Origin: Pedobacter frigidisoli
GTDB taxonomy: Bacteria; Bacteroidota; Bacteroidia; Sphingobacteriales; Sphingobacteriaceae
Assembly (NCBI RefSeq): GCF_004331675.1
Contig: NZ_SJSN01000015.1
Coordinates: forward strand, 1-64,000
Direction: 5' to 3'
DNA: 64,000 nucleotides
A model generated the notes under the pieces. That model made no database searches. It saw nothing but the letters and a program-made list of their open reading frames with translations, and was not told where the DNA came from. The position numbers and the translations under genes are program-made. This document shows positions 1-64,000 of this stretch, in pieces. Position 1 is the first letter of the stretch, and each line of letters starts with the position of its first letter.

Positions 1-237
1 GCTGACCTTAGTACGAGAGGACCGGGTTGGACTAGCCTCTAGTGAATCTGTTGTTCCGCCAGGGGCATTGCAGAGTAGCTACGCTGGGAATAGATAAGCG
101 CTGAAAGCATCTAAGTGCGAAACTAGCCACGAGATGAGAGTTCCATATAGGACCGTAGGAGACTACTACGTCGATAGGCTACAGATGTAAAGGTGGCGAC
201 ACCATAGTCGAGTAGTACTAATCATCCGAGGCTTTCA
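1..237 (+). rRNA. 23S ribosomal RNA, 3' end (partial)
   Basis: The window opens inside the sarcin-ricin region of 23S rRNA: the universally conserved AGTACGAGAGGACC string is at positions 11-24. It continues through the helices at the 3' end of the molecule and ends near the TACTAATC...GAGGCTTTC sequence typical of 23S 3' ends. The 5' part lies outside the window. The exact end is placed by similarity to other 23S ends and could be off by several bases. Confidence 0.95.
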
Positions 238-382
238 AAGGCAACATACTGTTGTTTGCTCCTCTAACTAACTTCTTCCAATAATATGTCATTTAAGCTA
301 AAAGCTGAAAGACTGAGGACTAAGGCGAATTGAGATAGCCTTGAGCTTTGGACTTTTACCTTTAGTCTTATATCAAAATATT
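238..382 (+). other. 23S-5S spacer, no tRNA
   Basis: Spacer between the two rRNA genes. It contains AGCT/AAAG-rich, loosely inverted sequence around 293-360 that may form a processing stem. I see no tRNA cloverleaf and no open reading frame. Confidence 0.6.
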
Positions 383-492
<110 letters not shown>

Positions 493-523
493 TCTTAAAA
501 GCCCAAGAGGCGTTTAACAAGGA

Positions 524-553
524 CCCCGTCAGCAACAGCTGATGGGGTTTCTT
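524..553 (+). terminator. rRNA operon terminator
   Basis: A 10-bp stem CCCCGTCAGC (524-533) pairs with GCTGATGGGG (538-547), with one G-U pair and an AACA loop, followed by TTTCTT. Its place 32 bp after 5S marks it as the intrinsic terminator of the rRNA operon. Confidence 0.85.
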
Positions 554-593
554 CGTATATAAAGGTTTCTATGGGCCTGCCTCCCCTGTTGAA

Positions 594-728
594 TAGACCC
601 GGTGGAAGCGGAGATCCTTTTTGGCCTGCCGGAACTTTCCGTTTTCCCTACACCAGCTTATCCCCAAAAAGATCGAAGCGTACGACAGGGCTGAAGCAGC
701 CATGGAATACCAGCATTCATCTCCCTAA
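594..728 (+). repeat. Dispersed hairpin element, copy E (long form)
   Basis: This copy shares the architecture of five others in the window: a 5' box TAGACCCGGTGGAAGCGG, a long imperfect hairpin closed by GATCCTTTTTGG against CCAAAAAGATC, a 3' box AGCG...CAGGGCTG with AGCAGCCATG, and a tail CAGCATTCATCTCCCTAA. The AGCAGCCATG segment is also present in copy C near 54 kb. The hairpin here is enlarged and more GC-rich than in the other copies. It sits between the rRNA terminator and the desaturase promoter. Function unknown. Confidence 0.6.
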
Positions 729-817
729 TATTTAAATAATAAACTTAATATAACTTTTATTTAAAACTGATTACAGCCAATTCTGTTAATTAAGTAAGGT
801 TTGCCATAATATTTGGT

Positions 818-825
818 TATCTTTG
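818..825 (+). promoter_or_regulatory. Bacteroidota -7 promoter element
   Basis: TATCTTTG matches the Bacteroidota -7 consensus TAnnTTTG, 26 bp before the desaturase ATG. A TTTG at 800-803 could serve as the -33 element, but its spacing of 14 bp is shorter than usual. Confidence 0.5.
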
Positions 826-851
826 CCTTGATAAATATATAAATACAGATA

Positions 852-1832
852 ATGAGTTTTTTTGCAGATAAGAGAAGAGAAGTAATGGTACATATTGAGC
901 AATATATGCTTGATATGATGGATACCTATCTTAAACCAATCGATACCAATTGGCAACCATCTGATTTTTTACCTGATTCTACAAGCGAAAATTTTTATCA
1001 AGATATAAGGATATTAAGAGAGAGCGCTAAAGATTTATCGTATGATTTAGTTGCAGTTTTAATTGGCGATACCATTACTGAGGAGGCTTTGCCAACTTAT
1101 GAATCTTGGTTAGCAATGGTTCAGGGGCCAAGTATGAAAGAGGATGGTGGTTGGATGAAGTGGAACAGGCATTGGACCGCTGAAGAGAACCGTCATGGTG
1201 ATCTTTTAAATAAATACTTATACCTATCTGGACGTGTAGATATGCGTCAAATGGAGATTTCTACACAGTATTTGATTGCAGATGGATTTGATATAGGTAC
1301 AGGACATGATCCTTATCGCAACTTTATCTATACCTCATTTCAGGAGATGGCAACTAATATTTCTCATAGAAGAGTAGCTTCGTTGGCTAAAAGAGATGGA
1401 GATACATTACTTTCTAAAATGTGCGGTGTGATTGCATCTGACGAAGCTAGACATGCAAAAGCCTACAAGGATTTCATGAATCGTATTTTTGAAGTAGACC
1501 CAAATGAAGCTATGATTGCATTTGAGGATATGATGCGTAAAAAGATTGTAATGCCAGCTCATTTTTTACGGGAAGTAGGATTGAAAATTGGTCAAACTTT
1601 TGGTCATTTTACTGATGCTGCTCAACGTTTAGGTGTTTATACAGCTGTTGATTATGTAGAGATTATGCAATCATTAATTGAAGACTGGAAAATTGAAGGA
1701 ATGCAAGACCTTAATGATGCAGGAGAGAAAGCTCGTGATTATATTATGGCGCTTCCATCTCGTTTATTACGCGTTGCAGAAAGAATGAAAAACCCAACAA
1801 TGGATTATAAGTTTACCTGGATAGCTGGGTAA
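852..1832 (+). CDS. Acyl-[acyl-carrier-protein] desaturase
   Basis: Predicted soluble di-iron fatty-acid desaturase of the ferritin-like stearoyl-ACP desaturase family, which puts a cis double bond into acyl-ACP and so adjusts membrane fluidity. The iron-binding pairs are visible: EENRH around residue 112 (ExxH) and DEARH around residue 198 (DExxH), with further carboxylates near residues 78 and 165. The 326-aa length is normal for bacterial members. The ATG is the first in frame, just downstream of the TAnnTTTG box. The gene stands alone, convergent with icmF, with a hairpin terminator between them. Chain length and regiospecificity cannot be read from sequence. Confidence 0.9.
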   Translation: MSFFADKRREVMVHIEQYMLDMMDTYLKPIDTNWQPSDFLPDSTSENFYQDIRILRESAKDLSYDLVAVLIGDTITEEALPTYESWLAMVQGPSMKEDGGWMKWNRHWTAEENRHGDLLNKYLYLSGRVDMRQMEISTQYLIADGFDIGTGHDPYRNFIYTSFQEMATNISHRRVASLAKRDGDTLLSKMCGVIASDEARHAKAYKDFMNRIFEVDPNEAMIAFEDMMRKKIVMPAHFLREVGLKIGQTFGHFTDAAQRLGVYTAVDYVEIMQSLIEDWKIEGMQDLNDAGEKARDYIMALPSRLLRVAERMKNPTMDYKFTWIAG

Positions 1833-1865
1833 ATTATCATAATGATAGAAAAGTCCCATCTTGAT

Positions 1866-1912
1866 ATTTGCAATGCCCCCCTAAAGTGTCTAACTTTTTG
1901 GGGGCATTGCAT
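1866..1912. terminator. Hairpin terminator between convergent genes
   Basis: GCAATGCCCCC (1870-1880) pairs with GGGGGCATTGC (1900-1910), an 11-bp stem. The loop can pair further (TAAAG with CTTTT). It lies between the stops of two converging genes and probably serves both. A near-identical hairpin is at 5433-5470. Confidence 0.7.
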
Positions 1913-1935
1913 AATTAGGATGGGATTTTTTTGTT

Positions 1936-4900
1936 TTACATATTTCTGCGGTACTGGCCACCGACTTCGTAAAGTGCTTTACTGATTTGGCCAAGAGAAC
2001 AAACCTTACAAACTTCCATAAGCTGTTCGAAAATATTATCGCCTGCAATAGCAGATTTTTGAAGTTGTTTTAACAAACTTGCAGAATTATCATCGTTACG
2101 ATCCTGGAATTTTTTTAATGCGTTAATTTGATATTGTTTTTCTTCTTCAGTAGCTCTAATCACTTCTCCAGGAACAATAGTTGGAGAACCGTTTTTATTT
2201 AGGAAAGTATTTACGCCCACAATAGGATATTCACCTGTGTGCTTTAGTGTTTCATAATACAAACTCTCTTCTTGTATTTTACCTCTTTGATACATGGTTT
2301 CCATGGCGCCTAAAACTCCTCCACGATCATTAATTCTTTTGAATTCTTGTAAAACCGCATTTTCTACAAGATCTGTTAATTCCTCGATTATGAATGCGCC
2401 TTGTAATGGGTTTTCGTTTTTAGCCAATCCTAATTCGCGATTAATAATTAACTGTATTGCCATTGCCCTACGAACCGATTCTTCAGTTGGTGTCGTTATC
2501 GCCTCATCGTAAGCGTTGGTATGTAAGGAATTACAGTTGTCATAAATAGCATAGAGTGCTTGCAAGGTTGTTCTAATGTCATTGAAATCAATTTCCTGAG
2601 CGTGTAAAGAACGTCCAGATGTTTGAATGTGATACTTCAATTTTTGTGATCGGTCGTTTCCTTTATATTTGTTTTTAATAGCCTTTGCCCAAATTCTGCG
2701 TGCTACTCGTCCTATTACCGCATACTCTGGATCTATACCATTAGAGAAAAAGAACGATAAATTTGGTGCAAAGTCATCAATGTGCATGCCTCTACTCAAG
2801 TAATATTCTACAAATGTAAATCCGTTACTTAAGGTAAATGCCAATTGTGAAATCGGATTTGCACCAGCCTCAGCAATATGATATCCAGAAATCGATACAG
2901 AATAAAAGTTGCGAACTTTTTCATCAATAAAATATTTTTGAATGTCTCCCATCATTCGTAATGCAAACTCAGTAGAAAAAATACAAGTGTTTTGAGCTTG
3001 ATCTTCTTTTAAAATATCTGCCTGAACAGTTCCTCGGACTGTGCTTATTGCCTTCGCCCTAATTGATGCGTAAATATCAGCAGGTAAAACCTGGTCTCCT
3101 GTTACGCCCAAAAGCATTAGGCCTAAACCATCATTGCCTTGGGGTAATACGCCACTATAAGATGGTCTATCTGTATTTTTTGCCTTGTAAATTATATCTA
3201 TTTTGGTTTTTACTTCATCCTCTAAATTATTCTCAATTATATATTTTTCACATTGCTGATCGATCGCTGCATTCATGAAAAAGCCCAAAAGCATTGGAGC
3301 AGGGCCATTTATTGTCATTGATACAGATGTGGAAGCGGCGCAAAGATCGAATCCTGAGTATAGTTTTTTGGCATCATCTAAGGTGGCAATACTTACGCCA
3401 GAGTTTCCAATTTTTCCGTAAATATCGGGGCGAAAATGTGGGTCTTCGCCATAAAGCGTAACCGAATCAAACGCGGTAGAAAGACGGTGAGCCGGTTGAC
3501 CAAGTGAAACATAATGAAAACGTTTATTTGTTCTTTCTGGACCGCCCTCACCAGCAAACATTCTGGTTGGATCTTCGCCATCACGTTTTAGTGGAAATAC
3601 TCCGGCTGCATAAGGAAACTCACCTGGAAGATTTTCGGTTAATAGCCATCGTAAAATATCTCCCCAATCTTCGTAGCGAGGAAGTGAAACTTTTGGGATG
3701 TTTAGTTTTGATAACGACTCGTAAAATAGCGGTTGTTTGATTTCCTTATCACGTACCTTATAAATAAAAAACTCTTCTTTGTAAGCTTTTTTGGTTTCGG
3801 GCCATTGGCGAAGCAAACGCTTACATTCACTATCAAGTTGCTCTTCGAAAAAATTATAAGCGTCTTGTAAACCCTCCCCAATTGCCAGCGACTGATTTTC
3901 TTGAGCCAAGTTGATTACACCTTTTAGCTGATACATTTTCCTTGCGGTAGCAGACTGCTTATCTACCCATTCATTATAGGTTTGACTAGATTCTGCAATT
4001 TCTGCTAGATAACGAATTCTATCTGGTGGAATGATGTAAATCTTTTCAGACTGATTGGAAGTCAATTCCATTTTGGCATGAAAATCTGTACCGGTTTTAG
4101 TTTTTATTTGATGCATTAGTGCAACAAATAAATTGTTCATTCCTGGATCGTTGAATTGCGATGCCATTGTTCCGTAAACTGGAATTTCATCGTCTTTGGC
4201 ATCGAAGATATTATGATTTCGTTTATATTGTTTTCTTACATCACGTAATGCATCCAAAGCGCCTCTTTTATCAAATTTATTAATGGCAACTAGATCAGCA
4301 AAATCTAGCATATCGATTTTCTCTAATTGCGTTGCCGCTCCAAATTCGGGTGTCATTACATAAAGTGAAACATCACAATGCTCTGTAATTTCTGTATCTG
4401 ATTGCCCAATTCCAGAGGTTTCTACAATAATCAAATCGTAACCAGCAGCCTTACAGATATCGATACTTTCCTGAACATTTTTAGATAATGCCAAATTTGC
4501 TTGTCTGGTTGCTAAAGAACGCATATAAATCCTTGGATTATTGATTGCGTTCATTCTGATTCTATCGCCGAGTAAGGCGCCACCAGTTTTCCTTTTTGAT
4601 GGATCAACAGAAATGATAGCCAAGGTTTTATCGGGTACTTCAACTAAAAATCTGCGAACTAATTCATCCACGAGGGAAGATTTACCTGCGCCGCCAGTTC
4701 CTGTAATTCCTAAAATTGGTGCGTTGTTATTTTTTGAGAGATTTTTTAATTTATTTACAAATTGTTGTGCGCTTTCAGGATCATTTTCAGCAACTGTAAT
4801 TGCCCCAGCTATTGCCTTAATATCTTTGTTTGGGATAGTTTGTAGTTCGTCAGTAATGTGGGTTTTGGTAATAAAATCTGTCTGAATCAGCATATCGTTG

Positions 4901-5307
4901 ATCATTCCCTGTAAACCCATTTTTCTACCATCGTCTGGAGAATAGATTTTAGAAATTCCATAATTTTGAAGTTCTTCAATCTCAGTGGGTAAAATTACGC
5001 CACCACCACCCGCGAATATTTTGATGTGTCCTGATCCTTTTTCTTGTAAAAGATCATGCATGTATTTGAAATATTCAATATGCCCACCTTGATATGATGT
5101 CATTGCAATACCCTGTACATCTTCTTGAATAGCACAATTTACAACTTCATCAACAGAGCGATTATGGCCTAGATGAATAACCTCAGCACCCGAAGATTGA
5201 AGAATGCGGCGCATAATGTTTATGGTCGCATCGTGCCCATCAAAAAGTGCGGCTGCAGTTACAAAACGAATTTTATTTTTGGGCTTATATATTTCTATTG
5301 GTTGCAT
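1936..5307 (-). CDS. icmF: Fused acyl-CoA mutase IcmF (B12, GTPase and mutase domains)
   Basis: Adenosylcobalamin-dependent mutase in which all parts are fused. An N-terminal B12-binding domain (residues about 12-150, with DGHD supplying the cobalt-ligand histidine) is followed by a MeaI-type GTPase chaperone (Walker [14 protein letters not shown] guanine motif) and a large TIM-barrel substrate domain with [28 protein letters not shown] and GNSGVSI. This order is diagnostic of IcmF, which interconverts isobutyryl-CoA and butyryl-CoA and in some members isovaleryl/pivalyl-CoA, rather than methylmalonyl-CoA mutase. A longer frame starts at a TTG (5337). The ATG at 5307 gives MQPIE and the usual start just before the B12 domain, at 1123 aa. 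Substrate preference is not proven by sequence. Confidence 0.9.
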
Positions 5308-5370
5308 ATTATAAGATTTTGAGTTTAACAAAATCAAAATCTGTTAAACTTGCTCGAATATTTGGTTCAA

Positions 5371-5378
5371 CAAATGTA
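5371..5378 (-). promoter_or_regulatory. Possible -7 promoter element for icmF
   Basis: Read on the minus strand this is TACATTTG, matching TAnnTTTG, 63 bp before the icmF ATG. No convincing -33 TTG is seen at the expected distance, so this is tentative. Confidence 0.35.
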
Positions 5379-5432
5379 GCAAATAGTTATAATTTGAGGC
5401 TTTTATAATGGTATTACTACTGTTATAAACTA

Positions 5433-5470
5433 AAATGCCCCCATAAAGCGTTCAACTTTTGGGGGCATTT
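5433..5470 (-). terminator. Hairpin terminator after phosphatase gene
   Basis: AAATGCCCCC (5433-5442) pairs with GGGGGCATTT (5461-5470), with an inner AAG/CTT pairing. It is 18 bp past the stop of the minus-strand phosphatase gene. Sequence and loop closely match the hairpin at 1870-1910. Confidence 0.65.
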
Positions 5471-5488
5471 CAAAAATAAACTTTACAG

Positions 5489-7147
5489 TTATTTATCAGT
5501 AATCTCTGTTATGGCTTCTCCAACATTACCACTAGGCATTTGAATGTGTAATAATGCAGCTAGGGTTGGCGCAATATCAGTCATATAATGAGTTTTATTT
5601 GTGGCTCCCTGTTTAATTCCCCAGCCCATAAATACCAACGGGATGTGCGAATCGTAAGGATTCCAATTTCCATGGGTAGTGCCTGTGTTGCCACCATTGA
5701 ACCAATTCGGTTGCAATACATAATAAATATCACCACTTCTACGAGCATTATACCCATTGGTGATCATCATTTTTTGAATTTCCTGTAAAGTAGTTTGAGC
5801 AATTTTAGAAATATCTACAGCATTTTGGAAACCATCTAATCTTTTTAGGAACTCTACTGAAGCAGATTTAATCACATCGAAACTTACCGTGCCGTTGTCA
5901 GTTTTATTGTGATCAAAAATAATTTGGTTGTTCATTGATTTTAAAACTACATTATTTACCTTAAATTTATCATTTAGGAATGCGTTTAACTTATTTGCAA
6001 TATCTCTGTCGCTTACTACTCCAGCTGGAAGATTATTTTCTTTCATAAAACCTGGTACATGTGCAGCACCATGATCTGCTGTTAAGAAAATAGTATAATT
6101 TCCTTTTCCAACTTGTTTATCCAAATAGTTAAAAAACTCTTCAAAATCCTTATCCAAACGCAAATAAGTATCTTCTGCTTCTATTGAGTTCGGACCATAA
6201 CCATGGCCTACATAATCTGTTGCAGAACAGCTAACAGCTAAGAAATCTGTAATATTATCCTTTCCTAAATCTTCTGAAAGAATCGCCAATTTAGCTAAGT
6301 CTAGGGTAATTGTATTTCCATAAGGTGTACTTCTTATGGCATCGAAATTCTTATCGATGTTTTGAGTTAACTGATGTGGAAAAGTACTGGTTTTACCTTC
6401 GTAAACTTTTTCATCAGCTGTGCTATTTACGTAAGTATTTAAAGGATATAATGTTTCCCAGTTTTTTGCATAAAATTTATTCGCCAATTTTAGTTTGTTA
6501 TAATCAGCAACCCATGTCGGTACTTCTTTCATGTAATAGGTACTGGTAATCCAGTTTCCTGTACTTCCTTGATACCAATAAGCGGCATTTGCAGCATGAC
6601 CAGCAGGTAGAATTGAACCTCTATCTTTTAACGAAATGCCAAGTACCTTACCCTTAAAGTTCGTTGCTAACCTTAATTCATCAGTAATGGTTGTAGTTAG
6701 CATATTTTTTGGCGACATATTTCCTTCTGCAGATGGTGTACTTCCAACTGTAGAGACTGTAGAATCTTCAGTGCAATAAACGTTTTTCTTGGTTTCTGGA
6801 TCGTACCAATCATTACCGATTATCCCATGCACTGCAGGAACAGAGCCCGTATAAATGCAGGTATGACCGCAAGCGGTGTAAGTTGGGGTGTAGGGGATAA
6901 AAGTATTTTCTACCGAAAAGCCCTCATGTACAAGTCTCTTAAATCCTCCGTTGGTGTAACGATTGTAGTATCGATATAGATAATCCCAACGCATTTGATC
7001 TACAACTAAACCCACTACCAATTTTGGGCGAGCAACTTCGGCTGGGAATACTTTTGTTGCCGCAACAATAGTTTTTTTTGTTTGAGCACTTGTAAAGGAT
7101 GCGGAAAGGAGAGATAGGGAAAAGAGTAAATAAGATATTTTCTTCAT
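5489..7147 (-). CDS. PafA-type alkaline phosphatase
   Basis: Predicted secreted or periplasmic phosphomonoesterase of the alkaline phosphatase superfamily, close to Elizabethkingia PafA. A signal peptide covers about residues 1-21 (ends TSAQT). The catalytic set is visible in order: VVDQMRWD metal aspartate, the nucleophile threonine in PTYTACGH, the GNDW asparagine, the LKDRG Lys/Arg pair that contacts phosphate in PafA, TDYVGHG, TADHG, and the late THGNWNP histidine. Length (552 aa) fits the family. It stands alone between folC and icmF. Use as a phosphate scavenger is inferred from the family; no Pho box is visible. Confidence 0.88.
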   Translation of the reverse strand: MKKISYLLFSLSLLSASFTSAQTKKTIVAATKVFPAEVARPKLVVGLVVDQMRWDYLYRYYNRYTNGGFKRLVHEGFSVENTFIPYTPTYTACGHTCIYTGSVPAVHGIIGNDWYDPETKKNVYCTEDSTVSTVGSTPSAEGNMSPKNMLTTTITDELRLATNFKGKVLGISLKDRGSILPAGHAANAAYWYQGSTGNWITSTYYMKEVPTWVADYNKLKLANKFYAKNWETLYPLNTYVNSTADEKVYEGKTSTFPHQLTQNIDKNFDAIRSTPYGNTITLDLAKLAILSEDLGKDNITDFLAVSCSATDYVGHGYGPNSIEAEDTYLRLDKDFEEFFNYLDKQVGKGNYTIFLTADHGAAHVPGFMKENNLPAGVVSDRDIANKLNAFLNDKFKVNNVVLKSMNNQIIFDHNKTDNGTVSFDVIKSASVEFLKRLDGFQNAVDISKIAQTTLQEIQKMMITNGYNARRSGDIYYVLQPNWFNGGNTGTTHGNWNPYDSHIPLVFMGWGIKQGATNKTHYMTDIAPTLAALLHIQMPSGNVGEAITEITDK

Positions 7148-7216
7148 TCTGTTTTTAGTTAAAGGACTAAAGTAACAAATTTTAGATGAAGATATTTTGA
7201 AGTTTCTGTAAAGTTT

Positions 7217-8506
7217 TTATATCGCTTCTGCTACCACAAAAGTGCTACCACCAATGAAAACCAAATCGTTGGGTGAGGCAGATTTCACTGCAGTTTCCTT
7301 GGCTTCGATAACTGAATTGTATTTCTCTCCTATTAAATTTAATGGCGACGCTTGCTCCATGAGTTCGGCAGCATCTAGCGCCCTTTCTAAATCTGGTTTG
7401 CAGAAATAATAGGTTGCGTTTTTTGGCATTATTGATAAGACTTTAGAAATATCCTTATCCTTTACCATACCGAAAACGATGTGGAGTTTTTCGAATTTTG
7501 TTTGATTGATGTTTTTAATCACTTCCGCAATTCCAGCTTCGTTATGTCCTGTATCGCAGATAATTAATGGGTTTTTACCTAGGATTTGCCATCTACCTTG
7601 TAATCCAGTTAGCTTTTTGACTTGTTTTAAGCCATTAAAAACATTCTGTACTGAAACCTTAAAATTTGTATTTCCATTTAATACTTCAATGGTTTCTAAA
7701 ACGGTAAGAATATTTTTATGTTGATAAATGCCGGTTAAATCACTGATCAGATTTTTGTACTTGATTTGATCATTCTCGTAAACTGATAAAGAAAGCTTTG
7801 AGTTTTTGATTTTAAAATCCTTGGCTGATAACACATTATCAGCAAAAATAATTGGTGCTTTCATCTCATCAGCTTTGCTGATAAAAACCTGTGCAGATTT
7901 TTCTTGTGTCTCGCCAATTACCACAGGAGTTTGCTTTTTAATGATTCCAGCTTTTTCACCAGCAATTTCCTCGATGGTATTGCCGAGCATATTGGTGTGA
8001 TCCAAACTGATATTTGTGATTACAGAAATTTCTGGTTGAATAATGTTTGTAGAATCTAACCGGCCACCCAAACCTACTTCAATTATTGCAATATCTACCT
8101 GATGTTTAGCAAAATGATCAAAAGCTAAAGCGACAGTTACCTCAAAAAATGAGGGTTCTACTTTTTCAATTAAGCTTTGTTGATTTTTTACAAAGGAAAC
8201 GACTTCAGCTTTACTGATCATTTTTCCGTTAATGCGAATACGTTCGCGGAAATCTTTTAAGTGTGGGGAAGTATATAATCCAGTTTTATAACCTTGTGCT
8301 TGCAAAACTGCCGCAAGCATGTGCGAGGTTGAACCTTTACCATTTGTCCCTGCCACATGAATGCTCTTGAATTTATGTTGAGGATTATCCAGGGCTTCGC
8401 AAAAGATTATGGTATTAGTTAAATCTTTTTTGAAAGCAGAAGCACCCACACGAGTAAACATTGGAAGTTTACTGTATAAAAAATCGAGTGTTTGGGCGTA
8501 ATTCAA
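7217..8506 (-). CDS. folC: Folylpolyglutamate synthase / dihydrofolate synthase
   Basis: Mur-ligase-family enzyme that joins glutamate to dihydropteroate and extends the polyglutamate tail of folates in the cytoplasm. The ATP-binding HVAGTNGKGSTSH loop lies around residue 50, with LYTSPHL following. EVGLGGRLDSTN and the C-terminal GHNEAGI segment are also typical. At 429 aa it is full length. It is 33 bp downstream of the TonB-like gene and is probably the last cistron of the envelope operon, an arrangement with no obvious functional link. Confidence 0.93.
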   Translation of the reverse strand: MNYAQTLDFLYSKLPMFTRVGASAFKKDLTNTIIFCEALDNPQHKFKSIHVAGTNGKGSTSHMLAAVLQAQGYKTGLYTSPHLKDFRERIRINGKMISKAEVVSFVKNQQSLIEKVEPSFFEVTVALAFDHFAKHQVDIAIIEVGLGGRLDSTNIIQPEISVITNISLDHTNMLGNTIEEIAGEKAGIIKKQTPVVIGETQEKSAQVFISKADEMKAPIIFADNVLSAKDFKIKNSKLSLSVYENDQIKYKNLISDLTGIYQHKNILTVLETIEVLNGNTNFKVSVQNVFNGLKQVKKLTGLQGRWQILGKNPLIICDTGHNEAGIAEVIKNINQTKFEKLHIVFGMVKDKDISKVLSIMPKNATYYFCKPDLERALDAAELMEQASPLNLIGEKYNSVIEAKETAVKSASPNDLVFIGGSTFVVAEAI

Positions 8507-8538
8507 AACTTTTGAAATGAAGTTTAGAAGATGTTTAG

Positions 8539-9372
8539 TTAATTTCTTTTGAAATTAAATACCACAACTCCTGTTTGACTATCTTTACCAGTATCAGATT
8601 GACTTAAAGTAGAATTCATTACAGCTTCAATACACTTGTTAACCAATGCTGTGTTTGTTGTTGTAGAACCTTTTAATTCCTGTTTGGCGCTAGTAATTCT
8701 GCCTGCTTTATTGAAGAAAATTCTAATAGCTATCCTGCCTTCTTCTTGTCCGTCATCTTTTGGTATTACAAGATTTGAAAACTTCCGTAGTTCAATGGGT
8801 TTATTCCCGTTTCCTGAACCACCCTCGCCATAATTTGGAGCAAGAGGATCACCATTTACTGAGCCTTGGTTTCCAGGAGTATTCCCAGTTCCATCGCCTT
8901 GTCCTTGTCCGGTATTCTTTTTGCCTTTATAGAGTGCATTTTGATTGATGACAGGTTTCGATGGTTTATCTTCGGTAACTGTAGTAGGAGCGGTAGTTGT
9001 TGCTTTGGTTGGTTTGGTATTCACGGCAACAGCATCCTCTGTATTTTGTGTTTGAATTTCTTTATCGGTGTTATCGCTAGAAGTTGTTGGTGTCACCTTT
9101 TCTTCTGGAGTAACTTTATCAGGTGCTTTTCCATTTGCGTTTGGATCTGCTGATGGCTCTTCGATACTTGTGTAATCATCACCCATTCCTTCTGCAGAGG
9201 TTCCATAATTCACAACCATGCCACCCATACCCACTTCTTCAACTGGTTGGAATGATCCAATTACAATAAAAAAGCTAATCAAAAGCAAAACACCCATTAT
9301 GCCACTTGCTATTGCAATGGCTTTTGGGTAATTGTTTTCTTCATTAGGTATGTTTTGCGCTTTATAGTTCAT
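8539..9372 (-). CDS. TonB-like energy transducer
   Basis: 277 aa with an N-terminal cytoplasmic stub, one membrane helix (about residues 17-40), a long low-complexity Thr/Pro/Lys/Gly-rich periplasmic region, and a C-terminal domain (about 195-277) of TonB/TolA type: RIFFNKAGRITSAKQ followed by a paired-strand ending in VVVFNFKRN. Such proteins carry proton-motive energy from ExbB/ExbD across the periplasm to an outer-membrane partner. Its ATG shares one base with the exbD stop, implying translational coupling. The C-terminal domain is divergent, so TolA-like behaviour is also possible. Confidence 0.75.
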   Translation of the reverse strand: MNYKAQNIPNEENNYPKAIAIASGIMGVLLLISFFIVIGSFQPVEEVGMGGMVVNYGTSAEGMGDDYTSIEEPSADPNANGKAPDKVTPEEKVTPTTSSDNTDKEIQTQNTEDAVAVNTKPTKATTTAPTTVTEDKPSKPVINQNALYKGKKNTGQGQGDGTGNTPGNQGSVNGDPLAPNYGEGGSGNGNKPIELRKFSNLVIPKDDGQEEGRIAIRIFFNKAGRITSAKQELKGSTTTNTALVNKCIEAVMNSTLSQSDTGKDSQTGVVVFNFKRN

Positions 9373-9773
9373 TATTTCTTTGGCTCTACAGCTACAACAA
9401 GTTTTAATTTCAGTTTATTGGCAATATCGTTTACCACAAATCCATCCTGATAAGTTACATTACGAGAAACATATAAAAGAATAGTCATATCGGGAGCTAC
9501 TTTTTGGTAAGCTGCTAATGTTGGTTCTAACTCTTCTATGGTTACGGGTTTCTTATCAACGGTATATTTTAAATTTTCGTCTATCGTAACCGTAACAGCT
9601 TTTTTGGCTGTAGATTGTTGTCCACTAGATGATTGTGGAAGCAGCAATTTTACTACAGTTGGATTTACCACGGCAGATGCCAATAGGAAAAAAAGCATCA
9701 GGAAGAACATAATATCGTTCAACGCTGAAGTGTGTACTTCTACCGATCCTTTTGTTCTTTTGCGTAAATTCAT
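9372..9773 (-). CDS. ExbD/TolR-family biopolymer transport protein
   Basis: 133 aa with one N-terminal membrane helix (about residues 18-38, DIMFFLMLFFLLASAVV) that includes the aspartate conserved in ExbD, TolR and MotB proton channels, then a small periplasmic domain. With the ExbB-like protein it forms the proton-driven stator. It overlaps by one base with the genes on both sides (exbB upstream, TonB-like downstream), so expression in fixed ratio is likely. Confidence 0.88.
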   Translation of the reverse strand: MNLRKRTKGSVEVHTSALNDIMFFLMLFFLLASAVVNPTVVKLLLPQSSSGQQSTAKKAVTVTIDENLKYTVDKKPVTIEELEPTLAAYQKVAPDMTILLYVSRNVTYQDGFVVNDIANKLKLKLVVAVEPKK

Positions 9774-10477
9774 TATTTGCCTGGTTCTTCTAGTAAATCA
9801 ATAAAATCAATCGCATCGGTTTCCATTTTAAGAATGATTTTTTCTACCATAATATTTAAAATGTGGTAAAGTACATAAGCAATGATACCGATAATTAAAC
9901 CTGTAGCCGATGTAATCATTTTGGTGTATAAACCACCTGAAATGGTTCCAATTTCGATAGCACCTTTAATTGATACCTGATGGAAAATTGTAATTACCCC
10001 AACAATTGTACCTACGAAACCAAGCATTGGGGCAATACCCGCAATTATACCAAGAATACTAATGTTTTTTTCGAGTTTCGAAACCTCCAATTTACCAACA
10101 TTCTCGATAGCACCTTCGATATCTTTAATAGGGCGGCCGATACGCTTTAAACCTTTTTGAAGCATGCGAGACAGGGGAGAATTATTGTTTTTCAATAACG
10201 ACATTGCGCCATCTAAATTTCCCGATTGGATGTAAGACCTAATCTGCCCCATCAAATTCGACTCATCTTTTGTTGCCTTTTTGATCGTTAAATAGCGCTC
10301 AAAAAATATGAATAAAGCTAAGAATGCCAAAAATGCCAATGGTACCATTACCCAGCCACCTTTAAAAAGAAGATCGATGAAACGCAATTCTGGAGCGGGT
10401 TGAGTTAGCGCCTGATTAACTGCGTTTGCTGTGTCTTGTAGTGCTTGTGTAGTGTCTTGAATTAATAAAGTTATCAT
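9773..10477 (-). CDS. MotA/TolQ/ExbB-family proton channel
   Basis: 234 aa with a first membrane helix at about residues 38-60 and two C-terminal helices. The conserved GIIAGIAPMLGFVGTIVGVI segment and the later KMITSATGLIIGIIAYV helix are typical of TolQ/ExbB channel subunits. Partner of the adjacent ExbD-like protein. Its ATG overlaps the stop of the HU/SPOR gene by one base. Confidence 0.9.
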   Translation of the reverse strand: MITLLIQDTTQALQDTANAVNQALTQPAPELRFIDLLFKGGWVMVPLAFLAFLALFIFFERYLTIKKATKDESNLMGQIRSYIQSGNLDGAMSLLKNNNSPLSRMLQKGLKRIGRPIKDIEGAIENVGKLEVSKLEKNISILGIIAGIAPMLGFVGTIVGVITIFHQVSIKGAIEIGTISGGLYTKMITSATGLIIGIIAYVLYHILNIMVEKIILKMETDAIDFIDLLEEPGK

Positions 10478-11955
10478 TATGGTTGTGTGTTGTTAACTAT
10501 TTGTTGTACGTAAAAACCTTTTCCTTTAAGTTTCTTTTGAAGAATGAGTAAATTATCTTCGGCTTCTTTTTGAGTTTTATAAGAACCAATGCTGATGTGT
10601 TGCCTTGGTCCATGAATTTTAACAATTTTTGCTTCTATTCCGACTCTTTTTACATCCTTAATATATTTTTCAGCTCCTTTAACTGTTTTATAAGAAGCCC
10701 CAATGATATCAAAAGATACTGTGCCGATACTGTTTATAGCTTTAATATCAGTTGTGGTTATAACTGCTTTCTTTGTAGAATCCACAGTTTTTTGTTGAAC
10801 CTGATTAGCTTTTAAAATGCTATCTGTTTTTGCAGTCGAATCTTGCTTTGCTTTTGCAGTATCTTGGATAACTTTAGGAGAATCTACTATTGCAGCTGGC
10901 GGCAGTGTTTCAATTTTAGACTGCTTGTTAAATAACTCTGGTTTTACAAAATATAAAATAACACCAATTAATATAACTATAAAGAGTGCAATAATTATTT
11001 TCGGCCAAACTGATTTACCTTCTTCCTCTAATGGCTCATCAACTAAGGGATCGTGCCCAAAGCGGTTAGGGTGTTCTGCGTGTTGTTCCTTAATAAATTC
11101 AGGGGCTTCAATAACATGTACACCGTTTTCATCCTCTTCAAGGTCAATATATGTTATTGGGTCTTCCGATTCTGGTGTATGTCCAAAACGATTAGGATGT
11201 TCTTCGTGTTGATGCTTAATAGCTTCAGGCACTTCTATTTCTTGATTTATTGAAGTTGAAAGCACTTCCGATTCTGGTGTATGTCCAAAACGATTAGGAT
11301 GTTCTTCGTGTTGATGCTTAATAAATTCTGGCGCTTCAAAAACTTCTTCTTTGGTTATTTCCGAATGCTTTAGAGTGTTTTTAAAATCGTCCTTTACCTC
11401 ATCCAATTCTATATTTTCGATAACTGGATGTTTATATTCAGCTTCCTCTGTTTTTTCAATGCGAACTGGAGCAGTTGGCGCCTCAGCTATTTCATCAAAA
11501 ATATCGTCTTCGTCGGTTTTTAAAGTACCTGGTTTTGGTTCATCAACTACCGTTTCTGGCAATGATGGCAAACCATAAAACTCAGATCCATAATTAATAT
11601 CCTTACTTGGTTCGAAACTTAAGCCCTCGTGTTCAGTGAAAAATAATCGACCTAAATTTTCCAATTCAGATTCGTTTTCAAGTTCTAGCTTTTGCTTTAC
11701 TTCATCAACAAATTGAGAAATATAATAAGTCGCACTTTCTGAAGAGATGTTTCTTTTGGTAGAAATAAATTCAGCAAGGCTTTCTTCTTCCTTAACATCG
11801 GCAGAAAACTGAAGCGCATAACTTGGTGGTAAAAACGATTGTTTTTCCTTATCGTACCTGCCCGGAAATTTCTTTTTATAGAAAGTGCCCAAGCCGGTAA
11901 TACCAACTTCTTTGCGTTGCTGCAAGAGTTCTAAAAGGTATGATAAGATATCCAT
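10477..11955 (-). CDS. HU-CCDC81 and SPOR domain membrane protein
   Basis: 492 aa. The N-terminus (about residues 1-130) matches the paired prokaryotic HU-CCDC81 domains: GITGLGTFYKKKFPG, PPSYALQF, and a second unit ending in GSEFYGLP. A charged linker carries three copies of an EAPEFIKxQHxEHPNRFGH unit, then one membrane helix (about 318-336) and a C-terminal SPOR domain (about 415-488) that would face the periplasm and bind denuded peptidoglycan. The HU part would sit in the cytoplasm. Known members are envelope-linked in Bacteroidota. It starts the translationally coupled exbB-exbD-tonB set. What the HU part binds here is unknown. Confidence 0.82.
   Translation of the reverse strand: MDILSYLLELLQQRKEVGITGLGTFYKKKFPGRYDKEKQSFLPPSYALQFSADVKEEESLAEFISTKRNISSESATYYISQFVDEVKQKLELENESELENLGRLFFTEHEGLSFEPSKDINYGSEFYGLPSLPETVVDEPKPGTLKTDEDDIFDEIAEAPTAPVRIEKTEEAEYKHPVIENIELDEVKDDFKNTLKHSEITKEEVFEAPEFIKHQHEEHPNRFGHTPESEVLSTSINQEIEVPEAIKHQHEEHPNRFGHTPESEDPITYIDLEEDENGVHVIEAPEFIKEQHAEHPNRFGHDPLVDEPLEEEGKSVWPKIIIALFIVILIGVILYFVKPELFNKQSKIETLPPAAIVDSPKVIQDTAKAKQDSTAKTDSILKANQVQQKTVDSTKKAVITTTDIKAINSIGTVSFDIIGASYKTVKGAEKYIKDVKRVGIEAKIVKIHGPRQHISIGSYKTQKEAEDNLLILQKKLKGKGFYVQQIVNNTQP
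11041..11323 (-). repeat. Internal repeats inside the HU/SPOR gene
   Basis: Three coding repeats. Two copies are identical over 59 bp (11163-11221 and 11265-11323, offset 102 bp or 34 codons); a third near 11050-11100 is diverged. They encode the EAPEFIKxQHxEHPNRFGH units of the linker. Nucleotide identity including silent sites points to recent duplication or gene conversion. Confidence 0.9.
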
Positions 11956-12009
11956 TCCGGTAAAATTAAGCGTTTTTTCTAAACCTACGTAATAATTAAT
12001 TTAATGCGT

Positions 12010-13707
12010 CTAAAATGAATAGGTTAGTCCGCCGAAAATATTAAATCCGTTAACTTGGTAATATAAATACCTGCTGTAATTTTTATTTAAGATATTGTTT
12101 GCCTTGGCAAAAACTGAGAATTTGTTGTTAATTCTATAATCGGCGCCAAGTCCTAAATCTACAAATCCCTTAACTGTAACGATAGATTCGATAGTTGGAT
12201 TTGGAATTACGTATTGCAATGGACTAACTGGATTTGCAATATTTACTTTTGCTTTTACATCATCTTGAATAACAACAGCTGCATTAAAACTCAGTTTTTT
12301 GTTATAAGTATAAACGAAGTTCGAGCTTACTTTTAATCCCGGTTTAAACCAAGTATAAGTTTCTGATGCTGGTTTCCAATCATCGACATTCAACTTACCA
12401 GTCCATTTTAATGCATCACTAACTTGAACAGAAATTTCACCCTCTAAACCCGTTAATTTGGTTTTGCCAAAATCGTAGATTACATCAAACTTATTAAAAT
12501 CGGTGTAATTGTTAATGAACAAAGGCATATCATCAAACTGCTTTACATAAACACGAGCTTTATAACCAAAACCTGGTCCTCCTGTACCCTTTATACCAGC
12601 ACTGAAACTTAATTTTTCAACTGTGTTTTTTACTAGAATATTATTGTTTAACCAAGGATTTTCATCTGTGAAGCCCTTTAACGAATTTCGGTTTACATCA
12701 CCTTTAACCTCTCCAAAAACCTGTAAATAATCTGGAATTAAAGTGAAGTCTGCTGTAATAGCAGGGAAGATTTTCGAACTGCTGTAAGCACCAAATTCCT
12801 GAACAAAATTAATTCCTGCGGTAATTTTTGCTCCCTTAACCTGTAAACGGATGTAGGGATTTAAGCGCAACAAGTTATTACCTACACTCGTTAAGGCATC
12901 TTTGGTATTTCCGAATTCTGTTGAAGCAGCTAAGCCCAAATTAAGTGAGTTGATGCGTTTGTTTAAATAACCATTAAGGCTAAAGTAATTTTCTTTAGCA
13001 CTAAACTTATCACTCCAGATGTATCCGTTAGCTTTTAAGGCATAACTCAAAGCATCTTGATCTTCGGTAAAGTTTTTAACCAACTCACCTTCCAATTCTA
13101 TAAAAGATAAAGCCTGTTTTTCAGGATTAGGATTTAAGGTAGGTTTGTCGTTACCAATCCCGTAGAAATAAGTTCCGTTACGCTCGTAATTAATACGTCC
13201 GCTAACGGTATTTTCCTCTAAAATACTACGACCAAAAACGCTTAATTGCTGGTTGCTGCTATTTTGTTTGTTTAGCTTTCCTTCTTGACTGAAATGTTTA
13301 AAGTAACCACCAACTTGTAAGCCTTCATCTTTTCCGGTATTAAAATAAGCCTCGCCTAAAAGGGTAGATTGTGAACCAAATGCACCTTTAACATAATTAT
13401 TAATTAATTCAGTTTCCTTTTCTGCGGCTAATGATTGCGCTTGGAGTTTTTGAATGTCGCTATTTAATTCTAGTTTTCTATCGGTAATGCTGTAATTAAG
13501 CTTTGCTTTATAGATTTTAACATCATCCAAATTCGGACTCCTCCTCAACTTTACAGCTTCGGCTAAAATTGGTTTATATGGACGAACAACTTCAATTTCC
13601 TCGTTAACAACAGTTTTTTCATCAGGCTTTTTATCCTGCGCCTGAGCAGTCATTAATCCAGCAGCTAAAAAAAACAGTGAACTATATATATATTTAATCG
13701 ACTTCAT
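12010..13707 (-). CDS. Outer-membrane beta-barrel protein, no plug domain
   Basis: 565 aa with a signal peptide (about residues 1-23, ending AQAQ). A short periplasmic N-terminus contains the stretch EEIEVVRPYKPIL, then a long run of alternating amphipathic strands ends in GGLTYSF. The C-terminal phenylalanine is the usual outer-membrane barrel signal. Strand features resemble TonB-dependent receptors (NNKFSVFAKANNILNKNY), yet there is no plug domain and the length is short. IEVVRPY could act as a TonB-box-like contact, which is inference. It lies 4 bp after the TPR gene and 54 bp before the HU/SPOR gene. Confidence 0.7.
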   Translation of the reverse strand: MKSIKYIYSSLFFLAAGLMTAQAQDKKPDEKTVVNEEIEVVRPYKPILAEAVKLRRSPNLDDVKIYKAKLNYSITDRKLELNSDIQKLQAQSLAAEKETELINNYVKGAFGSQSTLLGEAYFNTGKDEGLQVGGYFKHFSQEGKLNKQNSSNQQLSVFGRSILEENTVSGRINYERNGTYFYGIGNDKPTLNPNPEKQALSFIELEGELVKNFTEDQDALSYALKANGYIWSDKFSAKENYFSLNGYLNKRINSLNLGLAASTEFGNTKDALTSVGNNLLRLNPYIRLQVKGAKITAGINFVQEFGAYSSSKIFPAITADFTLIPDYLQVFGEVKGDVNRNSLKGFTDENPWLNNNILVKNTVEKLSFSAGIKGTGGPGFGYKARVYVKQFDDMPLFINNYTDFNKFDVIYDFGKTKLTGLEGEISVQVSDALKWTGKLNVDDWKPASETYTWFKPGLKVSSNFVYTYNKKLSFNAAVVIQDDVKAKVNIANPVSPLQYVIPNPTIESIVTVKGFVDLGLGADYRINNKFSVFAKANNILNKNYSRYLYYQVNGFNIFGGLTYSF

Positions 13708-13711
13708 AATT

Positions 13712-16700
13712 CTACTTCTTCTGGTTTAGTTTTTCTAGTTTCTCTTTGGCTGTAGGGATGATATCATCCTTGCCTTCGTAATTATCAATTATACTTAGAA
13801 GTGTGCTTTTTGCTTGCAAATTATCTTTTAAGGCAACATAGTTATCAGATAAAAGGATGAATGCTTTCGCAACCCAATAATCATAAGCGGCCATATTATT
13901 AACGATTTCAAAGCAGGTTTTTGATGATGTCTTAAAATCGCCCTTACTGTATTCTAATAAAGCCAAATTGTATTTCGCTTCTGCAGCTGCAATGGTTTTA
14001 GTGGTAGCAACAACATTTTTAAATTCCTTAACAGCTGTGGTAGTATCACCTTTTAATAAGTAAGCTTTACCAGCAAATAAGCCAGAACTATTTTTTTCTT
14101 CTTCCGATGCTTTTTCTGATTCCTTGGTTAATTGCGCATATTTCAACATATCATCAGGCATGTTTAAAGCAGTGTAAGCCTTTAGCAAGTTGTTAATTGC
14201 GAAACTGTAGTGCGATTTGTAATCTGTTGTAGTTTCTAATCTTTTTAGATAAACAATGGCTTCGTTATATTTTTTCTGATTAAGAAATAGCGTTGAAATA
14301 CTAACCAAAGAACGTTCGGTATAATCGCTTGTCCAATCGTTTAAGATAAATTCGTAATCTGGAATAGCTTCATCAGGGCGACCAAGTTTAACCAAAGATT
14401 CGGCTCTGATAAACTTTGCCTCTTTTTCGTGATTAGCTTCAGGGAACTTATCAAAATAAGCATTAACTGCCTGAAAAGCACCATTGGCGTCGCCTTTTAA
14501 ATAAAGATTATTTGCCGCTGAGAAAATGATATTATCTTGTTCGTTTTTGGAGTAATTTCCAAGTGGGGTAGTATTTGCATAAGCAATAAAGCCATTTGCA
14601 TCGCCTCTGTCTACATAAATGTTTTTTACTGATTCCATTGCCTGTTTAGCCTCATCAGCTGTGGGATAATCGCGGATAACCTTTTTAAACGATTCTAAAG
14701 CGGCATCATCCTGATCTTGGTTATATTGAACTAAACCAATGGTAACCAATGCTTTTGGAACATAACTACTGCGTGGATATTTCGCGACCAAATCAACCAA
14801 ATCAGATTTAGATTTATCGAAATCTCCCTTGTTGAAGTATGTGTAAGCAGTTTCAAAGCCAGCATCATCTGCATAGTTAGAGTTCGGGAAAGCACGAAGT
14901 AAACTTTGCATTGTTACTATTTTAGCATCGTATTGGTTTTCCAAACCTTGAATCATCCCTTTTTGGAAAGTGGCATAATCCTCTGAAACAGTTTTTCTGC
15001 TGATGATTTTATTGTAGTTAGCCATCGCATCGCCGTAATTCTTGTTTACGAAGTAAGAATCTGCCAAACGAATGGTTGCATCATCAATGGTTTTTTGATC
15101 CTTATCATTGCCAGCCAGAAACTTTTCGAAGTAATTGGCTGCTTTGCTGTATTTCTCATCTTCGAAAGCAGCATAAGCTAATGCATAATTTGCAAAGTTG
15201 TAAACACCAGTTTTATCAGCATCAGGCATTTGCAAAAACTTCTCGAATGTAGAAACTGCCTCACCGAACTTGCGTAATTCGTACATTGATTCTGCTTTCC
15301 AATAAGTACTTAATGCACTAATCTCATTATCCTCAGGATATTTCTCCGAACGTAAGAACATTGCTAAGGCATTCGGAAATGCCCTTTCATTATAAAATTC
15401 TAAACCGCGGAAATAAGTTACTTTTTGATATGCTTCCTTAGCTTCTAGTGTTTTGTTTGGAATGGGTTCCAAAATATCTACAGCGGCTTGATAGTTTTTG
15501 GTGGTTAGTAAAACCTCGCCCAATAATGTTTTAGCCTCGTTAATTCTAGCAGATTTAGGGAACTGTTTTAAGAAACCCTGAGTAGCTTCCAAAGCCTGCT
15601 GATGAAATTCTAGCTCGTAACTTAGCTTTGCGTAATTTAACCAAGCTTCTTCTTGAATTCCTTTATCAAAATCTAAACGAGATGCCCTAAAAAATGCACT
15701 TTGCGCTTTTTGCTTATTTCCTAATTGGATAAAAGCCTTTCCAAGCGTGTGCATACCATTTTGTAGGTAAATATCATCTGTGTTGAGTTTTTCTAGAACT
15801 GCAACAGATTCCTTATACTTTTTATTTTGAAGTAATGAATAGCCGTATTGATAGATGAAAAGGTTGTTTTTAGTCTCACTTTTATCTTTTGCATAATATT
15901 CGGCAAAATATTTTTCGGCATTTTTAAACTCAGATTTTGCAAAGTAGGAAGCCGCAACCAAGCTCAACATTTCTGGTTCAAATTGTTGCTTAGTTTTTTG
16001 CATAGCTGGCAATGCATAGCTAATTACATCATCATAACGTTCATCTAAATAATACATCGAAGTGATGTAATACGGATAGCTGGCCTCATAAGTAGGCGAG
16101 CCTTTTAATTTTTCGAAGTTTGCTAGTGCTGTTTTATACTCCTTATTTAAATAGTTAATGTAGGCAAAATAGTAGGTAGCGCTTTCCTGAAAATCCCCTT
16201 CTTCTTTTTTTACTTTCTCGAATAATGGCTCTGCTTTTTCAAAATCCTTTAACTCGAAATAGGCGTAACCTTGTTTAAACTGGTACTCATTTCTCTGTTT
16301 TCCCGATAGGGTAGATGGATCCGTTTTTTCGAACCACTCTAACGCTTTTTTGTAGTTTTTTTGATTGAAATAGGTTTTGCCTACATAAAAGTAAGCCAAT
16401 TTGGTGTTCGGGTTTAAAGGGTAATCACGAATAAAAGCCTGAAATAAACTTTCTGCATCGCTATTGGTTAGTTCTAAGGCACAAACAGCAGCATAGAATT
16501 TAGCATTTTCTTTAAGCAGCGATAATTCTGCGTTGCTTTCAGTTTGGGTAGAGGGTTTATATCGTTGCTGCTCAACAAGTTTAAACTGTTGTGCCGCTGC
16601 TGTATATTTTTCTTTGTCTAATAATTCTAAGCCAGTTTGGTAGTTTTTATTGAGGTTTTGCACTGCGCTAACTTGCGCATAGGTGGTAAAACTTCCTGCC

Positions 16701-16744
16701 AAAAGTAGCGGAATCAGTAAGTATTTTTTCTGCATTGGTTTCAA
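13712..16744 (-). CDS. Large TPR-repeat exported protein
   Basis: 1010 aa with a signal peptide (about residues 1-24, ending TTYAQV). The rest is tetratricopeptide repeats, with recurring units such as AYFYVGKTYFNQKNYKKALEWF and YNEAIVYLKRLE. This forms an extended solenoid for protein-protein contacts in the periplasm or at the outer membrane. An alternative ATG lies three codons in. It is the first gene of the envelope cluster and only 4 bp from the barrel gene, so the two products probably act together. Related large TPR proteins accompany outer-membrane machines in Bacteroidota, but no specific function can be assigned. Confidence 0.8.
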   Translation of the reverse strand: MKPMQKKYLLIPLLLAGSFTTYAQVSAVQNLNKNYQTGLELLDKEKYTAAAQQFKLVEQQRYKPSTQTESNAELSLLKENAKFYAAVCALELTNSDAESLFQAFIRDYPLNPNTKLAYFYVGKTYFNQKNYKKALEWFEKTDPSTLSGKQRNEYQFKQGYAYFELKDFEKAEPLFEKVKKEEGDFQESATYYFAYINYLNKEYKTALANFEKLKGSPTYEASYPYYITSMYYLDERYDDVISYALPAMQKTKQQFEPEMLSLVAASYFAKSEFKNAEKYFAEYYAKDKSETKNNLFIYQYGYSLLQNKKYKESVAVLEKLNTDDIYLQNGMHTLGKAFIQLGNKQKAQSAFFRASRLDFDKGIQEEAWLNYAKLSYELEFHQQALEATQGFLKQFPKSARINEAKTLLGEVLLTTKNYQAAVDILEPIPNKTLEAKEAYQKVTYFRGLEFYNERAFPNALAMFLRSEKYPEDNEISALSTYWKAESMYELRKFGEAVSTFEKFLQMPDADKTGVYNFANYALAYAAFEDEKYSKAANYFEKFLAGNDKDQKTIDDATIRLADSYFVNKNYGDAMANYNKIISRKTVSEDYATFQKGMIQGLENQYDAKIVTMQSLLRAFPNSNYADDAGFETAYTYFNKGDFDKSKSDLVDLVAKYPRSSYVPKALVTIGLVQYNQDQDDAALESFKKVIRDYPTADEAKQAMESVKNIYVDRGDANGFIAYANTTPLGNYSKNEQDNIIFSAANNLYLKGDANGAFQAVNAYFDKFPEANHEKEAKFIRAESLVKLGRPDEAIPDYEFILNDWTSDYTERSLVSISTLFLNQKKYNEAIVYLKRLETTTDYKSHYSFAINNLLKAYTALNMPDDMLKYAQLTKESEKASEEEKNSSGLFAGKAYLLKGDTTTAVKEFKNVVATTKTIAAAEAKYNLALLEYSKGDFKTSSKTCFEIVNNMAAYDYWVAKAFILLSDNYVALKDNLQAKSTLLSIIDNYEGKDDIIPTAKEKLEKLNQKK

Positions 16745-16951
16745 ATATGGTTGGTACTAAATTAGAAATAGTATCAGGGTTTATCAACAGAAGTAATTAA
16801 CATCTGTTAATAACACAATTAAACGAAGGGATTTTTGGTTTGGTATGATGTAACTAGAAATGTTAAAATTATTGTAAAGATCGATGATGGATAATGGTTG
16901 ATTGGCCATAGATAATGGTCTGGGATTCTTAAAAGGCTTTTCCAGAATTTT

Positions 16952-16986
16952 GACTGTTGACTAAAGACTATTGACTACAGACTAAC
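16952..16986. repeat. GACTNNN heptad repeat, five units
   Basis: Five GACT tetramers repeat at exactly 7-bp spacing (GACTGTT, GACTAAA, GACTATT, GACTACA, GACTAAC) and run into the stop codon of pyrB at 16982-16984. The rest of the 237-bp gap between pyrB and the TPR gene is AT-rich with no other clear signal. Confidence 0.7.
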
Positions 16987-17911
16987 CTTGACTTGCCAAT
17001 AAATAAAGTACAGCCATTCTTACTGCAACTCCATTTTCAACTTGTTCTAGAATTATTGATTGTTTGCTATCGGCGACATCACTCGTAATCTCCACACCGC
17101 GATTGATTGGTCCTGGATGCATTACAATTATCTCTTTATCTAGGTTGTCTAAGATTTGTTTGTTCAACCCATACATCATTGCATATTCTCTAAGAGATGG
17201 GAAATATTTAATGTCTTGGCGTTCCAATTGAATACGAAGCATGTTTGCTACATCGCACCAATTCAGTGCTTTAATTAGATTATGCTCAACCTTTACTCCA
17301 AGTTGATGGATGTGTTTCGGAATTAATGTTGTGGGGCCACAAACCATCACCTCTGCACCTAAACGTTGTAAGCAAAGTATATTTGATATTGCTACGCGAG
17401 AGTGTAAAATGTCACCAACAATAACTACTTTCTTTCCTGTTACTTCACCAAGTTTTTGGCGGATGGAGAAAGCATCGAGCAAGGCTTGTGTTGGATGTTC
17501 ATGTGCGCCATCGCCAGCATTTACAATTTGTGCTTTTACGTGTTTGCTTAAAAACTGCCCAGCGCCTGCGTATGGATGGCGCATCACCACCATATCAACT
17601 TTCATCGATAAGATGTTATTCACCGTATCAATTAAGGTTTCTCCCTTGCTTACGGAAGAGGATGAGGCGGCAAAATTGACCACATCAGCAGAAAGCCTTT
17701 TTTCGGCCAGTTCAAAAGAAAGTTTTGTTCGGGTAGAGTTTTCGAAAAAGATATTGGCAATGGTAATATCACGAAGTGAGGGAACCTTTTTGATCGGTCG
17801 GTTAATCACTTCTTTAAAATTGTCTGCAGTTTCGAAAATCAATTCGATATCATTCCGGTTAATATCTTTAATGCCTAAAAGATGTCGGGTTGATAGTTTA
17901 TCTGCTGCCAT
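16982..17911 (-). CDS. pyrB: Aspartate carbamoyltransferase catalytic subunit
   Basis: Catalyses carbamoyl phosphate plus aspartate to carbamoyl-aspartate, the committed step of pyrimidine synthesis. Active-site motifs: FFENSTRTKLSFE (about residue 54), MRHP, HPTQALLD, and HPGPINRGVEI near the C-terminus. 309 aa is the normal size. It is 3 bp downstream of pyrR and so in one operon. No pyrI regulatory subunit follows, which fits the PyrR-associated enzyme type. Confidence 0.96.
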   Translation of the reverse strand: MAADKLSTRHLLGIKDINRNDIELIFETADNFKEVINRPIKKVPSLRDITIANIFFENSTRTKLSFELAEKRLSADVVNFAASSSSVSKGETLIDTVNNILSMKVDMVVMRHPYAGAGQFLSKHVKAQIVNAGDGAHEHPTQALLDAFSIRQKLGEVTGKKVVIVGDILHSRVAISNILCLQRLGAEVMVCGPTTLIPKHIHQLGVKVEHNLIKALNWCDVANMLRIQLERQDIKYFPSLREYAMMYGLNKQILDNLDKEIIVMHPGPINRGVEITSDVADSKQSIILEQVENGVAVRMAVLYLLASQG

Positions 17912-17914
17912 TTC

Positions 17915-18475
17915 TTATTTATTGTTTTTATCTGTTGATTCTGATAATAAAATCACTTTATCTTCTGCTCCTTCGCTTGCCCAAGTCACTTTAACCTGCT
18001 GTGAATTTAAGCTATCTACTTGATGCCCAATATAATCAGGCTCGATAGGTAAATGTCTACTAAACCTACGATCTATCAAAACCAAAAGCTCAACTTTTTC
18101 TGGTCGGCCATAAGCAAGCAATGCATCAAGCGCAGCTCTAATAGTTCTACCTGTCCAAAGTACATCATCAATTAAGATAACTTTTTTGCCCTCAATAATG
18201 AAATCGATTGAATTGCTGCTGGCGGTTACCAAGCCATCCTTGCGGCGAAAATCATCTCTAAAAAAAGTAATGTCAAGGTTTCCCTTTAAAATTTTCTTGT
18301 TTTTAAGAATGGTTTCAAGCTCTTGATGAATGCGATCGGCCAAAAAAATACCCCGTGGCTGGATGCCTATTAAAACGGTATTTGCGAAATCGTCGTGGTT
18401 TTCAATTAACTGATGGCAAAGCCTCTTAATTGTAATCTGAATTTTTTGTCCGTCAAGAAGTGTTTTCTTTTGCAT
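17915..18475 (-). CDS. pyrR: PyrR, pyrimidine operon regulator / uracil phosphoribosyltransferase
   Basis: Type I phosphoribosyltransferase fold with the PRPP loop VILIDDVLWTGRTIRAALD around residue 100 and the GIQPRG loop near residue 45. PyrR proteins bind pyr mRNA in some bacteria and have weak uracil phosphoribosyltransferase activity; whether RNA binding occurs here is unknown. A longer frame begins at a TTG (18493), but the ATG at 18475 gives MQKKTLLDG, the usual start, at 186 aa. It leads the pyrR-pyrB pair. Dispersed element copy A lies 115 bp upstream in the same orientation. Confidence 0.92.
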   Translation of the reverse strand: MQKKTLLDGQKIQITIKRLCHQLIENHDDFANTVLIGIQPRGIFLADRIHQELETILKNKKILKGNLDITFFRDDFRRKDGLVTASSNSIDFIIEGKKVILIDDVLWTGRTIRAALDALLAYGRPEKVELLVLIDRRFSRHLPIEPDYIGHQVDSLNSQQVKVTWASEGAEDKVILLSESTDKNNK

Positions 18476-18589
18476 TGAAGAAGGATTGGGCAAATATATA
18501 AAAATGTTTCAAGGTAGAAAAGTTGAAAGTGCTTTGTTTTCTTTTTCCTACTTAACAAGCTCTTTTACAAGGTTAAATTGTTTATATAT

Positions 18590-18685
18590 TTTGAAAAGCA
18601 AGTTTCTGTGCGCATCGGTTACTAAAGTCCTGCCATTCGCTATAGCCCTTGTAAAAACTCGGGGCTGCCGCTATTGTCAGGTTTA
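18590..18685 (-). repeat. Dispersed hairpin element, copy A
   Basis: Read on the minus strand: TAAACCTGACAATAGCGGCA, a stem of GCCCCGAG against the partly complementary AAGGGC, then TATAGCGAATGGCAGGACT and a tail ending TTGCTTTTCAAA. It shares the two boxes and tail with the other copies. It sits between the divergent pyrR and DCC-protein genes and points toward pyrR. Confidence 0.65.
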
Positions 18686-18721
18686 ATTAATTCAGTACAA
18701 AAGTGTAAATTTACATTCGCT

Positions 18722-19123
18722 ATGGCACAAAAATCAGTAATTTTTTTTGATGGAGTTTGTAATTTATGTAATGCATCTGTACAATTCGCAATCGAGCATG
18801 ATGTCAAGAATATTTTTATGTTTACAGCTTTACAAGGAGAATATGCCAAGACTATTTTGCCTTACTTTGATGTAGACTTAAATAAGATCAATTCGATTAT
18901 TTTGGTTCAAGATGATAAACTCTACACCAAATCTTCTGCAGCTTTAAGGATTGCTAAACGCTTAAATGGGATATTGCCCTTACTTTACGGTTTCATCATT
19001 GTACCTAAATTTATTAGGGATTGGGTTTATGATATTATTGCCAAAAATCGATATAAGTGGTGGGGTAAGCAAGAAAGTTGTTGGGTGCCCACTCCAGAAT
19101 TAAAGCAAAAATTTTATCCCTAA
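18722..19123 (+). CDS. DCC-family thiol-disulfide oxidoreductase-like protein (DUF393)
   Basis: 133 aa. The N-terminus FFDGVCNLCN carries the DxxCxxC signature for which the DCC family is named, a thioredoxin-like redox motif. The rest (KSSAALRIAKRL, YDIIAKNRYKWWG) fits the family. The frame extends upstream to a TTG at 18674, but the ATG at 18722 places the motif about ten residues from the start, as is usual. Monocistronic; partner and substrate unknown. Confidence 0.85.
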   Translation: MAQKSVIFFDGVCNLCNASVQFAIEHDVKNIFMFTALQGEYAKTILPYFDVDLNKINSIILVQDDKLYTKSSAALRIAKRLNGILPLLYGFIIVPKFIRDWVYDIIAKNRYKWWGKQESCWVPTPELKQKFYP

Positions 19124-19154
19124 ATCCTTAAGAGAGGATTTTATATGTAAACAC

Positions 19155-19358
19155 TTAAGATATATTATCTTGATTATTTTGGGGCTTCCAAAGCCAAAGC
19201 GTTAAAATAAAAAGTGGTATGGTAATGCTTAAAGCAATTACAATAAATATGCTGCGTTGTTTAACAATATCGGCCTCATCAGTTATAAAAATATTGATAG
19301 TTTCCCATAAGGCAAATAGTGTAATTAAGGTACAAACGACGGCAAATACTTTACGCAT
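19155..19358 (-). CDS. Small two-helix membrane protein
   Basis: 67 aa with two predicted membrane helices (about residues 4-24 and 38-58) joined by a short charged loop (TDEADIVKQRS) and a polar C-terminal tail. I recognise no family. The hydrophobic pattern, clean ATG and lack of an overlapping gene support it as real. It is convergent with the DCC gene and lies after the terminator of the ALDH operon. Confidence 0.55.
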   Translation of the reverse strand: MRKVFAVVCTLITLFALWETINIFITDEADIVKQRSIFIVIALSITIPLFILTLWLWKPQNNQDNIS

Positions 19359-19422
19359 ATTTTAATTTTAAACAAAGATTGCATTAATTTTTAAAAAACG
19401 GCCTTACTAGGTTGTAGATAAT

Positions 19423-19457
19423 AAAAAAAAGTCAGTTGGATTTCTCCATACTGACTT
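19423..19457 (-). terminator. Terminator of the ALDH-DUF779 operon
   Basis: Stem AGTCAGTTGGA (19430-19440) against TCCATACTGACT (19445-19456), with a TTTC loop and a one-base bulge. On the minus strand it is followed by eight Ts (19423-19430). It lies 23 bp past the DUF779 stop. Confidence 0.85.
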
Positions 19458-19479
19458 AAATTTAACCAAATAAACAAAA

Positions 19480-19857
19480 TTATTCTGCCGTTTTAACTGG
19501 CTCTAAATCTTTTAATTCCTCTGTAGAAAACAAGCGATAATGAATTTTAAAGGTTTTTTGTAATGGGGTTTCTAAGGAAAATCCTCCAACTCCGAAACCG
19601 TCCAAAACATCAAGCGTAAAATGGGAGAATTTCCAATATTCATAAAGATCTCGATCTACCCAAAATTCGCAATTTTCTACTTCACCTAAACAAACATCAC
19701 GCATTCGAAGATAATAGCCTCCCTTTTCGAAACATTGTGGTTGAGTGCCCTCACAACATCCACCAGCTTGGTAAAACATCAATTCGCCGTGTTTTTCTTT
19801 TAAGATGTTGATTAATTTCTTGGCTTCATCTGTGCTATCAATTCTCTTTATCATCAT
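19480..19857 (-). CDS. DUF779 domain protein, aldehyde dehydrogenase partner
   Basis: 125 aa. Conserved features include ELMFYQAGGCCEGTQPQC near residues 26-43, a cysteine cluster, and the C-terminal FSLETPLQKTF segment. DUF779 genes typically sit next to an aldehyde dehydrogenase of this type, as here, 58 bp downstream of it. The cysteines suggest a metal- or redox-linked accessory role, but no function is established. A second ATG follows immediately (19854). Confidence 0.82.
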   Translation of the reverse strand: MMIKRIDSTDEAKKLINILKEKHGELMFYQAGGCCEGTQPQCFEKGGYYLRMRDVCLGEVENCEFWVDRDLYEYWKFSHFTLDVLDGFGVGGFSLETPLQKTFKIHYRLFSTEELKDLEPVKTAE

Positions 19858-19915
19858 TCATTAGGGTCAGTTCATTCCAATTATTAATGCTTAAATAAAT
19901 GTTTTGTTTCAATTA

Positions 19916-21421
19916 TTAAAAGAAACCCAGTTTATTCTTATCGTAAGAGATTAACATATTTTTGGTTTGGCGATAGTGACCTAACATCATTTTATGATTT
20001 TCTCTACCAACGCCAGATTGTTTATAACCTCCAAATGGCGCTCCTGCGGGGTAAGAATGATATTGATTTACCCAAACCCGACCAGCTTGGATAGCTCTCG
20101 GTACTTGGTACAGTTCATGTGCATCACGAGTCCAAACGCCAGCACCTAGTCCATAAAGTGTATCATTTGCAATTTCTATTGCTTCTTCAACTGTTTTAAA
20201 AGTAGTGACTGCCAGTACCGGACCGAAAATTTCTTCTTGAAAAATTCTCATTTTATTATGACCCTTAAAAATGGTTGGTTTGATGTAGTAACCTGATTCA
20301 AGATCCCCTTCCAATTTATTTACATCACCACCAGTTAATAGTTCAGCACCTTCTTCTTTTCCTAATTTGATGTAAGCAGCAATTTTCTCAAACTGAATTT
20401 TAGATGCCTGTGCGCCCATCATTACGGTTCTATCCAGCGGACTACCGATTTTTATTGCTTCTGTTCTTTCGATTACTTTTGCGATGAATCTATCGTAAAT
20501 ATCTTCTTGGATTAACAATCGGGATGGACAAGTACAAATTTCACCTTGATTTAAAGCAAACATTACTGCACCTTCAACTGCTTTATCTAAAAATGCGTCG
20601 TCTTCATCCATTACCGAACTGAAGAACACATTTGGAGATTTTCCACCTAATTCTAACGTTACAGGAATAATGTTTTCCGTAGCATATTGCATTACTAACT
20701 TTCCGGTAGGTGTTGAGCCAGTAAATGCCGCCTTTGATATTTTTGGATTAGTAACTAATGCTCTGCCAAGCTCTGCGCCAAAGCCATTTACAATATTGAT
20801 AACTCCAGGAGGCAACAAATCGCCAATTAATTCCATTAAAACCATAATAGAAATTGGAGTGCTTTCAGCAGGTTTAAGCACAACGCAATTACCAGCGGCT
20901 AGTGCTGGAGCTAGCTTCCAAATACCCATTAAAAGTGGAAAATTCCAAGGAATAATTTGTGCAACTACACCAATTGGTTCGTGTACAATTAATGAAACCG
21001 TATTTGCATCCAGCTCAGAAAGCGAGCCTTCCTCCGCACGAATTACGCCAGCAAAATACCTGAAATGATCTATTCCCAACGGTAAATCTGCAGCTAAAGT
21101 TTCTCTTACCGCTTTTCCATTATCAATTGTTTCAACAGTGGCCAGATATTCTAAGTTATCTTCCATTCGTTGAGCAATCTTATTTAAAATAATACTTCTT
21201 TCTGTCGAAGACGTTTTGCTCCATGTTTTAAAAGCTTCATGTGCAGCATCTACAGCTAGTTCTAAATCTTCTTTTGATGAGTGGGCAGCCTTGGTAAATA
21301 CTTTCCCATCAATCGGCGAGATGTTATCGAAATAAATGCCTTTTACTGGTGGTACAAACTTACCTCCGATATAATTATCGTAGTGGGTTTTGAATGATGG
21401 TCTTTCAATTAAATTTTCCAT
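19916..21421 (-). CDS. NAD(P)-dependent aldehyde dehydrogenase
   Basis: Oxidises an aldehyde to the acid, probably acetaldehyde or a related short aldehyde by similarity to ExaC/AldB-type enzymes. Visible: the cofactor segment [12 protein letters not shown], the general-base glutamate in [10 protein letters not shown], the nucleophile in [11 protein letters not shown], and the C-terminal [15 protein letters not shown]. The longer frame starts at 21454, but the ATG at 21421 ([11 protein letters not shown]) gives 501 aa and fits the family. Cotranscribed with DUF779; the divergent AraC-type gene is the likely regulator. Confidence 0.93.
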
Positions 21422-21753
21422 GATTATTATTGGTTTTTTAAATTGGAAAGCCACTAAGGTTTTTTCTGAGATTGAATTTTATCGGAATTGCTCATAGTGA
21501 ATTTCGCGATTACAAGATTTGGTTAATACAAACCTAATCGCAAAGCCAATGTAGCAGGTAGTATAATCGGCTCAATTGGTAGCACTTTTCATTCATGCTT
21601 TGTAACCTTATTGAATCGATATTGCGCTTGTTGTATAAATACGTAATGTAATCGGATAAGTATAATTTGGCGTCGCCAAAATCAACCTATAAATCAATGA
21701 AATAAATTATATTTGATTATTAAGTAAATGTCTAACCAAAATCAATTCGGATT
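21422..21753. promoter_or_regulatory. Divergent ALDH / AraC control region
   Basis: 332 bp between divergent starts. It contains a perfect 15-bp inverted repeat TTTGGCGTCGCCAAA (21666-21680), 73 bp before the araC-type ATG, which is a candidate operator. No exact TAnnTTTG box is evident. Nothing else coding is seen. Confidence 0.45.
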
Positions 21754-22680
21754 ATGCAACACACATTAGATCAGGTAAACTTAAGTGCTTCAAAAAATCT
21801 TCAAACCTTAGTTGAGAACAGGACTTCTTATACTTTGGAAAGATGTGAATTAAGTGTTTTTGAAACTTATGCCGAGTCTTATAAGGTTCCATTAACCTTT
21901 AACGATTTTGTGATTACCAGCATGTTACGTGGCAAAAAAGTGATGCATTTATTTGATAAAAAGGGCTTTGATTATTTTCCGGGACAAACGGTTATCGTTC
22001 CTCCATCGGTTACTATGAAAATTGATTTTCCAGAGGCAACAACGCTTAATCCAACCCAATGTATTGCCTTGGCGATTGATCAGGAGCAGATTAAAAAAAC
22101 GATTGCTTATCTGAATGAATTTTTTCCGAAAGAGGGAAGTAATGAAAAGTGGCTTTTAAATTATGATGAATATCACTTTTACAATAATGAGGAAATTGCC
22201 TACCTTATAAATAAAGTTATCCGGATCTGCTCGGAAAGAACAAAGGAAAAAGATGTATTAGCTGATTTAACTTTGAAAGAGTTATTGGTTAGGATTATGC
22301 AGTCTCAAAATCTTAAAACGATTAGTGATGAAGCTTATAATCTTAATCAGAATCCGCTTGCATTTGTTTTAAACTACATTAAATCTAACCTGAACGAAAA
22401 GATTAGCATCAATAGTTTGAGCGATAAGGCTTGCATGAGCAAGGCGACATTTTATAGATTATTTAAAAGAGAATTGGGGATTAGTCCAAATGATTTTATT
22501 TTAACTGAAAAAGTTAATCGGGCAAAAATTTTGCTTGCTCAGCCAGGAAATAAAGTTGCATCTACAAGCTATGAATTAGGTTTTACAGATGCTAATTACT
22601 TCATAAGGGCATTTAAGAAAATTGTTGGGGTTACGCCTGGCGCATATCAATTGCAGGTAGCCAATCAGTTAATTCATTAA
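21754..22680 (+). CDS. AraC-family transcriptional regulator
   Basis: 308 aa. The C-terminal 100 residues carry two helix-turn-helix units of AraC type: ISINSLSDKACMSKATFYRLF and the ANYFIRAFKKIVGVTPGAY hallmark. The N-terminal half is an effector-sensing cupin-like domain. It is divergent from the aldehyde dehydrogenase and so most likely controls it in response to an aldehyde or alcohol; this is inferred from position. Its stop overlaps the convergent GH20 stop by 4 bp. Confidence 0.9.
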   Translation: MQHTLDQVNLSASKNLQTLVENRTSYTLERCELSVFETYAESYKVPLTFNDFVITSMLRGKKVMHLFDKKGFDYFPGQTVIVPPSVTMKIDFPEATTLNPTQCIALAIDQEQIKKTIAYLNEFFPKEGSNEKWLLNYDEYHFYNNEEIAYLINKVIRICSERTKEKDVLADLTLKELLVRIMQSQNLKTISDEAYNLNQNPLAFVLNYIKSNLNEKISINSLSDKACMSKATFYRLFKRELGISPNDFILTEKVNRAKILLAQPGNKVASTSYELGFTDANYFIRAFKKIVGVTPGAYQLQVANQLIH

Positions 22681-24344
22681 TTTTCCAAATACCTTTTTGA
22701 ATAGGTAATTCCCATCAAATCATAACGTTTAAACTGTGTCATTAATCGCTTTCGAAAATCTGGATAGTTTCGCTTTTCTTTCGGACTCCATAAAATTTCG
22801 CTTAAGGCATCTAGTCTGGGGAAAAGCTGATATTGAACCTTTGCTGGGTTGGTAATATACTCAGTCCATAAGCAACCTTGTCCGCCCCAAATGTATTTGG
22901 CTTGTTCTGCATTTAATTCAGCAGGAATGGGTTCGTAATTGTAAACATCGGCAAGAAGGGAAGCTTTGCCTGCAGTCAGACTATCTTCCTTTACAAATTG
23001 AGCATGATTGAAATAAACTTTATCCTCAGGCGTCATGATGGCTTTGTGGTTTTGCTTGGTCGCTTCTGTTCCACCTTTTTCTCCTTGCCAACTCATCACT
23101 ACCGCATTTGGTGCTAATCCTCCTTGTAAAATTTCGTTCCAGCCAATAATGGTTTTACCTTTGCTATTAACAAATTTCTCAATTCTTCTAATAAAATAGC
23201 TTTGTAGCTCGTTTTCTGATTTCAAGCCATTGGCTTTCATAAATTGCTGTGAAACTGTAGATTGTTTCCACCAAACCTTGGATGCTTCATCGCCACCGAT
23301 GTGAATATATTGCGATGGAAATAAATCCATTACCTCAGATAAAACATTTTCCATGAATTTAAATGTCGTATCAGATGCTTGAAGTATGTTATTATATTTG
23401 TTCATCATTCCCCAAGTTTGTGCAACCTCATATTTTTTGTTTGGCTCGGTGCCTAGTTCTGGGTATGCGGCCAGTAAAGCCATACTGTGTGCTGGCATTT
23501 CAATTTCGGGGATGATGATGATATAACGTTTCGCTGCATAATCGATCACTTCTTTTATTTGCTCTTGCGTATAAAAACCACCATGTTTAATTCCGTCGGT
23601 TTTTATTACAGCATCTTTAGGTGTAATTTTAATTTCTGTTGGTAAAACTTGATATTTGATATACTCATTTCCCTTTCCTGGCCACAAACCAATGATACTA
23701 CCGTTTCGCCAGGCGCCAATTTCTGTGAGTTTTGGATATTTTTTAATTTCAATTCTCCAGCCATGGTCGTCGGTTAAATGCCAATGAAAATAATTCATTT
23801 TATGGAGTGCTAAATAATCAATGTACTGCTTAATAAATGCAACATCGAAAAAATGGCGACTCACGTCCAAGTGCATTCCTCGGTAATCGAAGCGAGGGTA
23901 ATCGGTTATGGTAACCGATGGAATTTGAAGTGATGTTGATTTTAACTCTGGTAGCAACTGAATTAAGGTTTGAATACCATAAAAAAGTCCATTTTCTGAA
24001 CCGGCATAAATTACTGTTTGCTCGTAGTCGCTTATAAGTTCATATTCGTTTGAATTTTTTAATAAACGTGTAATTATTTCCAGTTTGATTATGTTTTTTT
24101 TACTTGTTGAATTTGGGTTAATCTGAAGTTTTAAGTCGTAATATTTTTGAATATAACTTTGTAGAAATAAAGCAGAATTGGCTAAGGGATCATTTGAAAT
24201 AATTTCTGTGTTTTTATCAATGATAAATTTTTCTGTGCTTAATCCTGTCTTAATACTTACAGGCTGTGGAATGATATTTACTTCTTGAGCAAATAGGCTG
24301 TTGCAAAAAGCAATCGATAAAAGCAAAAAGATAATCTTCTTCAT
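22677..24344 (-). CDS. Beta-N-acetylhexosaminidase (GH20)
   Basis: Exported glycoside hydrolase that removes terminal GlcNAc or GalNAc, for example from chitin fragments or glycans. A signal peptide (MKKIIFLLLSIAFCNSLFA) follows the ATG at 24344; the longer frame from 24413 adds an unlikely leader. A GH20b-type N-terminal domain precedes the TIM barrel with HWHLTDDHGWRIEI and the catalytic Asp-Glu pair in HIGGDEASKVWWK. The 555-aa length is normal. No polysaccharide-utilisation genes are adjacent, so it may serve general scavenging or peptidoglycan turnover. Confidence 0.92.
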   Translation of the reverse strand: MKKIIFLLLSIAFCNSLFAQEVNIIPQPVSIKTGLSTEKFIIDKNTEIISNDPLANSALFLQSYIQKYYDLKLQINPNSTSKKNIIKLEIITRLLKNSNEYELISDYEQTVIYAGSENGLFYGIQTLIQLLPELKSTSLQIPSVTITDYPRFDYRGMHLDVSRHFFDVAFIKQYIDYLALHKMNYFHWHLTDDHGWRIEIKKYPKLTEIGAWRNGSIIGLWPGKGNEYIKYQVLPTEIKITPKDAVIKTDGIKHGGFYTQEQIKEVIDYAAKRYIIIIPEIEMPAHSMALLAAYPELGTEPNKKYEVAQTWGMMNKYNNILQASDTTFKFMENVLSEVMDLFPSQYIHIGGDEASKVWWKQSTVSQQFMKANGLKSENELQSYFIRRIEKFVNSKGKTIIGWNEILQGGLAPNAVVMSWQGEKGGTEATKQNHKAIMTPEDKVYFNHAQFVKEDSLTAGKASLLADVYNYEPIPAELNAEQAKYIWGGQGCLWTEYITNPAKVQYQLFPRLDALSEILWSPKEKRNYPDFRKRLMTQFKRYDLMGITYSKRYLEN

Positions 24345-24460
24345 AATAGAATGGTTTTCCTTATCAAAAGTAATAATTATAGGTGGATGAAAGGAAAAGG
24401 TTTGAGAGAACAAATTACTTATATTCCTAAAGCCGATGGTAGGAAAATCATTTTAGGTTG

Positions 24461-24686
24461 TGTGCTTCGACAAGCTCAGCATGACAATCGCCAAAAATAT
24501 TGAACGGACAGCGAGGCAGGAGTAAGCGATTATTGCTTGCTTTCGTTTCCAAATTATTTGAACCATATAAGACATTTAAGGAAGTGTAAGCTCAAGATGG
24601 AAAAGCTTAAATGTTCTTACATTCCTTGTATGGTAAAAAATGAGATTGCTTCGTCGGCTGAAAAAGCCTCCTCGCAATGACGACCT
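24461..24686. repeat. Cluster of intergenic repeats between GH20 and rpsA
   Basis: The 445-bp gap holds no gene. Seen in order: a GCTTCGACAAGCTCAGCATG stretch (24464-24483) of a kind I recall from Bacteroidota intergenic repeats; a probable 3' remnant of the dispersed hairpin element (24506-24555, GACAGCGAGGCAGGAG and CGTTTCCAAAT); an imperfect inverted repeat with ACCATAT and GTATGGT ends (24562-24634); and a GATTGCTTCGTCGG...CTCGCAATGACG hairpin (24644-24681). Confidence 0.55.
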
Positions 24687-24731
24687 TGTGAAGATTTTGT
24701 GTATTCTATGTTTCCGTAGCAAAAAATAGAA

Positions 24732-24768
24732 GCAAAAAAAAATCCCGATAACTTTCGCTATCGGGATT
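24732..24768 (-). terminator. rpsA terminator
   Basis: A 10-bp perfect stem AATCCCGATA (24741-24750) against TATCGGGATT (24759-24768). On the minus strand a run of Ts follows (24734-24742). It is 22 bp beyond the rpsA stop. Confidence 0.92.
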
Positions 24769-24789
24769 AATATATTTAGTTAAAAAGAA

Positions 24790-26724
24790 CTAGCCTTTTT
24801 TAGCTTTGCTTTCTTCGCCTTCTAATTGCGATTTCAATTGAGCCAATACGTCTAAATCTCCTAAAGTAGATTTCTCTACAGAATCTTTAACTTTTTTAAC
24901 TGCTGTTATAGATGCTTTAGCTTCTTTCTTTTTAGCATTTCTTTCTTCTGCTACAGCTTCAGCTTTAACTTCTTCCCAAATACGAGCGTGAGAAACAACG
25001 ATGCGTTTAGCTTCTTTGTTAAACTCGATGATTTTGAAGTCGTTAGTTTCTTCAGCTTTAACCGAAGTACCATCTTCTTTAACCATGTGTTTAGTTGGTA
25101 CGAAACCTTCTACACCATAAGGTAAAGCAATAACAGCACCTTTATCAGTTACTTTAACAACAGTACCTTGGTGAACCGAATCTAAAGTGAAGATCGTTTC
25201 GAAAGTATCCCAAGGGTTTTCTTCCAATTGTTTGTGACCTAAGCTTAATTTACGGTTATCAACATCAAGTTCTAAAACAACAACGTCTAATACATCACCA
25301 ACTTTAGTGAATTCGTTAGGGTGGTTTACTTTTTTAGACCAAGATAAATCAGAGATGTGGATTAAACCATCGATACCTTCTTCAATTTCAACGAAAACGC
25401 CGAAGTTAGTCATGTTTTTAACTGTAGCTGTGTGCTTGCTTCCAACTGGGAATTTAGCAGCAACTTCTTGCCAAGGATCGTTAGATAATTGTTTAATACC
25501 TAAGCTCATTTTGCGTTCGTCTCTATCTAAAGTTAAAACTTCAGCTTCGATCTCATCACCAACTTTTAAGAATTCTTGTGGATTTCTTAAGTTTTGTGAC
25601 CAGCTCATTTCAGAAACGTGGATTAAACCTTCAACACCTGGGATGATTTCTAAGAAAGCACCGTAATCTGCAACAGTTACGATTTTTCCTTTTACTTTAG
25701 AACCAACAGCTAAGTTAGCATCTAAATTTTCCCAAGGGTGAGGAGTTAATTGTTTTAAGCCTAAAGCGATACGTTTTTTCTCATCATCGAAATCTAAAAC
25801 AACAACGTTGATTTTTTCATCTAATGATAATACTTCTTTTGGATGCTCTATGCGGCCCCAAGAAATATCAGTAATGTGAAGTAAACCATCTACACCACCT
25901 AAATCGATGAACACACCGAAATCAGTAATATTTTTAACAGTACCTTCTAATACTTGTCCTTTTTCTAATTTAGAAACGATTTCTACTTTTTGGCTTTCTA
26001 AATCGTCTTCAATTAACACTTTATGAGAAACGACTACGTTTTTAAACTCATGGTTAATTTTAACAACTTTGAATTCCATTGTTTTACCCACGTATACATC
26101 GTAATCGCGGATAGGTTTGATATCAATTTGAGAACCTGGTAAGAAAGCTTCAACGCCCATGATATCAACAATTAAACCACCTTTAGTACGGCTCTTAACG
26201 AAACCGTTGATGATTCTATCATTTTCAAGAGCCTCGTTAATAGCTTCCCAAGATCTTTGAGTTTTTGCTCTTTTGCGAGAAAGGATCAATTGACCGTTAG
26301 CATCTTCCGGTGCTTCAACGAATACGTCAACTGAATCGCCGATTTTTAAATCCGGTGTATCACGGAATTCTGAAGTAGAAACTAAACCGTCTGATTTAAA
26401 ACCAACGTTTAATACTACATCTTTGTTGTTAATTGAAACAACAATACCGCTAATGATTTCACCTTTAGTGATTTGATTGAATGTTCCAGCATACATATCT
26501 TCAAACTTCTTACGGTCTGCATCATTGTAATTACCGAAAACTTTTTCATCTGCATCCCAATCGAAATCTTCGGTTGGTGTTGCTAATGATGATTTGATCG
26601 ATTCGATCGAAACTGAATCAGCTTCTGATTCAATCGTTTCTTTTTCAGTCAGGCGTCCGCCTTCTCCCTGAAGCTCAGCTGTTTTTGCTGCTAATTCTTT
26701 TTCTGCTACTTGTTTTTTAGCCAT
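24790..26724 (-). CDS. rpsA: 30S ribosomal protein S1
   Basis: 644 aa with six S1 RNA-binding (OB-fold) domains between about residues 85 and 600. Domains 3 to 5 carry the classic pattern, for example GVDGLLHITDISWGRIEHP and GVEGLIHVSEMSW. The acidic N-terminal extension and a Lys-rich C-terminal tail are usual in Bacteroidota. It binds mRNA leaders on the small subunit, which matters where Shine-Dalgarno pairing is rarely used. Monocistronic with its own promoter and terminator. Unlike most genes here it has a clear AAGGAG upstream. Confidence 0.96.
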   Translation of the reverse strand: MAKKQVAEKELAAKTAELQGEGGRLTEKETIESEADSVSIESIKSSLATPTEDFDWDADEKVFGNYNDADRKKFEDMYAGTFNQITKGEIISGIVVSINNKDVVLNVGFKSDGLVSTSEFRDTPDLKIGDSVDVFVEAPEDANGQLILSRKRAKTQRSWEAINEALENDRIINGFVKSRTKGGLIVDIMGVEAFLPGSQIDIKPIRDYDVYVGKTMEFKVVKINHEFKNVVVSHKVLIEDDLESQKVEIVSKLEKGQVLEGTVKNITDFGVFIDLGGVDGLLHITDISWGRIEHPKEVLSLDEKINVVVLDFDDEKKRIALGLKQLTPHPWENLDANLAVGSKVKGKIVTVADYGAFLEIIPGVEGLIHVSEMSWSQNLRNPQEFLKVGDEIEAEVLTLDRDERKMSLGIKQLSNDPWQEVAAKFPVGSKHTATVKNMTNFGVFVEIEEGIDGLIHISDLSWSKKVNHPNEFTKVGDVLDVVVLELDVDNRKLSLGHKQLEENPWDTFETIFTLDSVHQGTVVKVTDKGAVIALPYGVEGFVPTKHMVKEDGTSVKAEETNDFKIIEFNKEAKRIVVSHARIWEEVKAEAVAEERNAKKKEAKASITAVKKVKDSVEKSTLGDLDVLAQLKSQLEGEESKAKKG

Positions 26725-26735
26725 TAATTAATTAT

Positions 26736-26769
26736 CTCCTTTTTTCCCTATTTAGGGACTGCAAAGGTA
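26736..26769 (-). promoter_or_regulatory. rpsA promoter box and Shine-Dalgarno
   Basis: On the minus strand TACCTTTG (26769-26762) matches TAnnTTTG. An AGGAG (26740-26736) lies 11 nt before the rpsA ATG. A good Shine-Dalgarno is unusual for this phylum. Its spacing is slightly long. Confidence 0.6.
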
Positions 26770-26837
26770 AAACTTTTTTAATTAATAGGAAAGATTTTTT
26801 TAATAAATGTTGCTGATTTTTAGTGGATTAGAAAAGC

Positions 26838-26863
26838 AGTATCGAGTATTTAGTATCGAGTAT
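26838..26863. repeat. Short direct repeat AGTATCGAGTAT
   Basis: The 12-mer AGTATCGAGTAT occurs at 26838-26849 and again at 26852-26863, followed by a further partial unit. It lies in the 390-bp gap between rpsA and the toxin gene, which otherwise holds dispersed element copy B and no gene. Confidence 0.6.
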
Positions 26864-26958
26864 CAAGATTAGGCGCTGAAAGGGGGTGTTTTGAAATTCT
26901 CCTTTCTCAGCGTAGTGTCCATAGGGCAGTGCTTTATTTTCTAATATAAAGAAGTAAT

Positions 26959-27058
26959 GATTTGGAAATGAGCATTCAGTAGTTCTTCTGTTAAAGCAGT
27001 CCCGTTATTTGCTATAGCCCCGAAGAAAAATCGGGGGCTGCCGCTGCTACCGGGTTTA
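26959..27058 (-). repeat. Dispersed hairpin element, copy B
   Basis: On the minus strand: TAAACCCGGTAGCAGCGGCA, a stem of CCCCCGA against TCGGGG with a TTTTTCT loop, TATAGCAAATAACGGGACTG, then a tail TGCTCATTTCCAAATC. The stem bases differ from copies C and D while pairing is kept. It points toward rpsA, but the rpsA promoter lies between. Confidence 0.65.
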
Positions 27059-27114
27059 GATCGAAAGGATTGTGCAAGAACAAAGAATATTTAATTATTG
27101 AATAATGATATAAA

Positions 27115-27444
27115 CTATTCAGAAATTTCACTCAACAGCTCAATCAGTTCTCTATCTGAAATATTATCTTTCTCAGATTTATCATAAATAGAAAGTAAAT
27201 AAACAGTTGAATCTGAAATAACAAAATTAGTTATTATTCTTGCTCCACCAGATTTGCCTTTACCTTTGGATGCTATTGCAATTCGAATTTTATAACAGTT
27301 TTTTCCAATTGGAGTACCAATTTCTGGATCAATTCTTATATTTTTAACTAATTCTAAAAGCTCTTTCTTTAATGATGCATACTTTTTGAAGAGACGCTTG
27401 GTTTGCTTTTCAAAAGAGGAGATGGTTTTTACATTATAAACCAT
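27115..27444 (-). CDS. RelE/ParE-family toxin
   Basis: 109 aa with the RelE/ParE layout: N-terminal helices with FEKQTKRLFKKYASLKKEL, then RIDPEIGTPIGKNCYKIRI and a C-terminal YLLSIYDKSEKDN strand-helix. Such toxins cleave mRNA on ribosomes or act on gyrase; which applies is not clear. It follows a 68-aa antitoxin-like gene with an 11-bp overlap, the standard antitoxin-first order. The KGKGKSGGARI insertion with SGGARI is typical of one RelE subgroup in Bacteroidota and cyanobacteria. Confidence 0.82.
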   Translation of the reverse strand: MVYNVKTISSFEKQTKRLFKKYASLKKELLELVKNIRIDPEIGTPIGKNCYKIRIAIASKGKGKSGGARIITNFVISDSTVYLLSIYDKSEKDNISDRELIELLSEISE

Positions 27445-27640
27445 TCAAAAAAGCCTCAGCATCATGTCCCTCCAGCTTTCCTTGCTTAATCAGTTTTAAT
27501 TCTTCAACAGCTTCTTTTATCTCTTCAATTAAAACGGCTTTGTGGTCAATAATGGTTTTCGTTTTAACATAAGGAATGCTATTAAGTACATCCATTAAGG
27601 AAGCTGCTTTATGATCTGGAATTTCTAATAACACTTTCAT
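27434..27640 (-). CDS. Antitoxin of the RelE/ParE-type module
   Basis: 68 aa, mostly helical, with an N-terminal strand (MKVLLEIPDHKAASLMDVLNS) and a C-terminal segment (EELKLIKQGKLEGHDAEAFL) that resembles toxin-wrapping tails. Called from its size, its position directly upstream of the toxin and the 11-bp overlap. No clear DNA-binding fold is seen, so autoregulation is uncertain. Confidence 0.72.
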   Translation of the reverse strand: MKVLLEIPDHKAASLMDVLNSIPYVKTKTIIDHKAVLIEEIKEAVEELKLIKQGKLEGHDAEAFLNGL

Positions 27641-27666
27641 AATACCAAATATACAAATTTAAAATC

Positions 27667-28647
27667 CTACTTCTTTGTAAAAGTTCCTCTCGTAAAACCC
27701 TCTCCAATTAAAGTATTTTCGTCTCTTATCAATAACATAATCGTATTCTGCTGATCGTAGAGTTTGATCATTTCGCCATCAATAACATACTTTGAAGTGA
27801 AAGTAGAATCTGTATAGGCATCTGTAACCGTTACCGAATCTTTCGATTTAAATGTGAAAGTTTTATATTGTATATCTTCATTGCTGGCAAAAGTGCCAGC
27901 AACAGTTTTTTCTTGTATAAAAGTAATGAAACAAAAATAACCTGTAACCAAGATAATTACTACTGAAAAACCGATAATGAGTTTATTCCCACTGGCATAT
28001 TTTAAGGAGAAGAATAAAATGGCAGCCAATATTAAGGCAACAACAGCGAAAAAGATAATGTTGGTATAATCTGTAGCGGCTTGAGGTACTGATGCAGCAG
28101 GAACGGCATTTGTGGAAGCAGCCGGTTTAACTGGAGAAACTCGAACTAAAAACTCTCTACTTACCCAGCCTTCTCCGTTGGTAACCTTAATTTTAAAAAA
28201 GGTGCTATTGGTAGAGTCGATTACAGCAACATTTTCGTTTTCAGGAAGATATCCAATTACCTTGCTTTTTGAATCGGCCTTTGCTCTTACTCTCAAGTTA
28301 TCAGTAGTTACTCGATAAATAATATCTGCTGCCGGGCTGGTTGGTGCAGTATTTGGCTGTGGCGCATTTGGCTGCTGTGCTGCTGGTTTTGAAGATGCAA
28401 TTTTCTCTACAAAATCTTTACTTACCCAACCTTCTCCATTCTTTAGCTTAATTTTGTAAAACTTAGGATTGCTCGCATCTAAAACTATAATATTTTGATT
28501 TTGCGAAATATTGCTAATCACCTTGCTTTTCGGATCGCTCGTTGCTCTTACCCTTAATTTATCAGCTTTAACACGATAAGTATCTTGAGCGCTTAAGCTT
28601 ATTGAAGAAATAAATAAGGCAATGAAAACGAAGAATATTCTAGTCAT
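27667..28647 (-). CDS. Exported protein with two SH3b domains
   Basis: 326 aa. A signal peptide (about 1-20, ending LSAQD) is followed by two bacterial SH3 domains (about 23-85 and 110-172), each with YRVxxDxLRVRAxxDxKSKVI and a GEGWVS motif. Then come two closely spaced membrane helices (about 193-213 and 219-240) and a small C-terminal beta domain with TFKSKDSVTVTD. SH3b domains usually bind cell-wall peptides. Function otherwise unknown. It lies 27 bp upstream of the antitoxin gene. Confidence 0.75.
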   Translation of the reverse strand: MTRIFFVFIALFISSISLSAQDTYRVKADKLRVRATSDPKSKVISNISQNQNIIVLDASNPKFYKIKLKNGEGWVSKDFVEKIASSKPAAQQPNAPQPNTAPTSPAADIIYRVTTDNLRVRAKADSKSKVIGYLPENENVAVIDSTNSTFFKIKVTNGEGWVSREFLVRVSPVKPAASTNAVPAASVPQAATDYTNIIFFAVVALILAAILFFSLKYASGNKLIIGFSVVIILVTGYFCFITFIQEKTVAGTFASNEDIQYKTFTFKSKDSVTVTDAYTDSTFTSKYVIDGEMIKLYDQQNTIMLLIRDENTLIGEGFTRGTFTKK

Positions 28648-28769
28648 AATTTTGGGGATTCTGCAAAGCAGTTAATAAATATTTCAACGATGCCAAGAGC
28701 AAACATCGTGCTATTGTGCCAAAATTAGAAAATAGTTTTAAAACGAACCTAAGAAGATCATAAAAAGAG

Positions 28770-29507
28770 CTAATTGAATTTGTCTTTCATTAAATGAGGT
28801 TGAACAATATTGGTGTAAGGATATATTTCGAATATGTAAAAGAGGCCTTTTTTTGTATTTAACTTGTTTTTCTTAACATATTCTTTTAAGGAGCTTGTTA
28901 TCTCTGATTCTATCCTGCTTTTGGCAGTTTTAGTATCATTCGTGTAGAAAATTATCTCTTCAATTTTCAAAGTGGAATCTATTTTAACTGAAAACAAGCT
29001 ATAATCTCCAACTTTTTCGCTGCTGTAAGTTTTGTATTTTGAATCATTCAAATAGAGAGGGATAGTTTTTCCCGTAAATTTATTGATGTTGTTTCTCAGC
29101 GTTTCTAAAATAAATGGAATTTTTCCTTTGGCAAAGTTATAATCATCAGCCCTTTGCATACTACAATAGCCAGATGAAATTTTACCTTCTTTATCCTTGT
29201 ATCCAAAAATTAACCATTTACTTCCTAGAATAAGTTTAATATCGCAAGAACTCTATATGTTCGGCATGTTATTATATCCTCCAATATTAATTGATTCTTG
29301 CGCTTCTCCCTTATAAAGCTGCTGAATGTTAATCGTAGTCTCGTAATAATCCTTGCCAATTCTGTTCTTATCTGTTTTAATAATTTCAGCTATAGCAACA
29401 AAATCAGCTTTATAAAAGCTTTCCGTTATGTATTCTAAGCCGCAGTGGCAGGCAAATAAGTTAGTTGATGTAAGCGTAATAAATATTACAATTATTAATT
29501 TCTTCAT
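28770..29507 (-). pseudogene. Exported NTR/TIMP-like protein broken by an in-frame TAG
   Basis: The frame opens at 29507 with a signal peptide and CHCGLEYITESFYKADFV, runs 84 codons to a TAG at 29255-29253, and continues open in the same frame for 31 codons (SSCDIKLILGSKWLIFGYKD and so on, then GYCS) into a 129-codon segment ending at 28770. No frame change is needed. The CxC after the signal peptide, the later cysteines and the YYETTINIQQLYKG stretch resemble bacterial netrin/TIMP-like domains. Restoring one sense codon gives a 245-aa protein. This is a nonsense mutation, a sequencing error or, less likely, stop read-through. The two halves should not be annotated as separate genes. Confidence 0.8.
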
Positions 29508-29547
29508 GGAAATAAGATGATTTAAATTTCAAATTCCATAATGGGCT

Positions 29548-31041
29548 TTACCAACTTCCGCCTGTACCACCTCCGCTACTTCTTCCACCACCCCAACTGC
29601 TTGATGATGATGAACTGCCACTACTGGAAGAAGAGGAACTTGATGAAGATTTAGATTCGACTAGCATAGCTAGTGTAATCCATTTAATGAATTCTACATT
29701 TTTACAACAGCTACATTCGTTTATCAGTTTTGCCTGACCATCATGACTATAAGTTGCTGCGGTAACGGTAACTTGTTTGTTTAATTTGTAAGTTCTGAAA
29801 CCGCATTTCGGACATTCGGTGTAACCATTATATTCTTCAGCAGGCCACTGTTTAATAATATGCTCTTTACGATCTGTACTTTCCCAAATATCGTAATCGT
29901 AAGTTTTTGCAACTTCCTCAGCTCGCTGTCCGCCGCTTAAAAATGGTTTGCCTTCAATGTTGATATCCCTATCCACACGAATCATTTCTCGATTTTTATT
30001 ATCAAGAATTGGCGTGAATCGATCAATGTTTTTAGCTCGCTTAAATAAGTAGTTAATAAGTGTGAAGAGTATCAACGGAGAAAAAATGACTAGCCAAAAG
30101 TTTTTTTTGTTGAAATCGGTAACTGCGTTGAAGAAATTTTTATCGTCAATATGTGTTTTCCTTAAAGTTGAAATATGAAATATATACCGAAAGAATAAGC
30201 CTACAGCTAAAATTCCATATAAAATGAAAGGTGCATGGGCTAATTTTACCCGCTCAAATAAACCAAAGCCATTAAAGAATACCATGGCGAAAATGCTGAT
30301 AAACATGAACATGAAAAATCCTGCACAACCACTGGTAATGGTTTTTTCCAAATCAGTATTGCCTTTCCCTTTTAGATTTGTAGTCTTTTTAGCTTGCTTA
30401 TTTACCAGTTTGAAAACGCCGATAAATGCTAAAATAATAACTATAACGGGCACCCAAACATCACCCAAGTCGTTATGCTCATCCTGTTGAGTGAAGAATT
30501 GATTGAGTTCTGATTTATTTTCGGGGTTTAAGATGATCACCCCAATGGCATCAATGGTATTAATTATGCCTTTTCCAAAATCATTTTCCCTAAAAGCTGG
30601 GATTAAATTTTGCTCAGCAATGTGTTTTAGTTTCACATCAGGCAAAACACCTTCAGTTCCTGTTCCGGTGATAAAACGATATTTGCGTCTATCTTTAGAA
30701 ATGAATAACAATAAGCCATTGTTGCTCGTTTTCTGCCCGATTCCCCAAGTATTAAAAAGCTCATAAGCAAAATCAAAATCCTCTTGATCTTTATCAAAAT
30801 CATTAACAATTACTACTGCAGCCTGTACATTGCTTTTCGCCGCGAAATTGGAAATTGAACTGTTGATATTAGCTACATCATCTGCACTTAAAATTCCATC
30901 AGGATTACTTACCCAACCACCGCCGTTATTTTTCGGATCTGGAATATCCTTAACTTGATATGCTTTTTGGGCATAAGTAAAATTAAAAAAAAGTATAAGT
31001 GCAAAAATACCAACTACTTTTAATAATGAATTTCGGAGCAT
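29548..31041 (-). CDS. TPM domain membrane protein (YgcG family)
   Basis: 497 aa. A signal peptide (about 1-24) precedes a TPM domain (about residues 38-170) with the sequence VSNPDGILSADDVANINSSI and NNGLLLFISKDRRKYRFITG. Several membrane helices follow (about 197-215, 237-260, 270-290, 312-335), then a cytoplasmic region with two CxxC-like pairs (ECPKCGFRTY, CSCCK) that may bind zinc, and a tail rich in serine then glycine. TPM proteins are linked to membrane quality control or phosphatase-like activity; the role here is unknown. Confidence 0.82.
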   Translation of the reverse strand: MLRNSLLKVVGIFALILFFNFTYAQKAYQVKDIPDPKNNGGGWVSNPDGILSADDVANINSSISNFAAKSNVQAAVVIVNDFDKDQEDFDFAYELFNTWGIGQKTSNNGLLLFISKDRRKYRFITGTGTEGVLPDVKLKHIAEQNLIPAFRENDFGKGIINTIDAIGVIILNPENKSELNQFFTQQDEHNDLGDVWVPVIVIILAFIGVFKLVNKQAKKTTNLKGKGNTDLEKTITSGCAGFFMFMFISIFAMVFFNGFGLFERVKLAHAPFILYGILAVGLFFRYIFHISTLRKTHIDDKNFFNAVTDFNKKNFWLVIFSPLILFTLINYLFKRAKNIDRFTPILDNKNREMIRVDRDINIEGKPFLSGGQRAEEVAKTYDYDIWESTDRKEHIIKQWPAEEYNGYTECPKCGFRTYKLNKQVTVTAATYSHDGQAKLINECSCCKNVEFIKWITLAMLVESKSSSSSSSSSSGSSSSSSSWGGGRSSGGGTGGSW

Positions 31042-31096
31042 CGTGAAATTAACATAAGGTTATAATCGTTTACATCATTCGCTAATAAGGTGGATT

Positions 31097-31927
31097 TTAT
31101 TCTTTCAATATTCTATCCAATACCTTATCCAATTTTGATTTATCTTTTGCGTAAGGAGCTAAATCAAAAAGCTGAACGGTTTTAAATTCGATTGGGTGGC
31201 TTTCACTTTGTAGAGAAATATAACCAGATTTTAATAGAGTGCCATCAACTTTAACCTTTGGATCGAAGTTAGAAACGCTTCCGCCACCAATTTGTGGTTT
31301 GGTATATTCCAAAACTACTTCGCCAGCAATAATGTGTTTAATAACTGAATCACCAAGGACTAAAAATTCTGCCGTTACCCATTGATCGCCTGCATATGTT
31401 TTCGATTTTGAATCTAAGCAGTGTGGTGTAAATAACTCACCTTTATAATTAATTAACGTTCCTGGTGTACAAACGTTACTGGTATGTCTTTCGTGTTCAC
31501 CATCACCACCAAGAATTTGAGCTTCAACCGATATCGGGAAGTCTTGATCTTTAAGCATGGTAGCAGGATCCTGACAATGCAACATTGCACCACTATTTCT
31601 GGTTGCCCAACCCTCGCCACCTTTAGCTTGGTCGCCAACAAAGCGATAAGTAACTTTTAACAAATAAGAAGAGAATGGCTTTTTATAGAAAATATGGCCA
31701 TACTGTTTATCGAACTCGGTGTAACCATCGTAGCTTACCTTCATCAATCCGTTTTCTACCCTAAAAGTATTGGCGTAATTATCCTTATAATCGTGTTTGG
31801 AAATTTTAACGTTCCAATCCTTTAGATCTTTTCCATTGAAAAGATTAATCCAACCTTTTTGGGCGCTGGCATTAAAGGAAATAGATGCAACAATAAAGAA
31901 TAACAGAGTAGGCAGTTTTGATTTCAT
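31097..31927 (-). CDS. DUF1080 (3-keto-disaccharide hydrolase-like) exported protein
   Basis: 276 aa with a signal peptide (about 1-22) and one DUF1080 concanavalin-like domain: GWINLFNGKDLKDWNVKI at the start and GYISLQSESHPIEFKTVQL at the end are the family hallmarks. Some relatives hydrolyse 3-keto-glycosides; many are uncharacterised. The gene stands alone between the TPM and cmk genes. Confidence 0.88.
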   Translation of the reverse strand: MKSKLPTLLFFIVASISFNASAQKGWINLFNGKDLKDWNVKISKHDYKDNYANTFRVENGLMKVSYDGYTEFDKQYGHIFYKKPFSSYLLKVTYRFVGDQAKGGEGWATRNSGAMLHCQDPATMLKDQDFPISVEAQILGGDGEHERHTSNVCTPGTLINYKGELFTPHCLDSKSKTYAGDQWVTAEFLVLGDSVIKHIIAGEVVLEYTKPQIGGGSVSNFDPKVKVDGTLLKSGYISLQSESHPIEFKTVQLFDLAPYAKDKSKLDKVLDRILKE

Positions 31928-31987
31928 GGTAGCTTAATGGTTAGGTGCTAAAAATATGAAATTAAAATCAACTCGATAAATAAAATT

Positions 31988-32665
31988 CTAATTAGGTAGT
32001 GATTCAACTTTTTCTAAGGCAAAAGCCAATTGTTCTTCCTGCGTTAAATCGGTATTATCCAATATTATGGCATCATCGGCCCTAACCAGCGGACTTTCTT
32101 TACGTGTGGTATCAGCATAATCGCGGTGAGCCAGATTTTCAAAAACTTCTTCTAGGGTAGTTTCATTGTTTCCTTTACTTTCCAGCTCCTTAAACCTGCG
32201 TTCTGCCCTGATTTTTGGATCTGCCGTCATAAAGAATTTTAAAGGTGCATCAGGAAAAACGGTTGTGCCAATATCGCGGCCATCCATTACGATGCTTTTT
32301 GATTTTCCCATACGTTGTTGTTGTTTCACCATTTCGTGGCGAACAATTTTATGGGCAGAAACCTCACTTACATTTTCAGAAACGGGCATAAGGCGAATTT
32401 CATCAGAAACTTCCTCGCCGTTAAGCGTAATGTGCGATTCGTAATCACGAGAATGAAAATTTAGTTCGATATGTTGTAACGCATCAGTAACAGCATTGTC
32501 ATCAGAAATATCGATCTTATTTCTTAGAAAATATAGAGTAACCGCACGATACATCGCTCCGCTATCTACATAAACAAAACCCAATTTTTTAGCTAATGCT
32601 TTCGCTAAAGTGCTTTTTCCGCAAGATGAATAGCCATCAATAGCTATAACCAAATTCTTCTTCAT
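31988..32665 (-). CDS. cmk: Cytidylate kinase
   Basis: Phosphorylates CMP and dCMP with ATP. P-loop IDGYSSCGKSTLAKAL at residues 8-23, followed by VDSGAMYRA. The CMP-binding DGRDIGTTVFPDA segment and the RAERR lid are present. 225 aa is the normal length. It is divergent from the ferritin gene. Confidence 0.95.
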   Translation of the reverse strand: MKKNLVIAIDGYSSCGKSTLAKALAKKLGFVYVDSGAMYRAVTLYFLRNKIDISDDNAVTDALQHIELNFHSRDYESHITLNGEEVSDEIRLMPVSENVSEVSAHKIVRHEMVKQQQRMGKSKSIVMDGRDIGTTVFPDAPLKFFMTADPKIRAERRFKELESKGNNETTLEEVFENLAHRDYADTTRKESPLVRADDAIILDNTDLTQEEQLAFALEKVESLPN

Positions 32666-32787
32666 TTTGTTACAAAGGTAAAAAATTGAAGCACATTGCT
32701 AAATTTTTTAAGTGTATTTAGAGAAATAATAAAGCCTTAAAATGAAACATAGCGATTTAAATTTTGTTTATCCTTAAACGAAAAATT

Positions 32788-33312
32788 ATGTTATTATCTG
32801 AAAAAATGTTATCTGCATTAAATAACCAAGTTAAATTAGAAGCTGAGTCATCGCAGGTATATTTGGGAATCGCATCATGGCTAGAAACACAGCCTGGTTT
32901 AGAGGGTTATACTGAGTTTTTTTATCGCCAAAGTGATGAAGAGCACCACCATATGCTGAAGTTAATTCATTACATAAATGATAGAGATGGGCATGCAATA
33001 ATTACAGCACTAGACATGCCTAAAAATTCATTCGGCCAAGTTGTAGAGGTTTTTCAGGATTTTTTAGATAATGAATTGCTAGTTTCAGCAAGCATTAATG
33101 ATTTGGTAGAATTGGCTTTGAATGAGAAAGATTATCTAACCTTTAAATTCTTGCAATGGTATTTAGATGAGCAGCTAGAAGAAGAGAAAATGGCTAAAAC
33201 TATGCTTGCAAAGCTTGAATTGGTTGGAAATGATAGAGGTGGAATTTATCAACTGGATAAAGATATTGTTGGCTTGCGCACTAAGGTAAGTGAAACCAAA
33301 GAAGGGGAATAA
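32788..33312 (+). CDS. ftnA: Ferritin, non-heme
   Basis: 174 aa four-helix iron-storage protein. Ferroxidase-centre residues are visible: E in LEAESSQVYL, the DEEHHHMLKLI pair, and QWYLDEQLEEE. The frame can be extended to a TTG at 32764, but the ATG at 32788 (MLLSEKML) is the normal ferritin start. Monocistronic, followed 40 bp later by arfB. No Fur box is evident from inspection. Confidence 0.94.
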   Translation: MLLSEKMLSALNNQVKLEAESSQVYLGIASWLETQPGLEGYTEFFYRQSDEEHHHMLKLIHYINDRDGHAIITALDMPKNSFGQVVEVFQDFLDNELLVSASINDLVELALNEKDYLTFKFLQWYLDEQLEEEKMAKTMLAKLELVGNDRGGIYQLDKDIVGLRTKVSETKEGE

Positions 33313-33340
33313 GCCAATTCCAATTGATGGATCAATTTTG

Positions 33341-33348
33341 TACTTTTG
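33341..33348 (+). promoter_or_regulatory. -7 promoter element next to arfB start
   Basis: TACTTTTG matches TAnnTTTG and ends only 4 bp before the arfB ATG at 33353. A transcript starting at the usual distance would have almost no 5' leader. Confidence 0.5.
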
Positions 33349-33352
33349 CGGA

Positions 33353-33763
33353 ATGTTACCCACTAGAGAAGAAATTTTAAAATCCGTTACATTCAAAACC
33401 TCCAGGAGTGGAGGCAAAGGTGGGCAAAATGTAAATAAAGTATCGAGTAAGGTTGAGCTAATATTTGATTTAGAGAGTGCTTTGTTTCTTGATGATGATG
33501 AAAAGTTATTATTAAGGACTAGACTAGAAAACCGATTGGATTCTGATGGCTTGTTACATGTTGTTTCTCAAGAGGATAGGAGCCAGCTTCTAAATAAGGA
33601 GAAAACGGTAGCCAAATTAATAGAGCTCTTGAAGCGATCGCTCCAAATTCAAAAAAAACGGAAGCCAACCAAAATTCCGAAATCGGTTATTCAGAAGAGA
33701 TTGAATAATAAAGCAGTTATGGCTAATAAGAAAGAATCTCGTAAAAAACCAAGTTTTGATTAG
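33353..33763 (+). CDS. arfB: ArfB-type peptidyl-tRNA hydrolase (ribosome rescue)
   Basis: 136 aa. It carries the release-factor catalytic SGGKGGQNVNKV with GGQ near residue 24 and a Lys/Arg-rich C-terminal tail (RSLQIQKKRKPTKIPKS and on) that enters the empty mRNA channel of stalled ribosomes. There is no codon-recognition domain, so this is ArfB/YaeJ rather than RF1/RF2. A longer frame from 33290 overlaps ferritin and is not supported; the ATG at 33353 matches family length. Confidence 0.93.
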   Translation: MLPTREEILKSVTFKTSRSGGKGGQNVNKVSSKVELIFDLESALFLDDDEKLLLRTRLENRLDSDGLLHVVSQEDRSQLLNKEKTVAKLIELLKRSLQIQKKRKPTKIPKSVIQKRLNNKAVMANKKESRKKPSFD

Positions 33764-33826
33764 CTTTTTTTAATAAGCTTAATGTCCTTGATAAGATCTT
33801 GTTAAACAAGCAAAAAATTCAACAAT

Positions 33827-34774
33827 TTATTTCCCAAATCGATAATATAAACTCAAGCCGCCATAATTCTGTGCCTTGGCAACACTTTTAATTTCCTTGG
33901 TTTTGAAAATGATATTAAAATCTGCGGTGAATCTTTTTGAGCTATAATTTACCCCGAATTGCTGTTCGAACACGATTGGCTTAACGCCGAAAGTAACCGG
34001 ACTTTCATCATTAAATAAGCTTCCTTGAATGGTTGCATCATCCGCAACTACATTCAGTTGAGGTTTTAAATAAAAGAAAAACTCAGATTTATTTAAGCTT
34101 TCTGTTTTTGAATCTCCAATCACAGCATTGTGATAAGCACTATTGTATAACTGGTTTAATCTTCCCGCTCTAAATAAAATAGAGGCTCCTAAGCCAGAAA
34201 AAGTTGTTCCTAAATTGGCGTACCCTTGGCCGCTAAAATCAACTACATTATCTTCAGTTCGGTAAAGCATTTTGCTGTAGTTTGCAGCTAGATTTACGGC
34301 AACCTCATTTTTGATTTGATATTCCCAGCCTGAAGGTGTATAGAAACCAACGGTTTTATGTAGAAAACGCTGTGCATCCTGCGCTAGAGAATTTGGGCCC
34401 ACTGTTCCAATCTCTATACTTGTTTTTAAAACACTTTCATTTTTATAGAAAACTGAATATGCTGCACCAGCATACAAATAGCCCGCAAAAGGCCTATCCT
34501 GATCTTCCTTTTTAGCTACCATTCCCCAGTAAGGCGTATACATTTTCTGGCCCGCAGATATTTCAAAGGTTTTCTTCTCGATTTTGTCAGATAGTTTTTC
34601 AGTGTTTATCGCCCTGCGGAAATAAATAAATAAGCCATTCGTATAATAACGATCATTAAGTGTCGCTAAATAAGCATCGTTCTCTGTTTTAAAACCGAAT
34701 TCGTTTTTAAAAGATTGAGCAAAACTTGTTGAAACAAGCAAGCAAAGAAAAATTGTAAGTGAAAAATTCCTCAT
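33827..34774 (-). CDS. Lipid A deacylase LpxR-family outer-membrane protein
   Basis: 315 aa with a signal peptide (about 1-19). LpxR/DUF2219 hallmarks: FKTENDAYLATLNDRYYTNG near the N-terminus, DRPFAGYLYAG, and SLAQDAQRFLH with the likely catalytic histidine, then GWEYQIKNE. The C-terminus RFGK departs from the usual barrel ending in F. LpxR removes the 3'-acyloxyacyl group of lipid A in Salmonella; here the activity is inferred. The ATG directly abuts the T-run of the lon terminator, leaving no room for a ribosome-binding site of usual form. Confidence 0.85.
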   Translation of the reverse strand: MRNFSLTIFLCLLVSTSFAQSFKNEFGFKTENDAYLATLNDRYYTNGLFIYFRRAINTEKLSDKIEKKTFEISAGQKMYTPYWGMVAKKEDQDRPFAGYLYAGAAYSVFYKNESVLKTSIEIGTVGPNSLAQDAQRFLHKTVGFYTPSGWEYQIKNEVAVNLAANYSKMLYRTEDNVVDFSGQGYANLGTTFSGLGASILFRAGRLNQLYNSAYHNAVIGDSKTESLNKSEFFFYLKPQLNVVADDATIQGSLFNDESPVTFGVKPIVFEQQFGVNYSSKRFTADFNIIFKTKEIKSVAKAQNYGGLSLYYRFGK

Positions 34775-34803
34775 AAAAAAAGTCCCGATGAATTATCGGG
34801 ACT
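34774..34803 (-). terminator. lon terminator abutting the lpxR start codon
   Basis: Stem AGTCCCGAT (34781-34789) against ATCGGGACT (34795-34803). On the minus strand it ends in a run of Ts that leads straight into the ATG of the LpxR-family gene at 34774. Confidence 0.88.
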
Positions 34804-34857
34804 ATAAAAGTATTTATTGTAATTGGTTTTTCGATTTTTATTCAAAAAGATTACAAT

Positions 34858-37329
34858 TTAGTTGACAATTGGTAAAATTTTGATACTTAAATCCAATGGT
34901 TTTTTAACCTTATTTTTTGTAAGTGCCAAATCAATTACCTCACTCATTTCTGTAACATAATGGAAAGTAAGGTCTTTAATATAACTTTCCTTAATCTCTA
35001 AAATATCTTTTCTATTGCTTTTGCAAAGAATAATTTCTTTAATGTTAGCTCTTTTAGCAGCGAGGATCTTTTCCTTAATTCCGCCAACTGGAAGCACCTT
35101 TCCTCGTAAAGTTATCTCACCGGTCATGGCTAAATGTTGTTTCACCTTACGTTGCGTAAATGCAGATGTTAGTGCCGTAAGCATGGTTACGCCTGCTGAT
35201 GGGCCATCTTTTGGAGTTGCACCTGCCGGAACATGGACGTGAACATCCCAGTTATCGAACAAGGTATAATCTATGCCAAATTCAGCAGCATGCGCACGTA
35301 AATAAGCCAAAGCAATTACAGCAGATTCTTTCATCACATCACCAAGGTTACCAGTTAATGTTAACTTTCCCTTTCCAGGGCTTAAGCTCGATTCGATAAA
35401 TAAAATATCTCCACCAACACTTGTCCATGCTAAACCCGTAACCACTCCAGCAACCTCATTACCTTCGTAAAGATCTTTATCGTAAATGGGAGCGCCTAAA
35501 ATGCGTTCAACATCTTCATTTGTTAAGGTTACATTATACTCATCTTCCATGGCAATCTTAGTTGCGACACCACGAACCAACGAGCCAACTTTCTTCTCTA
35601 AACCACGAACGCCAGATTCGCGAGTATAATCCTCGATGACTTTCTCGATTAATGCAGGTTTTAAGACGATATCCTTATTCTGCAAACCGTGATTTTCCTT
35701 TTGCTTAGGCAATAAGAATTTCTTTGCGATTTCGATTTTCTCTTCTATGGTATAGCCATTAACCTCGATAATCTCCATTCTATCTAACAAAGCAGGCTGA
35801 ATGGTACTTAACGAATTGGCCGTAGCAATAAATAAAATGTTCGATAAATCGTAATCCATTTCTACGTAATGATCATAAAAAGCATTGTTTTGCTCAGGAT
35901 CTAAAACCTCAAGCAGCGCTGATGATGGATCGCCACGATGATCGGTTCCTACTTTATCAATTTCATCTAAAACGAAAACAGGATTATCTGCACCAGCTTT
36001 TTTAATTGATGAAATAATACGACCTGGCATTGCACCAATATATGTTTTACGGTGACCACGAATTTCAGCTTCATCGCGAATGCCACCTAAGGCCATTCGT
36101 ACGTATTTACGCCCTAAAGCTTTCGCTATAGATTTTCCTAATGATGTTTTACCAACTCCTGGAGGACCAACTAAGCATAGAATTGGCGCTTTCATGTTGC
36201 GTTTTAGCTTTAGCACTGCTAAATATTCTATAATACGTTGCTTAACTTTTTCTAAACCAAAGTGGTCTTTATCTAAAATTCTTTGAGCCCTTTTTAAATC
36301 AAAATTATCTTTGGTAAACTCGCTCCAAGGCAAATCTAACAGCAATTCCAAATAGTTTAACTGTACAGAATAATCTGGAGCAGCAGGATTCATCCTCCCG
36401 AGCTTATCTAATTCCTTATCGAAATGTTCGGCTACAGGTTTAGCCCACTTCTTCTTCTTTGCTTTTTCTTGTAATGCATCAAATTCCAAATCAGCAGAAT
36501 TACCACCAAGTTCTTCTTGAATGGTTTTTAGCTGTTGATTTAAGAAATAATCACGTTGCTGTTTATCAAGATCGGTACGAACTTTAGATTGAATTTGATT
36601 TCTCAATTCCAACATCTGCAATTCTACCATTAAAAGCTCCATTACTTTCTGTGCCCTTTCTTGCAAATTACCCATTTCGAGGATTTTTTGCTTATCAGAC
36701 ATTTCGGCATTCATGTTAGACGAAATGAAGTTGATCAAAAATGAATTACTCTCAATGTTTTTAAGTGCAATACTGGCCTCACTGGGAATATTTGGAGAAA
36801 GCTGGATAATTTGGCTTGACATCTCACGGATAGAAGCGATTAAAGTTTTGAACTCCTTATCGGCTTTGTGTTTTTGCTCTTCAAATTTCTTAACAACAGC
36901 TTTAATATATGGCTCGTTTTGTGCTTCTTCTATTAAACTAAAACGTTGCTTACCTTGAATAATAACGGTAGTATTACCATCGGGCATTTGCAACAATTTA
37001 ATAATATTGGCAACTGTTCCAACGGTGTTAAGTTGCTCAAATGTAGGGTCTTCGATAGAAACATCTTTTTGAGATACAACCCCGATAATTTTGTTCCCCT
37101 TATAAGCTTCCTTAATTAATTTTATAGATTTATCTCTTCCAACAGTAATTGGAATAACTACTCCCGGAAATAAAACTGTATTTCGCAACGGCAAAATCGC
37201 CAATGTTTCAGGCGTTTCCTCATTGTTCATTTCCTCTTCATCTTGTTGAGACATTAAAGGGAAAAATTCGGTATCCTCGTTTATTATTGGCATAGCAGAA
37301 TTGAAATCAAATATATCTTGTTTACTCAT
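34858..37329 (-). CDS. lon: ATP-dependent protease Lon
   Basis: 823-aa cytoplasmic AAA+ protease. An N-terminal substrate-binding domain (about 45-250, [16 protein letters not shown]) is followed by an ATPase domain with Walker [14 protein letters not shown] and Walker [11 protein letters not shown]. The C-terminal protease domain has the Ser/Lys dyad in [14 protein letters not shown] and [13 protein letters not shown] frame from 37365 adds 12 residues; the ATG at 37329 (MSKQDIFDF) is preferred. Monocistronic. Confidence 0.96.
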
Positions 37330-37638
37330 TATCACGTTTTCTCTAACGACAAACTGGCAGTTCAATCGTATTCACTTTGTTTGTTTATGTTGTTAAGCTA
37401 ATAATTTCAACTCTTGTGCCAAAGTAAAAATAATATTAAACTTATGTTAAAAAGGCAGAGCAATTTAAATAATTCCGCCAATATCATATAAAGTATTTTT
37501 TAGCGTTAAAGCTAATGTTTAAGGGCTTTAGTTTTAAGATACTTAAAATTAAAAACGCTTAAATTATCAGAATAGGATTATATTGCAAAAAATTTCGCCT
37601 CTTTTGGCGCTCAATTTATTAAACTTATTTTTCATTAC
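37330..37638. other. Intergenic region between lon and TPR gene
   Basis: 309 bp between divergent starts. AT-rich. A small CGCC/GGCG inverted repeat lies at 37597-37610. I see no gene, no RNA gene and no exact TAnnTTTG box on either strand. Confidence 0.5.
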
Positions 37639-38259
37639 ATGAAGTATTTTAAACAAGCACTTTTAGGATTAATCATTTTTTCATCAACAAGCAGTTTTGC
37701 CCAAAGTAATTACGAAAAGAGCATGCAGGCAATGATGAAAGGTGATTTTAAAACTGCTGTTACCCAATTGGAAAAAGCCGATACAAAAACGCCTGATAAT
37801 GCTAAAATTTTGCAAATGTTGGGTTATTCTTATTTTCAAAACGGCGAATATGAAAAATGTATAGCAACTTATAGTCGTTTAATTGGCATAAAACCTACGG
37901 AAGTATCTGCTTATTATTACCGCGGAAAAGCCAGGCTAAATATAGCAAATGATCCTAAGGAATCGTTGAACACAATGCGTGAAAATTTTTACATTGCAGC
38001 GATAAGAGACTTTACAAAAGCTATTGAAATTACAGGTGATGAAGATACGCAAATGCTTCAAAACCGTGGTTTGGCTTATAAGGATTACGCTATTTTCAAA
38101 TCGTACAAATCGAAGAAAAAGGACGAAAAAGCTGCTTGTGTTGCATTGTTTAATAACTCTATTGCCGATTTTCAGAAAGTGTTAACTGTGCAGCCGATAA
38201 GAAAAGATATTATTGATTGGATTACTTATGATAAAGCTCAAATTACAAGCTTGAAATAA
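37639..38259 (+). CDS. Exported TPR protein
   Basis: 206 aa with a signal peptide (about 1-22, ending SSFAQ) and at least three tetratricopeptide repeats (AVTQLEKADTKTPDNAKILQMLGYSYFQNGEYEKCIATYSRLI is one and a half of them, broken here only for description by position 34-77). Likely a periplasmic adaptor. No partner can be named from position: lon is divergent and the next gene convergent. Confidence 0.75.
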   Translation: MKYFKQALLGLIIFSSTSSFAQSNYEKSMQAMMKGDFKTAVTQLEKADTKTPDNAKILQMLGYSYFQNGEYEKCIATYSRLIGIKPTEVSAYYYRGKARLNIANDPKESLNTMRENFYIAAIRDFTKAIEITGDEDTQMLQNRGLAYKDYAIFKSYKSKKKDEKAACVALFNNSIADFQKVLTVQPIRKDIIDWITYDKAQITSLK

Positions 38260-38265
38260 AATTTG

Positions 38266-38308
38266 TAAAAAAGGGAAGCTTGAATTTTTTAAGCATCCCT
38301 TTTTTTTA
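38266..38308. terminator. Bidirectional terminator
   Basis: Stem AAGGGAAGCTT (38271-38281) against AAGCATCCCTT (38291-38301), with T-runs on both strands (38300-38308 on plus, A-run 38267-38272 on minus). It lies between convergent genes. Confidence 0.85.
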
Positions 38309-38836
38309 TCAGAATTTTCCGTTAATTAAATAATTTTTCTCTTCAAGCAACCTAATTTTCTGTCGCTTTTTTATTTGATATAAACTGTCAGGACAATAAG
38401 TTAGCGTATCGTGAGACTGAAATAGAATGTTTTTATTATCGATAACGATTTCTATTTTGCCTGCCCTTTGGCCATTCCAAGTAATAGAAACCATCTTAAC
38501 AGGGATTTTTTTATTATCGGAAGTATAAATATCTACTCCATTTTGTTCCCTTACTCTAAAACTACCTCTCCACGATTTTCTATTGATATCTGCATTTACA
38601 AAAATGGCCAATTCCTTTTCCCAATTATGGATTTTAGTTATCTTGTTTTCAACGGATTCATTTATGCTAACCATTTTGTTTACGCTAGGATTAAGTTTTT
38701 GTAAGCGTGAAATTTCTTTTCCAAAAAAGCCCTTTAAATCAAAGTATAATAAGTCGATATCTGCCTCAGATTCCTTTCGCTGATTACAGGAAAACAATGC
38801 CAAAGCAAATACCAGAATATAAAGTTGTTTAGTCAT
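38309..38836 (-). CDS. Putative lipoprotein of unknown function
   Basis: 175 aa. A lipoprotein signal peptide ends in ALFSC (lipid-attachment cysteine about residue 17). The mature part has a helical N-terminal half and a beta-rich C-terminal half (RGSFRVREQNGVDIYTSD). I recognise no family. Its ATG overlaps the gpmI stop by one base, so it is cotranscribed with gpmI, though a functional link is not obvious. Confidence 0.7.
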   Translation of the reverse strand: MTKQLYILVFALALFSCNQRKESEADIDLLYFDLKGFFGKEISRLQKLNPSVNKMVSINESVENKITKIHNWEKELAIFVNADINRKSWRGSFRVREQNGVDIYTSDNKKIPVKMVSITWNGQRAGKIEIVIDNKNILFQSHDTLTYCPDSLYQIKKRQKIRLLEEKNYLINGKF

Positions 38837-40359
38837 TATACTAAAACGTTTCCTGTCATTTCCGCTGGAATAGCAACGCCCAGTATTTTTAAAACAGTGG
38901 GAGCAATATCGCCCAATTTTCCATCAGCAATAGTTTTATAATCCTTATCGATTAAAATGCACGGAACAAGGTTAGTGGTGTGTGCGGTATTTGCTGATCC
39001 ATCTCTGTTAACCATAAATTCTGAATTGCCATGATCTGCTAAGAGAATAAATGAATAACCATTTTCTAAACCTTTATTTACAACGATTTCCGCACATTTA
39101 TCTGCCGTTTCAACTGCTTTGATAACTGCTTCGAAAACACCTGTATGGCCAACCATATCTGGATTTGCAAAGTTAAGGCAAATAAAATCTGCCCATCCAC
39201 TTTCCATTTCTGCGGTAATGGCTTCAGTAATTCCAGCAGCGCTCATTTCTGGTTGCAAATCATAAGTTGCAACTTTTGGAGATGGAACTAAAATACGTTT
39301 TTCGTTCTGGAACTCTGATTCTCTGCCGCCAGAAAAGAAGAATGTTACATGTGGATATTTCTCAGTTTCTGCAATCCGGATTTGATTCTTGTTATTTTCA
39401 GCCAAAACCTCACCAATTGTTTTTACTAAATCATCTTTGGTGAAAACTACATTAACTTTTTCAAAGCTTTCATCGTAAGTGGTCATGGTGACATAATACA
39501 ATGGCAGTTTATGCATTTGCTGCTCAGGGAAATCTTTTTGAGTAAGTGCCGTAGTAATTTCGCGTCCTCTATCGGTACGGAAGTTAAAGCAAATTACAAC
39601 ATCGTCATTTTGGATGGTTGCAATTGGCTCACCATTATCTTGAGTTAAAACAATTGGTTTTAAAAACTCATCGGTTACTCCATTAGCGTAAGATTTTTGA
39701 ATGGCGCTTAAGGCATCTTGCGTTTTCTCACCAATACCATTCACCATTACATCATATGCCTGTTTAACTCTTTCCCAGCGATTATCTCGGTCCATTGCGT
39801 AATAACGCCCAACCATTGTAGCCAACATAGCGTTGGTATCTTGGATATGGTTTTGAAGATCGGTAATAAAGCCTAAACCAGAGTTTGGATCGGTATCTCT
39901 GCCATCTAAAAAAGCGTGGATAAAAGTATTTTGTACCTTGGCTTCGTTAGAAGCATCGCATAAAGCCTTTAAATGCTCGATGTGAGCATGTACACCACCA
40001 TTAGAAACCAAACCAATGAAATGAACAGGCTTGTTATTTTGTTTAGCATAATCGAATGCTGCAAGTAAAATTGGGTTTACATGCAGTTCTCTATCGGTAA
40101 TCGATTTGTTAATTCTTCCAAGTTCTTGGTAAACCACACGACCAGCACCTAAATTCATGTGGCCAACTTCCGAATTTCCCATTTGTCCGGCAGGTAAGCC
40201 TACTGCCTCGCCCGACGCTTCAAGCTTAGAATTGGGATATTTTTGTAATAACGAATCGAAAAAAGGAGTGTTGGCGGCGTATGCAGCATCAGAATTATCT
40301 TGTTTTCCGTAACCCCAACCATCTAAAATTATAAGCGCAAGTTTTTTATCGTTTACCAT
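38836..40359 (-). CDS. gpmI: 2,3-bisphosphoglycerate-independent phosphoglycerate mutase
   Basis: Interconverts 3- and 2-phosphoglycerate in glycolysis. Alkaline-phosphatase-superfamily metal sites: DGWGYG at residues 12-17, the catalytic serine in GQMGNSEVGHMNLG, and LLADHGNSE near the C-terminus. 507 aa is the normal length. Likely Mn-dependent by family. Confidence 0.96.
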   Translation of the reverse strand: MVNDKKLALIILDGWGYGKQDNSDAAYAANTPFFDSLLQKYPNSKLEASGEAVGLPAGQMGNSEVGHMNLGAGRVVYQELGRINKSITDRELHVNPILLAAFDYAKQNNKPVHFIGLVSNGGVHAHIEHLKALCDASNEAKVQNTFIHAFLDGRDTDPNSGLGFITDLQNHIQDTNAMLATMVGRYYAMDRDNRWERVKQAYDVMVNGIGEKTQDALSAIQKSYANGVTDEFLKPIVLTQDNGEPIATIQNDDVVICFNFRTDRGREITTALTQKDFPEQQMHKLPLYYVTMTTYDESFEKVNVVFTKDDLVKTIGEVLAENNKNQIRIAETEKYPHVTFFFSGGRESEFQNEKRILVPSPKVATYDLQPEMSAAGITEAITAEMESGWADFICLNFANPDMVGHTGVFEAVIKAVETADKCAEIVVNKGLENGYSFILLADHGNSEFMVNRDGSANTAHTTNLVPCILIDKDYKTIADGKLGDIAPTVLKILGVAIPAEMTGNVLV

Positions 40360-40532
40360 ATTTATAGAAAAATTTATTAACTAACACTAAAACAATTTCC
40401 TTTAAAACATGTTTTAGTATTTTATTTACCAGGCAAATATAAGTTTATTGCATGTTATATAAATTAAGTAATCAGTTTTTTGATAAGCTAATGGCATAAT
40501 TTTAGCTACACGGTTCTGTATAAAATACAGAA

Positions 40533-40931
40533 ATGATCCGGAGCTTGTTTTTACTAATTATTAGTTTGTCATCATTATATAGTCCTAATGCCATTCAGGC
40601 CGATATTATTGATGATTTATCATTGTATTTTAAGGCTAGCAATACCAAGGATATCGCCAAAAATTTTGCATCTACCATCGAACTGATCATTGTTGATGAA
40701 GAAGATGTATACTCAAAAGCACAGGGAGAACAAATCTTGAGAGATTTCTTTATCAAGCATCCCCCAGTAAAAACAAGTATTTTTCATAAAATTAACACAA
40801 ATCCAAATTACCGTTTCGGGGTAATTATGTTAGGTACCTCAAAGGAGACTTTCAGAGTTTCCATCACCATGAAAAAGTTTAATAATAACTTCCTAATTAC
40901 TGAATTGAGGATTGAGCCAGCCAAGGACTAA
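40533..40931 (+). CDS. DUF4783 exported protein
   Basis: 132 aa with a signal peptide (about 1-23), then a compact domain of NTF2-like appearance: DDLSLYFKASNTKDIAKNF at the start and VSITMKKFNNNFLITELRI at the end. DUF4783 proteins occur in Bacteroidota, often just before nadC as here. Function unknown. It is separated from nadC by dispersed element copy D and a nadC promoter. Confidence 0.8.
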   Translation: MIRSLFLLIISLSSLYSPNAIQADIIDDLSLYFKASNTKDIAKNFASTIELIIVDEEDVYSKAQGEQILRDFFIKHPPVKTSIFHKINTNPNYRFGVIMLGTSKETFRVSITMKKFNNNFLITELRIEPAKD

Positions 40932-41008
40932 TCATAAAAACTATTTTTTGGACAGTAATTGCTGAGATAAGTGCATTTAGGCTATTATCTGGTATATTTT
41001 ACTTAGGT

Positions 41009-41016
41009 TATCTTTG
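41009..41016 (+). promoter_or_regulatory. -7 promoter element before dispersed element copy D
   Basis: TATCTTTG matches TAnnTTTG exactly. The repeat element begins 7 bp after it, at the distance where transcription would start. No -33 TTG is seen at the usual spacing. Confidence 0.4.
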
Positions 41017-41022
41017 CAAAAT

Positions 41023-41123
41023 AAACCTGACAGGAGCGAGCACGAAACCAAATTTTTTATTTGGTGAGTACAGCAGATGGCAGGACTGACAATGAAATGA
41101 AATACAGGTTTTGCTTTCCAAAT
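41023..41123 (+). repeat. Dispersed hairpin element, copy D
   Basis: AAACCTGACAGGAGCGAGCA, a perfect stem ACCAAAT/ATTTGGT (41047-41064), TACAGCAGATGGCAGGACTG, and a tail TTTTGCTTTCCAAATCC. This stem is AT-rich and unlike the GC-rich stems of copies B and C, while the flanking boxes are shared. It points toward nadC. Confidence 0.65.
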
Positions 41124-41180
41124 CCTTAATCAAAAGGTGTTATTTCGAAGCAAAAACGATGTTTTATACCTGTCAGTAAA

Positions 41181-41210
41181 TTGTCTGCTAATAAATATTT
41201 CTTATTTTTG
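41181..41210 (+). promoter_or_regulatory. nadC promoter
   Basis: A TTG (41181-41183) and a TATTTTTG (41203-41210) separated by 19 bp form a full Bacteroidota promoter. The nadC start is 18 bp further on. Confidence 0.65.
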
Positions 41211-41228
41211 CGGTATAAACTCTAAACT

Positions 41229-42071
41229 TTGGATACTCAACTTATACGTCAATTCATAAAAAATGCCCTTGCCGAAGATGTTGGTGATGGAGATCATACT
41301 TCTCTTTCAACTATTCCAGCCGGTACTCAAGGAAAGGCTAAACTCATTATAAAAGAAGATGGAATTTTAGCTGGAATGGAACTAGCCGTTGAGATTTTTA
41401 AGGAAGTTGATGCAAGCTTGAAAGTTGATGTTTTATTGCAAGACGGTGCTGCGGTGAAGTTTGGAGATATTGGTTTAACTGTATCTGGAAGTACCCATTC
41501 TATATTAATTGCTGAGCGTTTGGTTTTAAATTGCATGCAGAGAATGAGTGGCATTGCTACTAAGACAAATCGTATTGTTGCGCTTTTAAAAGATACCAGG
41601 ACAAGGATTTTAGATACACGAAAAACTACGCCGGGCTTACGATATTTAGAAAAGTGGGCTGTAAGAATAGGAGGTGGCGTAAATCATCGCATTGGCTTGT
41701 ATGATATGATTTTGATAAAGGATAATCATGTTGATTATGCAGGTGGAATTTCTAATGCTATCAAAGCTGCTCAAAAATACCTTGTCGATCAGCAAAAGGC
41801 GCTACAGATAGAAATTGAGGTGAGGAATATTGAGGAGTTATCTCAAGTATTGGCAATGGGTGGAGTAGATAGAATTATGCTTGATAATTTTAATTTCGAA
41901 AATTTAAGAGCCGCTGTAAAACTAATCGATGGAAAGTTTATCACAGAGGCATCAGGCGGAATTACTGAAGAGAACGTAGCGGAATATGCTGCTTGTGGAG
42001 TAGATTTTATCTCGATGGGCGCACTTACGCATTCGGTAAAAAGTTTAGATATTAGTTTAAAAGCTTACTAA
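41229..42071 (+). CDS. nadC: Nicotinate-nucleotide pyrophosphorylase (carboxylating)
   Basis: Quinolinate phosphoribosyltransferase of NAD synthesis. Motifs: EDVGDGDHTS near the N-terminus, RLVLNCMQRMSGIATKT, DTRKTTPGLR, KDNHV, and MLDNFNFENL. The frame begins with TTG at 41229: no ATG occurs before residue 40 and the DVGDGD region is needed, so the TTG start is accepted. 280 aa. plsY follows after 48 bp. Confidence 0.94.
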   Translation: MDTQLIRQFIKNALAEDVGDGDHTSLSTIPAGTQGKAKLIIKEDGILAGMELAVEIFKEVDASLKVDVLLQDGAAVKFGDIGLTVSGSTHSILIAERLVLNCMQRMSGIATKTNRIVALLKDTRTRILDTRKTTPGLRYLEKWAVRIGGGVNHRIGLYDMILIKDNHVDYAGGISNAIKAAQKYLVDQQKALQIEIEVRNIEELSQVLAMGGVDRIMLDNFNFENLRAAVKLIDGKFITEASGGITEENVAEYAACGVDFISMGALTHSVKSLDISLKAY

Positions 42072-42119
42072 ATGATTTGCTATAAAATTAAAAGCTTATT
42101 TTTTGTATCATTGTAGGCT

Positions 42120-42767
42120 ATGGTTACGGTTTATTCGCTCAGCGCTTTATTAGTTGCTTATCTTTTTGGATCAATACCTACTGCTGTATGGCTCGGTCAG
42201 GCCTTTTACGGTGTTGATGTTAGAGAGTATGGAAGTGGCAATGCTGGCGCTACTAATACCTTTAGGGTTTTAGGTAAAAAAGCGGGAATTGCGGTAATGA
42301 TAATCGATATAGCAAAAGGCTATACCGCGACAAATCTGGCCTATTTAATTGGCATGTCTGTAACCGGACCACAAAATTCAATCGTCTTTGTTAATTACCA
42401 ATTGGCCCTTGGCGTAACTGCTGTAATGGGACATTTGTTTCCCGTTTTTGCAGGTTTTCGAGGTGGGAAAGGAGTTGCCACACTTTTTGGAATGATTTTG
42501 GCAGTTAACTTTGAAGCATCTATGCTTTGTGTTCTGGTTTTTGTGGTGGTATTATTATTAACTAAATATGTTTCATTAAGTTCGATATGTGCGGGATTTA
42601 CTTTTCCGCTGAGTGTTGTCTTTCTGTTTCAGGTTTCAATAAAATCCGAAGTGCTTTACGGCATGGTTGTTTGTATCCTGATTTTAGTTACCCACCAAAA
42701 AAACCTAGAAAGGTTGCTGAAAGGCAAGGAATCCAAAGTGTATTTGTTTAGGAAAAAGGCTAATTAA
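42120..42767 (+). CDS. plsY: Glycerol-3-phosphate acyltransferase PlsY
   Basis: 215-aa inner-membrane enzyme that acylates glycerol-3-phosphate from acyl-phosphate to make lysophosphatidate. Family motifs in order: FGSIPTAVWLG near residue 17, GSGNAGATNTFRVLG, and GHLFPVFAGFRGGKGVAT. About five to seven membrane helices. Likely cotranscribed with nadC. Confidence 0.95.
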   Translation: MVTVYSLSALLVAYLFGSIPTAVWLGQAFYGVDVREYGSGNAGATNTFRVLGKKAGIAVMIIDIAKGYTATNLAYLIGMSVTGPQNSIVFVNYQLALGVTAVMGHLFPVFAGFRGGKGVATLFGMILAVNFEASMLCVLVFVVVLLLTKYVSLSSICAGFTFPLSVVFLFQVSIKSEVLYGMVVCILILVTHQKNLERLLKGKESKVYLFRKKAN

Positions 42768-42862
42768 CTAACAAAAACACATTCACTAAAACTTATTTAA
42801 AGGCTTACTGTTTAATCTTCGGTTTTGCATATAAGTAATACTAATCATTTAAAAGCTCATCT

Positions 42863-43669
42863 ATGAAAAAGTTATTTTTAACAGCAAGTGTTGCTGGGAT
42901 TTTATTATTTAACTCATGTTCTACCGTTCCGTTAACAGGACGTAGTCGGTTCGATTTAGTTAGTAATGATCAGGTTTTACCTATGGCATTCCAAGCTTAT
43001 AGTACTTTTTTAACGGAAAATAAATCTACTGTATTGCCTGCATCGAACGCTCAGGCATTAAAGGTCAAAACAGTTGGTAGCAGATTAATAACTGCCGTAA
43101 AATCTTACATGAATAGCAATAACTATGGTAATTTAATTGCTGATTACCAATGGGAAGTTAATGTTGTACAGAACAACGAAAAAAATGCTTGGTGTATGCC
43201 TGGTGGGAAAATTGTAGTTTACACTGGTATCTTACCTGTAACCCAAGATGACGCTGGTTTAGCAACAGTTATGGGTCATGAAATTGCACATGCTATTGCT
43301 GGTCACTCGGCAGAACGTATGTCGCAAGAAATGGTGGCACAAGGAATTGGCGCTGCAGCAGGTGTAGCCCTATCTAAAAACCCGAAGACACAATCTATCT
43401 TTAATACGCTTTATGGTGTTGGTACGCCGGTGGCGATGTTAAAATTTAGCCGTAACCAAGAGTTGGAAGCCGATCGTTTAGGTTTGATTTTTATGGCGAT
43501 GGCTGGATATAATCCTTCTAATTCAGTGAATTTTTGGAATAGAATGTCGTCGGCATCAGCAGGAGCACAAAAACCAGCTGAGTTTTTAAGTACACACCCT
43601 AGTGATGCTACTCGTATTGCTCAAATTCAAAAATATTTGCCAGAAGCACAACAATATTACAAGAAATAG
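42863..43669 (+). CDS. M48-family metallopeptidase lipoprotein
   Basis: 268 aa. A lipoprotein signal (LLFNSCS, cysteine about residue 19) is followed by a peptidase M48 domain with the zinc motif HEIAHA around residue 142 and the third ligand in NQELEADRLG. Related to BepA/LoiP-type envelope quality-control proteases. MCPGGK-like CMPGGKIVVYTG precedes the active site as usual. Confidence 0.92.
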   Translation: MKKLFLTASVAGILLFNSCSTVPLTGRSRFDLVSNDQVLPMAFQAYSTFLTENKSTVLPASNAQALKVKTVGSRLITAVKSYMNSNNYGNLIADYQWEVNVVQNNEKNAWCMPGGKIVVYTGILPVTQDDAGLATVMGHEIAHAIAGHSAERMSQEMVAQGIGAAAGVALSKNPKTQSIFNTLYGVGTPVAMLKFSRNQELEADRLGLIFMAMAGYNPSNSVNFWNRMSSASAGAQKPAEFLSTHPSDATRIAQIQKYLPEAQQYYKK

Positions 43670-43691
43670 GGTTTAATACTTAAGGTTTAAA

Positions 43692-43732
43692 TGGTGGAAA
43701 GTTTGGTGTTTGCTAGATTTTCCACCTTTTTC
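43692..43732 (+). terminator. Terminator after M48 protease gene
   Basis: GGTGGAAA (43692-43699) pairs with TTTCCACC (43718-43725), followed by TTTTTCT on the plus strand, 22 bp past the stop. Confidence 0.8.
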
Positions 43733-43786
43733 TATTTAAAGGAAAAACGATTTGCCTAGACTATTGTTTTTATTAATGTCTAACAA

Positions 43787-45043
43787 CTAATTTCCCAATA
43801 CTTTCAAAATTGCACTGGCCTTCAGTAAGCATTCTTCATACTCTTTCTCTGCATCGCTTTGATAAGTAATTGCGCCACCAACCTGAAAGGATAAATATTG
43901 GTTTTGTGCATTGTAAAGAATACTTCTGATGATAACATTGAAATCAAAATCCCCCTCAGAGCTGATACATCCAAAAGAACCAGAATAAATTCCTCGTTTG
44001 GTTTCTTCATATTTTTCAATCAGTTCCATTGCCATCACTTTTGGAGCGCCAGTCATAGATCCCATTGGGAAAGCATTTTTTATGGCATCGATAAAATGAA
44101 TTTCTGGATTAAGCTCACAGCTGATGGTCGAAATCATTTGATGCACTTGAGGGAATGAATAGACCCCGAAAAGCTCTTCAACTTTAACTGATACTTTAAC
44201 AGCAGATTTGGTGAGATCGTGGCGTACCAGATCCACAATCATAACATTTTCTGCTTGTTCCTTAACATCGTTTTTTAAATGGTATTTAATATTTTCATCT
44301 TCTTTAGGATCGTCACTTCGTCTTGCAGTTCCTTTAATCGGTTGCGAAATTAGTTTTGAGCCTCGTTTACATAAAAATCTTTCAGGGGTAGCCGATAAAA
44401 TATAATGTTCGTAAATCTTAAAATAGCCTGCAAAAGGAGTGGGGGAAATTTGGTTTAATACTTCAAAAGTTTGAACTGGGTTAATTACGGCATTTTCAGC
44501 AAAAAACTCCTGACAAAAATTAACTTCATAAATATCACCACGAAGAATGTGATTCCTTAACGTCTCTACTTTGTTTATATATTGATCTTTCGTCAACCTT
44601 TGAGAAATTTCTAATTTTTCGACTTTAGCTTTTGAAATAAAATCAAAATTCTCTATTTCTATTAAAATGGAAGTTTCACCAATCAGAACTTTTGGTTCAC
44701 CATTTTTATAGGCAATTAAATACTTGGGAACAAAGAAATATAGGTCTGGAAAGTTTAAATGATCTAAGTTATTCGATTGAAGATCCTCGATTTCGTTTTT
44801 TAGATCGTAGCTAAAGAAACCGAAAATCCATTGCTTGTGATTTTCATAAAATGCTTTTAATTGTTCAAAAGCATCGCCGCTAGCACATTTTAGCTCATGT
44901 TGAACACCAGCTGCAATAACAAAATCATAAGCTGAATAAGAGTCCTTGTATTGATTGGAGTCTAAGAAAGAACAGACCTCGAACTGATTTGCCCAATGCA
45001 ATGCTCTTTGTTTAAAATCAGATATATTTTGTAGGTTTTTCAA
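43787..45043 (-). CDS. pabB: Aminodeoxychorismate synthase component I
   Basis: Chorismate-binding enzyme, 418 aa. Conserved blocks: LRNHILRGDIYEVNFCQEF, SPTPFAGYF, SATPERFL, PIKGTARR, NVMIVDLVRHDL, and FPMGSMTGAPK. The lone gene and short length fit PabB, the 4-aminobenzoate branch to folate, rather than TrpE; no glutaminase subunit is adjacent. Anthranilate or isochorismate activity is not fully excluded. Confidence 0.88.
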   Translation of the reverse strand: MKNLQNISDFKQRALHWANQFEVCSFLDSNQYKDSYSAYDFVIAAGVQHELKCASGDAFEQLKAFYENHKQWIFGFFSYDLKNEIEDLQSNNLDHLNFPDLYFFVPKYLIAYKNGEPKVLIGETSILIEIENFDFISKAKVEKLEISQRLTKDQYINKVETLRNHILRGDIYEVNFCQEFFAENAVINPVQTFEVLNQISPTPFAGYFKIYEHYILSATPERFLCKRGSKLISQPIKGTARRSDDPKEDENIKYHLKNDVKEQAENVMIVDLVRHDLTKSAVKVSVKVEELFGVYSFPQVHQMISTISCELNPEIHFIDAIKNAFPMGSMTGAPKVMAMELIEKYEETKRGIYSGSFGCISSEGDFDFNVIIRSILYNAQNQYLSFQVGGAITYQSDAEKEYEECLLKASAILKVLGN

Positions 45044-45160
45044 GCTGCGCCAAAGGTAACTAAACGCAACATAAGTGGAAAGCTCTAATTATACAATCTT
45101 TTAATTAAGCAAAACCTTTTATTATTTGCAAACTGTGGAATGAGCTCAAATATTAAATTG

Positions 45161-45997
45161 CTACTCTAAATTCTTTCCAGTTTCTTTTTCATTAAGTTGT
45201 TTGAAATTTTGACTACTCACAATCTTTTTGCCTGATTTTTGTTCTAAATCTTTTCGAGCTTTACCTGCAACGCTACCGCCATCTTTTGCTGCAATATGAT
45301 TTTCTTCAAAGCCTTTTGCGTCTCTATTTTTAGCAATTTCTGTAGTTGAGGCTTCGCCTAGCATCGAAAAAATTAATTCCAAATCTGTCATGTGATCTCT
45401 CAAATTCTCCGTAGATTTTGTTAAACCTTTTAGCTTTTTATAATCACTAGGAATGATGCCAAAGGTTGCTTTACTTATTTCTGCTGTTAAAATGGAATAT
45501 TCTCTACCTTCTTTCACACCTCTTTGTTTCCATTGGTTCGTAAGTTCATCGCGAACAATAATGCCTCGAATTCTTTTTTCTATCCATCCATCACTATATC
45601 CTTTGGCTTTATAAGTAGCTCTAATCCTGGCTTGAGCCAATTCTGGGTTTTCTATTTCTGCAATTCTTTCTGCACCAACTTGTGCCAGCCATTGCTTAAA
45701 AGGTTCTGCCTTTGGTGATGGTATGGATTGGATAAGACGTAAAAGTTGTTCTGTATTGGCAACGTCAGTCATTCTCATTTTTCCATCATCTGCTGACATT
45801 TTCAACTGTCCCAATTTATGGGACAGTTCACTTCCTTCACTCTTAAGCTTAGATTTTAAAGCATTCCAATATTTTCTTGCTCGGGTAGAATTTGTTAAAA
45901 CCTCAATAACATCAATAATAGAGAAATACCATTTATTTTCCTCCTCATTCCAAGCAGAACGTACTTTTCTATCTTCAAATAATTTTAAGCTATTCAT
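45161..45997 (-). CDS. BRO-N domain (phage antirepressor-like) protein
   Basis: 278 aa. The N-terminus (KLFEDRKVRSAWNEEENKWYFSIIDVIEVL) is a BRO-N DNA-binding domain, with MRMTDVANTEQLLRLIQSI and FKQWLAQVGAERI completing it. The C-terminal part (about 150-278) has helical and Lys-rich segments of unknown role. Such genes are common in phages and also as chromosomal orphans in Bacteroidota. No other phage gene is nearby. Role unknown. Confidence 0.78.
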   Translation of the reverse strand: MNSLKLFEDRKVRSAWNEEENKWYFSIIDVIEVLTNSTRARKYWNALKSKLKSEGSELSHKLGQLKMSADDGKMRMTDVANTEQLLRLIQSIPSPKAEPFKQWLAQVGAERIAEIENPELAQARIRATYKAKGYSDGWIEKRIRGIIVRDELTNQWKQRGVKEGREYSILTAEISKATFGIIPSDYKKLKGLTKSTENLRDHMTDLELIFSMLGEASTTEIAKNRDAKGFEENHIAAKDGGSVAGKARKDLEQKSGKKIVSSQNFKQLNEKETGKNLE

Positions 45998-46099
45998 TTT
46001 AAAATTCTCATTAGTTTTTGATAAACAAAGGATGTTGTTTGATAAGGAGGAAGCTCTAAGATAAATAAACGCTTTTTAATAACTAAAAAATGTTACAAA

Positions 46100-46133
46100 C
46101 AAAAAAAAGCAACCTTTTTCAAGATTGCTTTTG
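46100..46133 (-). terminator. purA terminator
   Basis: AGCAACCTT (46109-46117) pairs with AAGATTGCT (46121-46129), with one mismatch flanked by good pairs. On the minus strand eight Ts follow (46108-46101). It is 20 bp after the purA stop. Confidence 0.8.
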
Positions 46134-46152
46134 ATTTAAAATTTCTAAATAT

Positions 46153-47454
<1,302 letters not shown>

Positions 47455-47964
47455 TTATTTTGTGGATTGATTTAATTCTAGTTTTGCTGCAGCAGCGGCA
47501 TTTTCACTCACTTTTCTAGATACGCTGCAATCTGAGCAGAAACCATACATATTTAATGAATGGTGTTTAATGTCGAATTTCAGTAGATCGCCAACCATGG
47601 TTTGGATTTGGTGAACACGAGGATCGCAAAACTCTACCACTTTACCACATTCAATGCAGATGACGTGATCGTGTTGGCGGTAACCATAAGATTTTTCGAA
47701 TTGCGCCATGTTTTTACCAAACTGGTGCTTGGTAACTAAATCGCAGGAAACCAATAATTCTAGGGTGTTATAAACCGTAGCACGACTTACGCGATACTTT
47801 TGGTTTTTCATGTGGATATAGAGAGTTTCTACATCAAAATGGTCGTTTCTGGAATATATTTCCTCCAATATGGCGAAACGCTCAGGTGTTTTACGTAGAT
47901 TTTTGTTCTCTAAATAAGCCTCAAAAATCTTGCGAACGAGCTCATTTGTTTTTTGTTCTGACAT
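47455..47964 (-). CDS. Fur-family transcriptional regulator
   Basis: 169 aa. A winged-helix N-terminus (RKTPERFAILEEIYS, RVSRATVYNTLELL) and a C-terminal metal-binding domain with HDHVICIECGK and CSDCS, the two CxxC pairs of the structural zinc site. Could be Fur, PerR or Zur; residues alone do not settle it. An Ala-rich tail (NAAAAAKLELNQSTK) extends past the usual end. It sits between relA/spoT and purA. Confidence 0.9.
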   Translation of the reverse strand: MSEQKTNELVRKIFEAYLENKNLRKTPERFAILEEIYSRNDHFDVETLYIHMKNQKYRVSRATVYNTLELLVSCDLVTKHQFGKNMAQFEKSYGYRQHDHVICIECGKVVEFCDPRVHQIQTMVGDLLKFDIKHHSLNMYGFCSDCSVSRKVSENAAAAAKLELNQSTK

Positions 47965-48040
47965 AGTTTTTTAACTCCATTCAAAGGTATATAAATTGTT
48001 TGATTGTTATGCGATTAGATTGTTGAAATGTTGTAATAAG

Positions 48041-48186
48041 TCCGAGGTCGGAAGACGGGAGTCCGAAGATATAAGTTCTTAACCCAAAGTCTTAAGCTTA
48101 TTGCAATTTGCTCATTAAACTCCTGACTTTCCAACTCTCTTTCGGTGCTATTAAACTTCGGACCTCTGACTCTCGACTTTCCAACT
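48041..48186. repeat. Intergenic inverted repeat between fur-type and relA/spoT genes
   Basis: GTCCGAAG (48061-48068) has a perfect complement CTTCGGAC (48156-48163). Beyond them, GACGGGA-like and GACTCTCGACTTTCCAAC-like arms are partly complementary. CTGACTTTCCAACT (48123-48136) is repeated in diverged form before 48187. No gene is seen in this 223-bp gap. Confidence 0.55.
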
Positions 48187-48188
48187 AC

Positions 48189-50396
48189 CTATGCATCAAA
48201 CCTCGTAACCCCTGTAACGCCTCTAACCTTTAATAAATTATTGATCAAGTTTTCTAAGTGTTCAGTATCATTAACAAAAATCATGATCGAACCATCAAAG
48301 ATCCCCTCGTTAGTATCTACCGTTATTGAACGCATATTCACCTTAAAATCAGTCGAGATTACACGAGTGATGTTGTTGATTAAACCAACATCGTCAATAC
48401 CAACAATGCGTAAACCGGTTAAAAAAGTAAGTTCTTGTTGTTTGTTCCACTTAGCCTTAACTACGCGATAACCGTAATTAGACATCAATTGAGTGGCGTT
48501 AGGGCAATTTGTACGGTGAATTTTAATCCCTTCACTCACGGTAACAAAACCGAAAACGTCATCGCCTGGAATTGGATTACAACAAGCCGCTAAAGTGTAA
48601 TCTATTTTTTGTAAATCTTCACCAATCAGTAAAATATCCCCATCGGCATTTTTCATTTTACTTTTAACCATATCAACCGTTAAGTTTTCTGGTCGTTCTG
48701 GTCCACGCGATTCTACTTCTTTTTCAGTGTTTAGGTATTCCTTAATATCCTTAAGCTCTATTTTGCCTAGTGCTACATTTACAAATAACTCTTGTGTGGA
48801 TGGAAGCTTAAAGAAGTAACTTAGTTTTTGTAGATTATCGGTATTGTAAGTAATTTTTAGTGATTTCAGTTTACGCTCCAGAATCTCTTTACCGTTATCG
48901 GCAATCTTACGTTTTTCTTCTTTAAGCGATGATTTAATCTTGGATTTTGCTTTCGCCGTTACCACAACATTTAACCAATCCTCCTTTGGAGTTTGTTTGT
49001 TTGAAGTGATAATTTCTACCTGATCTCCGTTTTGAAGTTTGTAAGAAATTGGCACCAATTTGTGGTTAACCTTGGCGCCAATACAGGTTGCACCAACGCC
49101 AGTATGAATTTCAAAAGCAAAATCAAGAGCAGTAGCTCCTAGTGGCAATTGAATTAATGCGCCTTTGGGTGTGAAAATGAAAATCTCATCAGAAAAAAGA
49201 TTCATTTTGAAATCGTCTAAGAAATCCAATGCATTCGCCTCTGGATTGCTTAACATTTCCCTTACTTTCTGAATCCATTGATCCAAGCCATTATCATTGC
49301 TCGATTCCTTGTATTTCCAGTGCGCTGCAAAACCTTTCTCCGCAATTTCATTCATACGCTGTGTACGAATCTGAACCTCAACCCATTGTCCTCTTGGGCC
49401 CATTACTGTTGTGTGTAAGCTTTCGTAACCATTTCCCTTGGGCGATGAAACCCAATCGCGTAAACGATCTGGATTGGGGCGATATAAATCAGTTACAATT
49501 GAGTACGCTTTCCAGCAATCGGCTTTTTCATTTTCTGGTGCAGAATCCAAAATAATTCTAATGGCAAAAAGATCATAAACCTCTTCAAAAGGGATATTTT
49601 TCTTTTTCATTTTATTCCAAATGGAATGGATGGATTTTGGGCGACCATAAACATCGGCAACTAAACCTTGATCATGTACAATTTCATCAATAGGTTCCAC
49701 AAACTTTTTGATGAACATTGCCCTTTCCGTCTTTTTCTCGTTTAGTTTTTTAGCAATAAACTTGTAAGTATCAGGGTCGAGATATTTCATAGAAAGATCT
49801 TCGAGTTCCGATTTTACAGCATACAAACCTAATCGATGAGCCAGAGGGGCATATAAGTAAATCGTTTCCGATGCAATTTTAAGCTGCTTGTGGCGAGGCA
49901 TAAAATCCATCGTACGCATATTATGCAGGCGATCGGCAAGTTTGATTAAGATTACGCGAACATCATCAGCCAAAGTCAAGAGCATTTTACGGAAATTTTC
50001 CGCCTGTAAGGAGCTGTTGGTGTCGAAAACGCCTGAAATTTTGGTTAAGCCATCAATAATCTTTGCGGTTTTCTTGCCAAATTCACGTTCAATATCTTCT
50101 AGCGTAATGTCTGTGTCTTCAACTACATCATGCAGCAAAGCACAAACGATAGAAGTTGTTCCAAGGCCAATTTCCTCCGCTGCAATTTGTGCAACGGCAA
50201 TTGGATGATAAATGTACGGTTCGCCAGATTTTCGGCGCATATCCTTATGGCTTTCCAGGGCCATATCGAAAGCCTTTCTAATCTCTTTCTTGTCTCCTTT
50301 TTGCAAAGTAGACTTGCTTGCACGTAATAATGCCCTATATCTTTTTAAAATTTCTTGCTTTTCCGCCTCTAAATCAATCACTAACTCTGTTTTCAT
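48189..50396 (-). CDS. Bifunctional (p)ppGpp synthetase/hydrolase RelA/SpoT
   Basis: 735 aa. HD hydrolase domain (about 45-200) with YIYHPIAVAQIAAE and CALLHDVVEDTDIT intact; synthetase domain (about 245-365) with DLFAIRIIL and GNGYESLHTTVMGP; TGS domain (about 405-465, FTPKGALIQLPLGATALDFA); and a C-terminal ACT domain. With both catalytic halves apparently intact it is a SpoT/Rel-type long RSH that makes and degrades the stringent-response alarmone. Divergent from the DUF4294 gene. Confidence 0.94.
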   Translation of the reverse strand: MKTELVIDLEAEKQEILKRYRALLRASKSTLQKGDKKEIRKAFDMALESHKDMRRKSGEPYIYHPIAVAQIAAEEIGLGTTSIVCALLHDVVEDTDITLEDIEREFGKKTAKIIDGLTKISGVFDTNSSLQAENFRKMLLTLADDVRVILIKLADRLHNMRTMDFMPRHKQLKIASETIYLYAPLAHRLGLYAVKSELEDLSMKYLDPDTYKFIAKKLNEKKTERAMFIKKFVEPIDEIVHDQGLVADVYGRPKSIHSIWNKMKKKNIPFEEVYDLFAIRIILDSAPENEKADCWKAYSIVTDLYRPNPDRLRDWVSSPKGNGYESLHTTVMGPRGQWVEVQIRTQRMNEIAEKGFAAHWKYKESSNDNGLDQWIQKVREMLSNPEANALDFLDDFKMNLFSDEIFIFTPKGALIQLPLGATALDFAFEIHTGVGATCIGAKVNHKLVPISYKLQNGDQVEIITSNKQTPKEDWLNVVVTAKAKSKIKSSLKEEKRKIADNGKEILERKLKSLKITYNTDNLQKLSYFFKLPSTQELFVNVALGKIELKDIKEYLNTEKEVESRGPERPENLTVDMVKSKMKNADGDILLIGEDLQKIDYTLAACCNPIPGDDVFGFVTVSEGIKIHRTNCPNATQLMSNYGYRVVKAKWNKQQELTFLTGLRIVGIDDVGLINNITRVISTDFKVNMRSITVDTNEGIFDGSIMIFVNDTEHLENLINNLLKVRGVTGVTRFDA

Positions 50397-50506
50397 TTGT
50401 ATTTTTTGCGTAAAAATTTGCGTCTTATTTATGAATAAAACCTATATTAGGTTTGTGAAACACCTAATATATGAAATAACACCTAACTTTGTAAAAGTAT
50501 AAATTT

Positions 50507-51121
50507 ATGAATTTTAAAGGGCTTATCATTCTGTTTATTGTCACGATTTTTGGTGTTTCACTAAAAGCTCAGGAACCTGTTGCGCCTACTTTTCCAAAAA
50601 TGGGTAAGTTGGATACCATTCGGGTAGCCTCTACAAATGATAATGGTGTAATGATTCCATGGATGCAGCTGCAAGAGGTTAATATTTTTGCTGCAAGAAT
50701 TTGGAAGTCGCCCGCAGAGCAAGTTGCATTTAATCGCTTGCGTTACAATGTATTAAAAGTAATGCCATACGCCTTATTTGCAAAACGAAGATACGAACAA
50801 CTAGAGCAAGATATTTCTCGTACACCAGAAAAGAAAGACCAGAAAAAGTTGGTTAAGCAATGTGATAATGAAATAAAGGACATGTTTAACCGCGAAATTA
50901 AAGATTTAACCATCACACAAGGACAAATTTTAACTAAACTTATTGATAGGGAAGTTGGGAGAACTACATACGATATTGTTAAACAAACCAAAGGCGGTTT
51001 TGCGGCATTTTCCTATCAAATTGTTGCCCGTGTTGTTGGCCATAATTTAAAAAGCACTTACGATCCAAATCAGGATAGAGATATTGAATCCATTATCCGA
51101 ACTTCAGGATTTTATCAATAA
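50507..51121 (+). CDS. DUF4294 exported protein
   Basis: 204 aa with a signal peptide (about 1-21, ending LKAQE). The domain contains IPWMQLQEVNIFAARIW and a central charged helix region. DUF4294 is a Bacteroidota family of unknown function. It lies 5 bp before gpx and heads a three-gene operon with gpx and bshB1. Confidence 0.85.
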   Translation: MNFKGLIILFIVTIFGVSLKAQEPVAPTFPKMGKLDTIRVASTNDNGVMIPWMQLQEVNIFAARIWKSPAEQVAFNRLRYNVLKVMPYALFAKRRYEQLEQDISRTPEKKDQKKLVKQCDNEIKDMFNREIKDLTITQGQILTKLIDREVGRTTYDIVKQTKGGFAAFSYQIVARVVGHNLKSTYDPNQDRDIESIIRTSGFYQ

Positions 51122-51126
51122 ATCTA

Positions 51127-51639
51127 ATGCAAGAAAGCATTCCGAATATTTATTCGTTCAAGGTTAAGAAAATTAATGGCGAAGATCAGCCGTTATCTGC
51201 TTATAGAAACAAAGTTATTTTAATTGTAAATACAGCTTCAGAATGTGGATTTACGCCGCAACTGAAAGAATTACAACAATTGAAAGATGAAATCAACCAT
51301 CCAGATTTTGAGATTTTAGGTTTTCCTACCAATGATTTTGGTAAGCAAGAGCCTCTAAATGGTTCTGATATCGCTTCTTTCTGTGAAATAAATCACGGCG
51401 TGAAATTTCCTGTTTTTGATAAAATTATGGTTCGTGGCGAACATGCCCATCCACTTTATCAATTCTTGAGCGATAAAAAACAGAATGCTAAATTAAACTC
51501 AAAGCCTCGATGGAATTTTCACAAATACCTAGTGAACAAAAAAGGTGAATTGGTAGATTATTATTTGCCTTTTACCAAGCCTTTAAGCTCAAAAATTAAA
51601 AAGACAATTCAGCGCCTGCTGAATGAAAATGCCCAATAA
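51127..51639 (+). CDS. Glutathione peroxidase family protein
   Basis: 170 aa thiol peroxidase of thioredoxin fold. Active-site NTASECGFTPQL with cysteine in place of selenocysteine, GFPTNDFGKQEP (the glutamine partner), and WNFHKYLV with the tryptophan partner are all visible. Bacteroidota make bacillithiol rather than glutathione, and bshB1 follows directly, so its reductant may be thioredoxin or bacillithiol; this is inference. Confidence 0.92.
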   Translation: MQESIPNIYSFKVKKINGEDQPLSAYRNKVILIVNTASECGFTPQLKELQQLKDEINHPDFEILGFPTNDFGKQEPLNGSDIASFCEINHGVKFPVFDKIMVRGEHAHPLYQFLSDKKQNAKLNSKPRWNFHKYLVNKKGELVDYYLPFTKPLSSKIKKTIQRLLNENAQ

Positions 51640-51643
51640 TACC

Positions 51644-52360
51644 ATGAAATTAGATATTTTAGTGATAGCCGTTCATCCTGATGATGCAGAACTTTGCTGC
51701 TCAGGAACCATTTTAAAGCACATTGCCTTAGGTAAAAAAGTAGGTATTGTAGAATTAACCCGAGGAGAATTAGGTACCCGTGGTACTGCAGAAACCCGTG
51801 ATGAGGAAGCTTTAGATTCTGCTAAAATTTTAGGTTTGCATGCTCGTGAGAACCTCAGAATGCGTGATGGTTTCTTTCAGAACGATGAGTTTCACCGTTT
51901 GGAAGTAATCAAAATGATCAGAAAATATCAACCAGAAATTATTTTAAGTAATGCGCTCGAAGATCGTCACCCTGATCATGGTAGGGCTGGCGATTTAGTT
52001 TATGATGCTGTTTTTCTTTCTGGCTTGCCTAAAATAGAAACTGAAATGGATGGAGAAAAACAAGTAGCTCACCGTCCGCGTTTATTGCTGCAATACATTC
52101 AAGATCGATATTTAAAGCCAGATATTATCGTTGATATTTCCGACCACATGGATAAAAAAATTGAATCGATTAAGGCTTTTAAAACCCAATTTTATAATCC
52201 AAATGTAGATGGTTTACAGACTTATATCTCATCTCCGGAGTTTTTTGAAACCATTGCAGGTCGTTCCAGAGAATTTGGTAAAAGTATTGGCGCTACTTTC
52301 GGCGAGGGTTTTACTTCGAGAAAATTGTTAGGTGTTGATAATTTGTTCGATTTGAGGTAA
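51644..52360 (+). CDS. bshB1: Bacillithiol biosynthesis deacetylase BshB1
   Basis: 238-aa LmbE-like zinc deacetylase that removes acetyl from GlcNAc-malate in bacillithiol synthesis. Zinc motif AVHPDDAELCCSGT at the N-terminus; LTRGELGTRGTAETRDEEA and the DRHPDHGRA histidines match BshB1 closely. The frame can start at 51623, inside gpx, but the ATG at 51644 (MKLDILVIAVHPDD) is 4 bp after the gpx stop and fits family starts. Confidence 0.93.
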   Translation: MKLDILVIAVHPDDAELCCSGTILKHIALGKKVGIVELTRGELGTRGTAETRDEEALDSAKILGLHARENLRMRDGFFQNDEFHRLEVIKMIRKYQPEIILSNALEDRHPDHGRAGDLVYDAVFLSGLPKIETEMDGEKQVAHRPRLLLQYIQDRYLKPDIIVDISDHMDKKIESIKAFKTQFYNPNVDGLQTYISSPEFFETIAGRSREFGKSIGATFGEGFTSRKLLGVDNLFDLR

Positions 52361-52371
52361 TTCCGATTGAG

Positions 52372-52550
52372 TTAACCGCAAAGAAAAAGAAGTACTTCGC
52401 AAAGGACGCAAAGCTGGGAGGTTATTTTTTAGTTTTAATTTATTTAACCGCAAAGAAAAGGAAGTTTTTCGCAAAGGGCGCCCAGCTAATCGATTAACTA
52501 AGCTAATTTTTATTTTTCTTTGCGTAAAACTTTGCGCCCTTTGCGGTTAA
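52372..52550. repeat. TTAACCGCAAAG repeat cluster
   Basis: Two direct units start with TTAACCGCAAAGAAAA (52372-52416 and 52444-52486). One inverted unit ends in CTTTGCGGTTAA (52513-52550). The second and third form a perfect 12-bp inverted terminal pair. GCAAAGG/GCGC motifs recur inside. It fills most of the gap between bshB1 and the dehydrogenase gene. Confidence 0.8.
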
Positions 52551-52605
52551 AACCGCCACGCCCAACAAAACCGCCACTCGTTTGTTACTCTAAAAACGAA
52601 TAATA

Positions 52606-53970
52606 ATGGCGAATATATTCTCTTCACTCAAAAACGCATATAACCTCTTTAAACATGTAGATTTCGATAAGTTAGAAGCTTTATCAAAAAAGGTCGATTT
52701 ACCGAAAATAGTCGAAACCATTTCTAGCTTGGATGATAAACAAATCCAAGGCATGATGAAAATGATGGGAGGTGGTTCTGGGAAAAAGAAAGAACTTCCG
52801 CCAATTGAGGGCGATTTTTACCATTTGGGCGATGAGGCGCTTAAAGATGAAGATCGAGAATTACAGTTAAAAGTTAGGGCTTTTCTAGAGAAAGAAGTTA
52901 AACCAATCGTTAATCATTATTGGAACAAGGCAGAATTTCCTTTCGAAATTATTCCCAAACTTGCTGAGTTAAATATCTGTGGATTAACCTACAAAGGTTA
53001 TGGTTGTCCGGGGAAATCAAATTTAATGGAAGGGATTTTAGCCATGGAAATGGCTAGAATAGATACTTCAATCTCTACTTTTTTCGGTGTGCAAAGTGGT
53101 TTGGCCATGGGGTCTATTTATTTATGCGGTTCAGAGGAACAGAAACAGCAATGGCTGCCTTTAATGCAACAATTCAAGATTATTGGTGCTTTCGGCTTAA
53201 CTGAACCCGAAGTTGGTTCTGCGGCTGCTGGTGGCTTAACCACAACCTGTAAAAAGATTGACGGAAAATGGATCTTAAATGGTCAGAAGAAGTGGATTGG
53301 CAACGCCACATTTGCTGATATATTAATCATTTGGGCTAGAGAAGAAGAAAGTGGCGATGTAAAAGGTTTCATCATCAAAAAAGACAATCCTGGTTTTGCG
53401 GTAGAAAAAATGCAGGATAAAATGGCCTTGCGAATTGTTCAAAATGGTATTATTACGTTAACCAATTGTGAAGTTGAGGAAGCGGACAGGTTACAAAATG
53501 CCAATACATTTAAGGATACAGCAAAGGTTTTACAAATGACGAGAGCAGGAGTGGCGTGGCAGGCTGTTGGTTGTGCTCGTGGCGCTTATGAAAATGCTTT
53601 GGATTATACCAGAACGCGTAAGCAGTTTGGGAAACCAATTGCATCTTTTCAACTAATTCAAAATCATTTGGTGGATATGCTCTCGAATTTAACCGCAATG
53701 CAAACGCTGTGTTTTCGTTTATCTCAGTTGCAAGATCAAGGTTTGTTGAAAGATGAACATGCTTCTTTAGCAAAAGTTTTCTGCTCATCTCGAACCAGAG
53801 ATGTAGTTAGCAGTGCTCGAGAAGTAATGGGTGGAAACGGAATTTTACTCGAATATAATGTCGCTCGCTTTGTTGCTGATGCGGAAGCAATTTATTCTTA
53901 CGAAGGGACGAAAGAAATCAATACGTTAATTGTTGGTAGAGCAATTACTGGGTTTTCAGCCTTTGTATAA
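52606..53970 (+). CDS. Acyl-CoA dehydrogenase, glutaryl-CoA dehydrogenase-like
   Basis: 454 aa FAD enzyme. After a roughly 65-residue N-terminal extension with Met/Gly-rich MMKMMGGGSGKKK, the dehydrogenase core carries FGLTEPEVGS, KKWIGNATFAD, and the C-terminal NVARFVADAEAIYSYEGTKE with the catalytic glutamate in YEGT, followed by GRAITGFSAF. These endings and LAMEMARIDTSISTFFGVQS resemble glutaryl-CoA dehydrogenase and plant ACX4-type enzymes more than short-chain butyryl types. The gene converges on lysine 6-transaminase, which supports a lysine-catabolic role by inference. The extension is unusual. Confidence 0.82.
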   Translation: MANIFSSLKNAYNLFKHVDFDKLEALSKKVDLPKIVETISSLDDKQIQGMMKMMGGGSGKKKELPPIEGDFYHLGDEALKDEDRELQLKVRAFLEKEVKPIVNHYWNKAEFPFEIIPKLAELNICGLTYKGYGCPGKSNLMEGILAMEMARIDTSISTFFGVQSGLAMGSIYLCGSEEQKQQWLPLMQQFKIIGAFGLTEPEVGSAAAGGLTTTCKKIDGKWILNGQKKWIGNATFADILIIWAREEESGDVKGFIIKKDNPGFAVEKMQDKMALRIVQNGIITLTNCEVEEADRLQNANTFKDTAKVLQMTRAGVAWQAVGCARGAYENALDYTRTRKQFGKPIASFQLIQNHLVDMLSNLTAMQTLCFRLSQLQDQGLLKDEHASLAKVFCSSRTRDVVSSAREVMGGNGILLEYNVARFVADAEAIYSYEGTKEINTLIVGRAITGFSAFV

Positions 53971-53976
53971 TCAACA

Positions 53977-54077
53977 TACGAAGTTTAGTAGGACAGAGCA
54001 ATGGAGAACTTCGTCAGTTTTTTAGAATTAACTTACGAAGTTTAGTTGGGCAGAGCGATAGAAAACTTCGTCAGTTT
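53977..54077. repeat. Direct repeat, two 44-bp units
   Basis: Units TACGAAGTTTAGT...AACTTCGTCAGTTT at 53977-54020 and 54034-54077, spaced 57 bp apart start to start. Each can fold by ACGAAGTT pairing with AACTTCGT. It begins 7 bp after the dehydrogenase stop, so the first unit may work as its terminator-like hairpin. Confidence 0.8.
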
Positions 54078-54087
54078 CATATACATT

Positions 54088-54185
54088 TTTTTGGAAATGA
54101 ACGTCAGTATCTCATGGCTGCTCCAGTCCTGCCATTCGCTATAGTCCCGATGAAATATCGGGAGCTGCCGCTTTTGTCGGGTTTA
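54088..54185 (-). repeat. Dispersed hairpin element, copy C
   Basis: On the minus strand: TAAACCCGACAAAAGCGGCA, a stem TCCCGAT/ATCGGGA, CTATAGCGAATGGCAGGACT, AGCAGCCATGAGATAC, and a tail TGACGTTCATTTCCAAA. It matches copy E in the AGCAGCCATG part and copy A in the GCGAATGGCAGGACT part. Confidence 0.65.
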
Positions 54186-54252
54186 ATAACGCAAGCCAGA
54201 TTTTCAAACATTAGTTGCTTATGAAAGGCTTTTGTACACAGAATGTTGTTTA

Positions 54253-54352
54253 TAAACCCGATTGAAAGGATGCCAATTTTCTTCTAATTGGCAGGAGGGA
54301 AAGCGGGGCTGATGATGCCAAGAGAGCCGAACCAATCATTTCCAAAAAAAAA
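54253..54352 (+). repeat. Dispersed hairpin element, copy F
   Basis: TAAACCCGATTGAAAGGA, a perfect stem GCCAATT/AATTGGC with short loop (54272-54292), GGGAAAGCGGGGCTGATGATG, and a tail CAATCATTTCCAAAAAA. Head to head with copy C, 67 bp apart. It is more diverged in the 3' box than the others. Confidence 0.6.
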
Positions 54353-54360
54353 ATAGGATT

Positions 54361-54762
54361 TTAAAAAGGGTACTTGTTAAATGCCACCTGACTCATGGCG
54401 CTTTTTTCAAACAAAGCGATGCATGATTTATTAAACTGAGGATCGAAGTTTACCTCTCCAGGATGCAATGTATTGGGAATATTTTTGCTTTCCATGAAGA
54501 AGTAAACTTTGGTGTTTCCATACTTGGTATGGGGCATTAAATTGCCGTAATCTTCCATTTCTTTCCATACAGAATCTTTAACAGTTACCACATAAATTCG
54601 TTGTACGGGGCCTGTGTTATTGGCATTTCTATATTTTACTATTTCTTTGAAACCAGCTTTCATATCAGCTACACCAGGTTGATTTAGCGTATCTTTTATC
54701 ATAAAGAATATTAAAATTAATATTCCTAAAACGGCAACATAAAACAGAAATTTCTTCTTCAT
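54361..54762 (-). CDS. Small membrane-anchored protein of unknown function
   Basis: 133 aa with an N-terminal membrane helix (about residues 4-22, FLFYVAVLGILILIFFMI) and a soluble domain (about 30-133) containing RIYVVTVKDSVWKEMEDYGN. I recognise no family. Its ATG is 2 bp after the lysine 6-transaminase stop, so the two are cotranscribed, but no functional link is evident. Confidence 0.65.
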   Translation of the reverse strand: MKKKFLFYVAVLGILILIFFMIKDTLNQPGVADMKAGFKEIVKYRNANNTGPVQRIYVVTVKDSVWKEMEDYGNLMPHTKYGNTKVYFFMESKNIPNTLHPGEVNFDPQFNKSCIALFEKSAMSQVAFNKYPF

Positions 54763-54764
54763 GC

Positions 54765-56096
54765 CTACAATAAAGGCAATATTTTTTCCATAACTGTCAA
54801 CCCCTCGTCAATATGTTTTTGCTCAATGCAAAGTGCCGGGCGGAAGCGAATTGTTTTCTCTCCGCAGCCTAAAAACATCACATTATTTTCTAGTCCCTTG
54901 CCAATAAACGTGTTGCGCATTTCTTTTGTCGGGAAGTCGAACGAGCATAATAAGCCTCGTCCACGTACATTACTCATTTTATCGAATTTTTGAGCAAACT
55001 TATCCAGATTTCCCTTTAAGTATTCGCCAATTTTGGTTGCATTATCGCAAAGGTTATCTTCTTCTAAAATTTGCAGAATCTGTGTAGATCGCACCATATC
55101 CACTAAATTCCCTCCCCAAGTAGAATTTATCCGACTCGGAACCTTAAAAACGTTCGTTTCTATTTCATCAACTTTTTTGCCTACAAGAATTCCGCATACT
55201 TGCATTTTCTTGCCAAATGCTACAATATCTGGCTGGGCTTTTTCGCTGAAATGTTGGTGACACCAAAACTTTCCGGTTAAACCAACGCCGGTTTGTACTT
55301 CATCATAAATTAGAAAAGCTTCGTTCTCATCAGCCAAAGCTTTTACTTGAATTAAAAATTCCTCACGCAAGTGGTTATCGCCACCTTCAGATTGAATTGG
55401 CTCGATAATAATGGCACAGATCTCATCTTTATTATGGGCAAAAGCTTGTTTAATTTGAGCGATTGATATTTCTTCTGTTTGAATCGCATGGTTCAAATTA
55501 TCGCCAGACAGCGGGAATTTTACTTCGGGAATAGAAACCCTTGGCCAATCGAATTTAGCAAACCACTTGGTTTTGTCGGGCAGAGTATTGGTTAAACTTA
55601 AGGTATAGCCCGTTCTTCCGTGAAAAGCCCTTTCAAAGTGAAGCACTTTAAAGCCCTTTTCTTCTTTATAACCTTTGGCAAAGTTTTTCTGTACTTTCCA
55701 ATCCATGGCCACTTTAATAGCATTTTCCACAGCCAAGCCGCCACCTGCAATAAAAAAAGCATGAGGTAAATAATCGGGAATACCGATTTTAGAAAAGGTT
55801 TCTAAGAATTGGGCATATTGTTGTGTATAAACATCAGAGTTTGATGGGTTTGCCATTGCCGCTTGCAGCAAGCTTTTTTTAAAGGCCTCATCGTTAATCA
55901 TTTTCGGGTGATTATAACCCAAGGGAACTGAAGCAAAACAAGTGAAAAAATCGAGTAAGGTTCTGTTGTATTTCGAATCGTAAATATAAGCTCCGCGACT
56001 TTTCTCCATATCATAGGTAAGGTCGAAGCCATCGGCCAAAATATGCTTACTTAGAGATTCGTTAACGCGATCGGCTGGTACTGTTAATTGGTACAT
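54765..56096 (-). CDS. lat: L-lysine 6-transaminase
   Basis: PLP-dependent class III aminotransferase that moves the epsilon-amino group of lysine to 2-oxoglutarate, giving allysine. Family-specific sequence is clear: DLTYDMEKSRGAYIYD, FFTCFASVPLGYNHPK, FIAGGGLAVENAIKVAMDWK, and FGKKMQVCGI with the PLP lysine. A frame from 56120 adds eight residues; the ATG at 56096 (MYQLTVPADRV) is preferred at 443 aa. It may feed lysine catabolism with the GCDH-like enzyme. Confidence 0.92.
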   Translation of the reverse strand: MYQLTVPADRVNESLSKHILADGFDLTYDMEKSRGAYIYDSKYNRTLLDFFTCFASVPLGYNHPKMINDEAFKKSLLQAAMANPSNSDVYTQQYAQFLETFSKIGIPDYLPHAFFIAGGGLAVENAIKVAMDWKVQKNFAKGYKEEKGFKVLHFERAFHGRTGYTLSLTNTLPDKTKWFAKFDWPRVSIPEVKFPLSGDNLNHAIQTEEISIAQIKQAFAHNKDEICAIIIEPIQSEGGDNHLREEFLIQVKALADENEAFLIYDEVQTGVGLTGKFWCHQHFSEKAQPDIVAFGKKMQVCGILVGKKVDEIETNVFKVPSRINSTWGGNLVDMVRSTQILQILEEDNLCDNATKIGEYLKGNLDKFAQKFDKMSNVRGRGLLCSFDFPTKEMRNTFIGKGLENNVMFLGCGEKTIRFRPALCIEQKHIDEGLTVMEKILPLL

Positions 56097-56446
56097 AAAC
56101 TTGATTTTGGTATAAATCAAATTTAGTTAAATGTGCCTAAAATCAAAATTTAAGCACTTTTTCTATGTTTTATACAAAAAATAGGTTTAAACTGTTTAAA
56201 GTATGATTATAGACAAAAACGCCATTTAGACTTCTTGATTGTGGAAAACTTTTTTGGCGAAATACCATAAAACATAGTGTTAAAACTGAAAACATTTTGG
56301 GTTTTCTTTTTTTTCTGGCTACAATACTTACCGAAAAATTAAGCACTTGATAACCAAACAATGGGTTCTACATCATAGGTTTTATTGATCTTCCTCATGG
56401 TATATTGGCTTGAGATTGGCAAACTTTGCGCTATATAATTGAAACG
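56097..56446. other. Intergenic region between lat and usp
   Basis: 350 bp between divergent starts, AT-rich. An imperfect palindrome with GTGC...AAAT...ATTT...GCAC (56133-56157) lies 37 bp before the lat ATG, and TAAGCACTT recurs at 56151 and 56340. This could be a regulator site for lat, perhaps of Lrp type, but no regulator gene is adjacent. No gene is seen. Confidence 0.4.
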
Positions 56447-57319
56447 ATGAAAACATTACTTATAGCGACCGATTTTTCGGAAAGTGCAAGCCGAGCCGCG
56501 GCATATGCCTGCAAATTTGCTGCTCAGGTGGGAGCAAATGTAGAGCTGATTCATGCTTCATCTGCAGATGCTGATTCTCCATTACAGATAATTTGGCCAA
56601 TTGAAGATGAACAAACCCTGATTAGTCACAATGAAACACTTTTGGAAAAATTTTCTGATAAACTCCAAAACGATCTTTTTGCATCTTACGAGGTTAAGGA
56701 GAATATCCCGAAGATTAAGATTAAGTCTGCCTTTGGGGATGTTAGTGACATTTTAAGGGAAACTTTTCTGTTGGAGAATATAGGAATGGTTGTTCTTGGT
56801 CTATCTGGAAATGGTGATATGAAACGTTTAATTCAAGGCAGTTGCAGCAGGGATAGTATCGATTTTGCAGAATATCCACTCCTGCTAGTTCCAAAAGGTG
56901 CAGATTTTGTTCCGATCAAAAAGATTGCCTTTGCAACAGATTTGAAAACAAGCGATATGGAAATTATTCAATTATTGGCCTTACTTGCAGCTAAGCTAAA
57001 CGCCGAACTGTTGATCGTTCATGTGATTGTTAATCGTGAAGATAAAATGTTGCTCCATCGAATTGATTCTTTTATGAAAGAACTTAAATCGAAAGTTAAC
57101 TACAATAAAATGTATTATAAAAATGTGTATCAACCTAAAATAGAAGACGGCCTGAATTGGTTGAGCCATCATGAAGATATCGATGTATTAGCTGTTATTC
57201 ATCGAAAACATAGTTTAGTATCGGATATTTTGCATGCCAGCTATTCTCACAAAATGGCTAGACAGACTAATCTTCCTCTAATCGTTGTGCCAGAGGGCTA
57301 CAAAGGCATGCTATTTTAA
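56447..57319 (+). CDS. Tandem universal stress protein
   Basis: 290 aa with two UspA domains: residues 1-150 (MKTLLIATDFSESASRAAAYA; GLSGNGDMKRLIQGSCSRD) and 151-290 (IKKIAFATDLKTSDMEIIQLL; MARQTNLPLIVVPEG). The second domain has a weaker nucleotide motif. A TTG at 56426 would add seven residues; the ATG at 56447 matches the family. It lies in the energy/stress island beside the sensor kinase operon. Confidence 0.9.
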   Translation: MKTLLIATDFSESASRAAAYACKFAAQVGANVELIHASSADADSPLQIIWPIEDEQTLISHNETLLEKFSDKLQNDLFASYEVKENIPKIKIKSAFGDVSDILRETFLLENIGMVVLGLSGNGDMKRLIQGSCSRDSIDFAEYPLLLVPKGADFVPIKKIAFATDLKTSDMEIIQLLALLAAKLNAELLIVHVIVNREDKMLLHRIDSFMKELKSKVNYNKMYYKNVYQPKIEDGLNWLSHHEDIDVLAVIHRKHSLVSDILHASYSHKMARQTNLPLIVVPEGYKGMLF

Positions 57320-57341
57320 TTCAAAAATTACTGCAGGGTTT

Positions 57342-58394
57342 TTAATTTTTCATATTGAAAAGCCCCTGATGATTAAGTACAGTTATTTTTGTTCCAATTC
57401 TATCTATGAGGAGCTCGTCCTTAAAATCTGATAGGGTGCGGCTTACCGTTTCAGTAGCCATGCATGCCATTGCGGCAAGGTCTTCTCTGGAGATATTTAT
57501 TAAATTATCATCTATATTTTGCTGTCCATACAAACGTAGTAACGTAGCGGCCATTTTCTTTCTAACTGAATGATAGGCAAGCTCCAATAGCTGCTCTTCC
57601 TTTGCCCGATTGTCTTTGGAGAGCAAATGAATAAATTTTCTGGCTACCTCTGGGTATAGGTTAAGTATAGTTTCCATTTGATCTAATGGGATGAGGCAAA
57701 CCTTGCTGTCCTCTAATGCTGTCGCTGTATCAGCGTAAGAACTATCACTTAATACCGCGTTAATTCCCAAATAGTCGCCTTTGCCGTAAATCCCAGTCAT
57801 TAGTTCTCTGCCATCCTTGGCTAGTTTTATCGTTTTAATTCTTCCATTTGTTACCAGATAAAGTCCTTTGCCGTAATCGTCTTCATAATAAATGACTTGA
57901 TTCTTTTTAAAATCCCTACTTTTCTTTTCTTCAATAATCTTATTAAATTCAGCAAGCCCGTCTATTTTCTCTACCAATACTTTAAACTCTTCAGTTTTGC
58001 TATGATAGGAAAGATCATTTGCTGCTTTCTTTTTTAAACGGATCTCAATGGCATTTAGCAGTTCCATATCATCAAAAGGCTTAACTAAATAATCATCTGC
58101 ACCCAATTCCATACCTTTTCGAAGATCGGCATATTCTGCCTTTGCGGTAAGAAAAATAAATGGAATTCCTATCGTCTGCTCATTCCTATTAAGCATATAC
58201 AATACACCATATCCATCAAGTTCGGGCATCATAATATCACAAAGTATGATATCTGGAACATGGGTGATCGCCAAATCTACCCCAATTTTGCCGTTTTCAG
58301 CCTCAAATACTGTGTACTGGGCCATTTCGAGAATTTCAACCAGGTTTTCACGAATCTCATCATGATCTTCAATTATCAATACTTTTTTGCTCAT
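57342..58394 (-). CDS. Response regulator fused to a Crp/Fnr regulator
   Basis: 350 aa. REC domain (1-125) with the phosphoacceptor in DIILCDIMMPELDGYG and LVKPFDD; cyclic-nucleotide-binding-like domain (about 150-265, GKGLYLVTNGRIKTIKLAKDG); and a Crp-type winged helix (about 285-345, LINISREDLAAMACMATETVSRTLSDFKDE). It joins two-component input to Crp/Fnr-type DNA binding. No FNR cysteine cluster is seen in the effector domain. It overlaps the sensor kinase gene by 26 bp and is surely its partner. Confidence 0.92.
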   Translation of the reverse strand: MSKKVLIIEDHDEIRENLVEILEMAQYTVFEAENGKIGVDLAITHVPDIILCDIMMPELDGYGVLYMLNRNEQTIGIPFIFLTAKAEYADLRKGMELGADDYLVKPFDDMELLNAIEIRLKKKAANDLSYHSKTEEFKVLVEKIDGLAEFNKIIEEKKSRDFKKNQVIYYEDDYGKGLYLVTNGRIKTIKLAKDGRELMTGIYGKGDYLGINAVLSDSSYADTATALEDSKVCLIPLDQMETILNLYPEVARKFIHLLSKDNRAKEEQLLELAYHSVRKKMAATLLRLYGQQNIDDNLINISREDLAAMACMATETVSRTLSDFKDELLIDRIGTKITVLNHQGLFNMKN

Positions 58395-59586
58395 GGTTGT
58401 TTTTTTGTGGGAATGTAAGTGTAAATATTGTTCCCCTGTTTACTCTGCTCTTAAAACTAATATGCCCATTCATTAGTCCTGTATATCGAGATAATATACT
58501 TAATCCTAATCCATTACCAGATATGTTGCCGGTGTTGTGCGCCCTAAAAAACGCTTCAAATAGATGCTTATGATCACTTTCGGGGATGCCAATCCCATCA
58601 TCGCAAATCCTAATGGTACAATTATGGTCGTTTATCTTGGTGTAAAACTGAATCTGACTATCATCTCCTGAATATTTTATTGCGTTATCTATCAAGATGA
58701 TTATACAGTTTTTCAGTAGATTTTGATCGAGTGTTACCTTTTGATTCGTACCCCTATGTTTAAAGATAATTTGTTGTTTCCCCCTCAACACCACCTGCAT
58801 TTCGCCAGTAATTTCTTCTGCCATCTCTGATAGGTTAAAATGGCTTAATGATGGTTTAACCATGCCACTGTCCAATTTTTCCAGAGATAAAAAATCATTT
58901 AAGATCGCAGTGATATTAAGCACGGCATCCTTGATTTTGCCTACATGCTTTCCGATGTTTTTTTGATCAAGTGATTCCGAATATCGTTCAATTAAGGATG
59001 CAGATAACTGAACTAAGCTCAATGGCGTCCTAAACTCATGTGAAGCAATGGAGACAAATCTGCTTTTCAACTGACCGAACTCCTTTTCTTTCTCAAGCGA
59101 TAGGTTTAGGTCTACCTGTGTGCGCTTTAAAGCATCAACGCTCATTCTCAAGGAATGAGTCCTTTCCTCAACCTGCGTTTCCAATTGCGCCGCATAGTCA
59201 AGTAATTTTCCTTCAGCCTCTTTCTCTCTGGTCAAATCGTGAATAAAACCAGCATAAACTATTCTTCCTGAGTACTTAACCTCACTTACGCCCAAACGAA
59301 ATGGAAAATAACTTCCATTTTTTTTCATTCCAATTAACTCTCGGCCAATTCCAATAATATTTGCCTTTCCAGTTTCCCTGTGATTGAGGAGATGTTGGTC
59401 ATGGTTAGATTTATCTGGTTGCGGCATCAGAATGGATATGTTTTCGCCGATAACCTCCTCTGCAGGATAGTCAAATAACCGGCAAGCGGCGGGGTTGATT
59501 GATTCTACTATACCTTGGTCATCAATCGTGATCAGTCCGTCTATTGCATTGTCAATAATTGCCTTTAGCAATACGGCATTTTCCAT
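58369..59586 (-). CDS. PAS-domain sensor histidine kinase
   Basis: 405 aa, no membrane helices. FixL-like PAS domain (about 5-115) with DNAIDGLITIDDQGIVES and PAACRLFDYPAEEVIG; a coiled-coil (about 120-170); HisKA with the phosphoacceptor in SIASHEFRTPLSL; and HATPase_c with NAIKYSG, DDGIGIP and GNGLGLSI. A cytoplasmic sensor, possibly of oxygen or redox through haem or another cofactor; the ligand cannot be read. First gene of the kinase-regulator pair, divergent from phosphoketolase. Confidence 0.93.
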   Translation of the reverse strand: MENAVLLKAIIDNAIDGLITIDDQGIVESINPAACRLFDYPAEEVIGENISILMPQPDKSNHDQHLLNHRETGKANIIGIGRELIGMKKNGSYFPFRLGVSEVKYSGRIVYAGFIHDLTREKEAEGKLLDYAAQLETQVEERTHSLRMSVDALKRTQVDLNLSLEKEKEFGQLKSRFVSIASHEFRTPLSLVQLSASLIERYSESLDQKNIGKHVGKIKDAVLNITAILNDFLSLEKLDSGMVKPSLSHFNLSEMAEEITGEMQVVLRGKQQIIFKHRGTNQKVTLDQNLLKNCIIILIDNAIKYSGDDSQIQFYTKINDHNCTIRICDDGIGIPESDHKHLFEAFFRAHNTGNISGNGLGLSILSRYTGLMNGHISFKSRVNRGTIFTLTFPQKNNHEQKSIDN

Positions 59587-59724
59587 AAATAATTGATTAA
59601 CAGCTAAATGTTCTACCTATATTAATAGAACGATCTCTGAGGGCTATTGTTTTGATTTTATTCTTTTAAGGAATATTGGCGCTAGCAAGGTAGTCATTCA
59701 AAAATGGAAAACAGTTTATTATTC

Positions 59725-59758
59725 ATGATGAGCATCATCAACTTAAGATAGTACTATC
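59725..59758. promoter_or_regulatory. Candidate Crp/Fnr-type operator palindromes
   Basis: Two perfect palindromes between the divergent kinase and phosphoketolase genes: ATGATGAGCATCAT (59725-59738), which has the TGATnnnnATCA core of Fnr/Crp-like sites, and GATAGTACTATC (59747-59758). The adjacent regulator has a Crp-type DNA-binding domain. Confidence 0.5.
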
Positions 59759-59781
59759 ATTTCTAACTAAGGTTGGGATGG

Positions 59782-59789
59782 TACTTTTG
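59782..59789 (+). promoter_or_regulatory. -7 promoter element for phosphoketolase gene
   Basis: TACTTTTG matches TAnnTTTG, 49 bp before the ATG and 24 bp after the second palindrome, so a bound activator could sit near -40 to -60. A -33 TTG at normal spacing is lacking, which would suit an activator-dependent promoter. Confidence 0.5.
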
Positions 59790-59837
59790 CTATATGTAAA
59801 GTCACTAGCAAATGTTCCATGCTAAATCCAAAACACC

Positions 59838-62198
59838 ATGCAAGAAATTTTAGAAGCAGAAATCAATAAAATACATCAATATTGGCAGGCGGTAAATTAC
59901 TTATCTGCAGGTCAGATTTATTTACAAGCTAATCCATTATTGCGTAAACCACTCACAGCAGAAGATATAAAACCAAGACTACTTGGCCATTGGGGTACTT
60001 CTCCCGGTTTAAATCTTATTTATGTCCATTTAAATCGGTTGATAAAGGATACCGATGCAGATATTTTATACGTATGCGGACCTGGCCACGGGGCTCCAGC
60101 TGTGCTGGCACATACTTACTTGGAGGGTACATATACCGAGCTTTTCCCTGAAATAACTATGGATGAGGAAGGCATGCTTAAGTTTTTTCGGCAGTTCTCA
60201 ACCCCAGGAGGAATTCCTAGTCATGTGAGTGCGCACACACCAGGCTCGATTAATGAGGGTGGTGAATTGGGTTATTCCCTTATGCATGCTTTCGGGGCAG
60301 TTTTCGATCATCCGAACCTGATTGCCGCATGTGTGATTGGTGATGGAGAGGCAGAAACAGGTCCTCTTGCAGCAAGCTGGAATTCAGTTGCATTTTTAAA
60401 TCCTGCTAGAGATGGTGCTGTTTTACCAATACTTCATCTAAACGGATACAAAATAGCAAGCCCAACCATATTTTCCCGGATGGATGATACGGCCTTAAGC
60501 GAACTTTTTAAAGGCTATGGATATGAGGTATTTTTCGTTGAGGGTGAGCACCCACATAACGTTCACCGCCAAATGTCTTCCACTTTGGATATCGTGTATG
60601 ATAAGATCAGAAAAATACAATACAACGCCCGGGCAGAAGGCATGATCCATCAAAGAAAATGGCCAATGATTATCTTAAGAACACCTAAGGGCTGGACGGG
60701 CCCAAAATCCTGGAACAATCTGCCCATCGAAGGATCCTTTCGCTCGCATCAGGTTCCATTGGCTGGAGTTAAGGAGAACCCTGAGAAATTGCAAGCCCTT
60801 GAGGCATGGATGCGCAGCTATGAACCAGAGCAGCTCTTCGACGAGCATGGTACGCTAAACCCCGAACTCCGTAGTATTTCACCTGTCGGCAATAAAAGAA
60901 TGAGCGCTTCACCTTATGCAAATGGAGGCGTATTGTTAAGGGAACTTATTTTGCCAGACTTCAAAAACTATGGTATCAAGGTATCCCACCCGGGCACAAT
61001 CGCAGCTGAAAGTACCAGAAATTTAGGTAAGTTTTTGCGTGAGATATTCACGCTGAATGCGGACAATAAGAACTTTAGGTTGTTCTGTCCAGATGAAACG
61101 AATTCCAATAGGTTAGAGGCTGTATTTCAGGTAACTAATCGATGCTTTATGGAAAAAATAATCGATACAGATGATAAGTTATCTCCAGATGGAAGGGTAA
61201 TGGAAGTTTTGAGTGAACACCTTTGCGAAGGTTGGCTTGAAGGTTACTTATTAACGGGTAGACATGGTCTATTTCCATGTTATGAAGCTTTTGTAACCAT
61301 TGTAGATTCTATGGTTAGCCAACATGCAAAATGGCTGAAGACTACTCAGGAAATTCCGTGGCGCAAACCAATAGCCTCACTTAACTACTTATTAACCTCT
61401 CATGTATGGAGACAAGATAACAATGGTTATAGTCATCAGGGGCCAGGTTTTATTGATACAGTGGTCAATAAAAAAAGCAGTGTGATCAGAATCTATTTAC
61501 CACCTGATGCCAATACCCTGCTTTCGGTTATGGATCATTGTTTAAGAAGCAAAAACTATATTAATGTTGTTATTGCCGGGAAACAGCCTGAATTGCAATG
61601 GTTAGGGATGGAAGAAGCTGTAGCGCATTGTGAAAAAGGAGCATCCATTTGGGAATGGGCCGGAAATGAAGTTGGAGTACCGGAGGTTATCTTAGCCTGC
61701 GCCGGAGATGTGCCAACCCAAGAAACCATCGCTGCGGCGGAAATTCTTCGTACGCAGCTACCTGAGCTTCAGGTACGAGTTGTTAATGTGGTTGATTTAA
61801 TGTCTCTTTCTCCGAGAGCGTATCATGCACATGGTTTAAGTGATGAATATTTTGAAGACCTATTTACCAATGCTGCCCCTGTAATTTTTGCATTCCATGG
61901 TTATGTCCGTATCATTCATGACCTGGTTCATGGTAGGCCAGACCCGGCACGGTTCCATGTTCAAGGATTTATGGAAGAAGGTACAACCACCACACCATTC
62001 GATATGGTGGTATTAAATCAGATGAGTCGCCATCATCTAGCCATAGAAGCGGTTAAGCGTATTCCCCGGTTACAGCAGCAGGCTGATGAATTCATCCGCT
62101 TTTGTGAGGATAAGTTAAACAGCCACAAGGAATACATAAGTGTCCATCTTGATGATATGCCAGAGATAAAAAACTGGCGATTAAAGAGGGTCAGATAA
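59838..62198 (+). CDS. xfp: Xylulose-5-phosphate/fructose-6-phosphate phosphoketolase
   Basis: 786-aa thiamine-diphosphate enzyme that splits xylulose-5-P or fructose-6-P to acetyl phosphate plus a smaller sugar phosphate. Hallmarks: [37 protein letters not shown], the TPP segment [22 protein letters not shown], and [13 protein letters not shown]. Length is normal for XFP. It follows a promoter with candidate Crp/Fnr-type sites. No acetate kinase is in the window; the acetyl phosphate could yield ATP or acetyl-CoA. Confidence 0.96.
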
Positions 62199-62284
62199 TT
62201 CATTTTGCCTGATTATATAGGGAAATAAATAAAAATATGATGTTGAGAAAAAGCGTATTTGGCCCATTAACAATGGAAATTATA

Positions 62285-62653
62285 ATGAAAAATAAAGATA
62301 AAAACTTGGAGAAAGAGGTTAGACTGGCTATTAATTCAAATACTCTTATGAATGAAGAGAAAATAGAAATTTCGGTAGAAAGTGGTCTTGTAACCCTAAA
62401 AGGATCAGTGGATAGTTACGCCAAAAAACTAGCCACAGAACATGCCGCAAAATCGGTGAAAGGCGTAAAAGATGTTATTCAGAAAATTGAGGTCAGGTTT
62501 GCGCTTAAAAACAACCTGATCGTTTACATGGGAATAAACTTGGTTTTAGATAGTAGGCATTCCTATAAAAATGATAGTGACCAACCTATGCATATTTTAG
62601 GTCCAATTCGCCCGAATTTTCATGCTGAAAGGAGCCGTAATGAAATCTGGTGA
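62285..62653 (+). CDS. BON domain protein, short form
   Basis: 122 aa from the ATG at 62285 (MKNKDKNLEKEV); an upstream ATG at 62237 would add 16 residues that do not look like the family. One BON domain (about 5-75) with IEISVESGLVTLKGSVDSYAKKLA and GVKDVIQKIEV. BON proteins of this kind usually carry two or three units; here the homology stops at IEVRF and an unrelated tail follows, which suggests truncation or decay. It lies between the phosphoketolase and glycan phosphorylase genes. Confidence 0.78.
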   Translation: MKNKDKNLEKEVRLAINSNTLMNEEKIEISVESGLVTLKGSVDSYAKKLATEHAAKSVKGVKDVIQKIEVRFALKNNLIVYMGINLVLDSRHSYKNDSDQPMHILGPIRPNFHAERSRNEIW

Positions 62654-62843
62654 AAAGGCAAAGTTCAGTAAAGATAATGGTATAAGCATTTTCCAAAGCT
62701 ATTTACTTAATAGGCTAGCTTTGCTGAACTGGATATCAAGCCGTTATCTCATTATGGAGCTTTCCAAAAACATGATGCGCTGGCCATATATGTCCTTGGG
62801 AAAGTTTATAAAAAGGATATTTAACAATCATGAAACAGTTTAA
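62640..62843 (+). CDS. Possible small protein of unknown function
   Basis: A 67-codon frame (MKSGEKAKFSKDNG and on) overlaps the end of the BON gene by 14 bp in another frame. It has an amphipathic middle and basic C-terminal part (MRWPYMSLGKFIKRIFNN). A start at 62622 would add six residues. No family is recognised. The overlap fits translational coupling, but it may be non-coding. Confidence 0.35.
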   Translation: MKSGEKAKFSKDNGISIFQSYLLNRLALLNWISSRYLIMELSKNMMRWPYMSLGKFIKRIFNNHETV

Positions 62844-62964
62844 TGTTATACATGGATTGGTTTTTGTAGAATGCTCTTGAATAATTTGTAATTTAAGCCT
62901 GAAAATACAAGCAGATTACAAAATTCTTATTTTCAATAAAAGATCATTCAATAAAAACTTTTTC

Positions 62965-64000
62965 ATGACTAGAACAGAGCTCTTTGGGTATAGTCCCAAT
63001 TCAGAATATCAAACCAGTGTGGCCTATTTTTCAATGGAGTTTGCCATTGATCAATCTCTAAAGATTTATAGTGGAGGGTTAGGATTTCTTTCCGGCTCTC
63101 ATCTTCGAAGCGCCTTTGAGCTGAAGCAAAATTTGTTAGGCATCGGCATGCTTTGGAAATATGGGTATTATGACCAAGTAAGGGATAAGGATAATAATAT
63201 GGTTCCAGCTTTTGTTCAAAAAGATTATTCTTTTTTGGAAGATACTGGGATTATCCTTTCTGTTCCTGTACATAGTGCAATGGTGAAGGTTAAGGCGTTT
63301 TTATTGCGGCCAGAAACATTTGGAACCGCACCTTTATTTTTGCTGAGTACCGATCTTCCAGAAAATGATGAGGTAAGTAAGAGCATCACTCACCGATTGT
63401 ATGATCCTAATGAGGCCACCCAGATTGCACAATCGATCATTTTGGGCATTGGTGGAGGAATGCTTTTGGATCAGCTAAATCTTCAGCCAGATTATTACCA
63501 CATGAACGAGGGGCATGCTGTACCCCTAAACTTTTATCTATATTCAAAATATCAAAATCTAACTGAGATTAAAAAGAGAATGGTATTTACTACACATACT
63601 CCCGAGCTTGCTGGTAATGAGGAGCATGATTTTTCGCTACTAAAAGAGATGTCGTTCTTCTACCACATGCAAGACCATGAAGTTAAGTTTGTGTTAGGGC
63701 TAGAAGGTGATAAGTTTAACTACACCCTGGCAGCGCTGAAGTTTTCTGGCAAGGCAAATGCAGTTTCCAAACTTCATGGAGAAGTCGCTCGTGAGATGTG
63801 GGGAGGCTATGATGGCATTTGTGAGATTATTTCCATTACCAACGCACAAAATCAAAAATATTGGCAGGATAGTGAAATTGCTAAAAGTGTAGAGGAGAAT
63901 AATGAGCAGGAGTTTTTTGGTAGGAAGAAAGAACTAAAATCAATGTTGTTTCAACATGTTGCCGATCAAACAGGAAAGCTATTTGATGAAAATGTACTGA
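62965..64000 (+). CDS. Alpha-glucan (glycogen) phosphorylase, N-terminal part
   Basis: The frame opens with ATG at 62965 and stays open for 345 codons to the window edge, so the C-terminal part is missing. VAYFSMEFAIDQSLKIYSGGLG and LGIGMLWKYGYYDQ, HMNEGHA and FTTHTPELAGNEEHDF are hallmarks of short-type GT35 alpha-glucan phosphorylases, which release glucose-1-phosphate from glycogen or maltodextrin. It closes the visible part of the energy/stress island. Confidence 0.9.
   Translation, partial: MTRTELFGYSPNSEYQTSVAYFSMEFAIDQSLKIYSGGLGFLSGSHLRSAFELKQNLLGIGMLWKYGYYDQVRDKDNNMVPAFVQKDYSFLEDTGIILSVPVHSAMVKVKAFLLRPETFGTAPLFLLSTDLPENDEVSKSITHRLYDPNEATQIAQSIILGIGGGMLLDQLNLQPDYYHMNEGHAVPLNFYLYSKYQNLTEIKKRMVFTTHTPELAGNEEHDFSLLKEMSFFYHMQDHEVKFVLGLEGDKFNYTLAALKFSGKANAVSKLHGEVAREMWGGYDGICEIISITNAQNQKYWQDSEIAKSVEENNEQEFFGRKKELKSMLFQHVADQTGKLFDENVL

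Follow-up and report, generated by a model that had tools for sequence, protein, structure and literature searches.

A dedicated ExbB–ExbD–TonB motor with a SPOR protein, a predicted plug-less barrel and a TPR solenoid: a conserved Bacteroidota operon and its possible role at the cell envelope

Introduction

Bacteroidota are major gut and environmental diderms, and a 2025 study, which reports that tol-pal loci could not be identified in Bacteroidetes, asks how their outer membrane is tied to the wall and constricted without Tol-Pal (PMC12204202). Two systems described in that study resemble the operon considered here. PorE is a proposed outer membrane–peptidoglycan tether that would answer the missing Tol-Pal (PMC12204202); it differs from our operon in being a T9SS-tied lipoprotein fusion of CpoB/TolB/Pal-like domains, with genes unrelated to those discussed below, and it could be a partner of the operon machine. 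The vWA force-transducer loci (Fig. 4 of that source) combine a motor, a TPR gene and a periplasmic transducer, as our operon does, whereas their tolQR-like genes accompany a vWA transducer, and that part of the text mentions neither a barrel nor a SPOR protein (PMC12204202).

Other comparisons come from TonB systems. The TonB-dependent transporters (BtuB, FepA, FpvA) and SusC share with the operon's barrel a fold, a C-terminal signature and, most clearly in the barrel's deep relatives, an N-terminal Ton-box-like motif, whereas the operon barrel comes without a plug, SusD or substrate genes and has its own motor and SPOR gene alongside. TonB1 of Riemerella anatipestifer, a putative orthologue of the operon's motor module, has been studied for iron, hemin and transformation, and the portions of that work used here state no tie to barrel, TPR or SPOR genes. 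Here we describe a gene set, with motor, barrel, TPR and SPOR genes, that is both ancient and widespread in Bacteroidota.

The operon and its products

The window, i.e. the whole 64,000-nucleotide stretch of Pedobacter frigidisoli DNA that was analysed, holds at 8539–16744 six tightly packed minus-strand open reading frames (ORFs) in the order TPR, barrel, HU/SPOR, ExbB, ExbD, TonB. A previous reading of the sequence without database searches (hereafter, the sequence-only reading) had listed these six genes with gaps of 4, 54, -1, -1 and -1 bp, and the ORFs confirm that layout. The features are as follows.

13712–16744, minus strand: TPR solenoid protein, 1010 aa, exported (ORF, Pfam, NCBIfam, AlphaFold)
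12010–13707, minus strand: outer membrane barrel of 565 aa, TonB-dependent-receptor type, predicted to be plug-less (ORF, AlphaFold, Foldseek)
13570–13602, minus strand: Ton-box-like EEIEVVRPYKP, barrel residues 36–46, a putative TonB contact; weak in the window, strong in deep relatives
10477–11955, minus strand: HU-CCDC81 / transmembrane / SPOR protein, 492 aa (Pfam and family profile)
11575–11949, minus strand: two HU-CCDC81 domains, residues 3–127, cytoplasmic side (Pfam)
10942–10998, minus strand: single transmembrane helix of the HU/SPOR protein, about residues 320–338 (hydrophobic stretch KIIIALFIVILIGVILYF)
10507–10698, minus strand: SPOR domain, residues 420–483, periplasmic side (Pfam, family profile; strong in relatives)
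9773–10477, minus strand: ExbB of a separate group, neither TolQ nor canonical ExbB (Pfam, NCBIfam, tree)
9372–9773, minus strand: ExbD with transmembrane Asp (ALNDIMFF) (ORF, Pfam, motif scan)
8539–9372, minus strand: TonB-type force transducer with an N-terminal transmembrane helix, a disordered-looking linker and a TonB-like C-terminal domain
7217–8506, minus strand: folC, folylpolyglutamate/dihydrofolate synthase, 32 bp after tonB (NCBIfam)

The barrel protein by itself has no Pfam match; its family profile, however, matches TonB-dependent receptors of known structure, and it shares a C-terminal sequence signature with TonB-dependent transporters. AlphaFold2, run with 21 homologues, models residues 105–565 confidently as a barrel, for which Foldseek returns FpvA, BtuB and the PfeA/FepA type (E 3e-18 to 1e-14, TM about 0.6); these matches place it in the 22-strand TonB-dependent-transporter type, an assignment made by structural resemblance. 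Where a receptor would carry its plug, residues 17–101 are predicted to be disordered, and the Plug family (PF07715) has 0 matches in the barrel and 78 in the same genome. The suggestion that this barrel lacks a plug thus holds at the level of prediction.

A large barrel of the TonB-dependent-receptor type with no plug leaves a wide lumen, raising the question of whether something passes through it. The barrel could be an energised channel that carries large substrates (lipids, lipoproteins, glycans or DNA) out or in; the TPR protein would then act as the gate, a dedicated TonB motor would drive the channel, and SPOR would be a mere anchor. The LolA-like and LPG-synthase-type genes found upstream in one family (f23) are in keeping with such a conduit. 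The R. anatipestifer tonBA (tonB1) mutant, which transforms less and has no iron defect, also fits (PMC8383284). On the other hand, an open pore of such size would breach the barrier unless some partner plugs the barrel, the neighbourhood holds no constant substrate or enzyme gene, the distribution is very wide with no niche specificity, and the constant SPOR domain goes unexplained; we consider a conduit less likely than the reading preferred below, yet the most likely of its rivals.

Could TonB engage the barrel? The sequence-only reading had proposed EEIEVVRPYKP as a TonB contact, and for the window alone this proposal fares poorly: with a Ton-box matrix built from the genome's own receptors, the motif is outscored elsewhere in the barrel protein, and even the top-scoring position there has p = 0.15. 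Relatives make a better case. Deep members of the barrel family carry LP[DE]FVITG (for example, LPEFVITG) right behind the signal peptide, which closely resembles a classical Ton box, and two relatives of the window's family have EEIVVTTAYKP. When the matrix was scanned over the N-termini of 41 barrel sequences, 11 scored at p<0.05 (combined p 5e-9, a value that is overstated since the rows are related). By alignment, it is plausible that the window's EEIEVVRPYKP is a derivative of the relatives' motif.

The TPR protein has a signal peptide ending in TYAQ, with a likely ATG start at 16735. Pfam TPR repeats span all 1010 residues, and AlphaFold predicts helix pairs from residue 27 to residue 1007 with a mean pLDDT of 90, a solenoid over the whole length of the protein. 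The YbgF/CpoB model TIGR02795 scores 184.5 bits against a cut-off of 90.1, a score that is the sum of nine repeat matches, and the repeats also match BamD/YfiO profiles; TPR repeat profiles cross-match widely. A search with a smaller TPR alignment gave only Flavobacteriaceae-type records. The BamD/YfiO matches, together with the elaborated BAM of Bacteroidota (PMC12611786), would be consistent with a motor-powered outer-membrane assembly or homeostasis factor beside BAM/TAM. Given the cross-matching of TPR profiles, the fact that BAM needs no proton motor, and a study of F. johnsoniae BAM that names neither TPR/tetratricopeptide nor SPOR proteins, we regard this as the least probable of the explanations considered. 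The same F. johnsoniae study lends no support to the barrel or the TPR protein being a known BAM subunit.

SPOR domains bind denuded, usually septal, peptidoglycan. The window's third protein belongs to both the HU-CCDC81 and the SPOR families (PF18174, PF18175, PF05036), for which Burroughs et al. in 2017 reportedly gave a comparative-genomics description; the literature that we searched yielded no functional study of HU-CCDC81 with SPOR. Its HU-CCDC81_bac_1 and _2 domains score 65.6 and 28.7 bits (Pfam cut-offs 35 and 26), and its SPOR domain scores 19.6 bits, just below the cut-off of 21; SPOR is clean in deep relatives (37–55 bits), and the family profile matches HU/IHF as well as the SPOR domains of CwlC, DedD and FtsN. 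With the transmembrane stretch between the two, the predicted span from HU to SPOR stands. The weight that the sequence-only reading had placed on the HU domain does not: HU is dispensable, as members in family f8 and deep members in f30/f14 keep SPOR and have no HU, and some family members begin just ahead of the transmembrane helix and hence lack HU. Within the window's gene, a 73-nt repeat occurs three times (11037–11337, minus strand) and encodes EAPEFIKHQHEEHPNRFGH-type linker repeats before the transmembrane helix; two of the three copies are 95% identical and the repeats are absent from aligned relatives, so that they look like a recent internal duplication.

The remaining three genes amount to the proton-motive-force motor that had been proposed. 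The window's ExbB matches MotA_ExbB (79.8 bits) and its ExbD matches ExbD (78.7 bits) in Pfam, and the transmembrane Asp of the proton path is kept in every ExbD row examined. TonB from the window alone has no Pfam match; its family profile does match the C-terminal domains of TonB proteins with solved structures (E about 1e-4). The TonB transmembrane helix carries an SxxxH motif in deep members and in several others; the window and its family lack it. In an IQ-TREE phylogeny, operon ExbBs form one group that tracks taxonomy and neighbours the canonical Bacteroidota ExbB. The TolQ proteins of E. coli and green sulfur bacteria fall outside it; the group has moderate support (86/73), and the tree has long branches. 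Judging from this tree, the operon ExbB group is vertically inherited. TolQ, the best NCBIfam match of the operon ExbB, reaches 68 bits against a cut-off of 221 and is excluded by the phylogeny.

Distribution in Bacteroidota

We used a sample of 247 genomes, 54 from one family (f17) and 193 from outside it. A near-full-length barrel match was found by profile search in 61/61 sampled genomes of the window's class; a profile built from deep members found matches in most other families, and by hand count about 140 of the 193 non-f17 genomes have near-full-length barrels. In four families (f13, f29, f35, f43), diverged barrels lie between TPR and ExbB genes and were assigned by position. Profile searches returned no convincing barrel or TPR orthologue in families f12, f15, f28, f37 and f40.

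Barrel neighbourhoods were inspected in 40 genomes from many families. The TPR gene directly precedes the barrel in 36, the exceptions being four genomes of family f23 in which it lies elsewhere. In 23 of the 40, the run that holds the barrel continues to a gene of the operon ExbB group, and in those examined a gene with a SPOR domain separates the two. The full order TPR>barrel>SPOR>ExbB>ExbD>TonB recurs in deep Bacteroidota families, and chance adjacency of these genes is untenable because of this conservation across the phylum. Conservation of gene order, the check suggested by the sequence-only reading, is thus upheld for deep families and fails for others: Flavobacteriaceae-like genomes and those of families f11, f3 and f7 have the genes scattered over three loci (TPR-barrel, ExbB-ExbD-TonB(-folC) and HU-SPOR), yet keep all parts.

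The motor and R. anatipestifer TonB1

Two types of ExbB, the operon group and the canonical one, are found in nearly all class-level genomes tested, and a canonical ExbB-ExbD-ExbD-TonB system coexists with the operon in the genomes examined. Which of the two corresponds to R. anatipestifer TonB1? In that species, tonB2 adjoins leuS and a phosphate-binding-protein gene (PMC4446302). In an f3 genome, leuS and the PBP gene neighbour the canonical TonB locus, and the operon-group locus has a single ExbD and protein sizes matching TonB1; from this layout, R. anatipestifer exbB-exbD-tonB1 is very likely the orthologue of the operon motor. In f3 genomes, the barrel, TPR and SPOR genes lie away from this TonB1-type locus.

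In R. anatipestifer, losing tonB1 alone alters neither hemin uptake nor growth under iron-poor conditions, and when tonB2 is lost TonB1 can partly sustain the uptake of hemin; in E. coli, the TonB1 complex functions with the iron transporters of that host and rescues a tonB mutant (PMC4446302). A tonBA (tonB1) mutant is reduced in natural transformation (PMC8383284). These phenotypes indicate that the operon motor works as a TonB whose main job seems to be other than iron, that the motor is dispensable in that species, given the viable deletion, and that the transducer is not exclusive to the barrel, given the partial hemin support. One might ask, then, whether the motor is simply a second general TonB nutrient-uptake system, next to which the barrel, TPR and SPOR genes lie by history only. 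The partial support of hemin uptake upon tonB2 loss and the function with E. coli transporters would agree with this idea; the retention of gene order with a plug-less barrel and a SPOR protein in deep families, the coexisting canonical system and the lack of an iron or hemin effect when tonB1 alone is deleted speak against it, and we find it improbable.

Comparison with Tol-Pal

By family, the operon is not a Tol-Pal system, although it may work like one. In addition to the TolQ result, the tolR model gives the window's ExbD 31 bits against a cut-off of 127.3, the window genome has no match to TolB_N and none to TIGR02800 that comes close to the cut-off, and none of the operon ORFs is a Pal/OmpA-like gene. 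Both systems have a proton motor of the same superfamily, an inner-membrane force transducer, a periplasmic TPR protein with YbgF-like repeats and, by prediction in the operon's case, a link to peptidoglycan. They differ in that the window operon has no TolB or Pal and its ExbB is not TolQ; moreover, it would touch peptidoglycan through a SPOR protein of the inner membrane, and its putative outer partner is an integral barrel.

The two are also distributed in a complementary fashion within the phylum sample. Full-length TolB, with an equivalog score close to or exceeding the cut-off, occurs in 53/54 f17 genomes and in 0/193 others. The FMO protein is present in 6/6 f17 genomes tested, which identifies f17 as green sulfur bacteria; one f17 locus reads tolQ-tolR-tolA-tolB-pal-ybgF, with tolA below its own cut-off and the others above. 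Neither the plug-less barrel nor orthologues of the TPR protein or of the operon-group ExbB were found in the f17 genomes tested. This pattern is suggestive of functional replacement and amounts to a single evolutionary contrast involving one clade. Searches of some genomes returned neither the TolB equivalog nor a convincing plug-less barrel: G001, G006, G011 and G016 (f12); G079, G125 and G137 (f28); G167 and G215 (f37); G005 and G087 (f15); and G180 (f40).

Proposed function

That the operon encodes a trans-envelope machine is well supported. The sequence-only reading had gone further and taken the set for one energised machine, not a generic TonB system, and that interpretation is supported in part: the gene order of deep families, the dedicated ExbB group, the SPOR gene between barrel and motor in the intact operons examined and, in relatives, the Ton-box-like motif on a plug-less barrel all favour it. 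Our preferred reading, to which we assign a probability of roughly 0.45, is that of a dedicated proton-driven machine that would tie the outer membrane to peptidoglycan and to constriction, a Tol-Pal-like job done with non-homologous outer parts. The ftsK and lolA genes just upstream in family f23 fit this reading but say little, as that gene order is old and also occurs in E. coli. A more specific form, in which the operon is the Bacteroidota replacement of Tol-Pal and its TonB-type motor pulls, in place of a TolB-Pal lipoprotein, the plug-less barrel and TPR solenoid at SPOR-marked septal peptidoglycan during division, is slightly more tentative.

How might such a machine operate? As in their families generally, ExbB and ExbD would use the proton gradient to set TonB in motion, which would cross the periplasm and bind the Ton box at the barrel N-terminus, a step suggested by the motif in deep relatives. 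Because there is no plug to unfold, the pull would act on the barrel itself and its attachments, not on a nutrient gate, and the most likely attachment would be the long TPR solenoid on the periplasmic side. From what is known of SPOR biology, the SPOR protein would position the motor where peptidoglycan is denuded, usually at the septum. The net effect would be an outer membrane linked both to peptidoglycan and to constriction through outer parts unlike those of Tol-Pal, and we infer a role of the machine in division.

If so, this operon may be how Bacteroidota pull the outer membrane inward without Tol-Pal, and it suggests that TonB force may act on a barrel with no transport gate. The operon is a concrete candidate for constriction without Tol-Pal, with genes that are ancient, very widely distributed and served by a motor of their own.

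Genomic neighbours

Several observations concern the surroundings of these genes. folC is likely the last, seventh gene of the run; it stays beside the operon-type tonB in many relatives from several families, including some in which the barrel lies elsewhere, and it is probably a conserved neighbour outside the machine itself. In family f23 (L064, L065, L066, L051), ftsK, a lolA-like gene and an LPG-synthase-TM-type gene lie directly upstream of the barrel operon. Among loci with a separate HU-SPOR gene (the L194, L196, L191, L192, L205 set), that gene is followed by one for an FHA-domain protein in family f11 and by one for a YciA-like thioesterase in flavobacteria-like and f3 genomes. The thioesterase was considered as the YbgC of Tol-Pal and rejected, as it matches YciA and an FHA protein takes that slot in other families. 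A sigma-70/terminator scan, a method unsuited to Bacteroidota promoters, gave results at or below chance. Elsewhere in the window, at 19480–21454 on the minus strand, a DUF779 protein gene adjoins an aldehyde dehydrogenase gene.
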